Shown: piece after piece, positions 1 to 42,505 of the stretch
Numbering within the stretch: the stretch's first letter is position 1
Layout: every line of letters begins with the position of its first letter
Assembly: GCA_017541265.1 (NCBI GenBank)
Contig: JAFXZK010000002.1
Location: forward strand, 1 to 42,505
Direction of reading: 5' to 3'
Length of the DNA stretch: 42,505 nt
Source of the DNA: Bacteroidaceae bacterium
GTDB lineage: Bacteria; Bacteroidota; Bacteroidia; Bacteroidales; Bacteroidaceae
Translations under genes and position numbers: made by a program
The notes under the pieces: model-generated
The model's input: only the letters and a program-made list of their open reading frames with translations
The model's database searches: none
Told to the model about the DNA's origin: nothing

Positions 1-1
1 G

Positions 2-295
2 GGCGCTTTCCGCTCGATGTACTGTCCCGACGAGTTGCCCTTGGCAGCCGACGGCACGACACCCATTAACCGCCTCTTCATCAACAAGGGCACGTTCGGC
101 GGCTTCGGCGGCAACACCCCCGACATTACCTTCGAGGGCGATGCCGAGATACTGGACGGGACGGGAATACAGCCCCCCTCCATCTCCCCCGAGGGGGAGG
201 GTTGCTTCTTCGACCTCGACGGGCGCAAGCTCCAGGGCAAGCCCTCGCGCGCGGGCGTGTATATATATAATGGTAAGAAGTTAGTGATAAAATAA
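2..295 (+). CDS. C-terminal part of a secreted/surface protein (5' end outside window)
   Basis: An open frame enters from the left edge and gives the last 97 residues of a larger protein. The final ~28 residues (FDLDGRKLQ ... GVYIYNGKKLVIK) match the short C-terminal tail that many secreted Bacteroidales proteins share (an aromatic-D-x-x-G-R block, then GVYI-NGKK). Such tails are usually read as sorting or anchoring signals. The part before it is rich in Gly, Asp and Thr, as in beta-sandwich or adhesin domains, but no family can be named. A G/C-rich palindrome encodes the Pro/Ser/Glu/Gly linker just before the tail. The upstream part is missing, so the main function is unknown. Confidence 0.7.
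   Translation, partial: GAFRSMYCPDELPLAADGTTPINRLFINKGTFGGFGGNTPDITFEGDAEILDGTGIQPPSISPEGEGCFFDLDGRKLQGKPSRAGVYIYNGKKLVIK
176..204. repeat. G/C-rich palindrome inside a coding sequence
   Basis: A perfect 7-bp inverted repeat (ctccccc, spacer ga, gggggag at 184-199) lies in a longer C-rich then G-rich block. It is read in frame as the linker PPSISPEGEG ahead of the C-terminal tail. It resembles the palindromes at 23146-23260 and 31680-31753. Confidence 0.5.
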
Positions 296-348
296 ACTAA
301 TACACATGACGACCCTCACAAACCTCCCATTTGGTGGGCTTTTCAACA

Positions 349-480
349 TCCTATGCCGCGTGAGCCTCAATCCTATGCCGCGTGAGCCTCAATCCTATGC
401 CGCGTGAGCCTCAATACTATAGGTTGTGAGCCTCGAAGCCATAGGATGTGAGAACGGAAGCCTAAGGGTGTGTTTTGCAA
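349..480. repeat. 22-bp tandem repeat array (locus 1)
   Basis: Three identical 22-bp units (349-370, 371-392, 393-414) containing tatgccgcgtgagcctc are followed by three diverged units on the same 22-bp register, which keep the gtgag core. The array fills most of the 203 bases between the first gene and the decarboxylase. No unique spacers are present, so it is not a CRISPR array. Confidence 0.85.
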
Positions 481-498
481 ACAAAGAAAACGGATAAT

Positions 499-2256
499 AT
501 GAAAAGGTTTTTCTCTTTGACATTCGCCCTCCTGTGCATGGTCGCACAGGGGGCTTTGGCACAGACCTCCGGCTATCCGGAGTTGGACGACATGGTGCCA
601 GTATGGAAGGCAGCCCAGCAGACCACTTTCGGCTACCCGGCCAGCCAAAATTCGCTGTTAGCCCATTTCTACGAATGGTATGTGGCATCAGGGATGGACG
701 TGGTGAACCTCAACAATGCGGGCGACCCGATGACCGACGAGCCTTCCACTCTATCGACCCAAAAGTTCGAGCGCCAAGTGATAGAGTTCTTCGCACCGCT
801 ATATGACTTCTCCCTGGATGATGTGTGGGGGATTGTGACGCACAGCGGAACGGACGGCAACAACCACGGCATCTATTTCGGTGTCAACTATCTGCGCAAT
901 AAGACGCAGATGGAGCCGGTGCTCTATGTGAGCGACGAGGCTCACTACTCGAACATGCGCCTGGCCCATCTGCAGAATTTGGAGATGCGCCTCGTGGCAA
1001 GCGACAGCATGGGGCGTATGATTCCCGACTCGTTGGAGAAGGTGTTGGTGACCTCCCGTCCCGCGCTGATGGTTTATGCGATGGGTTCGACCTTCAAAGG
1101 TGCCATCGACGACCAGAAAGCGCTTAATGCCGTGCTCGATGCACATCCAGAGATACCGTGTGTCTATCGCCATGTGGATGCCGCGCTCTTCGGCGGCTAT
1201 CTGCCTTTTACGCCCTATAGGAGCCTGGTCAGCCGCGACACGATGCGCTACGAGTCCATCGCCGTCAGCGGACATAAGTTCTTCGGAATCGACTCGCCTT
1301 GCGGCTTGTTCATATGCACACGCGATGTGTACGACAAACAGGTGGACTACAACGTAACCTATCTGAACAGCAACATGCGCATGATCAACTGCTCACGCGA
1401 CGCACTGGACCCGCTCAAGTTCTGGTGGCTCATCAAGTACCACGGCTATGAAGGCTGGGTGTATCAGGCTGACCAGCTGTTCCATCAGAGAGACTATCTC
1501 AAGCATCAACTGGACTCCATCGGTTGGCCGTGTTGGGTGAACGACTACAGCAACACGGTGTTCTTCCGCCGTCCCTCGCAGCAGGTGGTCAGCAAGTACA
1601 CCTTGGCGCAGGGCTATGACGAGCGTTTCGGCGGCGACTTGGCACATGTGGTAGTGATGCAGCATGTCTCGAAGGAGAAAATCGATATGTTCATCGCCGA
1701 CTTGACAGAGGAGCAGGGCGTCTCTGTTTCCTGGGATTCCCTCTTTGTCGATAAAGTCAGGGCATGGCGCGACGGCGACGGCAATATCGAGCATGCTGGC
1801 AATACCAGAGACGGCATCACCGTCACCTTCGACGGTCCCGGGAAATACTGCGGGTTCTCTTACGGCGAAATCTATTTTTACAAGGCCGACGCAAAGCTGA
1901 CCTTTACCTCCACCGTGGGGAATATATCACGCATTGAGATTTCGGGCACACAGGTCAGGACAGCATATCCTGACGGCTGGACATGGATACCCGAACAACA
2001 GGTTGACGTTAGCCAATACCGTGGCAAACTCATCTGGGAGGGTACACCGGCTGCTTCCGTAGTTATGAACGGCAGCGATGAAACGATAGACATCAAAGAT
2101 ATTTCCAAAATAGTCTTCACCATCAATGGCAAGCCGACCGCTATCCGCAACATCAGCCAGGGGCAAAGTCAACCCCGAAAACTGATGAAGGACGGTCAAC
2201 TGCTCATCAGACACAATGATAAAACCTACAATGCCGCCGGCATTGAAGTTTACTAA
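499..2256 (+). CDS. Exported PLP-dependent group II decarboxylase, histidine-decarboxylase-like
   Basis: 585 residues. The fold-type I PLP signature is complete: GTDGN at 118-122, the cofactor-stacking His in SDEAHYS (H149), the PLP-nitrogen Asp in HVDAALFGGY (D227) and the Schiff-base lysine in SGHKFFG (K260). Spacing and wording are closest to bacterial PLP histidine decarboxylases, but substrate cannot be proved by eye. Unlike that family, the protein begins with a clear signal peptide (hydrophobic stretch ending ALAQ near residue 22). Residues beyond ~430 add an extra beta-rich domain and the Bacteroidales tail KLMKDGQLLIRHNDKTYNA. The frame is open upstream to a TTG at 475, but the ATG at 499 starts exactly at the signal peptide. 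The GH3 lipoprotein follows closely. An amino-acid decarboxylase outside the cytoplasm would be unusual. Confidence 0.8.
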   Translation: MKRFFSLTFALLCMVAQGALAQTSGYPELDDMVPVWKAAQQTTFGYPASQNSLLAHFYEWYVASGMDVVNLNNAGDPMTDEPSTLSTQKFERQVIEFFAPLYDFSLDDVWGIVTHSGTDGNNHGIYFGVNYLRNKTQMEPVLYVSDEAHYSNMRLAHLQNLEMRLVASDSMGRMIPDSLEKVLVTSRPALMVYAMGSTFKGAIDDQKALNAVLDAHPEIPCVYRHVDAALFGGYLPFTPYRSLVSRDTMRYESIAVSGHKFFGIDSPCGLFICTRDVYDKQVDYNVTYLNSNMRMINCSRDALDPLKFWWLIKYHGYEGWVYQADQLFHQRDYLKHQLDSIGWPCWVNDYSNTVFFRRPSQQVVSKYTLAQGYDERFGGDLAHVVVMQHVSKEKIDMFIADLTEEQGVSVSWDSLFVDKVRAWRDGDGNIEHAGNTRDGITVTFDGPGKYCGFSYGEIYFYKADAKLTFTSTVGNISRIEISGTQVRTAYPDGWTWIPEQQVDVSQYRGKLIWEGTPAASVVMNGSDETIDIKDISKIVFTINGKPTAIRNISQGQSQPRKLMKDGQLLIRHNDKTYNAAGIEVY

Positions 2257-2308
2257 CAAATAAGAAATGAAAGCTAAACTATTCACTTTATTGGCAGCAC
2301 TGAGAGAA

Positions 2309-3475
2309 ATGAAAAAGAATATACTATGGATGCTGACCGCCATCCTGACTTGCGGTCTTGGGCTGACATCGTGCAAAAACGAAAATAATTATGTGGCGCC
2401 GCCGGCGGACGAGGTGGAAGTGCTGCTGCAGAAGATGACGCTGCGCGAAAAAGTAGGCCAGATGTTCTATATCCGTCTGGAGTCGCTTGACCCGTCGATA
2501 GAATGGACCACATACGACGACCTTGCGAATATCAAGATTCTGGAAGTGACGGAAAACATAAAGCGTACGAACGAGAACTATCCCGTGGGCGGCATTATTC
2601 TCTATGCCTGGAATATCGAGGATGAGGCGCAGCTGTCCCGCATCATCCCGCAAGTACGCGCACTGAACGGCTCACCCTTGCTCTGCATCGACGAGGAAGG
2701 AGGCCGTGTGTCGCGCATTGCCAACAACCCGAACTTCAGTGTCAAGAAATACGAGTCGATGGCCTCCATCGGTGCTACTGGCGACCCGCAGAACGCCTAC
2801 GAATGCGGCAACACCATCGGCACTTACTTGAAGCGCTACGGCTTTGACATTGACTTCGCTCCCGTGGCCGACGTGAACACCAATCCCGAGAACATCGTCA
2901 TCGGGGCTCGTGCCTTCAGCGACGACCCTGCCGTGGCGGCCCCGATGGTGACAAGCTACCTGCAAGGCCTGAAAGATGCGGGCATCACGGGCTGCATCAA
3001 GCATTTCCCCGGCCATGGCGACACGACTGCCGACACGCACACGGGCTACGCGCAGTCGCTGAAGACTTGGGACGAGATGAAGGCCTGCGAGATGGTAACC
3101 TTTAAGGCGGGCATCCAGTGGGGCTGTCAAATGATTATGACGGCACATATCGGTGCGCCCAATGTCACGGGGTCCGACATCCCCAGCACTATGTCGCCCA
3201 TTGTCTTGAAGGACAAACTGCGCGGTGAGCTGGGCTATCAGAATATCATCATCACCGACGGTATGGAGATGGGTGCTATCACTCAGCAGTACACCAGCGC
3301 CGAGGCCGCTGTAGGCAGCATACAGGCGGGCGTGGACATCGTCCTTGGTCCCCGCTACTTCACCGAGGCCTTCGATGCTGTGATGAAAGCCGTGAACGAC
3401 GGCACAATCAGCGAAGAACGCATCAATCAGAGTGTGCGACGCATCCTGAAACTCAGATTAGGAATGAAGAGATGA
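2309..3475 (+). CDS. Glycoside hydrolase family 3 lipoprotein (beta-N-acetylhexosaminidase, NagZ-like)
   Basis: 388 residues from the ATG at 2309. This start is preferred over the ATG at 2267 because it places a lipoprotein signal directly at the N terminus (LTSC, Cys22). The GH3 core carries IDEEGGRVSR, FAPVADVN and the NagZ-type loop KHFPGHG (231-237) followed by D-T-H (H244), which supplies the acid/base in the single-domain hexosaminidase clade. The nucleophile is Asp317 in TDGMEM. Length matches the short NagZ-type GH3 without the C-terminal sandwich domain. It probably cleaves terminal beta-GlcNAc from peptidoglycan fragments or host/dietary glycans in the envelope. It lies 52 bases after the decarboxylase, so co-transcription is likely. 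Confidence 0.88.
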   Translation: MKKNILWMLTAILTCGLGLTSCKNENNYVAPPADEVEVLLQKMTLREKVGQMFYIRLESLDPSIEWTTYDDLANIKILEVTENIKRTNENYPVGGIILYAWNIEDEAQLSRIIPQVRALNGSPLLCIDEEGGRVSRIANNPNFSVKKYESMASIGATGDPQNAYECGNTIGTYLKRYGFDIDFAPVADVNTNPENIVIGARAFSDDPAVAAPMVTSYLQGLKDAGITGCIKHFPGHGDTTADTHTGYAQSLKTWDEMKACEMVTFKAGIQWGCQMIMTAHIGAPNVTGSDIPSTMSPIVLKDKLRGELGYQNIIITDGMEMGAITQQYTSAEAAVGSIQAGVDIVLGPRYFTEAFDAVMKAVNDGTISEERINQSVRRILKLRLGMKR

Positions 3476-3516
3476 GATTCACGACTATGAAAACTACAAA
3501 GCTATAAAAGAAAAAA

Positions 3517-5562
3517 ATGAAAAAGAAGTCTCTTCCAATAGTTTGTGCGGCGTTTGTAGTGGTCGCGATGACGATTCAGTTCATCGTGTCGTATAGCCGT
3601 GAGAAGAAAGAACTGGTGAGTCAGATTGAGTACAAGATCGAGCTGGCGCACAAGGACTTTATCTTTGAGGTGTACGACGTGGTGGAGGCAACGGAAAATA
3701 TTGCGCGATTCTTCCCGGAGTTTTCGGCTAATCCAGAGGATTTATACGCATTGGTAGAGACGGTGATTTCGCATTTCCCGGATTTGTACTGCTGCTATGT
3801 GGCTTATGTGCCTAAATATGCGCCTAAGAAGGGTCAGTTGTTTGCACCTTGTGCGTTTCGCATGGGAAAAGATACGATTCAGACGTATGATTTCGGAAAG
3901 CGTGTCCCTTACTTAGAGCGCGACTGGTACAAAGGTGCGTTGGAGAGTGAGGATAATGATTATTGGAGTTTGCCGTACAACGACAGCGACCATGAGGATC
4001 CTATCTTCACGCATTCACAGAAGGTGTTTGACGACAACGGCAAGTTGGTAGGTGTGGCGGGAGCGGACTGCACCTTGGAATGGACGAAACAGTTGTTGGA
4101 GGATGTTATGCCGTACGACGATGCGGTCTGCCAACTTTTCAATAAGGATGGAACGCTCATCGTGGCATGTGGTAATGTAGAACACATCAATGATATGATT
4201 GTGTGTAAAAAGCAACTTTCTCCGACGGATATGTGGTTGGTGATTGGTGTGCCTAAGCATCATATAAGCGAAGCCATCACCGGCATCAGTTTAATCACGC
4301 TTTTGGTGTTGCTGAGCGGCATATTGTTTGTCGGACTGCTGCTGCGCCATATCAAAAAGGAACACGATGCGTTCGTACGCGTGGAGACGGCGAGCAAGGT
4401 GATGGAGAAAGAGTTGCAGATTGCCAGCGGGATTCAACTCGGCATGCTTCCGAATAAAGGTGAAAGGTTAAAGGTGGAAGGTGAAAGGGAAGACGTGCAA
4501 GTGGAGGCGAAGTTGATACCGATGCGGGAAGTGGGAGGTGACTTGTATGACTATTTCCGCAAGGGGGAGGATCTGTTCTTCATCATCGGTGATGTGAGCG
4601 GTAAAGGCGTACCGGCGGCGATGTTCATGAGTGCGACCGTCAACCTGTTCCGTTCCGCCGTGCAACGCTTGAAATCGCCCATGACCATTATGGAAGACAT
4701 GAACAGGGTGCTGAGCGAGAATAACCCGAGTTTTATGTTTGTCACCGCCTTTATCGGTCGGTTAAATGTGCCAACAGGCGAACTGCTCTACTGCAATGCG
4801 GCACACTGCAAGCCGATAAGGGTGAGAGGGGTAGAGGTGAGAGAATTAGAGGTTGTGCCGAATATACCGCTGGGATTTGATGCGAAGTTCCGATTTGCAG
4901 AGCAGGGTGTGCTGTTAGGTGAAGGAGATTCAATTGTACTCTATACGGATGGTATCACGGAGGCGCGAAACGAGAAACGGAGGATGTTGGGTTTTGTACA
5001 GTGGAGTAAAATAATAGTAAGAGTTAATAGATTAGAGGATGAGAGGATGAGTGGATTCGGGGAAAGACTCTTGGCGGAAGTGAAAATGTTTATCGGGAAG
5101 GCAGAACAGACGGATGATATCACGCTGATGACGATTCGAAAGACCTGTACCGTGAAACCGCTTATGTTACGGGTTGAGAACCGAATGGAGTGTTGGCCGG
5201 AACTGCGGGCAGCATTGCATGACTACGGTCTTTGCGCAGGTATGGAACTGCGGGCACAGAAGAAGATCGAAGTAGCTATCGAAGAAGCGGTGGCGAATAT
5301 CGTCAAGTACTCGCAAGCGGAGTGGATGGAATTAGGGGTTAGAGTATTGGTGGATGAGAAGATTCGCGGATTAGAGGTGACGCTGCGGGATAATGGGGTA
5401 GCTTTTGACCCTACAAAGCAGGCAGAGGTAGATATCGAACAGGCTATGGCAGATCGACAGATAGGCGGTTTGGGAATCGCTTTATTACGTAAGATAGCAG
5501 ATGAAGTGCATTACAGTCGTACGAACGAAATAAACGAATTAACAATACTTAAATACTTATAA
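3517..5562 (+). CDS. Membrane sensor serine phosphatase fused to an anti-sigma-type kinase (Cache-PP2C/SpoIIE-HATPase)
   Basis: 681 residues. An N-terminal membrane segment (~7-25) and a second one (~256-277) bracket a ~230-residue extracytoplasmic region resembling double-Cache domains (RDWYKGA, GVAGADCTLEW). A short linker leads to a PP2C/SpoIIE phosphatase with its metal-binding aspartates: VGGDLYDYF (D342), IGDVSGKG (D359) and LYTDGITEA (D478). The C terminus is a GHKL ATPase like RsbW/SpoIIAB: N-box E590/N594, DNG at 625-627, GGLGI at 650-654. The chain therefore carries both phosphatase and kinase activities that act on a STAS protein, and the next gene is that STAS protein, 3 bases downstream. 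Simple-sequence tracts interrupt the linker and phosphatase domains. The signal sensed is unknown. Confidence 0.88.
   Translation: MKKKSLPIVCAAFVVVAMTIQFIVSYSREKKELVSQIEYKIELAHKDFIFEVYDVVEATENIARFFPEFSANPEDLYALVETVISHFPDLYCCYVAYVPKYAPKKGQLFAPCAFRMGKDTIQTYDFGKRVPYLERDWYKGALESEDNDYWSLPYNDSDHEDPIFTHSQKVFDDNGKLVGVAGADCTLEWTKQLLEDVMPYDDAVCQLFNKDGTLIVACGNVEHINDMIVCKKQLSPTDMWLVIGVPKHHISEAITGISLITLLVLLSGILFVGLLLRHIKKEHDAFVRVETASKVMEKELQIASGIQLGMLPNKGERLKVEGEREDVQVEAKLIPMREVGGDLYDYFRKGEDLFFIIGDVSGKGVPAAMFMSATVNLFRSAVQRLKSPMTIMEDMNRVLSENNPSFMFVTAFIGRLNVPTGELLYCNAAHCKPIRVRGVEVRELEVVPNIPLGFDAKFRFAEQGVLLGEGDSIVLYTDGITEARNEKRRMLGFVQWSKIIVRVNRLEDERMSGFGERLLAEVKMFIGKAEQTDDITLMTIRKTCTVKPLMLRVENRMECWPELRAALHDYGLCAGMELRAQKKIEVAIEEAVANIVKYSQAEWMELGVRVLVDEKIRGLEVTLRDNGVAFDPTKQAEVDIEQAMADRQIGGLGIALLRKIADEVHYSRTNEINELTILKYL
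4456..5055 (+). repeat. Three in-frame simple-sequence tracts inside the phosphatase gene
   Basis: Low-complexity G/A-rich tracts lie at 4456-4490 (ggtgaaaggttaaagg type; GERLKVEGERED), 4820-4853 (gggtagaggtgagag type; VRGVEVRELEV) and 5015-5055 (gttaatagattagagg type; RVNRLEDERMSG). They resemble tracts between genes at 16591-16637 and, reverse-complemented, 25868-25925. All keep the frame and fall between conserved motifs. Confidence 0.6.
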
Positions 5563-5565
5563 ACT

Positions 5566-5871
5566 ATGCAAGTGAACATTCAACCGAACGGACAGGAGAT
5601 GACCGTTCAACTCATCGGAGAATTAGACACGATGGCAACTACCGAACAGGCAGACGAGTTACAACAAGTACTGAACATCGCCGATAAGGCACTTCTCATT
5701 GATTGCAGCGAGATGGAGTATATCTCCTCCGCTGGTCTGCGTTTCTTCATGCAACTAAAGCGTGAAAGTGAAGCAAAGGGCGGTTCAATCCGCATTGCTC
5801 ATCTGAACGAAGATGTAGCCGACATCTTCAGCATGAGCGGTTTTCAGAATATCTTTACAATTGAAAGTTGA
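5566..5871 (+). CDS. STAS-domain anti-sigma-factor antagonist (SpoIIAA/RsbV-like)
   Basis: 101 residues, a complete single STAS domain. The phosphorylation motif is present as MEYISSAGLRFF, with Ser55 the expected phospho-acceptor. It starts 3 bases after the phosphatase/kinase fusion and is very probably its substrate: the kinase half would phosphorylate Ser55 and the phosphatase half would remove the phosphate in response to the sensed signal. Bacteroidetes lack sigma-B, so the final target of the unphosphorylated protein is open. The stop codon lies inside an ATTGAAAATTGA tract, so the tail ...FTIES may have been set by that repeat. The NRPS follows 99 bases downstream. Confidence 0.92.
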   Translation: MQVNIQPNGQEMTVQLIGELDTMATTEQADELQQVLNIADKALLIDCSEMEYISSAGLRFFMQLKRESEAKGGSIRIAHLNEDVADIFSMSGFQNIFTIES

Positions 5872-5888
5872 AAATTGAAAATTGAACT
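5860..5888 (+). repeat. GAAAATTGAA simple repeat containing a stop codon
   Basis: Short direct repeats of the type gttgaaaattgaaaattg overlap the end of the STAS gene and supply its TGA. The same sequence type overlaps the serS stop at 24478-24508. Confidence 0.7.
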
Positions 5889-5903
5889 TTTGGAGCAGCG
5901 AGA

Positions 5904-5930
5904 GCAATAACAAGCTCGCTTGATTATTGC
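5904..5930 (+). promoter_or_regulatory. Strong RNA hairpin upstream of the NRPS gene
   Basis: gcaataacaagc pairs with gcttgattattgc across a 2-base loop, giving 12 pairs with one bulged base. No T-run follows, so a simple intrinsic terminator is unlikely. It ends about 40 bases before the NRPS start and could act on mRNA stability or translation. Confidence 0.5.
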
Positions 5931-5970
5931 CGAGTCGTGACAAAAGTCAACGAAGTTAAAGTTGAATGCC

Positions 5971-8900
5971 ATGAGAAGTCCGTTGAGTCAAGCGCAGGCA
6001 GGTGTCTATTATGCTTGCGAGACAACCGTCTCAGACGAGTATAACTACCAAAATACAGTCCTCTTCACCTTACCGGAAGATGCGGATTTGGTGCGGTTGC
6101 AGCAAGCCGTGCAGGGTGCATTGTGCGCTCACCCGTATTTAGGCAGTCGTGTGGTGGTGAATGAAGAGGGAGTGCCGGAGATAGAGAGTGCTGATGAAGG
6201 TGCAGAGTTTCGAGTTGAGAGATTAGAGGTGACTGAGGAAGAGTGGAAGGCTGTGCAAAAGACGTTTTCGCAGACCATGGATGTCCACGGAGAGAAGTTG
6301 TATCGCACGGAAATTTATAGTGTCAAGGGCGGCAAGAGTTATCTCTACATTGACTTGCATCATGTATTGACGGATGGATTTTCGTTGACGTTGCTGTTGC
6401 GTGAGATTGAGCGGGTTTATAATGGGAAGAAACCTGCGGGTGAGATGATGGACGGTGTGGCTATCGCCAATGAAGAAGCAGCTCAACGGGCTGACGAGAC
6501 GCTGATGAGTGAAGCTAGGGAGTGGTACGCGAAGACTTTCTGCGACGCTGCGGATACCGACTCGCTGCCTATACCGGAAGCCATAGCCGAAAGTAAAGAA
6601 TCGAAAGTCGAAAGCCGGTATCAGTTCTTCCCATTAAGCGTGAGCAAGGAAGAGGTGCAGGCTATTGTGAAGCGTTTCGATACCAAGGAGAGTGTCATCA
6701 TGCAAACGGCATTTGCGCAGTTGTTGGCGACCTATAGTGCCGAAGAGAAAGCCTCGTATTGCACGGCATTCTGGGGACGTACCGACCGCCGCACCTTGGG
6801 TGCCATCACGATGATGGTGCATACCTTGCCGGTGTTCATGCAGACGAAAGCCGATACACCGATTGCCGAAATGCTGAGAGGCATGGAGGAACAATTGCAG
6901 TTGACGCAGAAATACCAGTATTACGCATATCCCGACGCGGTGCGTGATTTAGGGCTAAACAACCAAGTCATGTTCGTCTATCAAGGTTCTGTGTTGAACG
7001 ACAAACGCGGTCTGTGTTTAGGAGGGACCATGGCAGCTTATACCGACCTGCGTCGTCCTACGCCAGGTTGGAAACTAAGCGCAGAACTTTTTGAGACGGC
7101 CGACCAGTATGCCCTCAAACTCGGTTACAGCACTGTTGACTATTCGGAGGCGTTCTTGAATCAGTTGGCTGAGGCCTATAGCATGATTCTTCGTTCGATG
7201 GTGACGGCAGAGCGTGTGTGTGAACTCGAATACTGCTCTGAGTCGCAGTTGAAGTGGTTGGATGCGCGCAATCCGAAAGACCCGAAAGCATCAGAGGGTA
7301 GTCTGATAGCCCGCTTCAAGCAACACGTAGCGGAACAACCGAACGCAATCTGTGTGGTTGCAGGTGACAAACGACTGACGTATGCGGAAGTGGATAAACT
7401 CTCCGACACGCTCGACCCGCAATACACCGAACGCTGCGGCGAACATGTAATCGGTTATTCGGTCCCGCGCAACGAGCAGATGATTATCGTGCCGCTGGCG
7501 ATTGCCAAAGCCGGTATGACTGCCCTTCCGTTGGATAGCAGTTATCCGGCGGAGCGCTTGGATTACATGCGTGCCGATGCTGCTCAATACGAAGGCGGTG
7601 ATGCGTTTATATTGCTCTACACCTCCGGCACAACGGGTACGCCAAAAGGCGTGATGCTGAGTGAACAGAATATCTTGACGTTCTGCGATTTCCATGCCAA
7701 ACATATTGGCTTGACGTCCGAGAGTCGTTACGCTACCTATGCGGGTTATGGCTTCGATGCCTTCATGCACGACCTCTGGGGGTGTCTGATTGCCGGAGCG
7801 GCGATGTATGTTATCGGTGACGATATCCGTTTTGACCTTGATGCCATCCACGAATTTATTTTGCGTGAGCAGATTACGCATATCTTCATGACCACCCAAG
7901 TGGCGACACAACTCGTACAGAACTTCCCCGACATCCCGTGCTTGCAGCATCTGGGCACCGGCGGAGAGAAACTGATGTCGCTCGAACCGCCAACCTACCG
8001 TTTGTTGAACGGTTACGGTCCGACAGAATCGACGGTGTATGTCTGCAGTTATTGGGTAGAGAAGAAAGAACCGAACATCCCAATCGGTCACTCGAACGAC
8101 ACGGCGCAGCTGTTCATCGTCAATAAGTACGGCAAACGAGTACCTTGGGGTGCAGCAGGCGAACTGCTTGTGGCAGGTCCGCAGGTGGGCCTCGGTTATC
8201 TCAATCAACCGCAGAAGACCGCTGATGTCTTCGTGGAGTGGGATGGTAAGCACGTCTATCGCACCGGCGATATTGTTCGGTACCGTTATGATGGTGAGAT
8301 TGAGTTCGTGGGCCGAAAGGACGGACAGGTCAAGATTCGCGGTTTCCGTATTGAGCTCAAAGAGGTGGAAGCGGTCATTCGTCAGTTCGAAGGCATCAAA
8401 GATGCAACGGTACAGGCGTTCGACTATCCAAGTGGAGGCAAGTTTATCGCAGCGTATATCGTCAGCGATCAGAAGGTCGATATCCAGGCGCTTAATGCGT
8501 TCATCATGGATCAGAAACCGCCGTATATGGTACCAGCCGTGACGATGCAGATAGACGCTATCCCGCTGAACCAGAATCAGAAAGTGAACAAACGCGCCCT
8601 GCCGGAACCGAAGGCCCAGACAGACGATACACTCAAAGAGGCGGCTCCGCTGAACGTGCTGGAGGAACAGTTGGCAGACATCGTAGCAGATATCGTCAAT
8701 AACCACGATTTCGGTATCACAACTGACCTCAGGTATGTAGGACTTAGTTCCATCTCTGCTATCAAACTCGCGACACAAGTCTATAAGCGTTTCGGTGTTC
8801 AACTCGATGCCAAACTGCTCGTCAAAGGTGCTAATATCCAAACGATAGAGAATGAGATTTTGAAGGCGATGTTGGGCGGCAATCGAGATACCGTGATACC

Positions 8901-11900
8901 TGAATCCCGTGATACCGAAAATGACTTGACAGTGCCTTATCCCCTCAGTCACGCGCAAACAGGTGTTTATTTTGAGTGCATGAAGAATCCCACTTCGACG
9001 CTGTATAACATCCCGATGCGTGCGCGTCTGCCGTTGGAGATTGATGATGAAGCATTGCGTGCGGCGGTCACACAAGTGGTGAATAATCACCCCGAACTGT
9101 TTGTACATTTCCGCACCAACGACACTGGCGTAGAGCAAGTGGTTGATAATAGTTTAGAGTTTAGAGTTGAGAGTTTAGAGAAGAAAGAAGATGAACTTGA
9201 TGCTTTCCGTGCCGAGTTCGTGCGGCCGTTCAACTTGAGCAAGGACCTGCTGTGCCGGTTCAGCATTGTGCGTACGGAGCAGGCTTTGTACCTCTACTGC
9301 GACATGCACCACCTCGTTTGCGACGGTGCGTCGTATGATGTGTTCTTCAATGAACTTTGTACATTGCTCGACGGTGGCACTATCGACAAGGAGATGTGCA
9401 GTTATGCGCAGTTTGTGGCGGACGAACAGGCAGCGGAGAAGGGCGAGGAATACGCTGCAGCGAAGGATTTCTTCCATTCGCAGTTGGCACAAGTGGAAGG
9501 TGCGACAGAAGTCCCCGCTGACTTGACGAACCCGAAAGACGGTGAGATTGGTCAGGTCTATGCCCCGATGGATATCAAGGCCGCTGAAGCCTTGGCACAA
9601 AGGGCAGGCGTCACTCCGGCCGGTGCAACCCTCGCAGCAGTGTTCTACACCCTTGCGCGTTTTACGAACACGGATGATTTGTGTATCACCACCATCTCCA
9701 ATGGCCGCAGTAACCTCAAAATGGCGAACACTATCGGTATGATGGTGAACACGCTTGCGCTGAGCAGCAAGATAACAGACCAGACCGTCGAGGCTTTCGT
9801 CCGCGAGACGGGTGAGCATTTCGAGCAGACACTTGCACACGAGAACTACCCGTTTGCACAGGTTGCTGCTGACTACGACTTGACGGCAGAGATTATGTTT
9901 GCCTACGAACTTGGCGTGCTGTCTGAGTACAAAGTCAACAGTCAAGCGATTGCGACGGAGAACATGGAGCTGAACGTGCCGAAGTTCAAGATATCGTTCT
10001 ATATCATAGAGGTGCACGGTCAGCCGAGCGTTGCAATCGAGTACGACAACGGTCGGTATAGTCGTGAGTTGATGCAGTCGCTGGCACAATCGGTGAGCAA
10101 TGCCGTGAGTGCTTTTGCCGCTCAGCCGACAGCTGCTTTGCGTTCCGTCTCGCTGATGGACGAAGCGCAGACGAAACTGCTGGACAGCTTCAACGAGACG
10201 ACGGTTCCATACGACAACACGCAGACCATTCTCTCGCTCTTCAAGGCACAAGTCGCCAAGACCCCTGATGCGCTTGCGCTCGTCTTTCGTGACAAGCGGT
10301 TCACCTATCGCGAGGTGGATGAGATTTCCGACCGCATTGCCGCAGGTCTGCACCCCTCGACGAACGTGATTGCCATCAAGGTGCAGCGCAGCGAATGGAT
10401 GGTATTAGGCGCGCTAGCAGTCCTCAAAACCGGTTGTGCGTACCTGCCGCTCGATCCGAGTTATCCGGAAGAGCGACTTAGCTACATGCAGCAAGATGCC
10501 AACAGCTGTATGCTGCTGACGGAGAAAGAGCTCGAAGAGCTTCAGAGTAATCAGATTATTCAGAATAATCAGAATACTCTGAATGCTCTGAGTACTCTGA
10601 AGCCCTCGGACCTTTTCATCCTCCTCTACACTTCCGGTTCGACGGGCGTGCCGAAAGGTGTTATGCTGGAGCACGGAAACCTCGTGGCGTTCTGTCATTG
10701 GTATCAGCGGTATTACGACTTGCACACGGGACATAAAGTGGCGGCATACGCAAGCTTTGGTTTCGATGCCTGTATGATGGACCTCTATCCTGCGCTGACC
10801 TGCGGTGCGGCGGTGTATATCGTGCCGGAAGATCTGCGTCTGAACTTGCCTGAACTGGGTCGTTATTTCGATGCTGAAGGTATCACGCATTCGTTTATGA
10901 CGACGCAAATCGGGTACCAGTTTGCCACCAATGTCGAGTGTCATTCGCTCCAACATCTGTCGGTGGGCGGTGAAGCCCTCTCGGCACTCAATCCACCGAC
11001 GGATTATAAGATGTACAACGGATATGGTCCGACGGAGTGCACCATCTTCACGACCACCTATCTGCTGCAAGAATACGAACAGCATATCCCGATTGGTAAA
11101 CCGCTGGATAACCTGCAATTGTTCATCATGGATACCAACGGTCAGCGTCTGCCGTTCGGTGCTACGGGTGAGCTATGGGTAAGCGGCCCACAAGTGGGTC
11201 GGGGTTACCTGAACCTGCCCGAAAGGACTGCCGAGTCCTTCGTCACGCGCAACGGTCTCCGCTTCTATCGTACTGGCGATATCGTGCGTTATCTGCCGGA
11301 CGGCAATATCCAGTTCGTAGGTCGTCGGGACGGACAGGTGAAGATTCGCGGTTTCCGTATCGAACTCAAGGAGGTGGAAGCCGTGATTCGTCAGTTCGTA
11401 GGCATCAAGGATGCCACCGTTCAAGCTTTCGACTATCCGAATGGCGGTAAGTTCATTGCTGCTTATGTTGTTGGTGACCAGCAGATTGACGTAGCTGCGC
11501 TCAACGCTTTCATTCGCGAACGCAAACCGCCTTATATGGTGCCGTCAGCCACGATGCAGATTGACGTTATCCCGCTCAACCAGAACCAGAAAGTGAATAA
11601 ACGCGCTCTGCCTGCACCGAAGATTCAGGCCGACGACCACGACTACGTAGCACCTGCCAACGACACCGAGAAACTGTTTGCGGACATCTTCGCGTCGGTT
11701 CTCTCGCTTGATAGGGTAGGGGCAACGGACAATTTCTTCGAGCTGGGCGGTACGTCGCTCATGGTGACGCGCGTCATCATCGAAGCCGACAAAGCGGGTA
11801 AACATATCGCGTATGCCGACCTCTTTGCCCACACCACGCCGCGTGCGTTGGCGACCTTGGTGGACGGACAGAGTGCCGTAAACGAAAGTGAGACCGTGGA

Positions 11901-13098
11901 CCGCGAGATTACCGAGTTCGACTATACCGCTATCAACAAACTGCTGCAAGCTAACAGCCTCGAATCGTTCAAGGCAGGCGAGCGACAAGAGCTGGGCAAC
12001 GTCCTGCTCACCGGTGCAACTGGATACTTAGGAATACATGTGCTCAAAGAATTGATTGATTCCGACGCCAAGACCATCACCTGTCTCGTGCGCGGAAAGA
12101 GTCAGGAAGATGCCCAGCGACGTGTACGCAACCTGCTGTTCTACTATTTCAGCCGCCGTTTCGATGAGCTTTTCGGCACACGTATCTTTGTCGTTCAGGG
12201 CGATGTGACACAGGATATTGCAGCTGTGGCCGGCGATTTCGTCGCCGGCATTGATACAGTCATCAATTGCGCTGCAAACGTAAAGCATTTCTCGAAGGGT
12301 ACGGACATTGAGGATGTCAACATCGGCGGAGCACAGCGTTGTGTCGATTTCTGTTTGCAGACTGGTGCGGCACTCGTTCATGTATCGACGACTTCGACCG
12401 GTGGCGTATGGATTGGTGGCAACCTGCCGGCACCGGTACTCACGGAGCAGAACATCTGGTTCGGGCAGTATCTCGGCAACCAATACATGCACTCCAAGTT
12501 CCTCGCTGACCGTCTCATCCTTGATGCTGTGGCAACGAAGGGCCTCCGGGCAAAGATTATGCGAGTGGGCAACCTTGCGGCACGTAGCTACGACGGCGAG
12601 TTCCAGGTGAACTTCTCCACGAACAGCTATATGGGTCGTATCAAAATCTTCAACATGCTCGGCTGCTGTCCCTTCGACCAGTATGACCAGCCTACGGAGT
12701 TTTCGCCCATCAACGAGACCGCCCGCGCAATCGTCCTGCTCGCCACGACACCGAAGGAGTGTACCGTCTTCCAGCCGTATAGCACGCACACGCGCTTGTT
12801 AGGTAATGTGCTGCAGGTACTGGATAAGCTCGGCACGAAGATGCAGTTCGTGGAACCCGAAGCCTTCGGTATGGCAGTACAACAGGCGGCGTTAGACCCG
12901 ACCAAAGCGTCCTTGCTCACCACGATGCTCGCTTATCAGAACATCGCCCATGGGCAGCCGACGCAGATTGTGGACCGCAACAACGCCTACACCTCGCAAG
13001 TGCTCCTGCGACTTGGATTCCAATGGACCGAACCCGACAACGAGTATATCGGTCGTATGTTGACCGCCATCTCGCAATTAGGTTTCTTTGATGTATAA
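5971..13098 (+). CDS. Two-module non-ribosomal peptide synthetase with terminal reductase (C-A-T-C-A-T-R)
   Basis: 2375 residues from the ATG at 5971 (an in-frame TTG lies 9 bases upstream). Domain order: condensation 1 (HHxxxDG at 130-136), adenylation 1 (YTSGTTGTPKG ~550-560, YGPTE 682-686, YRTGD to D767, A10 lysine K871), carrier 1 (atypical VGLSS, Ser927), condensation 2 (HHLVCDG 1113-1119), adenylation 2 (YTSGSTGVPKG from ~1553, YGPTE 1685-1689, K1874), carrier 2 (LGGTS, Ser1929) and a thioester reductase (TGATGYLG 2014-2021; Tyr2172/Lys2176). The product should be a dipeptide released as an aldehyde or alcohol; amino-aldehydes of this kind can cyclise to pyrazinones. My hand alignment gives pocket residues D-A-H-F-G-G-G-V-Y for A1 and D-A-M-F-S-G-G-I-F for A2; the Asp fits alpha-amino acids, but the substrates are not assigned. 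The leading condensation domain suggests an acylated or modified first residue. A1 has a very short segment before the YTSGTTG loop. No phosphopantetheinyl transferase lies nearby. Confidence 0.93.
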   Translation: MRSPLSQAQAGVYYACETTVSDEYNYQNTVLFTLPEDADLVRLQQAVQGALCAHPYLGSRVVVNEEGVPEIESADEGAEFRVERLEVTEEEWKAVQKTFSQTMDVHGEKLYRTEIYSVKGGKSYLYIDLHHVLTDGFSLTLLLREIERVYNGKKPAGEMMDGVAIANEEAAQRADETLMSEAREWYAKTFCDAADTDSLPIPEAIAESKESKVESRYQFFPLSVSKEEVQAIVKRFDTKESVIMQTAFAQLLATYSAEEKASYCTAFWGRTDRRTLGAITMMVHTLPVFMQTKADTPIAEMLRGMEEQLQLTQKYQYYAYPDAVRDLGLNNQVMFVYQGSVLNDKRGLCLGGTMAAYTDLRRPTPGWKLSAELFETADQYALKLGYSTVDYSEAFLNQLAEAYSMILRSMVTAERVCELEYCSESQLKWLDARNPKDPKASEGSLIARFKQHVAEQPNAICVVAGDKRLTYAEVDKLSDTLDPQYTERCGEHVIGYSVPRNEQMIIVPLAIAKAGMTALPLDSSYPAERLDYMRADAAQYEGGDAFILLYTSGTTGTPKGVMLSEQNILTFCDFHAKHIGLTSESRYATYAGYGFDAFMHDLWGCLIAGAAMYVIGDDIRFDLDAIHEFILREQITHIFMTTQVATQLVQNFPDIPCLQHLGTGGEKLMSLEPPTYRLLNGYGPTESTVYVCSYWVEKKEPNIPIGHSNDTAQLFIVNKYGKRVPWGAAGELLVAGPQVGLGYLNQPQKTADVFVEWDGKHVYRTGDIVRYRYDGEIEFVGRKDGQVKIRGFRIELKEVEAVIRQFEGIKDATVQAFDYPSGGKFIAAYIVSDQKVDIQALNAFIMDQKPPYMVPAVTMQIDAIPLNQNQKVNKRALPEPKAQTDDTLKEAAPLNVLEEQLADIVADIVNNHDFGITTDLRYVGLSSISAIKLATQVYKRFGVQLDAKLLVKGANIQTIENEILKAMLGGNRDTVIPESRDTENDLTVPYPLSHAQTGVYFECMKNPTSTLYNIPMRARLPLEIDDEALRAAVTQVVNNHPELFVHFRTNDTGVEQVVDNSLEFRVESLEKKEDELDAFRAEFVRPFNLSKDLLCRFSIVRTEQALYLYCDMHHLVCDGASYDVFFNELCTLLDGGTIDKEMCSYAQFVADEQAAEKGEEYAAAKDFFHSQLAQVEGATEVPADLTNPKDGEIGQVYAPMDIKAAEALAQRAGVTPAGATLAAVFYTLARFTNTDDLCITTISNGRSNLKMANTIGMMVNTLALSSKITDQTVEAFVRETGEHFEQTLAHENYPFAQVAADYDLTAEIMFAYELGVLSEYKVNSQAIATENMELNVPKFKISFYIIEVHGQPSVAIEYDNGRYSRELMQSLAQSVSNAVSAFAAQPTAALRSVSLMDEAQTKLLDSFNETTVPYDNTQTILSLFKAQVAKTPDALALVFRDKRFTYREVDEISDRIAAGLHPSTNVIAIKVQRSEWMVLGALAVLKTGCAYLPLDPSYPEERLSYMQQDANSCMLLTEKELEELQSNQIIQNNQNTLNALSTLKPSDLFILLYTSGSTGVPKGVMLEHGNLVAFCHWYQRYYDLHTGHKVAAYASFGFDACMMDLYPALTCGAAVYIVPEDLRLNLPELGRYFDAEGITHSFMTTQIGYQFATNVECHSLQHLSVGGEALSALNPPTDYKMYNGYGPTECTIFTTTYLLQEYEQHIPIGKPLDNLQLFIMDTNGQRLPFGATGELWVSGPQVGRGYLNLPERTAESFVTRNGLRFYRTGDIVRYLPDGNIQFVGRRDGQVKIRGFRIELKEVEAVIRQFVGIKDATVQAFDYPNGGKFIAAYVVGDQQIDVAALNAFIRERKPPYMVPSATMQIDVIPLNQNQKVNKRALPAPKIQADDHDYVAPANDTEKLFADIFASVLSLDRVGATDNFFELGGTSLMVTRVIIEADKAGKHIAYADLFAHTTPRALATLVDGQSAVNESETVDREITEFDYTAINKLLQANSLESFKAGERQELGNVLLTGATGYLGIHVLKELIDSDAKTITCLVRGKSQEDAQRRVRNLLFYYFSRRFDELFGTRIFVVQGDVTQDIAAVAGDFVAGIDTVINCAANVKHFSKGTDIEDVNIGGAQRCVDFCLQTGAALVHVSTTSTGGVWIGGNLPAPVLTEQNIWFGQYLGNQYMHSKFLADRLILDAVATKGLRAKIMRVGNLAARSYDGEFQVNFSTNSYMGRIKIFNMLGCCPFDQYDQPTEFSPINETARAIVLLATTPKECTVFQPYSTHTRLLGNVLQVLDKLGTKMQFVEPEAFGMAVQQAALDPTKASLLTTMLAYQNIAHGQPTQIVDRNNAYTSQVLLRLGFQWTEPDNEYIGRMLTAISQLGFFDV
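6205..6615 (+). repeat. Two in-frame simple-sequence tracts in condensation domain 1
   Basis: Tracts at 6205-6238 (gagttgagagattagaggtg; FRVERLEVTE) and 6590-6615 (aaagtaaagaatcgaaagtc; ESKESKVESR) are low-complexity G/A-rich insert-like segments between conserved motifs. Confidence 0.5.
8313..8614 (+). repeat. Duplicated adenylation C-terminal subdomain, copy 1
   Basis: About 300 bases from RKDGQVKIRGFRIELKEV to the A10 motif closely match 11322-11623, at protein and largely at DNA level, at a 3009-base offset. The remaining parts of the two adenylation domains are much more divergent. Confidence 0.75.
9148..9190 (+). repeat. In-frame TTTAGAG tract in condensation domain 2
   Basis: agtttagagtttagagttg and continuing repeats encode NSLEFRVESLEKKED between conserved parts of the domain. 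The unit is the same as in the tracts at 6205-6238 and 5015-5055. Confidence 0.6.
10541..10602 (+). repeat. In-frame CAGAATAATCAGA/CTCTGAA tract in adenylation domain 2
   Basis: Short direct and inverted repeats (cagaataatcagaatactc, then ctctgaatgctctgagtac) encode QSNQIIQNNQNTLNALSTLK. This replaces the usually longer segment just before the YTSGSTG loop. Confidence 0.6.
11322..11623 (+). repeat. Duplicated adenylation C-terminal subdomain, copy 2
   Basis: Partner of 8313-8614. Both encode near-identical residues, including IRGFRIELKEVEAVIRQF and NQNQKVNKRALP. Confidence 0.75.
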
Positions 13099-13131
13099 TG
13101 AACTAAAATGATTATCCGCTGTCGCACCTAT

Positions 13132-13219
13132 CTCCATAAGTCCCTGTACTTATCTCCATAAGTCCCTGTACTTATTGCCATAAGTACACGTTCTTATCGC
13201 CATAAGTACAGGGACTTGT
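13132..13219. repeat. 22-bp tandem repeat array (locus 2), partly palindromic
   Basis: Four units of 22 bp start at 13132, 13154, 13176 and 13198 with core ccataagtccctgtactta; the last two are diverged. Each unit contains an ataagt...acttat dyad, and the first and last units can pair as long inverted arms. It lies just downstream of the NRPS. Confidence 0.85.
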
Positions 13220-13279
13220 TGTGCTATCTGCCAGACATCTGGGAATCAGGCGCTTCCATAAGGCGTCCTGTCGTCCATT

Positions 13280-13354
13280 TGGGGATGCTCTAACACCCTC
13301 CGCCTGCGCCTGAGCGTGTATATCAATAATGGCCGTTCTATCGTGATTGAGTGA
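13280..13354 (+). pseudogene. Remnant of a surface-protein C-terminal tail
   Basis: The last codons before a TGA at 13352-13354 read SVYINNGRSIVIE, which matches the GVYIYNGKKLVIK tail of the first gene in this window. The matching upstream tail sequence (ccctccgcc... resembling KPSA) is in another frame, so the copy seems frameshifted. No start or body remains. Probably a decayed gene end, or a tail left after a rearrangement. Confidence 0.4.
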
Positions 13355-13362
13355 GTAAAAAA

Positions 13363-13425
13363 CTACCAATCTTGTCTGGAAACCTACCAATCTTGTCTGA
13401 AAACCTACCAATCTTGTCTGCAGAC
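13363..13425. repeat. 21-bp tandem repeat array (locus 3)
   Basis: Three units of 21 bp (13363, 13384, 13405) share ctaccaatcttgtctg and differ only in the last bases. It is unrelated in sequence to locus 2, 144 bases upstream. Confidence 0.85.
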
Positions 13426-13575
13426 TGAAAATAATGCCTGGACCTTGAGGGTACAGGTGTTTTTTTTGACCAATAGCTCATTTTGCAGGCTGAAACCGCC
13501 CTCAAAGTCCGAAGACAACAGGCATTTCAGAAAATCAAGCTACCTTCAGGCAACAATCGACGGTTAAAATCTCTC

Positions 13576-13596
13576 TATAGCTCATTTTGAGCTATA
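13576..13596. repeat. Perfect 9-bp inverted repeat
   Basis: tatagctca and tgagctata are separated by ttt. A partial copy (tagctcattttg) lies about 100 bases upstream. It could be an operator or small hairpin ahead of the small-peptide promoter. The rest of 13426-13575 shows nothing recognisable. Confidence 0.5.
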
Positions 13597-13627
13597 CGCC
13601 GAATATTCACTTGCGAAAGTTCAGTAA

Positions 13628-13635
13628 TAACTTTG
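13628..13635 (+). promoter_or_regulatory. Possible -7 element for the small peptide gene
   Basis: TAACTTTG matches the Bacteroidetes -7 consensus TAnnTTTG and lies 45 bases before the ATG at 13681. No good TTTG is seen at the usual ~20-base spacing upstream. A GGGACGGG/CCCCGTTCC hairpin (13638-13659) follows in the predicted leader. Confidence 0.4.
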
Positions 13636-13680
13636 TAGGGACGGGTTTTGCCCCGTTCCTGCATTAAAGCAACAAATAAT

Positions 13681-13893
13681 ATGAAAAAGAACGATTACAA
13701 GAATCCCAATATGCTTGTTGTGGAGATTCAACAGAGACAATTTCTGGCAGCAAGTGGCAACCCCGTTGTACCTGGAAGCGGTGACAACCCCGAAGATAAC
13801 CCTGGAGGCGGTAATATCCGTGAATATAGCGGCGGAACAGGCGATGACGGCTCCAATTCCAGCGCCGGCAGCGTATGGAACGGTGAATGGTAA
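13681..13893 (+). CDS. Small peptide with N-terminal LAAS motif, Gly/Asn/Ser-rich tail
   Basis: 70 residues from the ATG at 13681; the frame is open upstream only through a TTG. The first ~25 residues (MKKNDYKNPNMLVVEIQQRQFLAAS) share the pattern basic start - P - hydrophobic V(V)E - Q - (M/F)LAAS with the second small protein at 35974-36129. The rest is Gly/Pro/Asn/Ser-rich, acidic and apparently disordered, ending VWNGEW. There is no signal peptide or membrane segment. Such short proteins are common in Prevotella-like genomes, but I know no assigned function. A precursor peptide is one possibility; no modifying enzyme is adjacent apart from the NRPS upstream, which does not need a precursor. 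Confidence 0.65.
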   Translation: MKKNDYKNPNMLVVEIQQRQFLAASGNPVVPGSGDNPEDNPGGGNIREYSGGTGDDGSNSSAGSVWNGEW

Positions 13894-13921
13894 GGCCTTT
13901 TGACCCTTTTGGCACATATTT

Positions 13922-13956
13922 CTCCCTTATCTCTTGCAGGTGAGGGAGATTTTTTG
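13922..13956 (+). terminator. Probable intrinsic terminator after the small peptide gene
   Basis: ctccctta pairs with tgagggag (one G-T pair) around a ~10-base loop and is followed by a run of T. It lies 29 bases after the stop and overlaps the upstream part of the next promoter. Confidence 0.6.
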
Positions 13957-13964
13957 TAATTTTG
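13934..13964 (+). promoter_or_regulatory. Bacteroidetes promoter for the FKBP/GH97 operon
   Basis: The -7 element TAATTTTG (13957-13964) is preceded by TTG (13934-13936) with 20 bases between. The predicted start is ~40 bases before the ATG at 14014. Confidence 0.6.
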
Positions 13965-13977
13965 CGGCGCGAAATAA

Positions 13978-14013
13978 AACAGTAAATAGTAAATTGTCAA
14001 ATTGTAAATTTAC
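13978..14013 (+). repeat. TAAATTGTAAATT simple repeat in a leader
   Basis: Degenerate repeats of aaatagtaaattgtcaaatt directly precede the first FKBP start codon. The same type precedes the small peptide at 35974 and lies upstream of ssb at 37867-37904. Confidence 0.65.
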
Positions 14014-14601
14014 ATGGTAGATAAAATCAGCTATGCTCTGGGGCTTGGCATCGGTCAGCAGATTAAGAGCATGAACATAGAGAACTTCAGCATCGAGGAC
14101 TTTACGAAGAGCATTGCGGATGTGCTTGAGGGCAAGCCGACAGCGTTCTCTGCACGCGAGGCACAGATGATGCTGCAAGAGTATTTCACGAAGAAGCAAA
14201 AAGAGGAAGCTCAGGCACATATTGCTGAGGGCAAGGCCTACCTTGATGCAAATGCCAAGAAAGCTGGCGTCGTCGTAACGAAGAGCGGCTTGCAGTATGA
14301 GGTTTTGCAGGAAGGCACGGGCAAGAGTCCAAAGGCAACCGATACGGTTCGCTGCCATTATGAAGGACGTCTGCTCGACGGCACAATCTTCGACAGCAGC
14401 TACAAGCGCGGCGAACCTGCCGACTTCGGACTGAACCAGGTCATTCCCGGCTGGACGGAGGGTGTGCAGCTGATGAAGGAGGGTGCGAAGTTCCGCTTCA
14501 CCATCCCTTATCTGCTGGCCTACGGAGAGCAAGGCGCCGGCGCAAGCATTCCACCATTCAGCACGCTCATCTTCGACGTAGAACTCGTCAAAGTGCTTTG
14601 A
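14014..14601 (+). CDS. FKBP-type peptidyl-prolyl isomerase, cytoplasmic, Mip/FkpA-like
   Basis: 195 residues without a signal peptide. The N-terminal ~80 residues (YALGLGIGQQIKS ...) form the helical dimerisation region of Mip/FkpA-like proteins. The FKBP domain occupies ~95-195, with VRCHYEGRLLDGTIFDSSY, NQVIPGWTEGVQLM and PYLLAYGEQGAG, so the key Tyr, Phe-Asp, Val-Ile and Trp positions of the prolyl pocket are present. It is the first of three consecutive FKBP genes and probably assists folding in the cytoplasm, while the next two act outside it. A promoter lies upstream. Confidence 0.9.
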   Translation: MVDKISYALGLGIGQQIKSMNIENFSIEDFTKSIADVLEGKPTAFSAREAQMMLQEYFTKKQKEEAQAHIAEGKAYLDANAKKAGVVVTKSGLQYEVLQEGTGKSPKATDTVRCHYEGRLLDGTIFDSSYKRGEPADFGLNQVIPGWTEGVQLMKEGAKFRFTIPYLLAYGEQGAGASIPPFSTLIFDVELVKVL

Positions 14602-14604
14602 AAA

Positions 14605-14646
14605 AACAATAACCAATAAACATTCAACAATAACCAATAAACATTC
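14605..14646 (+). repeat. Exact 21-bp tandem duplication
   Basis: aacaataaccaataaacatt plus c occurs twice head to tail between the first and second FKBP genes. Its period matches the 21-22-bp arrays elsewhere in the window. Confidence 0.9.
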
Positions 14647-14656
14647 AAAAAACATC

Positions 14657-15523
14657 ATGAAAAAGTTTTCAATTATTGCAGCCGTTGTACTGGCTGCTAT
14701 CATGGGAAGCTGCACAAACGGCACTCCCAAAGCTGACCTGAAGAACGACGTTGACACTCTGAGCTATGCTTTCGGTATGGCACAGACTCAAGGTCTGAAA
14801 GAGTATCTGACCATGCGCATGGACGTCGATACAACCTATATCGACGAGTTCATCAATGGCTTGAACGAAGCCGCCAATGCCGGTGACAACAAGAAAAAAG
14901 CTGCCTACTATGCAGGCCTGCAGATTGGTCAGCAGATTAGCCAACAAATGATTAAGGGCATTAACTACGAAATCTTCGGCGACGACAGCACACGCACCAT
15001 CAGCCTGAAGAACTTCATGGCTGGCTTTGTTTCCGGCACAACCGGCAAGAACGGCCTGATGACCGTCGAGGAAGCTTCGCAGACCGCACAGACAATGATT
15101 CAGAGCGTCAAGGCAAAGGTCATGGAAGAGAAGTACGGCGACTGGAAGAAGCAGTGCGAGGAATACATGGCCAACATTGCCAAGAAGGAAGGTATCAAGG
15201 AGCTTGGCGACGGTGTTTACTATGAGGTCATCACCGAGGGCAAGGGTGCCATTCCCTCCGACACCAGCCGCGTCAGCGTCAACTACGAGGGCAAGCTCCT
15301 CAACGACACCATCTTCGACAGCAGCTACAAGCGCAATGAGCCTGCCAAGTTCCGTTGCAACCAGGTAATCCCCGGCTGGACAAAGGCTCTGACCAACATG
15401 CCTGTCGGCTCTACATGGATGGTTTACATACCCCAGGAACAGGCTTACGGCGACCGCGACACGGGCAAGATTTCTCCTTTCTCCTGCCTCATCTTCAAGA
15501 TTGAACTGCTGGGAATAGAGTAA
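14657..15523 (+). CDS. FKBP-type peptidyl-prolyl isomerase, lipoprotein
   Basis: 288 residues starting with a lipoprotein signal (AAIMGSC, Cys19). A Mip-like helical region (YAFGMAQTQGLKEYL ... AAYYAGLQIGQQIS) spans ~35-170, and the FKBP domain fills ~185-288 (VNYEGKLLNDTIFDSSYKR, NQVIPGWTKALTNM, QEQAYGDRDTG). It is likely anchored in the inner or outer membrane, folding envelope proteins. The close likeness to the genes on either side indicates tandem duplication followed by separation of cellular location. Confidence 0.9.
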   Translation: MKKFSIIAAVVLAAIMGSCTNGTPKADLKNDVDTLSYAFGMAQTQGLKEYLTMRMDVDTTYIDEFINGLNEAANAGDNKKKAAYYAGLQIGQQISQQMIKGINYEIFGDDSTRTISLKNFMAGFVSGTTGKNGLMTVEEASQTAQTMIQSVKAKVMEEKYGDWKKQCEEYMANIAKKEGIKELGDGVYYEVITEGKGAIPSDTSRVSVNYEGKLLNDTIFDSSYKRNEPAKFRCNQVIPGWTKALTNMPVGSTWMVYIPQEQAYGDRDTGKISPFSCLIFKIELLGIE

Positions 15524-15526
15524 TTT

Positions 15527-15670
15527 GGAAGTAAAAGAAGTTAGAGGAAGTTAAAGAAGTTAAAGGACGATAGTTCTGCACCATAAACAAAGGCAGCATC
15601 CTAAAGGTATTGTCCTTTAACTTCCCAGTGAGCAAAGCGAACGATAATTTCTTTAACTTCTTTAACTCCC
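15527..15670. repeat. Inverted GAAGTTAAAG simple-sequence element
   Basis: Direct repeats of gaagttaaagaagttaaag at 15537-15567 face inverted copies (cctttaacttcc, ctttaacttctttaactcc) at 15612-15668, so the whole gap between FKBP genes 2 and 3 can fold on itself. Confidence 0.65.
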
Positions 15671-15686
15671 TGAAATAAGAGAACAA

Positions 15687-16577
15687 ATGAAGAAACTAAT
15701 CCTATTTGCACTATGCGCCTGCATTTCGCTGGGCGCAGGTGCTGCCAAGAAGACTGGCAAGAAGAAGAAAGGCAAGGAGCCTGTCGAGGTGGTCGATACC
15801 GTATGCATCGACACCTTCAGCTACCACTTCGGCCGCGCCAACTCCAATGGCTTGAAAGGCTTTCTTGCACAGCGCATGGGCGTCGATACGACTTATATTT
15901 CTGACTTCCTGAAAGGCTTTGAGCAAATGACGCTCACCGAGGCGGACAAAAGGGAGAAGGCTCGTCTGGCAGGTATCGAGATTCGTCAGCAGGTTGAGGA
16001 GCAGGTTTACCCCGGAGCCTCTAAGCAAGTGAACGACAGCACCGATGTGCTGAACAAGGCACTCTTCGTCCAGGGCTTCCGCGACGGCTTCTCCGGCGAG
16101 AATGCCACCGTTTCGATGGACAGCACCCAGAAGCTCGTCAAGAAGCAGATGGAGTACTACCACAAGGTTAACATGGAGAAGAAGTATGGCGCGAACCGCA
16201 TCGCCGGCGAGGAATTCCTCAAGGCCAATGCCAAGAAGGACAGCGTGAAGGTCACTCCGAGCGGACTGCAGTACAAGATACTGACCGTCGGCACAGGCGA
16301 ACTGCCCACGAAGGAGGACAAGGTGAAGGTCAACTATGAAGGCCACCTCATCGACGGCACCGAGTTCGACAGCTCGTACAAGCGCAACAAGCCCGTCACC
16401 TTCCCCGTAGGACAGGTCATTGCAGGCTGGACAGAAGCACTTTGCATGATGCCCGTCGGCAGCAAGTGGATGCTCTATGTGCCACAGGAACTGGCATACA
16501 AGGACCGCGAACAGGCCAAGATTCCTCCCTTCTCCTGCCTTATCTTCACAGTTGAGCTTCTGGAGATTGAAAAATAA
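15687..16577 (+). CDS. FKBP-type peptidyl-prolyl isomerase, secreted/periplasmic
   Basis: 296 residues. A signal peptide (MKKLILFALCACISLGAGA) is followed by a lysine-rich stretch (KKTGKKKKGKEP), then the helical Mip-like region and a C-terminal FKBP domain (~195-296: VNYEGHLIDGTEFDSSYKR, GQVIAGWTEALCMM, QELAYKDREQ). The Lys cluster after the signal peptide is not seen in the two sister proteins and may bind the acidic cell surface. Third member of the FKBP array; GH97 follows 76 bases downstream. Confidence 0.9.
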   Translation: MKKLILFALCACISLGAGAAKKTGKKKKGKEPVEVVDTVCIDTFSYHFGRANSNGLKGFLAQRMGVDTTYISDFLKGFEQMTLTEADKREKARLAGIEIRQQVEEQVYPGASKQVNDSTDVLNKALFVQGFRDGFSGENATVSMDSTQKLVKKQMEYYHKVNMEKKYGANRIAGEEFLKANAKKDSVKVTPSGLQYKILTVGTGELPTKEDKVKVNYEGHLIDGTEFDSSYKRNKPVTFPVGQVIAGWTEALCMMPVGSKWMLYVPQELAYKDREQAKIPPFSCLIFTVELLEIEK

Positions 16578-16590
16578 CATGTTTTACTAT

Positions 16591-16637
16591 AATTAGAGGT
16601 TAGCGGTTAGAGATTTTCTAACGTCTAACCTCTAATT
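16591..16637. repeat. GGTTAGAG-type inverted repeat
   Basis: aattagaggttagcggttag(a) pairs with tctaacgtctaacctctaa(tt) over 21 positions with two mismatches and a 5-base loop. It may form a hairpin between FKBP 3 and GH97. Its unit recurs in frame inside the phosphatase and NRPS genes. Confidence 0.75.
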
Positions 16638-16653
16638 TGTTAATCCTAATGCG

Positions 16654-18600
16654 ATGAAGAAACTACTTTCCTTGGCGGTTCTGCTCCTCATTGGTGTTGC
16701 CGCCCACGCGCAGAAGCAAGTCAGCGCAAAAAGTCCCGACGGACAGGTACAGGTGACTGTTACCATCACCGACCGCATCTATTACGATGTTCTGAGCCAC
16801 GGCGAACAGATTCTCGGGCAGTGCCACATCGGCATGAAGCTCAGCGACCGCACCCTCGGCGAGAAGCCTGTCCTCAAAGGCAAAAAGGTGCAGACCGTCA
16901 ATAGAACCGTCACACCCATTCACCCCCTCAAGTTCAGCAAGGTGGAGGACAACTACACCCAGCTCACACTTACCTTTGGCGGCAACTATCAGGTGGAGTG
17001 GCGCGTCTATAACGACGGCGTGGCCTATCGTTTCATCACTGACCTGAAGGGTGAAATCGAGGTGATGAGCGAGGACGGAACTTGGCAGCTCCCCACAGCC
17101 TGCAAGCTCGTTCTGCAGCAGCCTGGCGGCTTCAAGACAAGCTGCGAGGAGAACTATTCTGTTGTTCCCAGCAACGAATGGAAGAGCAGCGACAAGATGA
17201 GCGAACTGCCCATCCTCATCATGGGCGAGAAGCAGAAGGTGCTCATCTCGGAGTTCGACCTCTTCGACTACCCGGGTGCTTTCCTGCATTCTCTGGAAGG
17301 CAACGCCTTTGCCATCATCCAGCCTAAGTGTCCGCTTGAATACGAAGACCGTGGCGACCGTAGCCAGAACATCCTCAAGGAGGCCGACTATGTTGCCAAG
17401 ACCAGCGGCACACGCACATTCCCCTGGCGCTACATGCTCATCACGCAGCGCGACGGCCAGCTGGCAGAGAACACCATGCCCGAGCGTTTGGCTCCTGCAA
17501 ACGCCATTGGCGATACCGACTGGATTAAGGTGGGGCAGACCTGCTGGGACTGGCTCAACGGCATTCCCTTCGGTCCCGACGTGACCTTCAAGTCCGGCAT
17601 CAACCTCGACACCTACAAGTACTTCATTGATTTCGCTGCCCGCAACGGCGTGGGCTACATCCTCATCGATGAGGGCTGGGCGCTCAACACTCGCGACCCC
17701 TTCACGACCAATCCCGAAGTACATCTGCCCGAAATCATTGCTTACGGCAAGAGCAAGAACGTGGGCGTCATTTTGTGGCTGCCTTGGCTCACCGTCGAGC
17801 ACCACATGGACCTCTTCGAGAAGTTTGAGGAATGGGGCATCAAGGGCACCAAGATTGACTTCATGGACCGTCAGGACCAGTGGATGATTAACTTCTACGA
17901 GCGTGTGGCTAAGGAAGCTGCCAAGCACCACATCTTCGTTGACTTCCACGGAGCTTTCCATCCCAGCGGACTGGACTACAGGTACCCCAACGTGCTGACC
18001 TACGAAGGTGTGCGCGGCATGGAGTATAACGGCTCGTGCAAGCCCGACAATAGCGTCTGGCTGCCCTTCATCCGCAATGCCGTAGGACCGATGGACTACA
18101 CCCCCGGCTCTATGCTGAACTATCAGCCAGAGCGTCATCATGGCAACCGTCCTATCTGCTCCGGTGTAGGCACCAAGGTCTTCAACTTGGCTATCTTCGT
18201 GCTTGCTGAGAGCAACCTGCAGATGCTCATGGACAACCCCTGCCGCTACGACCAGTGGCCTGACTGCCGCGACTTCCTCACCAGCGTTCCTGTTAACTGG
18301 GACGAGACACGTGTTCTTGAAGCTGAGGCTGGTCAGTACTGCATCACAGCAAAGCGTAAGGGCAACAAGTGGTTCATCGGAGGCATCACAAATAGCACCG
18401 AGCGCGACTTCCAGCTCAAGCTTGACTTCCTGCCCGCTGGCAAGGAGTATCGTATGACAAACTTTGCCGACGGCGTCAATGCCCACATTATCGCTATGGA
18501 CTACATCCGTCAGCAGAGCAAGGTCAGCAGCTCCTCTGTTCTGCCCATCCACATGGCTCGCAACGGCGGCTGGTGCGCATGCATCGACCTCGGAAAGTGA
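16654..18600 (+). CDS. Glycoside hydrolase family 97 (alpha-glucosidase/alpha-galactosidase)
   Basis: 648 residues, the normal GH97 length, with signal peptide MKKLLSLAVLLLIGVAAHAQ. The order is the N-terminal beta-sandwich (SPDGQVQVTVTI ...), the (beta/alpha)8 barrel from ~285, and a C-terminal beta domain. The barrel carries GTKIDFMDRQDQ (D402, D405) and LTYEGVRGMEYN (E451, E457). An Asp in the KIDFMD strand is typical of the retaining, galactosidase-type branch, whereas the SusB-type inverting enzymes use two glutamates instead; I lean to retaining but cannot exclude the other. It acts in the periplasm on oligosaccharides. No SusC/SusD pair is adjacent, so it is not in a classical polysaccharide-utilisation locus here. 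Confidence 0.92.
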   Translation: MKKLLSLAVLLLIGVAAHAQKQVSAKSPDGQVQVTVTITDRIYYDVLSHGEQILGQCHIGMKLSDRTLGEKPVLKGKKVQTVNRTVTPIHPLKFSKVEDNYTQLTLTFGGNYQVEWRVYNDGVAYRFITDLKGEIEVMSEDGTWQLPTACKLVLQQPGGFKTSCEENYSVVPSNEWKSSDKMSELPILIMGEKQKVLISEFDLFDYPGAFLHSLEGNAFAIIQPKCPLEYEDRGDRSQNILKEADYVAKTSGTRTFPWRYMLITQRDGQLAENTMPERLAPANAIGDTDWIKVGQTCWDWLNGIPFGPDVTFKSGINLDTYKYFIDFAARNGVGYILIDEGWALNTRDPFTTNPEVHLPEIIAYGKSKNVGVILWLPWLTVEHHMDLFEKFEEWGIKGTKIDFMDRQDQWMINFYERVAKEAAKHHIFVDFHGAFHPSGLDYRYPNVLTYEGVRGMEYNGSCKPDNSVWLPFIRNAVGPMDYTPGSMLNYQPERHHGNRPICSGVGTKVFNLAIFVLAESNLQMLMDNPCRYDQWPDCRDFLTSVPVNWDETRVLEAEAGQYCITAKRKGNKWFIGGITNSTERDFQLKLDFLPAGKEYRMTNFADGVNAHIIAMDYIRQQSKVSSSSVLPIHMARNGGWCACIDLGK

Positions 18601-18620
18601 TTTTGTTCACAGAAACAACA

Positions 18621-18660
18621 AGGCGGCAGTTCTTCTTCAGCCAAAGAGGAACTGCCGCCT
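18621..18660. terminator. Hairpin between convergent genes, likely bidirectional terminator
   Basis: A perfect 12-bp stem (aggcggcagttc / gaactgccgcct) with a 16-base loop lies 20 bases after the GH97 stop and faces the end of the DUF3784 gene. Outer gaaac/gtttc bases can extend it. The T-run is weak. Confidence 0.7.
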
Positions 18661-18704
18661 GTTTCTATAATCATTTAATCATTTGCCATTTGTCGCATCA
18701 CTTG

Positions 18705-19007
18705 TCAAGATTTCTTGCACCAAGTGTTGGCTATTATGATGCATATCACAGCGAGGAATACCAATGCTGCAATCAACATATATTGCTGCATCTGCGAAGC
18801 AAAAGGCAGAAGAGCGACAAGAATGCCGGAAAGCAGAAGCATAATGGCGGTCACAAGCCTCAAACGCTTGATGTTTACCTGCTCTTTCTCTTCCTTGCTT
18901 GCTGTGTTGTACCCTGCAATGAGACCATCGCCCTTACCAAAGGCAATGATTAAGCCCATTATTAGAGGAATAAGAGCAAAGATTATTGATATTGTTATTT
19001 CAACCAT
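18705..19007 (-). CDS. DUF3784 family small membrane protein
   Basis: 100 residues. An N-terminal membrane helix is followed by the family's signature GDGLIAGYNTASKEEKEQVN and two more hydrophobic segments (~48-68, ~73-95). DUF3784 proteins are widespread small membrane proteins in Bacteroidetes and Firmicutes without known function. The gene begins 6 bases after the uridine phosphorylase stop, so it is the last cistron of a four-gene minus-strand operon. Confidence 0.85.
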   Translation of the reverse strand: MVEITISIIFALIPLIMGLIIAFGKGDGLIAGYNTASKEEKEQVNIKRLRLVTAIMLLLSGILVALLPFASQMQQYMLIAALVFLAVICIIIANTWCKKS

Positions 19008-19013
19008 ACCTTA

Positions 19014-19880
19014 TTAGATTCGGTCGAGAACCAACTGAATAAGGGTGTCGATAGAGTTCTTGTATTCGGTGTTCATCTCTTTGGCGTAGCGGTTAGCGAT
19101 GACCATGCAGCACGTCATAGCACGGTGTCCGAGCAAAGCGGCAAGGCCTGCGAGGGCAGACGACTCCATCTCGAAATTGCATATCTTCAGCTCTCCATAG
19201 CGGAAGGACTCTATCTTCTCGTTCTGCTTAGGGTCTTGAATCTTGAGGCGAACCTGCCGTCCTTGCGGTCCGTAGAAGCCTCCGCAAGCGACCGTGATGC
19301 CGCGAAGCATTTCCTTTCCCGCAACTTGTTCGATAAGAGAGGCGTCGGCAGTGGCAACGTATGGCGCTCCTTTTTGCGGACACCAGTTCATGTGCTTAAC
19401 AAAAGCCTTTTCCAAGTCGAGGTCGCAGACCTCGTTACGTCCGGCATAGTAGTTGAGCAGACCGTCGAAGCCGATGCTCTTGACGCTGGCGATGAAGGTG
19501 CCAAGCGGAGCTTCGGGCTGGAGGCCGCCACAGGTGCCGATGCGGACAAGTGTAAGCGTGCGGTGCTCTGGCTTGTCCTCGCGCTTTTGGAAGTCGATGT
19601 TGGCGAGTGCGTCAAGCTCGTTCATCACGATATCTATGTTGTCGCAACCGATGCCGTGACTGAGGCAAGTGATGCGTTTGCCCTTGTATTTGCCCGTAAT
19701 GGTGTGGAACTCGCGGCTCTGTATGTCGCATTCTTTCGTCTCGAAATGCGAGGCAACCGTGTTGACACGTCCGGGGTCGCCGACCATGATGATGCGGTCG
19801 GCAAGCTGTTCGGGCTTGATGTGAAGATGGAAGATGCTGTTATCTTCGTTGATGATAAGTTCGGATGATTCGTATTTCAT
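19014..19880 (-). CDS. udp: Nucleoside phosphorylase (uridine phosphorylase type)
   Basis: 288 residues, cytoplasmic. PNP/UDP family motifs are visible: the phosphate-binding MVGDPGRV near residue 33, RIGTCGGLQPEAPLGTFIA in the middle, and NFEMESSALAGLAALLG near the C terminus, with the Glu-Met-Glu pattern that contacts ribose. The substrate is probably uridine; related enzymes of this clade accept other nucleosides. It would return ribose-1-phosphate and base to salvage. It begins 4 bases after the end of the PD40-like gene, in one operon with it. Confidence 0.88.
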   Translation of the reverse strand: MKYESSELIINEDNSIFHLHIKPEQLADRIIMVGDPGRVNTVASHFETKECDIQSREFHTITGKYKGKRITCLSHGIGCDNIDIVMNELDALANIDFQKREDKPEHRTLTLVRIGTCGGLQPEAPLGTFIASVKSIGFDGLLNYYAGRNEVCDLDLEKAFVKHMNWCPQKGAPYVATADASLIEQVAGKEMLRGITVACGGFYGPQGRQVRLKIQDPKQNEKIESFRYGELKICNFEMESSALAGLAALLGHRAMTCCMVIANRYAKEMNTEYKNSIDTLIQLVLDRI

Positions 19881-19884
19881 AGCA

Positions 19885-21141
19885 TTACTTGTTTAATTCC
19901 AGTCGTCGGATTTCCTTTTCGAGTGCCAGCTTGTCGGCAGCAAGACGCTCTAACGAGGTTTCCGTCAGTCGTATCTGAGCTGCAATCTGTCCGCGCTGTG
20001 CTTCACTCATTGTGGCGTACTTGCCTCGAAGCGCACTCAAGCCCTCACTTTTGCTCTCGTATTCCTTCTGTGCTTCAACCCATATCTTCGCCTTCTGCTG
20101 TGCCTGTTTGTTCTTGAAGTCGGTGAGCGTATAGCAGGTTCTGTGGTCGTTGACCACGAAGGTGAAATCGCGGTTCCTTGTCTCGTTTTTCAGTCCTTGG
20201 CGTGCCTCGGCAAGACGTTTCTTTGCTGCTTCCACAGCGTTCTTGTCAGTCCAAGTGTCCTTGATGGACGCGATGCGGGCCAGTGAAGCAAGCTTCTGTG
20301 CTCCGACTTGCTCTTCATTGTAGATGCGGCGAGTCTGTGTCGGGATGAACGTGTAGAGACAAACGGTGTCGGCAGGCTGGTTGCGGTCGGTCACGAACCA
20401 GCCCAGCTGCTGGAAGTCGTCGATGATCATGAGGTAGTCGTTTGCAGGCGAATTGAAGGGCATACCGATGTTTTCGGGAGCAAAGAACTTCCCGTTGTCT
20501 GCATCATATCGTGTCATGAAGATGTCGTAGCCGCCGATACTCTCCTCGCATTCGGCTGCAAAGTACATCGTAATGCCGTCGCTGAGCATGAACGGGTAGT
20601 TGAGGTTGTCGCCTTCTTTCTCTTCAAATCCTGTCAGCTGACGTTCCATAGACCATTCTCCGCCGATGAGGGATTTGTCCTTTAGCCGCAGCTGTCCCTT
20701 TTTGTTTGCTTCTGCATAGACGATGTAGTTGCCCAGTTCGTTGCAGAAGAGCGTGCAGACAGAGTCTTTGCCTGTCTTGAAGAAATCAGTATAGCTCATA
20801 ATCGAGCCACATTCCTGCGAGAGCTTAATCTGCCCGAGGACTTGCTTCTTGGGCAGAAGCACACTGTCGATGAATGTCACCTGCTCTGTTGCATGAAGTC
20901 GAAGCTGTGACTTGCGAACCGTCTCAAGCAAAGCCTCCGTCTGCTCGGTAGGCTGCTTCTTCCTTGTTTGGTCAGCAATCTGCTGCTCCAGGATTTCCTC
21001 TGCAAGAGAGAAATCGTAGGCGGCCATCGCCTCCTGGGCAGTCACGGTGTATTTCGGCTGCTGTGCCTTGCGCCCTCTGCGCTGGGCAGAGACAGATAAA
21101 GCAAACAATAAAGCTGTTAATATGATGAGTGTTTTCTTCAT
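19885..21141 (-). CDS. Exported PD40/WD40-like beta-propeller protein with coiled-coil tail
   Basis: 418 residues from the ATG at 21141. The open frame extends 40 codons upstream, but that part is out of character and overlaps the DUF486 gene; the ATG gives an immediate signal peptide (MKKTLIILTALLFALSVSAQ). After a basic stretch (RRGRKAQQ) comes a helical region. Propeller-like blades follow, with LNYPFMLSDGITMYFAAE and GGYDIFMTRYD, the 'PD40' wording seen in OmpA-linked and gliding-associated proteins. Here no OmpA domain follows. The last ~130 residues are charged and helical, probably coiled coil. A role in envelope structure is likely; the partner is unknown. Confidence 0.75.
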   Translation of the reverse strand: MKKTLIILTALLFALSVSAQRRGRKAQQPKYTVTAQEAMAAYDFSLAEEILEQQIADQTRKKQPTEQTEALLETVRKSQLRLHATEQVTFIDSVLLPKKQVLGQIKLSQECGSIMSYTDFFKTGKDSVCTLFCNELGNYIVYAEANKKGQLRLKDKSLIGGEWSMERQLTGFEEKEGDNLNYPFMLSDGITMYFAAECEESIGGYDIFMTRYDADNGKFFAPENIGMPFNSPANDYLMIIDDFQQLGWFVTDRNQPADTVCLYTFIPTQTRRIYNEEQVGAQKLASLARIASIKDTWTDKNAVEAAKKRLAEARQGLKNETRNRDFTFVVNDHRTCYTLTDFKNKQAQQKAKIWVEAQKEYESKSEGLSALRGKYATMSEAQRGQIAAQIRLTETSLERLAADKLALEKEIRRLELNK

Positions 21142-21151
21142 GTTTTTGCTT

Positions 21152-21517
21152 TTATTTGAATACGAAATATACGGCGAGGACGAGGCAGATGAGTGCAGCA
21201 AGGTGGTTCCAATGCAGATGCTGCCCCTGGAAGAGGATGTTGGCGATGATGCAGAAGACAACCAGGGAGATGACTTCCTGTATGACTTTCAACTGCATGA
21301 GCGTGAATGGTCCGCCATTGTCGACAAAGCCGATGCGGTTCGCGGGCACTTGGCAGCAGTATTCGAAAAAGGCTATTGCCCACGAGAAGAGAATGATGCC
21401 GAACAACGGCCAGTTGCTTGAAATGCCTGTCTGGTTGAGCTTCAAGTGTCCGTACCATGCAAGCGTCATAAAGACATTGCTGCAAATCAGTAATAAAACT
21501 GTATATAGTCCACTCAC
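21152..21517 (-). CDS. DUF486 (DMT-like) small membrane protein
   Basis: 121 residues with four membrane helices. DUF486 features include LLICSNVFMTLAWYGHLK and FSWAIAFFEYCCQVPANRIG, then the C-terminal TLMQLKVIQEVISLVVF. Distantly related to drug/metabolite transporters; substrate unknown. The start is a GTG at 21517; the next Met lies inside the first helix, so GTG is well supported. Probably the first gene of the DUF486 - PD40-like - udp - DUF3784 operon, with 10 bases to the next start. A 22-bp repeat array lies just upstream. Confidence 0.85.
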   Translation of the reverse strand: MSGLYTVLLLICSNVFMTLAWYGHLKLNQTGISSNWPLFGIILFSWAIAFFEYCCQVPANRIGFVDNGGPFTLMQLKVIQEVISLVVFCIIANILFQGQHLHWNHLAALICLVLAVYFVFK

Positions 21518-21578
21518 GGTATTAAGTTTTTTTGAGAGTATGTCAAAGTGTTGGAAGCCAGAACCCGTGTGATGTTGT

Positions 21579-21666
21579 CAAACTAAGCGTGCCTAATCGC
21601 CAAACTAGACGTGCCTAATTGAGCAACTAGACGTGCCTAATTAAGCAATTAGGCGTGCTTTACAAC
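21579..21666. repeat. 22-bp tandem repeat array (locus 4)
   Basis: Units of 22 bp start at 21579, 21601, 21623 and 21645 with core actagacgtgcctaatt; the last is diverged. The array lies between the reductase stop (21702) and the DUF486 start (21517). Nothing else is recognised in this 184-base gap. Confidence 0.85.
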
Positions 21667-21701
21667 AATTTGACATACTTCCTCTTTGTTGGTTTAATCA
21701 G

Positions 21702-24077
21702 TTATTTCGACAGATACTCGTGCATAGCAGCTGCAGCACGGCGTCCGTCGCCCATGGCCAGGATGACCGTTGCGCCTCCGCGAACGATGTCGCCACCCGC
21801 AAAGATGGTCGGGATGTTCGTCTGCATACCTTCGTTCACGACGATAGTATTCTTGCGGCCAAGCTCCAAGCCCTGTATCGAGGTGGGCACGATGGGGTTG
21901 GGACTCACGCCGACAGCCACGATTGCCTGGTCGATGGCGATGGTCTCTGTGGCTCCGGGAATGGGCACAGGCGAACGGCGTCCGCTGGCATCCGGCTCAC
22001 CAAGCTCCATCTTCTGAAGCACAACCTCGGTGACGTTGCCCTTCTCATCTGCGTGATACTCAATTGGATTGTGCAGGGTGAGGAACTCGATGCCCTCTTC
22101 CTTTGCGTGCTTCACCTCTTCCAATCGTGCAGGCATCTCTTCCTCGCTGCGACGATAGGCGATGAACACGCGCTCTGCACCCAGACGCTTTGCCGTACGG
22201 CAGCTGTCCATGGCGGTGTTTCCGCCGCCGACCACCATCACGTTCTTTGCTTTCTTGATGGGCGTTGCATATTCCGGGTTGCTTGCGTCCATGAGGTTCA
22301 CGCGCGTCAGGTACTCGTTGCTCGACATGATGCCGTTGAAGTTCTCGCCCGGAATGCCCATGAAGTTGGGCAGACCAGCGCCGGAGCCAACGAAAATGCC
22401 CTTGGAGCCTTCGTCCTCCAACTCCTTGACAGTTATTGTCTTTCCCACGACGCAGTCCTTGACGAACTTCACACCGATCTTCTCCAGATTCTGTATCTCG
22501 ACGTCTACAATCGCGTTGGGCAGACGGAATTCGGGTATGCCGTACTTCAAGACACCGCCTATTTCGTGCAGAGCCTCAAAGACGGTCACGTCGTAACCGG
22601 CTTTCGCCATATCTCCTGCGAAGCTCAATCCCGAAGGACCAGAACCGATGACGGCAATCTTCTTGCCGTTCTTCTCGGCCACCTCGGGCAGAGACATCTG
22701 TCCGCTCTCGCGTTCGTAGTCAGCGGCAAAGCGTTCCAGGTTGCCGATAGCGACAGCAGGCTCCTTCATCTTCAGGTGGATACATTGTGCCTCGCACTGC
22801 TTCTCCTGCGGGCAGACGCGACCGCAGACAGCGGGTAGGGCAGAGGTCATCTTCAGCACACGGGCAGCGTCGAGGAACTCGCCGCGCTCGATGTTCTTGA
22901 TGAACGACGGGATGTTGATGCCGACAGGACAGCCCTGCATACACGTCGGGTTAGCGCAATCGAGACAACGCTTTGCCTCTGTCATTGCCTGCTCAACGGT
23001 CAAACCTTGGTTCACCTCTTCCGTGCGAGTCGTTGCTCTATAGACAGGGTCTAGCTCAGGCATCTTGCAGCGCTCAATCTGCATACGCTCCTTAGCCTTC
23101 ATCGACTTGCGAAGCTCCTCACGCCACGGGGCGTTGCGGTCAGTAAGCAGACCCACCCCCGACCCCTCCCTTGCAGGGAGGGGAGTAATTACATTATTCT
23201 CCTTGATAGTTTGGTGACTGCTCCCCTCCCTACAAGGGAGGGGTTGGGGGTGGGTCTGCTGGGTCTGCCACTTCTCATACGCTTCTGCCTCTTCCGCCTT
23301 AAACGCGCCTCCGCGACGCATCATCTCGTCGAAATCAACCTGATGACCGTCGAACTCGGGGCCGTCAACGCAGACAAACTTCGTCTTGCCGCCAACGCTT
23401 ACGCGGCACGCGCCACACATACCTGTGCCGTCAACCATGATGGTGTTGAGGCTGACGTCAGTCGGGATGTCGTATTTCTTGGTGAGCAAGCAGCAGAACT
23501 TCATCATGATAGCGGGGCCGATGGCAAAGCACTTATCGACCTTTTCGCGCTGGTTGACCTCTTCCATGCCGACAGTCACCACGCCTTGCTTGCCGTAGCT
23601 GCCGTCGTCGGTCATGATGATGACCTCGTCACTTGCAGCGCGAACCTCGTCTTCAAGGATGATAAGTTCCTTGCTACGACCAGCAATGACGCTGATTACC
23701 TTGTTGCCCGCTGCCTTAAGAGCCTGAATGATTGGCAGCATGGGAGCTGTTCCCACGCCACCACCAGCACAGAGCACGGTGCCGTATTTCTCGATGTGAG
23801 TGGCGCGACCGAGAGGGCCGACCACGTCTGCGATGTAATCTCCTTCATTCAGGGCGCAGAGCTGAGTTGTGCTGGCACCGACCGTCTGGATGACAAGGGT
23901 GATGGTTCCCTTCTCTTTGTCGCTTCCGGCTATGGTAAGGGGCACACGCTCACCCTTCTCGTCAACGCGAACGATAACGAAGTGGCCAGCCTTGCGTGCC
24001 TTTGCAATCAATGGTGCTTCAACGTCCAGGCGGAAAACCTTCTCGCTGAACTGTACTTTCTTGACAATCTTGAACAT
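21702..24077 (-). CDS. Fused NfnB-like ferredoxin:NADP reductase subunit and GltD-like flavoprotein
   Basis: 791 residues from the ATG at 24077 (18 bases inside the longest frame). Residues ~1-270 are an FNR-like module: VFRLDVEAPLIA, RVPLTIAGSD, GGVGTAPMLPIIQALKA, and a 2Fe-2S cysteine cluster DGTGMCGACRV ... CVDGPEFDGHQVDFDEM. Residues ~315-791 are a GltD/NfnA-like module with a Cys-rich 4Fe-4S region (RCLDCANPTCMQGCPVGINIP, CGRVCPQEKQCEAQC) and two dinucleotide folds (IGSGPSGLSFAGDMAKAGYDV; VVGGGNTAMDSCRTAKRLGA). Similar fusions are common in Bacteroidales and annotated as glutamate synthase small subunit or NADH-dependent ferredoxin:NADP oxidoreductase; electron transfer between ferredoxin and NAD(P)H is the likely role. 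A 115-bp palindromic element is inserted in frame at the junction of the two modules. Confidence 0.9.
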   Translation of the reverse strand: MFKIVKKVQFSEKVFRLDVEAPLIAKARKAGHFVIVRVDEKGERVPLTIAGSDKEKGTITLVIQTVGASTTQLCALNEGDYIADVVGPLGRATHIEKYGTVLCAGGGVGTAPMLPIIQALKAAGNKVISVIAGRSKELIILEDEVRAASDEVIIMTDDGSYGKQGVVTVGMEEVNQREKVDKCFAIGPAIMMKFCCLLTKKYDIPTDVSLNTIMVDGTGMCGACRVSVGGKTKFVCVDGPEFDGHQVDFDEMMRRGGAFKAEEAEAYEKWQTQQTHPQPLPCREGSSHQTIKENNVITPLPAREGSGVGLLTDRNAPWREELRKSMKAKERMQIERCKMPELDPVYRATTRTEEVNQGLTVEQAMTEAKRCLDCANPTCMQGCPVGINIPSFIKNIERGEFLDAARVLKMTSALPAVCGRVCPQEKQCEAQCIHLKMKEPAVAIGNLERFAADYERESGQMSLPEVAEKNGKKIAVIGSGPSGLSFAGDMAKAGYDVTVFEALHEIGGVLKYGIPEFRLPNAIVDVEIQNLEKIGVKFVKDCVVGKTITVKELEDEGSKGIFVGSGAGLPNFMGIPGENFNGIMSSNEYLTRVNLMDASNPEYATPIKKAKNVMVVGGGNTAMDSCRTAKRLGAERVFIAYRRSEEEMPARLEEVKHAKEEGIEFLTLHNPIEYHADEKGNVTEVVLQKMELGEPDASGRRSPVPIPGATETIAIDQAIVAVGVSPNPIVPTSIQGLELGRKNTIVVNEGMQTNIPTIFAGGDIVRGGATVILAMGDGRRAAAAMHEYLSK
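23146..23260. repeat. 115-bp palindromic element inserted in frame in a coding sequence
   Basis: Two 40-bp arms (23146-23185 and 23221-23260) are inverted copies with two mismatches, around a 35-bp spacer. Each arm contains its own smaller palindrome of the form cccctccctt-gcagggagggg. On the minus strand it is translated as HPQPLPCREGSSHQ ... TPLPAREGSGVGLL, roughly residues 273-311 of the reductase, joining its two modules. Confidence 0.9.
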
Positions 24078-24089
24078 AGTTATTATATT

Positions 24090-24114
24090 GAACATTGAAC
24101 ATTGAACATTGAAA
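24090..24114 (-). repeat. TTCAATG simple repeat
   Basis: attgaacattgaacattgaa repeats lie between the four-helix-bundle gene and the reductase gene, on one side of the former. Confidence 0.75.
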
Positions 24115-24474
24115 CTACTCCAAGTTCTTTTTCTTTGACTTAATAATTTTGACTAATGTTGCAACAATTCTTCCGCATTCAGGATAAATAGAATTAAACT
24201 CTGTTTCGCTAATATAACCGGATTCATACAGTAGTTCAATCCAGTATTGTGTTTCGTTTGCTTCTTTTAATGCTATTCCTAATTTGTGAACAAAATCCAT
24301 TGAGCTTTCCGCATTAATGCTTTCACATGCATTTGCTCCAATACTTGTTCCACTTTTTAATATCTGTTTTGATATGACAAATTCGTGTTTCTCGTCTTGA
24401 AGATATTGATATAGCTTGATTATTCGCAATGCAAAAGCTTTGGAAATAATATGTATAGTGTTATCCTCCTTCAC
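24115..24474 (-). CDS. Four-helix-bundle protein (23S rRNA intervening-sequence/Avd-like family)
   Basis: 119 residues from a GTG start at 24474. The family hallmarks are clear: FALRIIKLYQYL, EFVISKQILKSGTSIGANACES, DFVHKLGIALKEANETQYWIELL and GRIVATLVKIIKSKKK. These proteins form pentameric four-helix bundles and are found in 23S rRNA intervening sequences, as accessory Avd proteins of diversity-generating retroelements, and alone in Bacteroidetes genomes. Here the gene is alone. It is clearly more A/T-rich than serS and the reductase on either side, and simple repeats flank it on both sides, suggesting late insertion into the serS-reductase unit. No reverse transcriptase or rRNA lies in the window. 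Confidence 0.85.
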   Translation of the reverse strand: MKEDNTIHIISKAFALRIIKLYQYLQDEKHEFVISKQILKSGTSIGANACESINAESSMDFVHKLGIALKEANETQYWIELLYESGYISETEFNSIYPECGRIVATLVKIIKSKKKNLE

Positions 24475-24477
24475 AGC

Positions 24478-24508
24478 TTTTCAATTTTCAATCTTCAATT
24501 TTCAATTT
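24478..24508 (-). repeat. AAATTGAAAATTGAA simple repeat containing the serS stop
   Basis: On the minus strand this reads aaattgaaaattgaagattg and onwards, and the serS TGA is part of it. It lies just before the GTG of the four-helix-bundle gene. Confidence 0.75.
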
Positions 24509-25821
24509 ATCATCTCGCAGCCCATGTATGGAACAAGTGCTTTGGGTATGCGGATGCCTTCCTCTGTCTGGTTGTTCTCCAGGATGGATGCCACGATGCG
24601 GGGCAGGGCGAGGGCCGAGCCGTTGAGGGTGTGGCAGAGTTCTGTCTTGCCTGTTGCGGTTCGGCGGACACGGCACTTCAGGCGGTTTGCCTGATAAGTG
24701 TCGAAGTTCGAGACGGAGCTGACCTCGAGCCAACGCTGCTGGGCTTCGCTATAGACCTCGAAGTCGTAACAGATTGCACTGGTGAAGCTTTGGTCGCCAC
24801 CGCAAAGACGAAGGATGCGATAGGGGAGTTCGAGCTTCTGCAACAGGCCTTCAACGTGCTGAAGCATCTCCTTGTGGCTCTCGGCACTGTGCTCTGGTGT
24901 GTCAATGCGCACAATCTCTATCTTGCTGAACTCATGCAGACGGTTCAAGCCACGCACGTCCTTGCCGTAGCTGCCTGCTTCGCGACGGAAGCACTGAGTG
25001 TAGGCGCAGTTCTTGATGGGCAGGTCCTTCTCGTCGAGAATCACGTCGCGATAGATGTTCGTCACAGGCACCTCCGCCGTCGGGATGAGGTAAAGGTCGT
25101 CCACTTCGCAATGATACATCTGACCTTCCTTGTCGGGCAGCTGACCTGTGCCGTAACCTGAAGCTGCGTTAACTACTGTTGGAGGCATAATCTCCTCGTA
25201 GCCAGACTTCTGCGCTTCATCCAAGAAGAAATCAATTAACGCGCGTTGAAGCCTTGCGCCCTTGCCGCGATAGACAGGGAAGCCTGCGCCCGTTATCTTC
25301 ACACCAAGGTCGAAGTCGATGAGATTGTACTTCTTGGCAAGTTCCCAATGCGGAAGCTTGGCAGTCTCAACCACAGGGTTAGCGTCCCAGTTGCCTACTG
25401 TGTCTTTGCCCAGGACACATTCCTTGAGGTTGGACTTTACCACCCAGTTGCACTCGGCACATGTTCCTTCGGGCACCTCGTCGTAGGGAATGTTGGGAAT
25501 CTGGCAAAGGAGGCAGTTGAGTTGCTTCTCTGCATTTTCCTTCTTTTCCTCGAGTTCTTTGCTTGTTTCCTTGAGTGCAGCCACCTTTGCCTTGACGTCT
25601 TCTGCCTCGTCGCGCTTGCCCTGCTTCATGAGCATACCAATCTCGGCGGCAAGCTTCTTGGCGGATGAGAGGTTCTGGTCAAGCTCTGTCTGGGCATTCC
25701 GACGGCATTTATCTACGGCAATAACTTCCTCGATTGCCTTACGCGCATCAGCAAAGTGCTTCTTCTCCAAGCCTGCAATGACACGTTCTGTTTGTTCTGT
25801 GATGAGTTTTAATGTAAGCAT
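24502..25821 (-). CDS. serS: Seryl-tRNA synthetase
   Basis: 439 residues from the ATG at 25821 (MLTLKLITEQTERVIAGLEKKHF, the usual Bacteroidetes start; an in-frame Met lies 5 codons earlier). The N-terminal ~110 residues are the long antiparallel coiled coil that binds tRNA-Ser. The class II core follows: GTGQLPDKEGQMYH, LIPTAEVPVTN (motif 2 region), FRREAGSYGKDVRGLNRLHEFSKIE, and motif 3 in NGSALALPRIVASILEN. Complete and probably functional; it charges tRNA-Ser and tRNA-Sec-like species. The stop codon falls in a simple repeat. CPBP protease and menA lie between it and rplU-rpmA. Confidence 0.97.
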   Translation of the reverse strand: MLTLKLITEQTERVIAGLEKKHFADARKAIEEVIAVDKCRRNAQTELDQNLSSAKKLAAEIGMLMKQGKRDEAEDVKAKVAALKETSKELEEKKENAEKQLNCLLCQIPNIPYDEVPEGTCAECNWVVKSNLKECVLGKDTVGNWDANPVVETAKLPHWELAKKYNLIDFDLGVKITGAGFPVYRGKGARLQRALIDFFLDEAQKSGYEEIMPPTVVNAASGYGTGQLPDKEGQMYHCEVDDLYLIPTAEVPVTNIYRDVILDEKDLPIKNCAYTQCFRREAGSYGKDVRGLNRLHEFSKIEIVRIDTPEHSAESHKEMLQHVEGLLQKLELPYRILRLCGGDQSFTSAICYDFEVYSEAQQRWLEVSSVSNFDTYQANRLKCRVRRTATGKTELCHTLNGSALALPRIVASILENNQTEEGIRIPKALVPYMGCEMIN

Positions 25822-25831
25822 ATCTTTATTT

Positions 25832-25925
25832 GACAATTTAACAATTTAACAATTTGACAATTTATAGTTTCACTTTTTCACCCTTTTATTGTTTCACTTT
25901 TTTACTTTTTCACCTTTTCACCTTT
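25832..25925. repeat. Two adjoining simple-repeat tracts upstream of serS
   Basis: 25832-25864 is a tgacaatttaacaattt tract, and 25866-25925 is a cactttttcacccttttat tract. Together they fill the gap between the CPBP gene and serS. The second, reversed, matches the GGTGAAAAGG tract inside the phosphatase gene. Confidence 0.75.
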
Positions 25926-25927
25926 TC

Positions 25928-26605
25928 TTAGAATGGGAACCACACGAATGCTGCGGCGTCCCATAGAGCGTGGCTGATGATGATTGCCCTTAGGTGGTTA
26001 GGCATGAGCCAGTAGAGTCCGCCCCATGCAATGCCGCACACCAGGGCTGCTATGATGAGCATGAAGTTCTCCGACGGCAGATGAACAAGCGTGTAGCAAG
26101 CCGTTGTCAGCAGGAAAGCGACAAACGGCGAACGGTATTTAGATAGTGTCCTTTGCACATAGCCCCGCCAGAATATCTCTTCAGCAGGGCCAATGACGAA
26201 GAGCAGGAGCAAAGCAAGCAGGGTAGGCTCGACGTTGCCCTTTATATTATATATAAGGTTCACCTGCGCGCGCGAAAAAGAAAAGAGGAGTTGCGACACA
26301 ATGTTCCCCGCATAGAACACAAGCCAAAGCAATGCAGCTATGGCAAGCCCCAGGATGCAAGTGAACGTGATGGGAGGCGTGTCGTGGGAAGACATCTCGC
26401 TGTCTGTGCCGATGCTCTCTCTTCCGCCAAAAGCAAAGGCGAAAAACATCAGCACGATTGCTGAGGCAGTCATGCAAACCCAGAAGTTCACATGAGGTGC
26501 TGTCCAAGGCGAGAACATGATGAACCACAGCACAGCAGCCACAAGCAGACTCATTACGAGCTTGCCTTTGTCGCGAATCTTGATGGCATTTGCTGTGTTG
26601 TTCAT
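25928..26605 (-). CDS. CPBP-family intramembrane glutamic protease
   Basis: 225 residues with about seven membrane helices. The catalytic CPBP motif EEIFWRGYVQRTL is present (Glu-Glu-x3-Arg), with the second motif HLPSENFMLIIAALVCGIAWGGLYW and the third, HALWDAAAF (conserved His and Asp). The family includes Rce1-like proteases and many bacterial proteins thought to act in peptide maturation or self-immunity; the substrate here is unknown. It starts 4 bases after the menA stop, so the two are translated from one transcript. Confidence 0.88.
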   Translation of the reverse strand: MNNTANAIKIRDKGKLVMSLLVAAVLWFIMFSPWTAPHVNFWVCMTASAIVLMFFAFAFGGRESIGTDSEMSSHDTPPITFTCILGLAIAALLWLVFYAGNIVSQLLFSFSRAQVNLIYNIKGNVEPTLLALLLLFVIGPAEEIFWRGYVQRTLSKYRSPFVAFLLTTACYTLVHLPSENFMLIIAALVCGIAWGGLYWLMPNHLRAIIISHALWDAAAFVWFPF

Positions 26606-26609
26606 GTTC

Positions 26610-27503
26610 CTATGTTAAGGCTTTAACGATAAGTCCTATTGCGAGTGTCAGGCTGAAAGCGAGTTGCAGCTTTGCTGTCGCTTCGTCCAAGGCCGCAATT
26701 GCCTGAAGCCCCTCTGTCTTGTACGAAAGCATCTTCTTGCAGTTGCCAAGAGCTATCGGCAAGGTGATGAATGTAATGAGTGTCCATGGGCTGACGATGC
26801 CTTGAAGAGAGACAACAAGCAGCCAGCAATAGGGCAGAATGAGTTCGAAGAGGTAAGTCCTGATGGCAGCCTTGCGCCCTGTCAGCATTGCAAAGGTGTG
26901 AATCTTTGCCCGCCCGTCCGTCTCGATGTCGCGCGTATTGTTGGCATGAAGGATGGCAACTGTGATGCTGCCTACAGGGACGGCAAGCCAAAGCACATCG
27001 GGTACGACATAGCCTGTGCAGATGAAGGTTGTGCCGAGCATGGGCAAGAGCGCATAGCAGGCCATGATGACGAGGTCGCCCAGAGCAACATACTTCAATG
27101 GCGGATAGAGTAGGGAGAGGGCAATACCAGCCAGACCGAACCAAAGCAGAGTGATGCCAGTCAGATAAACCATCAGCAAGCCCATCAAGACAGCTGCCAC
27201 TTGCAGCGCGACGGAAAGACTGAGCATCTCTTTTGGCGTGAACTGTTTATCGGTCAGGATGCGGACACCGTATGTGTCGGCAGCATCCACGCCGCGTTTG
27301 TAGTCGTGATAGTCGCTCCACACATTACCGGCAGCATGAACGAGAATAATGTTCACCAATGCCATCAAGCCAAGCCACCAAGCGACCTCATAGCCCTGAC
27401 TCCAGAGGAACATCATCGTCACGAAGACAGGCATAGAGGAGGCAGGGAAAGACCACGGCCTTGTTGCCAGAAACCATTCTTTTAATGTATGTTGCCCGAT
27501 CAT
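26610..27503 (-). CDS. menA: 1,4-dihydroxy-2-naphthoate polyprenyltransferase (UbiA family)
   Basis: 297 residues, polytopic membrane protein. The first Asp-rich motif of the UbiA family is NVWSDYHDYKRGVD and the second is NTRDIETDGRAKIHTFA, both needed for Mg-diphosphate binding. LKEWFLATRPWSFPASSMPV at the N terminus is typical of MenA, which makes demethylmenaquinone for anaerobic respiration. I prefer the ATG at 27503 over those at 27521 and 27581, because the upstream region holds the rpmA terminator: its T-run reads as the MFF of the longer form. It overlaps no other gene and is followed closely by the CPBP protease. Confidence 0.88.
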   Translation of the reverse strand: MIGQHTLKEWFLATRPWSFPASSMPVFVTMMFLWSQGYEVAWWLGLMALVNIILVHAAGNVWSDYHDYKRGVDAADTYGVRILTDKQFTPKEMLSLSVALQVAAVLMGLLMVYLTGITLLWFGLAGIALSLLYPPLKYVALGDLVIMACYALLPMLGTTFICTGYVVPDVLWLAVPVGSITVAILHANNTRDIETDGRAKIHTFAMLTGRKAAIRTYLFELILPYCWLLVVSLQGIVSPWTLITFITLPIALGNCKKMLSYKTEGLQAIAALDEATAKLQLAFSLTLAIGLIVKALT

Positions 27504-27511
27504 TATGTTCT

Positions 27512-27554
27512 TAAAAAACATAGTCCCCTCACTGCTGAATGCATGAGGGGACTT
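27512..27554 (-). terminator. Intrinsic terminator after rpmA
   Basis: A perfect 10-bp stem (agtcccctca / tgaggggact) with a 12-base loop is followed on the minus strand by atgtttttt. It lies 42 bases after the rpmA stop and just ahead of the menA start, so menA expression depends on readthrough or its own promoter. Confidence 0.85.
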
Positions 27555-27595
27555 GATTTGAGCCTGAATTGTTTGTTTCAAGTGAGCGAACGCCC

Positions 27596-27862
27596 TTATG
27601 CCTCAGCAGCTACGGGAACCACACTTACAGTACTGCGGTCGAAGCGACCTTTCCTGAACTGTACGGTACCGTCTACGAGAGCATAGAGGGTGTTGTCCTT
27701 ACCCATAGCCACGTTAGTGCCAGGGTAATGGCGTGTACCGCGCTGGCGAACGATGATGTTGCCTGCGATGCACTTTTCTCCGCCGAAAATCTTGACGCCG
27801 AGTCTTTGTGCATGTGACTCGCGACCGTTCTTAGAACTACCTACACCTTTTTTATGTGCCAT
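27596..27862 (-). CDS. rpmA: 50S ribosomal protein L27
   Basis: 88 residues. [24 protein letters not shown] is the near-invariant L27 start, followed by [29 protein letters not shown]. The N terminus begins directly with the mature form (MAHKKG), without the cleaved extension known from Firmicutes. Bound to the 50S subunit near the peptidyl-transferase centre. Co-transcribed with rplU, 28 bases apart. Confidence 0.98.
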
Positions 27863-27890
27863 TTTTGTTCAGTCTTTTAGCGGTTAAACA

Positions 27891-28205
27891 TTAAGCGTTG
27901 ATACCCTTGATGGTCAGTTCGGTGAACTGCTGGCGATGTCCGTTGAGCTTGCGATAGCCCTTGCGACGCTTCTTGTGGAAGACGAGCACCTTGTCGCCCT
28001 TCACCAGGGGTGAAACAACCTCGGCCGTAACCTTTGCGCCTTCAACGGTGGGAGTGCCCACGGTGATGGTGCCGTTATCGACCAACAACACATTCTCAAA
28101 TTCAACAGTCTTGCCTGCTTCTGCATCGGCAATGTGATGAACGAAGAGCTTCTTGCCCTCCTCCACACGGAACTGCTGACCGTTAATCTCTACGATTGCG
28201 TACAT
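27891..28205 (-). CDS. rplU: 50S ribosomal protein L21
   Basis: 104 residues. [22 protein letters not shown] and the closing [25 protein letters not shown] are characteristic of L21. First gene of the rplU-rpmA unit, driven by a strong Bacteroidetes promoter at 28295-28326, with an ~85-base leader that can fold (see separate entry). Confidence 0.98.
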
Positions 28206-28290
28206 TATTATTTATTATTTATAACGGGTTTTGACCGCGGGGCGGAGTCAGCTCGTGACCCTCTTTTTCGAGCCTCTACGGCATAAATCG
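28206..28290 (-). promoter_or_regulatory. Structured 5' leader of rplU, possible autoregulatory RNA
   Basis: Reading the minus strand, gctcg can pair with cgagc around a 13-base loop, or gagggtca can pair with tgactc around the same cgagc. The two foldings exclude each other. A conserved leader would fit the autogenous control usual for ribosomal protein operons, but no known motif was identified. Confidence 0.4.
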
Positions 28291-28294
28291 GCTG

Positions 28295-28326
28295 CAAAGG
28301 TACGCTTTTTCTTCCAATCTGCCAAA
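28295..28326 (-). promoter_or_regulatory. Bacteroidetes promoter for rplU-rpmA
   Basis: On the minus strand, TTTG (28326-28323) and TACCTTTG (28302-28295) are separated by 20 bases, matching the -33/-7 consensus very well. Confidence 0.75.
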
Positions 28327-28403
28327 TGTTTTGAGGATTTTTTTGAAAGAACATCGTCGTAATGCTCATTTTATATGAAACGACGAAAGAGAAATGTAAA
28401 AAT

Positions 28404-28458
28404 CTTCAGCTGTGATGAAGAATTTAACGTAAATTCCTTCAGTTGTGTTGAAGAATTT
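28404..28458. repeat. Two similar hairpins with 33-bp spacing
   Basis: cttcagctgtgatgaagaat (from 28404) and cttcagttgtgttgaagaat (from 28437) each contain a cttca/tgaag dyad. They lie between the divergent rplU and lectin-like genes. Apart from the promoters, nothing else is recognised in the 371-base gap 28206-28576. Confidence 0.7.
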
Positions 28459-28523
28459 TGCATTTTCGGTGTACCAGCGCTTTGAGGCAGAAGGCAGAGC
28501 GGAGAATGAAAAGTAAAGGATTG

Positions 28524-28555
28524 TTTGGCGGAATGAAGAAAAAAGTATAACTTTG
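28524..28555 (+). promoter_or_regulatory. Bacteroidetes promoter for the lectin-like secreted protein
   Basis: TTTG (28524-28527), a 20-base gap and TAACTTTG (28548-28555). The predicted transcript starts only ~15 bases before the ATG at 28577. Confidence 0.75.
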
Positions 28556-28576
28556 CAGACGGAAAAGGTTAAAGAT

Positions 28577-29602
28577 ATGAAGAAACTAAACATTATCGCA
28601 ACCTTGCTCCTATTGGCAGCAGGTTTGCAGACAGTGTGGGCGCAAGGCTTCCGCGTTTACAAGAGTGACGGTACGGTGGCACAGTTCAGCCTGCGCACAG
28701 ACAGCATTGTCTTCTATGACGGCATCGGCAGCGACCAGGACTTCGGTCCCTTCACGCCAGTCAACCAGTGCATCGTAGGCACATGGTACAAGACTAAGAC
28801 AGAGAGTGTGACCTTCAACGAGGACGGCACAACGGACTATATGGAAGGTGCGACCTATGTTTTCCTTCCTTATCAGGGCAACATTATCATCTACAATGCT
28901 TCGGGTGCGCCGGTGAGTATCCTCAAGGTATATAACCTGTCGGCAGGAGAGATGATTGTCGGCAGTGCCGGCGACACGAGCTTCAGTGTGTGGAGTAGTA
29001 CCGAGCCTGCTCCGCCAGTGATTATTGAACATGAGTACGTTGACCTTGGTTTGCCGAGCGGCACGCTTTGGGCAACGTGCAATGTAGGTGCCAACAGCCC
29101 CGAGGAATATGGTGATTACTTTGCCTGGGGCGAGACAGAGCCGAAGAACGAGTACAACTGGAGCACATACTTTGACACAGATGATAATGGCAGTACGTTC
29201 AAGAAATACAATAACAATGGCGGCTTGACAGAGTTGCTTCCCGAGGATGATGCAGCGACTGCGAACTGGGGCAGTGACTGGCTGATGCCAAGCCTCGCCC
29301 AAATCCAAGAGTTGTACAACAGCAGCTACACGACGACGGTGTGGACACAGATGAATGGCGTTAACGGTCGCAAGATAACGAGCAAGAGCAACGGAAACTC
29401 CATTTTCCTGCCCGCTTCGGGCTACCGCTACGACACGAGTCTCTACAGCGCAGGCAGCCTCGGCAACTATTGGTCGCGTTTGCTCGACGCGAGCTACCCC
29501 TTCAGCGCGTACCGCCTATACTTCAACTCTGGCTACGTCGATTGGGACTACAACAACCGCAGCTACGGTCGAAGTGTTCGCCCCGTCCGAGTTCTTGAAT
29601 GA
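28577..29602 (+). CDS. Secreted protein with C-terminal lectin/FGE-like 'LGLPSGTLWA' domain
   Basis: 341 residues from the ATG at 28577 (the frame opens upstream at a TTG that overlaps the promoter). Signal peptide MKKLNIIATLLLLAAGLQTVWAQ. An N-terminal part (~25-150) contains TDSIVFYDG and GTWYKTKTESVTFNEDGT, a lipocalin-like pattern. Residues ~155-341 form the common Bacteroidales domain EYVDLGLPSGTLWATCNVGA ... YFAWGETEP ... DWLMPSLAQIQEL, ending FLPASGYRY ... YWSRLLD ... AYRLYFNSG ... YGRSVRPVR. This end resembles C-type-lectin-fold/formylglycine-generating-enzyme-like domains, including those diversified by retroelements. Probably a surface-exposed binding protein. Monocistronic; no retroelement in the window. 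Confidence 0.8.
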   Translation: MKKLNIIATLLLLAAGLQTVWAQGFRVYKSDGTVAQFSLRTDSIVFYDGIGSDQDFGPFTPVNQCIVGTWYKTKTESVTFNEDGTTDYMEGATYVFLPYQGNIIIYNASGAPVSILKVYNLSAGEMIVGSAGDTSFSVWSSTEPAPPVIIEHEYVDLGLPSGTLWATCNVGANSPEEYGDYFAWGETEPKNEYNWSTYFDTDDNGSTFKKYNNNGGLTELLPEDDAATANWGSDWLMPSLAQIQELYNSSYTTTVWTQMNGVNGRKITSKSNGNSIFLPASGYRYDTSLYSAGSLGNYWSRLLDASYPFSAYRLYFNSGYVDWDYNNRSYGRSVRPVRVLE

Positions 29603-29690
29603 TCTATCATCAAGGCGCGCTTTTAATGCGCGGAGCAGAATTTAAGAGCATCCCCAAAAGAAGCACATAATAAGAAGAAAGTACAATCTC

Positions 29691-29812
29691 CGTTATGGCG
29701 GATTTGCAATCCGCCAGTATGGAGTATAAGCATTTGTAATGCGATAAGACAGGAATTGCGGGATTATAAATCCCTATACACAATTCGTGCGGATTACAAA
29801 TCCGCACGGAAC
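29691..29812 (-). repeat. Dispersed ~115-bp four-palindrome element, copy A (reverse orientation)
   Basis: Contains ggcggatttgcaatccgcc, gcatttgtaatgc, cgggattataaatccc and gtgcggattacaaatccgca. Read on the minus strand, the four blocks follow the same order as copies B and C. It lies between the lectin-like gene and manA and fills about half of that 232-base gap. Confidence 0.9.
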
Positions 29813-29834
29813 ATAGTCTTTAACTTCCCTTTAA

Positions 29835-30758
29835 CTATTCCACGAAGCTCTCCAGCAACTTGGCGCCTTCGTCGGGAAGGATGGTTACTTCCTTCATGCA
29901 GGCGGGGACGACGAGGGCTTCGCCTTGGTGCAGGAAGATGCCCTGGCCGGCGGGGCTGAGGAAGCAGCATTGACCGTCGAGGCACATATAGACGCGGAAG
30001 CTGTCGATGCCTGCGTAGTCGCGCTTGAAGGGTTTCGTCAGTTTCAGCTCGTTGGTTGTGAAGAAGGGGCATTCCACGAGGCTTACGACGGTGTCGCGGC
30101 TCTCGGTATAGACGACCTTCGGGTCGGTGGTGATGTCCTGGAAGTTGATGGCTTCAAGGGCAAGCTCAGTGTGCAGTTCGCGCAGGTTGCCGTCGCGGTC
30201 GCGGCGCAGATAGTCGTAGATGCGGTAGGTGACGTCGCTGGTCTGCTGAATCTCTGCAATCACCATGCCTGCGCCGATGCCGTGTACGCGGCCTGCGGGA
30301 ATGTAGAAGCAGTCGCCTTCGCCCACGCTGACCTTGTTGAGGTCGTCCTCGATGCTACCGTCGGCCACCTTCTGTGCATAGTCGGCCACCTCTATCTTCT
30401 GGCGGAAGCCGGCGATAAGCTGGCTGCCGCGGTCGGCGTCCACGACGTACCACATCTCGTTCTTGCCCATCTTGCCGTGACGCTTTGCGCTGAGGGCATC
30501 ATCAGGATGAACTTGAATGGACAGGTCCTGACGGGCATCGATGAACTTGATGAGCAGGGGAAAGTCTGTTCCGAACTTCTCGGTGTTCTTCTTGCCGAGG
30601 AAGTCGGCGCCGTAGCGTGCAACGATTTCAGGGAGAGTCAGGCCTTTGTCAATGCCGTTGGTGGCGATGGACTCTGAACCTTTCACGGCAGAGACAACCC
30701 ATGTCTCTGAACCCCAGAGCGTGGGCTTGAAGATAGGGCTAAACTTCAGTATTTCCAT
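29835..30758 (-). CDS. manA: Mannose-6-phosphate isomerase, class I, short type
   Basis: 307 residues from the ATG at 30758 (MEILKFSPIFKPTLWG; 5 codons inside the longest frame). Zinc-ligand motifs of type I PMI are visible: SIQVHPDDALSAKRHGKMGKNEMWYV and GRVHGIGAGMVIAEIQQTSDVTYRIYDY. The length matches the short bacterial form found in Bacteroides and Bacillus. It interconverts mannose-6-P and fructose-6-P and can feed GDP-mannose for surface glycans. Flanked by copies A and B of the palindromic element. No operon partner. Confidence 0.93.
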   Translation of the reverse strand: MEILKFSPIFKPTLWGSETWVVSAVKGSESIATNGIDKGLTLPEIVARYGADFLGKKNTEKFGTDFPLLIKFIDARQDLSIQVHPDDALSAKRHGKMGKNEMWYVVDADRGSQLIAGFRQKIEVADYAQKVADGSIEDDLNKVSVGEGDCFYIPAGRVHGIGAGMVIAEIQQTSDVTYRIYDYLRRDRDGNLRELHTELALEAINFQDITTDPKVVYTESRDTVVSLVECPFFTTNELKLTKPFKRDYAGIDSFRVYMCLDGQCCFLSPAGQGIFLHQGEALVVPACMKEVTILPDEGAKLLESFVE

Positions 30759-30796
30759 ATTGTTATTTACCATTTATATATTAACTTTTACTATCT

Positions 30797-30919
30797 GTTC
30801 GGGCGGATTTGTAATCCGACCGTATCGGGCATAGGGATTTGTAATCCCGCAACTCATTTGTTTTAATCGCATTGCAAATGCTTATATTCGTCGCTTGCGG
30901 ATTACAAATCCGCAAGAAC
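30797..30919 (+). repeat. Dispersed ~115-bp four-palindrome element, copy B
   Basis: Bounded by gttc and gaac. Blocks in order: gcggatttgtaatccg, agggatttgtaatccc, gcattgcaaatgc and tgcggattacaaatccgca. Lies between manA and the RecQ-tail-like gene. Confidence 0.9.
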
Positions 30920-30936
30920 AGAGAACAGGTACACTG

Positions 30937-31665
30937 TTATTGAATTTGGTTCATGCGGAACACGATTCTTGCCAGGCGGATTTCCTCTTCTTGGTAGATG
31001 TCGCCGTATTCCTTCATGGCACTCTCCATGTCGTCGGACTTGGCGTTCTGGAAGTAATCCAGCAGTTCGTTCATGCAGTCAGCGCCGAGCACCTCGTCGG
31101 TGAAGTAGGTTATGTCAAGGTACCGTTTCTGCTCGACAAGCATTTCCAGGTCGTCCAGCACCTCGTCCAGTCCCAGCCCCTCGCTCTCGGCAAAATCCTC
31201 GAGGGCAATATGTCGGTCTATGGCGGTGATGAGCTTTATCTGCTGCTTGGCGAGAGGCGATACCGTATGACCGGATGCAAGCTTTTCCCTTTGAGCCTGT
31301 TCCAGCAGAGAATCTATTTCTGACATCTCAGACAGGCCTTCGCCGATTGACTCATCATCGGGGATAGTGAAAGAGGTGGGTTTCTTGACGAACTTCTTAC
31401 CTGTAGCCGTCGGTATCAAGGCGTTGTTTTTTGTGACCATCTGCTTGAGCAGTCCGCCCTCGTAGGCGGCATCGATGACTGTGGACCAGAAGTCCTCGTC
31501 GTTCGTTTCTCCGATGCCGTAGGTCTCTTTGTCGAACAACTCGTATTCTTCTATCTGGCGGCTCTTCCTGCCCATCAGGAAATCAATGAGCAACTGGCGC
31601 TGGGCTGGCATATCTATCTCCAGCAGTGCCTTTATGAGTTTAACTATCGGTTCTTTAGCTTCCAT
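30937..31665 (-). CDS. Free-standing RecQ C-terminal-domain protein (RQC winged helix + helix-turn-helix)
   Basis: 242 residues. Residues ~20-100 (LLIDFLMGRKSRQIEEYELFDKETYGIG ... DEDFWSTVIDAAYEGGLL ... LIPTATGKKFVKKPTSFTIPDDE) read like the RQC winged-helix region of Bacteroidales RecQ helicases. Residues ~140-242 (QQIKLITAIDRHIALEDFAESEGLGLDEVLDDLE ... LDITYFTDEVLGADCMNELLDYFQNAKSDDMESAM ... EEEIRLARIVF) match the extra C-terminal helix-turn-helix region of the same helicases. The helicase core and the HRDC domain are absent, and the start codon and promoter are its own. It may bind the same DNA structures as RecQ or modulate it. This assignment is by recognition of RecQ wording and should be checked by profile search. 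Confidence 0.7.
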   Translation of the reverse strand: MEAKEPIVKLIKALLEIDMPAQRQLLIDFLMGRKSRQIEEYELFDKETYGIGETNDEDFWSTVIDAAYEGGLLKQMVTKNNALIPTATGKKFVKKPTSFTIPDDESIGEGLSEMSEIDSLLEQAQREKLASGHTVSPLAKQQIKLITAIDRHIALEDFAESEGLGLDEVLDDLEMLVEQKRYLDITYFTDEVLGADCMNELLDYFQNAKSDDMESAMKEYGDIYQEEEIRLARIVFRMNQIQ

Positions 31666-31679
31666 AATGATATATTAAG

Positions 31680-31753
31680 AGCCTCCTCTTAATCTTCCCT
31701 TGAAGGGTGAAACTTTTATAAGCCCTTCCCTTCACGGGAGGGTTGGAGAGGCT
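31680..31753. repeat. G/C-rich palindromic element upstream of the RecQ-tail-like gene
   Basis: Imperfect inverted arms start agcctcctct and end ggttggagaggct, with inner palindromes tcccttgaaggg and cccttcacgggaggg. It resembles the element inside the reductase gene and sits between the promoter (31763-31793) and the start codon. Confidence 0.65.
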
Positions 31754-31762
31754 TTCGGGGTG

Positions 31763-31793
31763 CAAATATAGAACAATTATCTATTGCTGCAAA
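31763..31793 (-). promoter_or_regulatory. Bacteroidetes promoter for the RecQ-tail-like gene
   Basis: On the minus strand, TTTG (31793-31790), a 19-base gap and TATATTTG (31770-31763). The leader would contain the 31680-31753 palindrome. Confidence 0.7.
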
Positions 31794-31898
31794 GGAAAAT
31801 CGGATTTTTTTTAATATAAACGTCTTTCTGCCTCAAATTTGCGACATTGTGGCATTTCACGCTCCATCATGTTATTTCCAACACAACAGGGAGTGTTG

Positions 31899-31964
31899 AT
31901 TGCTTCATCATGATAAAGCAATTGCTTGGTCATGATGAAGCAATTGCTTAGTCATGACAAAGCA
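31899..31964. repeat. 22-bp tandem repeat array (locus 5) with dyad units
   Basis: Three units start at 31899, 31921 and 31943: attgctt - catgat - aagca with small changes. Unit junctions form agcaattgct palindromes. It lies between the divergent promoters of the RecQ-tail-like gene and the large surface protein. The remaining parts of the 581-base gap 31666-32246 show only the palindrome and the promoters. Confidence 0.9.
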
Positions 31965-32136
31965 ATGAAGACTCCATGCGTTGTTTTGAAACGAAACGTG
32001 TCGTGCGTCCAATGGTTTGCTGCTGCTATTATTTCAACAACGAGGCGAAGCGATATGCGGAATGTATAATTTTTGCCAGATGAAACAAATTTGTTGCCCC
32101 GATTCGCGTGTTTTTAACATATCTTAACGCAAGATG

Positions 32137-32168
32137 TTTGTTCTTTAATCCTTATTTGTATATTTTTG
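32137..32168 (+). promoter_or_regulatory. Bacteroidetes promoter for the large repeat surface protein
   Basis: TTTG (32137-32140), a 20-base gap and TATTTTTG (32161-32168). It is followed by an A/T-rich leader of about 70 bases with several aacaacaa runs. Confidence 0.75.
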
Positions 32169-32246
32169 CATACGAATTAATATGAATTGTATTCTGTTGA
32201 TAACAACAAAACATCAAATAACTTTTTTTATTAACAACAACAAACT

Positions 32247-35200
32247 ATGAGAAGAACAAAACTCTTCAGTGTAGCCCTGCTGGCAGCAGCGTGGCTCGCA
32301 GGCGGCTCCGCCCAAGCATGGGACGAGCCTGCAAAAGATGCAGACGGTGTCTATCAGATTGGCACTGCCTCCGAACTCGAATGGTACGCCGAGTACGTCA
32401 ACTCGTGCGTTGCTGGTGACACCGACGGCAACAATGCCAAATTGATGTCGAAGGCTGTACTTACTGCCGACATCGACCTGACAGGTATCACCCACACACC
32501 AATTGGTGCCAGCACCACCTTCAAGTTCGATGGCGAGTTCGACGGCCAGCACCACCGCATCAAGAACATGATTATCAACAACACGCTTGATAATCAAGGC
32601 TTCTTTGGTTGCGTTCGCGGTAACGCCATCATCAAGAACATCATCATCGACAAGAGTTGCTCCATCACGGCAGGCAACCGTGCCGCAGGTCTCATCGGTA
32701 CTTTGCAGACACCAGCAGACGGCAAGTGCCGCATCCTCAACTGCGTCAACGAAGCCAACGTGACCAGCGTCAGCGGCGTGGCTGCAGGCATTGTCGGCGC
32801 CGGCCAGTCAGCCTACGCATTCTTCAAGATACACAACTGTGTCAACACAGGTAAGATTACTGGTGCCAGCAACAACAAGGCCGCAGCATTCAACGGATGG
32901 GGTGCCGACAGCGGTAAGGGCAACAGCCAGGTATGGAACTGCTACAACCTGGGCGAGCTGAGTCCTCTCGATGGAAACAACACCTTCTTCCGCGGTTCTT
33001 TCCGCAGCGTGCAGAACTGCTTCGATGCTGTTAGCACTGTCTATCAGAACGGTGTATCAGCCATTTCTGCCGAAGACATCGCTAACGGTCGTCTCTGCTA
33101 CCTGCTGAACCAGGGCGAGACAGAAGGCATCAGCTTCAAGCAGACGATTGGCGTTGACCCGTATCCCATGCCAGTGGCAGACGGAGCTGTGGTTTACCAG
33201 GTTGCAGACCTCGACTGTGCAGGCAACCCCAAGGGCGGTGTAACATACAGCAACACCGATGGCGGCTCTCAGGATGATCACAACTACGACACAGCAACAG
33301 GTCTTTGCACAGTCTGCTCTGCTCCCAAGGTTGACTGGATGAGTGCAGAAGCCGACGGTTTCTTCTATCTTGGCACACCTGCTCAGGTTGAATGGTTCTC
33401 CGCAATGGTAAGAGCCGGTTACGGCGCAATGAATGCCAAACTGACTGCCGACATTGACTACCAAGGTGTGCCCGATGCTCACATGCCCATCGGAACAAGT
33501 GCCAAGAAGTTCTTTGGCCACTTCGACGGTCAGGGTCATCGCATCAAGGGAATGGTGCTGACTACTGCCAGCAGACTTGAGAACCGCGGCTACGACGGCA
33601 ACGGCTTCTTCGGTTCTGTTCGCGGTGGCGGTACATCTGTTGATAACATTTATACAAACGAAGTCATCATCGAGAACCTCATCATCGACAGCTCTTGCTC
33701 CATTCAGCACGACAACAACTTCGCAGCTGGCCTTGTGGCTCACATCAACAGCCGCAACGACGAGAACAGCAACATCATCATCCGCAACTGCGGCAACGAG
33801 GCAAACGTTTCAACCACAGGTAAGAACGCTGCTGGTATCCTTGGCTGTGTAGAGGCAACAAACGTTGGTCTGAAGCTCTACAACCTCTGGAACAAGGGCA
33901 ACATCACAGGCAACGCTGGCGAAAGTGCAGCCATCTGCGCTTGGACTGGTCAGCGCAATGTGAATGGCGAAGTAGATGTAGAAGGTTGCTGGAACATCGG
34001 CGAAGTAACAGGCGTTGACGGCAACGGCTACAACCTCATTCGTCGCAACACGAACATCGTTCCTCGCAACATCGTTGACCTCTGCACAACGAATGCTGGC
34101 AATCAGGGCAAGGTTGCTGTCCTCAACACTGCAGACCCCATCGCAAGCGGTGAGCTTTGCTACCTCCTGAACGGCGACCAGTCTGAAATCGTTTACACTC
34201 AGAACCTCGGCACAGACGAGATGCCCGTTTATCGCAACGCTTCTCACAGCCAAGTTTATCAGGCAGGTACTGTCGATTGCTTAGGTGCAGCAGTAGGTGG
34301 CGTTACTTATAATAACACAAGCGGCGAGACCATCGTGCTTCCCCACAACATCAACGCTGAGATTGGCATGTGCGACGTTTGCTACACGCAGTTCCAAGAG
34401 CCTGCACTCGTTGACGGCTACTATGAAATCAAGAATGCTGGCAACCTGGAATGGTTCAGCCATAAGGTTGACGAAGGTGGCGACGCTAACCTCCAGATTA
34501 ACGGCAAACTGATGAACGACATCGACATGCTCGGTATAGAGAACCTCCACTTGCCCATCGGCGTGAACACTGGCAAGAAGTTCAACGGCACATTCGATGG
34601 TCAGGGCTTCCGCATCAAGAACATGATCATCGAGCGTCCTTCCGACAGCAACATCGGCTTCTTCGGCTTCCTGCGTGGCAACGCTCAGAACACGACAGTC
34701 AAGAACCTCATCATGGACAAGAGCTGCACCATTCACGGCTACAACCGCGTGGGCGGCATCACAGGTAGCTGCCAGAACAACGGCGCACTCATCACTCTGG
34801 AGAACATCATCAACGAGGCAACTGTCATCGCCGAGCATCAAGATGCAGCCGGCATCATCGGCGGTCAGGAAGGCAACGGTCCCAAGTGGTACATCCACAA
34901 TGTGCTGAACCTTGGCACCGTTACAGCTAAGAACGAGGCTCCCTATGCTGGTGCTCTTTGCTGCTACCTTGGTGGCAACGGCGAAAGCGTCATCGAGAAC
35001 TTCGTGAACCTCGGCACTATCAACGGCCACAGAGGCGGCAACATCGGTCGCATCGCTGGCACACATATCAACATCATCGACCTCTCCGATACAGACTTCG
35101 ACAGCAGCCTCGAGGCCAACTATGGTCTCGACAGCGGTCTGACAAAAGATGACATCGCTAACGGTAAGCTTGCCTACACCGTAGGTTGGGGCCAGTTCCT

Positions 35201-35777
35201 CGGCGTGGACGCATATCCCACTCCTCTGAGCGGCTTGGCTCCCGTCAGCTATGTAGGCGATGCAGGCTATGCCACAATGTACGACACCACAACTGGCTAC
35301 ACGCTCAATGGCGACGTAAAGGCTTATGTTGCAGTACTCAACAATACATGGCTCGAACTCACCGAGATAGAGAATGTTCCCGAAAGTACTCCCGTAGTCC
35401 TTAAGGGCACCTATTACAACAAGTTGGCTCAAGACCTGCCTGCCATCAACATTGCCAACAACCTCAAGGGCACTGATGCAGACACCGAAGCCGATGGCAC
35501 AATGTACATCCTCGCAAAGCCCGAAGATGAAGAGGTTGGTTTCTACAAGGCAAATGCTGGCACCACCATTGCCGCAGGCAAGGCTTACTATCAGAGCACA
35601 AGCGGCGTGAAGGCATTCTACTTCGACGGCGACGATGCAACCGGCATTAAGGACCTTAACGACCTTAAGGACTCTAAGGACTTTAACGATGCAGCTATTT
35701 ACAACCTCGCTGGCCAGCGCATCAGCAAGATGCAAAAGGGCATCAACATCATGAATGGCAAGAAGGTACTCTATTAA
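32247..35777 (+). CDS. Large secreted protein with three GLUG-like beta-repeat modules
   Basis: 1176 residues. Signal peptide MRRTKLFSVALLAAAWLAGGSAQA. Three homologous modules start near residues 33, 370 and 723, each with 'DG-(Y/F)-x-I/L-G/K ... LEWF/Y', '(L)TADID', 'PIG... F.G.FDGQ..RIK.M' and 'GFFG.(V/L)RG', then 'LIID.SC.I' - the pattern of GLUG-type beta-helix adhesin repeats. Modules 1 and 2 are each followed by an H-x..C-x-x-C linker (GLCTVC, GMCDVC). A C-terminal domain (~1000-1140) and the Bacteroidales tail AIYNLAGQRISKMQKGINIMNGKKVLY follow, joined by a repetitive GIKDLNDLKDSKDFND segment. Probably a surface adhesin. Strong own promoter; monocistronic, with a simple repeat right after the stop. 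Confidence 0.85.
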   Translation: MRRTKLFSVALLAAAWLAGGSAQAWDEPAKDADGVYQIGTASELEWYAEYVNSCVAGDTDGNNAKLMSKAVLTADIDLTGITHTPIGASTTFKFDGEFDGQHHRIKNMIINNTLDNQGFFGCVRGNAIIKNIIIDKSCSITAGNRAAGLIGTLQTPADGKCRILNCVNEANVTSVSGVAAGIVGAGQSAYAFFKIHNCVNTGKITGASNNKAAAFNGWGADSGKGNSQVWNCYNLGELSPLDGNNTFFRGSFRSVQNCFDAVSTVYQNGVSAISAEDIANGRLCYLLNQGETEGISFKQTIGVDPYPMPVADGAVVYQVADLDCAGNPKGGVTYSNTDGGSQDDHNYDTATGLCTVCSAPKVDWMSAEADGFFYLGTPAQVEWFSAMVRAGYGAMNAKLTADIDYQGVPDAHMPIGTSAKKFFGHFDGQGHRIKGMVLTTASRLENRGYDGNGFFGSVRGGGTSVDNIYTNEVIIENLIIDSSCSIQHDNNFAAGLVAHINSRNDENSNIIIRNCGNEANVSTTGKNAAGILGCVEATNVGLKLYNLWNKGNITGNAGESAAICAWTGQRNVNGEVDVEGCWNIGEVTGVDGNGYNLIRRNTNIVPRNIVDLCTTNAGNQGKVAVLNTADPIASGELCYLLNGDQSEIVYTQNLGTDEMPVYRNASHSQVYQAGTVDCLGAAVGGVTYNNTSGETIVLPHNINAEIGMCDVCYTQFQEPALVDGYYEIKNAGNLEWFSHKVDEGGDANLQINGKLMNDIDMLGIENLHLPIGVNTGKKFNGTFDGQGFRIKNMIIERPSDSNIGFFGFLRGNAQNTTVKNLIMDKSCTIHGYNRVGGITGSCQNNGALITLENIINEATVIAEHQDAAGIIGGQEGNGPKWYIHNVLNLGTVTAKNEAPYAGALCCYLGGNGESVIENFVNLGTINGHRGGNIGRIAGTHINIIDLSDTDFDSSLEANYGLDSGLTKDDIANGKLAYTVGWGQFLGVDAYPTPLSGLAPVSYVGDAGYATMYDTTTGYTLNGDVKAYVAVLNNTWLELTEIENVPESTPVVLKGTYYNKLAQDLPAINIANNLKGTDADTEADGTMYILAKPEDEEVGFYKANAGTTIAAGKAYYQSTSGVKAFYFDGDDATGIKDLNDLKDSKDFNDAAIYNLAGQRISKMQKGINIMNGKKVLY
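35641..35691 (+). repeat. In-frame GACCTTAAGGAC tract before the C-terminal tail
   Basis: aaggaccttaacgaccttaa and following repeats encode the DLNDLKDSKDFND linker of the surface protein. A similar linker (DLEDLEDLKDL) lies near the start of the Wzc-like kinase. Confidence 0.55.
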
Positions 35778-35811
35778 TTCAAAATGAATAAATTCAAAAT
35801 TCAAAATTAAT
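35778..35811 (+). repeat. AATTCAAAATTCAAAATT simple repeat right after a stop codon
   Basis: Starts with the base after the surface-protein TAA. It is the reverse complement of the GAAAATTGAA/GAATTTTGAA type. Confidence 0.65.
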
Positions 35812-35816
35812 AGCCC

Positions 35817-35927
35817 GTTCGGGCGGATTTGCAATCCGACCGCAAAGAGTATAGGGATTTGCAATCCCGACATGTAGCATTACAAATGCTTATACTCTAT
35901 GCTGGCGGATTGCAAATCCGCCAGAAC
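35817..35927 (+). repeat. Dispersed ~115-bp four-palindrome element, copy C
   Basis: Bounded by gttc and gaac. Blocks in order: gcggatttgcaatccg, agggatttgcaatccc, gcattacaaatgc and ggcggattgcaaatccgcc. Same order and orientation as copy B. Confidence 0.9.
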
Positions 35928-35937
35928 AGCGGGGTAA

Positions 35938-35973
35938 ATGACTAAATAGTAAATAAATTGTAAATCGTAAATT
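35938..35973 (+). repeat. TAAATTGTAAATC simple repeat in the leader of the second small peptide
   Basis: actaaatagtaaataaattg and following repeats directly precede the ATG at 35974, as at 13978-14013. Confidence 0.6.
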
Positions 35974-36129
35974 ATGAAGACATATTTGATGCCTGCCTTG
36001 AAGGTGGAAGAGGCTCAGGCCGCACAGATGCTGGCAGCGAGCCTGGGAATTAACAGCGACAAAACCGTCAGCGGCAATGATGCGCTGACCAAGGAAGACG
36101 TTTTGGATTTCTTGGACGACGAAGAATAA
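35974..36129 (+). CDS. Small peptide with N-terminal LAAS motif, acidic tail
   Basis: 51 residues, too short for most gene callers. MKTYLMPALKVEEAQAAQMLAAS parallels the start of the 70-residue peptide at 13681 (P - V-E - Q - LAAS), while the tails differ: here an acidic, helix-prone end, LTKEDVLDFLDDEE. No signal peptide or membrane segment. Coding potential is supported by the match to the other copy, the position of the leader repeat and the strong terminator 25 bases downstream. Function unknown. Confidence 0.6.
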   Translation: MKTYLMPALKVEEAQAAQMLAASLGINSDKTVSGNDALTKEDVLDFLDDEE

Positions 36130-36154
36130 AGCCTCTGCCCTTGATGCCATATAA

Positions 36155-36194
36155 AGAGAAGGGTGTGTCAATTCTTTTTGACACACCCTTCTCT
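36155..36194. terminator. Perfect 17-bp stem between convergent genes
   Basis: agagaagggtgtgtcaa and its exact inverse flank a 6-base loop. It lies after the small peptide (+) and 30 bases beyond the gldE stop (-), so it probably ends transcription from both sides. Confidence 0.85.
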
Positions 36195-36224
36195 TGTGTT
36201 CCATTAAACCCGAATCGGTCTATA

Positions 36225-37523
36225 TTATGTTGTTCCTTCGCTCCTGACGATGACCTTCACCTTGACGATGCGGCGCTGGTCAACTTCCATAACATCAAAA
36301 GCAAAGCGTTTGTACTCGATACGTTCGCCTTGAGTCGGGAATTCTCCCTTAATCTCCAGCAATAATCCTGCCAATGTCTCTGCCTCGCCTTCGATATTTT
36401 CGAAGTAATTGTCGTCGATGCCGAGCACCTTTGTGAAGTCCGACATGAGCGTCTTTGCCTCGAAGATATAGGTGTTCTGGTTGAGACGCTGGTAGGGCTT
36501 CTCCTCGTCGTCGTACTCATCGTTAATCTCGCCCACGATTTCCTCCAGGATGTCCTCCATTGTGACGATGCCGCTTGTGCCGCCGAACTCGTCGACAACG
36601 ATGGCGATGTGAACCTTGTTCGCTTGGAAGTCGCGCAGCAGATCGTCTATCATTTTTGTCTCAGGCACGAAATATGCTGGACGGATGAGCGTCTGCCAGC
36701 GGAAGCCCTGCGGCTTGCCGAGGTGGGGTAGGAGGTCTTTGATGTAGAGCACGCCCTTGATGTTGTCCTGCGTGCCCTGATAGACAGGGATTCGGCTGTA
36801 GTTGTTGGCGACAATGCAGGCGAGAACGTCTTTCCACGAAGCCTTGATGTCGAGGTCAACAATATCGACACGGCTGGTCATGATTTCCTTTGCCATTTCT
36901 CCGCCGAAGCGTATAATGCCTTTCAGCATGTTGCTCTCCTCGGCAATGTCCTTTTTGTCCGTCAGTTCCATGGCCTTTTCCAGGTCGTCAACGGTCAGCA
37001 TGTCTTCGTCATGGTGTGCCAGTCGTCTTGTGATAACTTTGCTTCGGATGAGGAGCTTACTCAAAGGCCAGAAGATTTTGCTCAACACTTGAAGCTTAGG
37101 AGCGGCAAATCGGCAGAAGGCAAGGGCATGCTGGGCGCTGTAAATCTTCGGTATTATCTCCCCAAATAGTAAAAGCAGGAACGTCAGCAGTACCGTCATG
37201 ACAAGGAACTCGAGCCACTTTGCCTGACCGAAATCTATAGTCTTGTCAAAGCAGAAGTACAGGATGATTATGACGGCGACGTTCACCAGATTGTTGCTGA
37301 TGAGTATGGTGGCAAGCAGGCGTTCGCTGTCGTCCAGCAGGGCTTTCACTTTCCCGTCGGCACGATGCTCTTCCTCGTCGATGGTGTTGCGGTCAGCGGG
37401 TGACAGACTGAAGAAAGCTATCTCGCTTGCCGAGACAAAACCCGAGCACAGGAGCAGTATCAGGACGATGCCGAAGGCAATCCATACGCCAAGCGTCGGC
37501 ATGTAGAGGACGACATCACTCAT
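36225..37523 (-). CDS. gldE: CNNM/CorC-type membrane protein, GldE-like
   Basis: 432 residues. The N-terminal ~190 residues are the DUF21/CNNM transmembrane domain (FVSASEIAFFSLSP ... LLFGEIIPKIYSAQHALAFCRF). Two CBS domains follow (~205-330; REIM-like KEIMTSRVDIVDLDI, VDEFGGTSGIVTMEDILEEIVGEINDEYD), and a CorC/HlyC C-terminal domain closes the protein. The family transports or senses Mg2+/metal ions. The gene overlaps ssb by 8 bases, the conserved ssb-gldE arrangement of Bacteroidetes in which the member is named GldE and is linked to gliding/type IX secretion. gldD, often the next gene, is absent here. Confidence 0.88.
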   Translation of the reverse strand: MSDVVLYMPTLGVWIAFGIVLILLLCSGFVSASEIAFFSLSPADRNTIDEEEHRADGKVKALLDDSERLLATILISNNLVNVAVIIILYFCFDKTIDFGQAKWLEFLVMTVLLTFLLLLFGEIIPKIYSAQHALAFCRFAAPKLQVLSKIFWPLSKLLIRSKVITRRLAHHDEDMLTVDDLEKAMELTDKKDIAEESNMLKGIIRFGGEMAKEIMTSRVDIVDLDIKASWKDVLACIVANNYSRIPVYQGTQDNIKGVLYIKDLLPHLGKPQGFRWQTLIRPAYFVPETKMIDDLLRDFQANKVHIAIVVDEFGGTSGIVTMEDILEEIVGEINDEYDDEEKPYQRLNQNTYIFEAKTLMSDFTKVLGIDDNYFENIEGEAETLAGLLLEIKGEFPTQGERIEYKRFAFDVMEVDQRRIVKVKVIVRSEGTT

Positions 37524-37860
37524 CGTTCTTTACTTTAGGAGTCAGCATTTCCATCGACTCTGCCCATATCTCCGTGATTTGGCGACGGATGCCGTTGCGG
37601 TCGTCGTAGGTGCGTGAGTGTATCTGTCCCTCGATGAAGAGCTTGTCGCCTTTGTGGACATAGTTCTCGACGATTTCTGCCAATTTGCGCCAAAGCACAA
37701 CGTTGTGCCACTCGGTACGGTCAGGCACTTCCGTCCCATTTTGTAGCTTATAGCCGCGCTCGGTGGTGGCGAGCCTAAGACTTGCCACGCAGACACCCGC
37801 ATCGATGTACTTCACCTCAGGATCATTGCCGACATTTCCAATCAGCATTACTTTATTCAT
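37516..37860 (-). CDS. ssb: Single-stranded DNA-binding protein
   Basis: 114 residues. OB-fold SSB motifs: MNKVMLIGNVGNDPEV, LRLATTERGYK, TEWHNVVLWRKLAEIVENYVHKGDKLFIEGQI, SRTYDDRNGIRRQITEIWAE. It is shorter than usual and ends MLTPKVKNDE, without the acidic DDDLPF-type tip that recruits partners, so it may be a second SSB or rely on other contacts. Its 3' end overlaps the gldE start. Confidence 0.93.
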   Translation of the reverse strand: MNKVMLIGNVGNDPEVKYIDAGVCVASLRLATTERGYKLQNGTEVPDRTEWHNVVLWRKLAEIVENYVHKGDKLFIEGQIHSRTYDDRNGIRRQITEIWAESMEMLTPKVKNDE

Positions 37861-37866
37861 CTTTTT

Positions 37867-37904
37867 AATTATAATTTGACAATTTACTATTTACGATTTT
37901 ATCA
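37867..37904. repeat. AATTTGACAATTTAC simple repeat upstream of ssb
   Basis: attataatttgacaatttac and following repeats lie just upstream of ssb. Inverted, they match the TAAATTGTAAATT type that also sits inside the EEP gene that follows. Confidence 0.6.
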
Positions 37905-37914
37905 TTTGTTTGTG

Positions 37915-37922
37915 CAAAAGTA
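37915..37922 (-). promoter_or_regulatory. Possible -7 element for ssb-gldE
   Basis: TACTTTTG on the minus strand, ~55 bases before the ssb start. No clear -33 partner. Confidence 0.4.
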
Positions 37923-37966
37923 CAAAGAAAATAAGAATAAAGAAAGAAGATTCAAGAATTATTTCG

Positions 37967-37974
37967 TAACTTTG
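37967..37974 (+). promoter_or_regulatory. Possible -7 element for the EEP hydrolase
   Basis: TAACTTTG, 37 bases before the ATG at 38012. No good TTTG ~20 bases upstream. Confidence 0.5.
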
Positions 37975-38011
37975 TACTCATAAACTAAGAAACTAACAAA
38001 CGAATCGACCT

Positions 38012-38896
38012 ATGAAACCTTTGCTTTTAGTGTTTGCAATGCTTGTGTCCCTGACATCAAATTGTAAAACCGTCAAATCGTCAAATTGTCAAATCCGTTG
38101 GTGTACCTTCAATATCCGTCTGCAAAATGATGGTGACGAGAAAGCCGGCGTTGGGTGGAGTGTCCGCAAAGACCGCGTGGCGGATTATATCAAGGAAAAG
38201 CACATCGACATTATTGGTATGCAGGAGGTGCTGCATCCTCAGCTCGAGGACTTGCTAGAGCGTCTGCCCGAATATGATTACGTTGGGGTAGGGCGTCACG
38301 ATGGCAAACAGGCTGGTGAGTACTCGCCCATCTTCTATCTCAAGGAGAAGTTCGAAGTCTTGGAGAAGGGCAACTTCTGGTTGAGCGAGACCCCCGACGT
38401 GCCAGGCTCAAAGGGTTGGGATGCCGCCCTGGAACGTGTCGCCAGCTATGCCAAGCTTCGCGACAAGGTTACAGGCAAGGTCTTTATGGCTGTCAACACG
38501 CATTTCGACCACGTTGGCGTAGTAGCTCGCCGCGAGAGTGCGAAGCTCATCATGCGAAAGATACAGGATATTGTCGGCTCTCAACCTGCCGTCGTGACAG
38601 GCGACTTCAACGTCACTGAAGACGACGAAGCCTACGCCACCATGTTGGGAGGAGAAATGGTAAATGGTAAAATGGTAAATTGTAAATTACACGATGCTTA
38701 CCACATGACGCCCAACCACACAGGCACCACCTACACCTGGCATCAGTTCTGTCAGCTTCCTCCCCTCAAGCGCGCGAAGATAGACTTCATCTTCATCACC
38801 CCCACCATTCGCGTCAACCACTCGCATATTGAGATTCCCAATACCGAAGCCTTGCTCTCCGACCACAACCCTCATTGGGCGGACTTGGAGTTCTAA
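38012..38896 (+). CDS. Exported endonuclease/exonuclease/phosphatase (EEP)-fold hydrolase
   Basis: 294 residues. A short signal sequence (MKPLLLVFAMLVSLTS) is followed by an EEP core: CTFNIRLQNDGD (Asn), DIIGMQEVLHPQLEDL (catalytic Glu), NTHFDHVG (His-Asp), VVTGDFNVTEDD (Asp-x-Asn), KIDFIFITP and the C-terminal SDHNPHWADLEF (Asp-His). All metal and catalytic residues are present. This subgroup is often annotated as secreted DNase-, sphingomyelinase- or phosphodiesterase-like; the substrate is unknown. Two TGTAAATT-type simple-sequence tracts lie in frame: one right after the signal sequence (SNCKTVKSSNCQ) and one in a loop (GEMVNGKMVNCKLH). Confidence 0.85.
   Translation: MKPLLLVFAMLVSLTSNCKTVKSSNCQIRWCTFNIRLQNDGDEKAGVGWSVRKDRVADYIKEKHIDIIGMQEVLHPQLEDLLERLPEYDYVGVGRHDGKQAGEYSPIFYLKEKFEVLEKGNFWLSETPDVPGSKGWDAALERVASYAKLRDKVTGKVFMAVNTHFDHVGVVARRESAKLIMRKIQDIVGSQPAVVTGDFNVTEDDEAYATMLGGEMVNGKMVNCKLHDAYHMTPNHTGTTYTWHQFCQLPPLKRAKIDFIFITPTIRVNHSHIEIPNTEALLSDHNPHWADLEF
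38054..38690 (+). repeat. Two in-frame AAATTGTAAA tracts inside the EEP gene
   Basis: 38054-38095 (catcaaattgtaaaaccgtc and on) and 38655-38690 (aatggtaaatggtaaaatgg and on) share units with the leader repeats at 13978, 35938 and 37867. Confidence 0.7.
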
Positions 38897-38940
38897 AGGC
38901 TCCTTCTTTCCGCACTGTCTCATATCTATATAACGTGAAG

Positions 38941-39738
38941 TTATTTTTTTGTTAGACTGAAAATAAGAGTAGTTATTGAAACGAGAACGCCAGTTACCGA
39001 CACGGCCAATGTGGTGATAGGACCGATACTGGAGTTCTGTGCCTTCACCTTATTGGGTTCCACATATACAACATCATTCTGTTGCAGATAGAAGTAGGGC
39101 GAGTTGATGATGTTGGCATCGTTAAGGTTAAGCACATGAATCTCCTTCTCGCCTGTTGCATCCTCACGGATGAGTTTTACGCGGTCACGTCTGCCATAGA
39201 TGGTCAGGTCGCCAGCCTGTGCGAGTGCCTCCAGAATAGTGATTTTCTCGTTTGCGACAGTGAACATGCCCGGCCTGGCCACCTCACCCATCACGGATAT
39301 TTTGTAGTTAATCATACGCACGGTGACAATGGGATTCTCCGCCTCTGTCATGTATGGCTTAATCTTGTCGTGGATGAGTTGTTCGGCAGCATTTTTGGTG
39401 AGTCCGGCGAGATGCAGAGTTCCGACTAAAGGGAATTTGATGTTTCCATCATTGTCCACGATATAGCTTTGAAGCATGGCCTGAGAATAGCTGTTGCGCT
39501 GTCCAAGGGTGTAGGGCGTAGGAATAGTGAGGTTGAAGGGGACTGCTGCTGCGTCGTCGGAGGTGCTGACTGTGATGCTAAGTACATCTTTCGGCATGAT
39601 CTTTGCATCATAAAGATACGGAGAAGTGTCAAGCGACACAGAGTTGCTGTTCTTGAAGTATGCCACATTCCTGCTGGCACAACTGACAAACAATAGTGCT
39701 ACCGTAGCAATAAAAAACAAATTAACGATATTCTTCAT
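38941..39738 (-). CDS. Polysaccharide export lipoprotein (Wza/BexD family)
   Basis: 265 residues. Lipoprotein signal with FVSC (Cys20). The Poly_export domain begins YDAKIMPKDVLSITVST and continues to FPLVGTLHLAGLTKNAAEQLIHDKIKPYM; an SLBB domain follows (VMGEVARPGMFTVANEKITILEALAQAGDLT), then a C-terminal hydrophobic segment (~240-262). It forms the outer-membrane/periplasmic channel for capsule or exopolysaccharide, working with the Wzc-like kinase encoded immediately upstream on the same strand. Last gene of the operon seen here. Confidence 0.92.
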   Translation of the reverse strand: MKNIVNLFFIATVALLFVSCASRNVAYFKNSNSVSLDTSPYLYDAKIMPKDVLSITVSTSDDAAAVPFNLTIPTPYTLGQRNSYSQAMLQSYIVDNDGNIKFPLVGTLHLAGLTKNAAEQLIHDKIKPYMTEAENPIVTVRMINYKISVMGEVARPGMFTVANEKITILEALAQAGDLTIYGRRDRVKLIREDATGEKEIHVLNLNDANIINSPYFYLQQNDVVYVEPNKVKAQNSSIGPITTLAVSVTGVLVSITTLIFSLTKK

Positions 39739-39790
39739 ATGAGGTTATAAGTTTTTGAGGTTATAAGGTTATACGGTTTTGAGGGGTTAA
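39739..39790. repeat. GAGGTTATAAGGTT simple repeat between kinase and export genes
   Basis: aggttataagtttttgaggt and following degenerate repeats fill the short gap between the two capsule genes. Confidence 0.6.
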
Positions 39791-39801
39791 AGTTTTATAT
39801 C

Positions 39802-42348
39802 TCACTTCTTTATGCTATTATCATCCTTGGAGCCGTAATGGGAGGAAGCGTAGTTGCCGTAACTGCCATAGTGACCATAGCCGTACTTGCCATAACTATA
39901 GCGGCCATATTTACCGTATCGTCCGTAGCCATAGTAGTAGCCGTACTTTCTCTTCGACATATCAACCCCGTTGAGTACCACGCAGACATTAGGTAGCTTG
40001 TTATCCTGAGCCAGCGAATTGAGCAGTGCGAGGTTTGCCTTTGGCGAATAGTCAGCGCGGCAGACGAAGCAGCTGACATTAGCATAGCGGGCCAGGTGTA
40101 GGGTGTCGGTGACCAGTCCAACGGGAGCTGTGTCGAGGATGATGTAGTCGTACTCCTTGTCTAGCAGGTCAAGCACCTCCTTCAGGTTCTTACGGCTTAG
40201 CATCTCCGCAGGATTTGGAGGAACAGGCCCCGACAAAAGGAGGTCAAGGTTGGGGTGAATCCCAGAGTTGAAAGACTCTTTGTGCAGATCTTCTGCGGTG
40301 ACTTGCTCCGCCCTGAGCAGGTTTGTGAGGCCCCGTTTCTGGTTTGACGTTCCGAACAGTCGTCCGAGTGCGGGCTTGCGGATGTCGCATCCGACGAGGA
40401 CAACCCTCTTGCCAAGCAAGGCGAACGACATTGCGAGGTTGGCTGCAAGGAATGTTTTGCCTTCGCCGGAGATGCCCGAGGTGAAAAGGATTGTTTTCTC
40501 GTTTGCTTTCATCATAAACTGCACACTGGTGCGCAGCGAACGGAACACCTCGTCCATCTGGTCATTCTTGTCAGCCTGTACCACAATGCCCGCAGAGGTC
40601 TTTGCCTTTTCGTTGGCTACGGGCACATCGACCACAATAGGTACTTTTGTGAGTGAGGTGACATCATCGCGGCCCTCTATGCGATAGCGCAGCAGCTCTT
40701 TGACAAACAAAATGACAAACGGAATGAACAAGCCCATAAATAAAGCTAACGCAAGAGTCCTGCCTTTTCGTGGGCTGACTTTTCCTGCAAGCAGCGGTTG
40801 GGCAATGAGTTTTCCCTTGTCAGCAGTTGCTGCAAGGGAGATGCTGTTTTCCTCGCGCTTTTGCAGCAGTAGCAGGTAGAGTCCTGAGCGCACTTCCTGC
40901 TGACGTCCTATCTGATTGAGCACACGTTCTTGCTCTGGCGTGCTGCCGATACGTCCCTGGTATCTTGCATACTGACCCTGAACGGAGTTCCTTTGCAGCT
41001 CAACGGAATGGCGAGCTTGTGAGAGTGCCTGTCGTATAGATGATTCGAGATTCTCGAGTGTGGCTGTAATGGCCTGAACCTGTGGCAACTGTTCGCTGGA
41101 ACTTCGCATCAGTCGGTTGCGCTCCTGTACGGTTCTGTTGTAGTCGGCTATCAGTTGGGTGGATGCTTGGTCGGTCATGCCGATGTTGGCTGGTATCAAC
41201 TTATAGCGGTTTTCCGGGTTTTCCATGTATTGTTGCAGATAGTCGAGCAATTGCAACTGCGTATTGACATCAGCCAGACGAGTGGCGAACTGGGCAGAAA
41301 GTTGCAACGACTGTGCTGCGTCTGCCTCCAGTTGGGTGACAGAATTGCGTCGTTTGTAGTTCTCCAGAGAACTCTCCGTTGTTCCCAATTCGGCATCAAT
41401 CTTCTCTAAACGTTGGTTGATGAACTCTTCTGTCTTCATTGCCACTTCGTTTTTATCCACATTGGCCTGGTCATTATAGCAAATCACAAGCTCGTTGATG
41501 AAGTCGATGCCCCGTCTGATGTTCTCGTCGTTAAGTGTGATGGCGGCAATCGAGGTTTCCCTTGATGTTGGTTCCACGATCAACCGTCGCATATAGTCGA
41601 GTGCAACCACCATGGGCGGACGTATGGTGACGAGGAGGGGTGTCCCATTTTGGAATCGGTCTTCCTTACCTGGTTTATACTTTGGGTTGCTCATGAAGGA
41701 GATTGTACCGTAGTCTGTCTTGACTGATGTATTAATCGAATCAATGTCCTGGCTGTCTTGCATTATAACCTTCCCACTTCTGATTATTGAAATGTCGGCA
41801 TGATAGCCCTCTCCTTTCTTTGTGATGGCCATTTCTATGGCATAGACGCCCTCCAGCATATAGTAGTCCATCGAGTCGAGCGCAACAGGGGAGATGTCGA
41901 CTGTAACAGGCTGGGAGGAATAAATCAGTTTTTTACTGATGCGTCCTTCGAGTTGATACTCCGTGTAGAGTTTTAGGCGCTTTACGGCATCATGTACCGT
42001 AACTGGCGACGCCAGTATCTCTATTTCATTTTCGAAACCGCTGGAGTTGTTCATGATGCCGAAGTCTTCCATGTTCGGGAGTATCTGCTTGGCCGATCTA
42101 AATGATGATTTCTTTTCCTCATCCTTTACGAGCATTCTGGCCGTCATCTGGTAGGTGGGTTGGACATAACGCAGATATAAGTAGGCCCCGCACATACAGA
42201 TGACTAAAGAAATCAGGTACCACTGCCAGTTCAGCACCAGATGGGCAAATACTTTCTGGAAGCTAAAACTTGCTCCTTTCCTCTCGTCGCCTATAAGGTC
42301 TTTCAGGTCTTCGAGGTCTTCCAAATCAATTTCTACTTTGTCTGTCAT
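39802..42348 (-). CDS. Wzc-like polysaccharide co-polymerase / BY-type tyrosine autokinase
   Basis: 848 residues. A Wzz chain-length domain with a first membrane helix (WQWYLISLVICMCGAYLYL) is followed by a long periplasmic coiled-coil region with the GNVR-like stretch and a second helix (LALALFMGLFIPFVILFV). The cytoplasmic BY-kinase has Walker A SGISGEGKTFLAANLAM (K631), Walker A' VVLVGCDIRKP and Walker B YIILDTAPVG. The C terminus is a Tyr/Gly-rich autophosphorylation tail with 15 tyrosines in ~45 residues. Phosphorylation of this tail controls polymer length and export in Wzc. The N terminus begins with a repetitive DLEDLEDLKDL segment. Acts with the Wza-like lipoprotein downstream; a WecG-type transferase is upstream. 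Confidence 0.94.
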   Translation of the reverse strand: MTDKVEIDLEDLEDLKDLIGDERKGASFSFQKVFAHLVLNWQWYLISLVICMCGAYLYLRYVQPTYQMTARMLVKDEEKKSSFRSAKQILPNMEDFGIMNNSSGFENEIEILASPVTVHDAVKRLKLYTEYQLEGRISKKLIYSSQPVTVDISPVALDSMDYYMLEGVYAIEMAITKKGEGYHADISIIRSGKVIMQDSQDIDSINTSVKTDYGTISFMSNPKYKPGKEDRFQNGTPLLVTIRPPMVVALDYMRRLIVEPTSRETSIAAITLNDENIRRGIDFINELVICYNDQANVDKNEVAMKTEEFINQRLEKIDAELGTTESSLENYKRRNSVTQLEADAAQSLQLSAQFATRLADVNTQLQLLDYLQQYMENPENRYKLIPANIGMTDQASTQLIADYNRTVQERNRLMRSSSEQLPQVQAITATLENLESSIRQALSQARHSVELQRNSVQGQYARYQGRIGSTPEQERVLNQIGRQQEVRSGLYLLLLQKREENSISLAATADKGKLIAQPLLAGKVSPRKGRTLALALFMGLFIPFVILFVKELLRYRIEGRDDVTSLTKVPIVVDVPVANEKAKTSAGIVVQADKNDQMDEVFRSLRTSVQFMMKANEKTILFTSGISGEGKTFLAANLAMSFALLGKRVVLVGCDIRKPALGRLFGTSNQKRGLTNLLRAEQVTAEDLHKESFNSGIHPNLDLLLSGPVPPNPAEMLSRKNLKEVLDLLDKEYDYIILDTAPVGLVTDTLHLARYANVSCFVCRADYSPKANLALLNSLAQDNKLPNVCVVLNGVDMSKRKYGYYYGYGRYGKYGRYSYGKYGYGHYGSYGNYASSHYGSKDDNSIKK

Positions 42349-42388
42349 GTTATAATTTTTTAATTGTTAGTATTATAATTCTCTCATT

Positions 42389-42505
42389 TTATTTCATTCC
42401 TATCTTCTCTTTAAGAATGTTCCACAAGAACAAAGGAATTCCAATCACATACCTCCTCCACATTCGCTTAGGCTCTAAAAGCAACCTGTAGAGCCATTCC
42501 ATCGA
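42389..42505 (-). CDS. WecG/TagA/CpsF-family glycosyltransferase, C-terminal fragment
   Basis: The last 38 residues of a gene that continues beyond the right edge. MEWLYRLLLEPKRMWRRYVIG and PLFLWNILKEK match the conserved end of WecG/TagA/CpsF transferases (EWL-RLL-EP-R--RRY). The family adds ManNAc, ManNAcA or related sugars to lipid carriers in teichoic acid, ECA or capsule synthesis. It ends 41 bases before the kinase gene and belongs to the same capsule operon. Confidence 0.8.
   Translation of the reverse strand, partial: SMEWLYRLLLEPKRMWRRYVIGIPLFLWNILKEKIGMK

Follow-up and report, generated by a model that had tools for sequence, protein, structure and literature searches.

The window, by which we mean the whole stretch of 42,505 nucleotides analysed here from contig JAFXZK010000002.1 of a Bacteroidaceae bacterium (genome G000), carries six tandem arrays, all of which TRF found where the initial annotation had placed them. 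None is assigned a strand. Array 1 (348-452) is made of 22-bp units, ATCCTATGCCGCGTGAGCCTCA, for which TRF reports 3.3 copies at 348-420 with a degenerate continuation to 452, and it has inverted arms ACATCCTATG (346-355) and CATAGGATGT (440-449). Array 2 (13121-13221; TRF 13129-13217) consists of four near-palindromic 22-bp units of what we call family A, the final unit being inverted relative to the first ones (self-complementarity p=0.0035). On its left is a terminal-repeat-like element end on the plus strand (13108-13128, ATGATTATCCGCTGTCGCACC), which has 11 copies in the genome at 3 or fewer mismatches (control 0) and adjoins arrays in the genome sample described below, and on its right is a plus-strand flank beginning CTGCCAGACATCTGGGAATCAGG (13228-13257) that six of the sampled family-A arrays share. 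Array 3 (13358-13420) was resolved by TRF into three 21-bp units and was not counted in the dyad class, and array 4 (14605-14648) has two AT-rich 21-bp units of heptamer-like low complexity, which TRF also fits with a period of 7; an AT-rich stretch resembling it is found in the same gap of a related locus (L241). Array 5 (21574-21662; TRF 21581-21658) has 22-bp units of family B, AACTAGACGTGCCTAATTGAGC, with outer inverted arms at 21540-21556 and 21660-21676 (88%) and a p of 0.17 for its own dyad. Array 6 (31897-31968; TRF 31899-31966) lies in a divergent gap and has palindromic 22-bp units of family C, ATTGCTTCATCATGATAAAGCA, with a dyad p of 0.011 and larger inverted arms at 31880-31932 and 31933-31985 (77%).

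Several other features of the window were recorded. A short ORF of 70 aa without a Pfam match (13681-13893) lies downstream of a large ORF that has non-ribosomal peptide synthetase domains in its first 1000 aa, and three consecutive FKBP-type isomerase genes occupy 14014-16577, several relatives also having adjacent FKBP matches. There was no Rfam match at gathering score in the window, and no phage records similar to window positions 12900-14800 were found. No replication initiator was seen among the approximately 23-25 window proteins or protein parts scanned, so the arrays of the window lack the setting of plasmid iterons. Elsewhere in the genome, on contig C11, the segment L014:11252-16899 is plasmid-like and encodes both a ParA-type ATPase and an initiator of the Rep3_N type (E=1.2e-8); directly before the initiator, at about 14560-15290 of L014, are 22-24-bp repeats which we take to be iteron-like and which are a separate source of 22-bp repeats.

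The units of families A, B and C recur across the genome. The family A unit reads ATAAGT-NNNNNN-ACTTAT plus 4 bp, that of family B is AATTAGGC-AC-GCCTAATT plus 4 bp and that of family C is GCTTCATCATGATAAAGC plus AATT; further families exist, and two more family-C arrays with flanks that look similar by eye are in the genome sample. The common design, as judged by eye, is a near-palindrome of about 18 bp with a spacer of about 4 bp, and in most families the units are contiguous, whereas CRISPR repeats are separated by unique spacers. The earlier description of the units as differing completely between loci therefore needs qualification, because arrays 2, 5 and 6 are members of these recurrent families and look alike in design. 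The grouping of all six arrays together was partly wrong, and we rejected them as a single class: only arrays 2, 5 and 6 are in near-palindromic dispersed families, while array 1 represents a dispersed family without a dyad (self-complementarity p=0.96) whose relative is a two-unit array on contig C13. Arrays 3 and 4 lend no support to a common process because array 3 has no second copy in the 654-kb genome sample and array 4 is AT-rich and heptamer-like.

The period itself was examined in a sample of 654,230 bp (41 stretches of the genome, the window among them, which together make up about 20% of it) by counting self-identity at lags of 10-120, with five dinucleotide shuffles in 300-base blocks as control. 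Lag 22 was the top repeat period with 48 loci, followed by its multiple, lag 44, with 36 loci and by lag 14 with 27, each count including a floor of 2 that comes from N runs; lag 23 had 6 loci with the same floor, and the five shuffles gave no lag-22 or lag-44 loci beyond that floor. TRF run on 314 kb of the genome found 27 arrays of period 22, and no other period between 15 and 60 had more than 6; there were 3 arrays at 44, 4 at 21 and 1 at 23. Thus, the shared period claimed from the window alone is above chance. A less strict threshold brought the lag-22 arrays listed in the sample to 62; scaled to the complete genome, this may mean about 300. The sample also has peaks at lags 14, 16 and 18 (27, 15 and 15 loci), which are largely AT-rich low-complexity repeats based on heptamers to nonamers, and array 4 belongs there.

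Stretches of four congeners (220-331 kb each) were then compared at one threshold, and the density of lag-22 loci per Mb was 79 in G000, 97 in G080, 59 in G015, 50 in G099 and 33 in G088, the figure for G080 being biased upward because 7 of its 19 stretches were chosen for contigs with listed family-A matches. All four congeners show the 22-bp period with largely different unit sequences. The period distribution that had been proposed as a check, run on the genome sample, does peak at 22 bp, and the relatives do carry the period in other unit sequences. Constant length with changing sequence holds beyond this genome. In G088 (L152-L156, L209-L215) lag 21 (7 loci) nearly equals lag 22 (8 loci). 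In named contigs of Prevotella and Bacteroides type the period is less pronounced than in the congeners: the 51 named contig loci that resemble the window most (909 kb) have 22 lag-22 loci per Mb, and 29 with lower similarity (464 kb), which are largely from Bacteroides and Parabacteroides, have 13, these two groups being split by similarity rank and not by taxonomy. There were no lag-22 loci in 361 kb labelled as the same class but other orders, in 388 kb from other classes of the phylum or in 50 kb of E. coli. Density is not uniform within the genus, since there were also none in 104 kb taken from 29 same-genus relatives around a single gene. When the FKBP locus was examined in 29 relatives, a looser threshold gave one lag-22 match (L259:2990-3051) and one 23-bp array (L256:1132-1223), both of other sequence, and the threshold used for the densities gave none. 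The family-A array and array 3 were absent from this locus in the 29 relatives, but this absence may not concern a truly orthologous site, since only L237 and L239 gave nucleotide matches up to just before the FKBP gene and nothing matches further upstream. Single families have a narrow range: of 139 congeners, 3 have the family-A double unit and 6 have the G015 core pair, three of the six having only one, and among 41 genomes of the family the family-B core was found in 1. Chance or reader bias as the source of the period is ruled out by the shuffles together with the other taxa.

The second property of the arrays is an excess of dyad symmetry. Low-complexity units were left out of the dyad test, which removed 3 of the 62 arrays of the genome sample, and also out of the counts for relatives, the FKBP locus, strand and density. 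In the remaining 59 arrays the self-complementarity of the consensus unit averaged 14.0 of 22 positions against 11.1 for shuffled units, and 23 of the 59 had dyads at p<0.05 where about 3 were expected, about 36 being not individually significant. Among relatives 8 of 33 units of 22 bp were significant at this level (about 1.7 expected), as were 3 of 20 at 21 bp and 2 of 13 at 24 bp, and there were none at 18, 19, 20, 23 or 26-36 bp, where numbers were small. One ten-unit array (L014:11902-12128) has a unit in which a family-A half site is joined to a family-B half site (ATAAGAACGTGCCTAGTTGGCG). It was also seen by eye that the spacers of families A and B and of G015, in several species, often have GCC or GGC next to A or T (TTGCCA, CGCAAA), which may reflect common descent or a second contact.

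The third property is the exactness of the spacing between the symmetric cores. The dominant core of G015, a DISCRIMINATING sequence, is TCAAC(AC or GT)GTTGA. In 220 kb of this genome there are 65 copies of CAACNNGTTG, and all 54 pairs within 120 bp are 22, 44, 66 or 88 bp apart; for the motif CAACRYGTTG, whose centre is RY, there are 51 pairs no more than 300 bp apart, and these have the same four spacings without exception. A whole-genome search in which any spacing from 14 to 40 was allowed gave 255 pairs in G015, 157 in G044 and 132 in G122, every one of the pairs listed being 22 bp apart; a lone core pair in G027 is at 21. In G080 the core AAGTACRYGTACTT, with 18-44 bp allowed, gave 190 pairs, and among those listed all were at 22 except one at 44. 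A neighbour test was also done in which exact cores were the seeds, offsets up to 60 were scanned and the next core was allowed 2-3 mismatches. Cases with the next core at +22 numbered 32 in G015, 47 in G080 and 45 in family A of G000, and in these three sets no next core was at 21, 23, 32 or 33; G015 had one relaxed neighbour at 27 and one at 60, and the small family-B set had 7 neighbours at +22 and 2 at +24. A relaxed scan of G015 (2 or fewer mismatches) had 51 at 22 and single odd spacings of 3, 12, 20, 27 and 36. Before filtering, the mean core identity at +22 was 0.78, 0.80 and 0.85 in G015, G080 and family A, respectively, and 0.11-0.31 at 21, 23, 32 and 33. Among the filtered neighbours, where the filter itself partly picks conserved cores, arm columns were mostly 0.93-1.00 identical, with one G080 column at 0.83 and two further family-A columns at 0.60 and 0.71; the family-A centre was variable, with 0.47-0.71 for central and some core columns. 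Many spacer columns of these neighbours were down to 0.31-0.6, with weak shared bases persisting. In G015, 3 of 28 adjacent pairs of 12-nt spacers were identical, as recent copying would leave. The arrays thus have cores at an exact pitch and spacers that drift, as in an operator array phased by a protein, and holding cores and spacing while spacers drift is the pattern that a row of touching proteins would enforce.

The explanation that we favour, and to which we give about an even chance of being correct, is that the dyad arrays are rigidly spaced sites of a putative dimeric DNA-binding protein that have spread in part within MITE-like elements and undergo fast sequence turnover. Each array would be a cluster of symmetric sites at a rigid pitch of 22 bp, about two helix turns, each site would be bound by a dimer of a candidate sequence-specific DNA-binding protein, and adjacent dimers would pack against one another along the array. 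Such packing would keep the core and the spacing and leave the bases between freer to drift. The site sequences would differ by lineage, the protein would co-evolve with its site and the units of one array could change together. Some families (A in G000 and G080) are partly contained in short MITE-like elements that terminal inverted repeats bound. Proteins that bind repeated sites cooperatively are known at replication and partition loci, namely, the iteron-binding Rep and ParR proteins. A Pfam scan of 10 genes beside G015 arrays found no common function and no candidate binder. The exceptions to 22 weigh against a protein lattice: +24 in family B, 27 and 60 in G015, 21 in G027, the 23-bp array in L256 and G088, where lag 21 has 7 loci and lag 22 has 8. 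The same holds for the spacers that are not fully random, for the roughly 36 of 59 G000 units whose dyads are not individually significant and for the family of array 1, which has no dyad. The initial annotation had offered two mechanisms, a process that copies about 22 bp or protein-phasing sites. Phasing fits better, since in three sets the next core keeps to +22, with none at +21 or +23, and many of the columns in the spacers have diverged; a copying mode alone does not predict this.

The main rival to the protein-phased lattice, which is the better supported of the two, is that the arrays are passive selfish minisatellites. Transposition or slippage would multiply and homogenise 22-bp units in MITE-like elements, the length would come from the founders and no protein would tile the array; we regard this as possible but somewhat doubtful. 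It draws on part of family A in G080, which sits in a short element bounded by ATGATAATCCGCAAAA...TTTTGCGGATTATCAT: both conserved flanks were seen by eye in 11 of the 26 family-A arrays (a 27th cluster is a chance match with a spacing of 16), and the terminal repeat has 71 matches in the G080 genome and 1 in the control. Related ends occur in G000, with the 11 copies genome-wide and the six right flanks in the sample mentioned above. These family-A ends read ATGATTATCCGC / ATGATAATCCGC and are not IS5-like. When a parent IS for family A was looked for by eye, no IS-length pair of ends was present among the G080 matches listed. A precedent, as far as its description goes, is BrickBuilt, a 23-nt minisatellite in a MITE of Porphyromonas gingivalis with IS5-like ends GAGACCTTTGCA and 19 loci (Klein et al. 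2015, PMC4596501). Gaps compared between G000 and G080 also speak for this rival. In one orthologous gap, whose flanking genes are 88 and 85% identical, there are arrays in both genomes with similar copy number and the units differ in concert, being CCAATTAGGCACGCCTAGTTTG in G000 and AAATAAGTACACGTAGTTATCC-like in G080, while four other syntenic gaps have a lag-22 match on one side only, and in one of these the match is a clear dyad array that only G080 has. Arrays therefore both persist with turnover and are gained or lost, the numbers being small. However, terminal inverted repeats, non-coding content and multiple copies, the general marks of a MITE, are found together for part of family A only. 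The G015 arrays have no 11-mer common to the flanks of at least 3 of 28 clusters and so no such frame, yet they are spaced at exactly 22 bp with diverged spacers, which indicates that a MITE-like frame is not what fixes the pitch. In addition, a length inherited from founders leaves unaccounted for the equal pitch and the dyads of unrelated families across species.

Gene positions, which were taken from a simple hexamer gene caller written for this analysis and not from a standard one, bear on whether the arrays act as DNA or as RNA. Of the G000 arrays with genes called on both sides 58 of 59 are intergenic, and BrickBuilt is likewise described as strictly intergenic. The gaps are same-strand for 35 arrays, divergent for 14 and convergent for 9, and 3 further arrays are at stretch ends. 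When five species were pooled, 56 of 71 arrays in same-strand gaps were nearer the upstream stop, with medians of 47 nt past the stop and 182 nt to the following start; G088 was opposite, none of its 4 same-strand arrays being nearer the upstream stop. In the window the arrays had been described as lying upstream of genes. This placement suits array 6 in its divergent gap, but arrays 1, 2 and 5 are better called downstream of a gene because they lie 47 and 23 nt past an upstream stop and, for array 5, 40 nt past the stop of the minus-strand gene 21702-24095. The nearness of the pooled arrays to the upstream stop speaks for dyads that work in transcripts as hairpins, either as terminators or as stabilisers of 3' ends, and A- and T-runs do border many family-A arrays. 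We nevertheless find this explanation improbable. The predicted folding energy was lower for the sense strand in 33 of 71 arrays (p=0.84), that is, no different from antisense, and T-runs at the distal end numbered 16 sense and 10 antisense in the same 71. The centre of the G015 core, read on the sense strand in eight same-strand-gap arrays, was AC in 14 cases, GT in 11 and AT in 1, which is no orientation bias. The tight 10-bp G015 core should not by itself make a good hairpin, 14 of the 62 G000 arrays are in divergent gaps, the window has no Rfam match and a hairpin does not need an exact 22-bp spacing.

Least probable of all is that the arrays are REP/BIME-like palindromes mobilised by a RAYT (a Y1 transposase), for although G000 has a Y1_Tnp gene (C49:17875, E=2.9e-23) with a two-unit family-B array about 270 bp past it, and although a weak Y1 match in L045 has a family-A array at a distance of about 580 bp, the strong Y1 gene is flanked by GC-rich palindromes of its own and Y1_Tnp is present in 40 of 60 genomes of the phylum, including G150, G162, G170 and G186, which show no 22-bp arrays in small samples of 20-40 kb each. 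The Y1 transposase-like gene between GC-rich palindromes (L043, on C49) is probably a REP/RAYT pair in its own right.

The statement that no described element has these properties was too strong in view of BrickBuilt and of the 41-, 23- and 22-nt tandem repeats reported earlier in P. gingivalis W83, which are cited in PMC4596501. As BrickBuilt is presented there, the likeness extends to Bacteroidales hosts, intergenic position, a near-equal tandem unit length, MITE-like ends, restriction to strain or species, variable copy number and a mention of dyad symmetry. It is the nearest described element, but the present arrays fail to match it in unit length and ends: BrickBuilt is one family of 23 nt while the arrays here are of 22 bp with several families per genome, and its ends are unlike those of family A, the G015 arrays having no shared flank and the ends of the other families being not settled. 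REP/BIME sequences, in the account given in PMC3733652, are also short, intergenic, lineage-specific palindromes, but they are dimers 20-100 bp apart with their own transposase and, in that account, no fixed head-to-tail 22-bp pitch; the REP tag is GTAG or CGTC (PMC3733652), and no such tag was seen by eye in the arrays here. Subunits of BldC align on repeated sites whose number varies, as would the putative binder here, but BldC sites are described as asymmetric direct repeats at promoters (PMC5859096), while our cores are symmetric and are dispersed after genes. An order-wide 22-bp period was absent from the literature searched, a single library that included PMC10969869 and PMC5771137, and the same literature had no report of dyad cores that keep a constant 22-bp pitch in congeners while their sequences are unrelated.

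Returning to the protein-phased lattice, we propose, as a tentative extension that we think has somewhat less than an even chance, a candidate Bacteroidales system in which a fast-evolving dimeric binder tiles many intergenic arrays at 22 bp, mostly just after genes, with the protein and its site changing together while the geometry stays fixed. If this is the case, the system would either organise or insulate the chromosome in a new way, or be a novel selfish repeat that comes with a binder of its own. Repeat families are normally recognised by sequence, and the conserved trait here, in G000 and in four congeners, is geometry. From the same pitch with unrelated units one would predict a binder whose footprint repeats every 22 bp, and arrays of this sort can be searched for by period rather than by sequence. 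If confirmed, this would bring to light a system for DNA packing or for gene ends that was previously unknown, or else a selfish element of a new kind, in bacteria that form a major part of the gut community.
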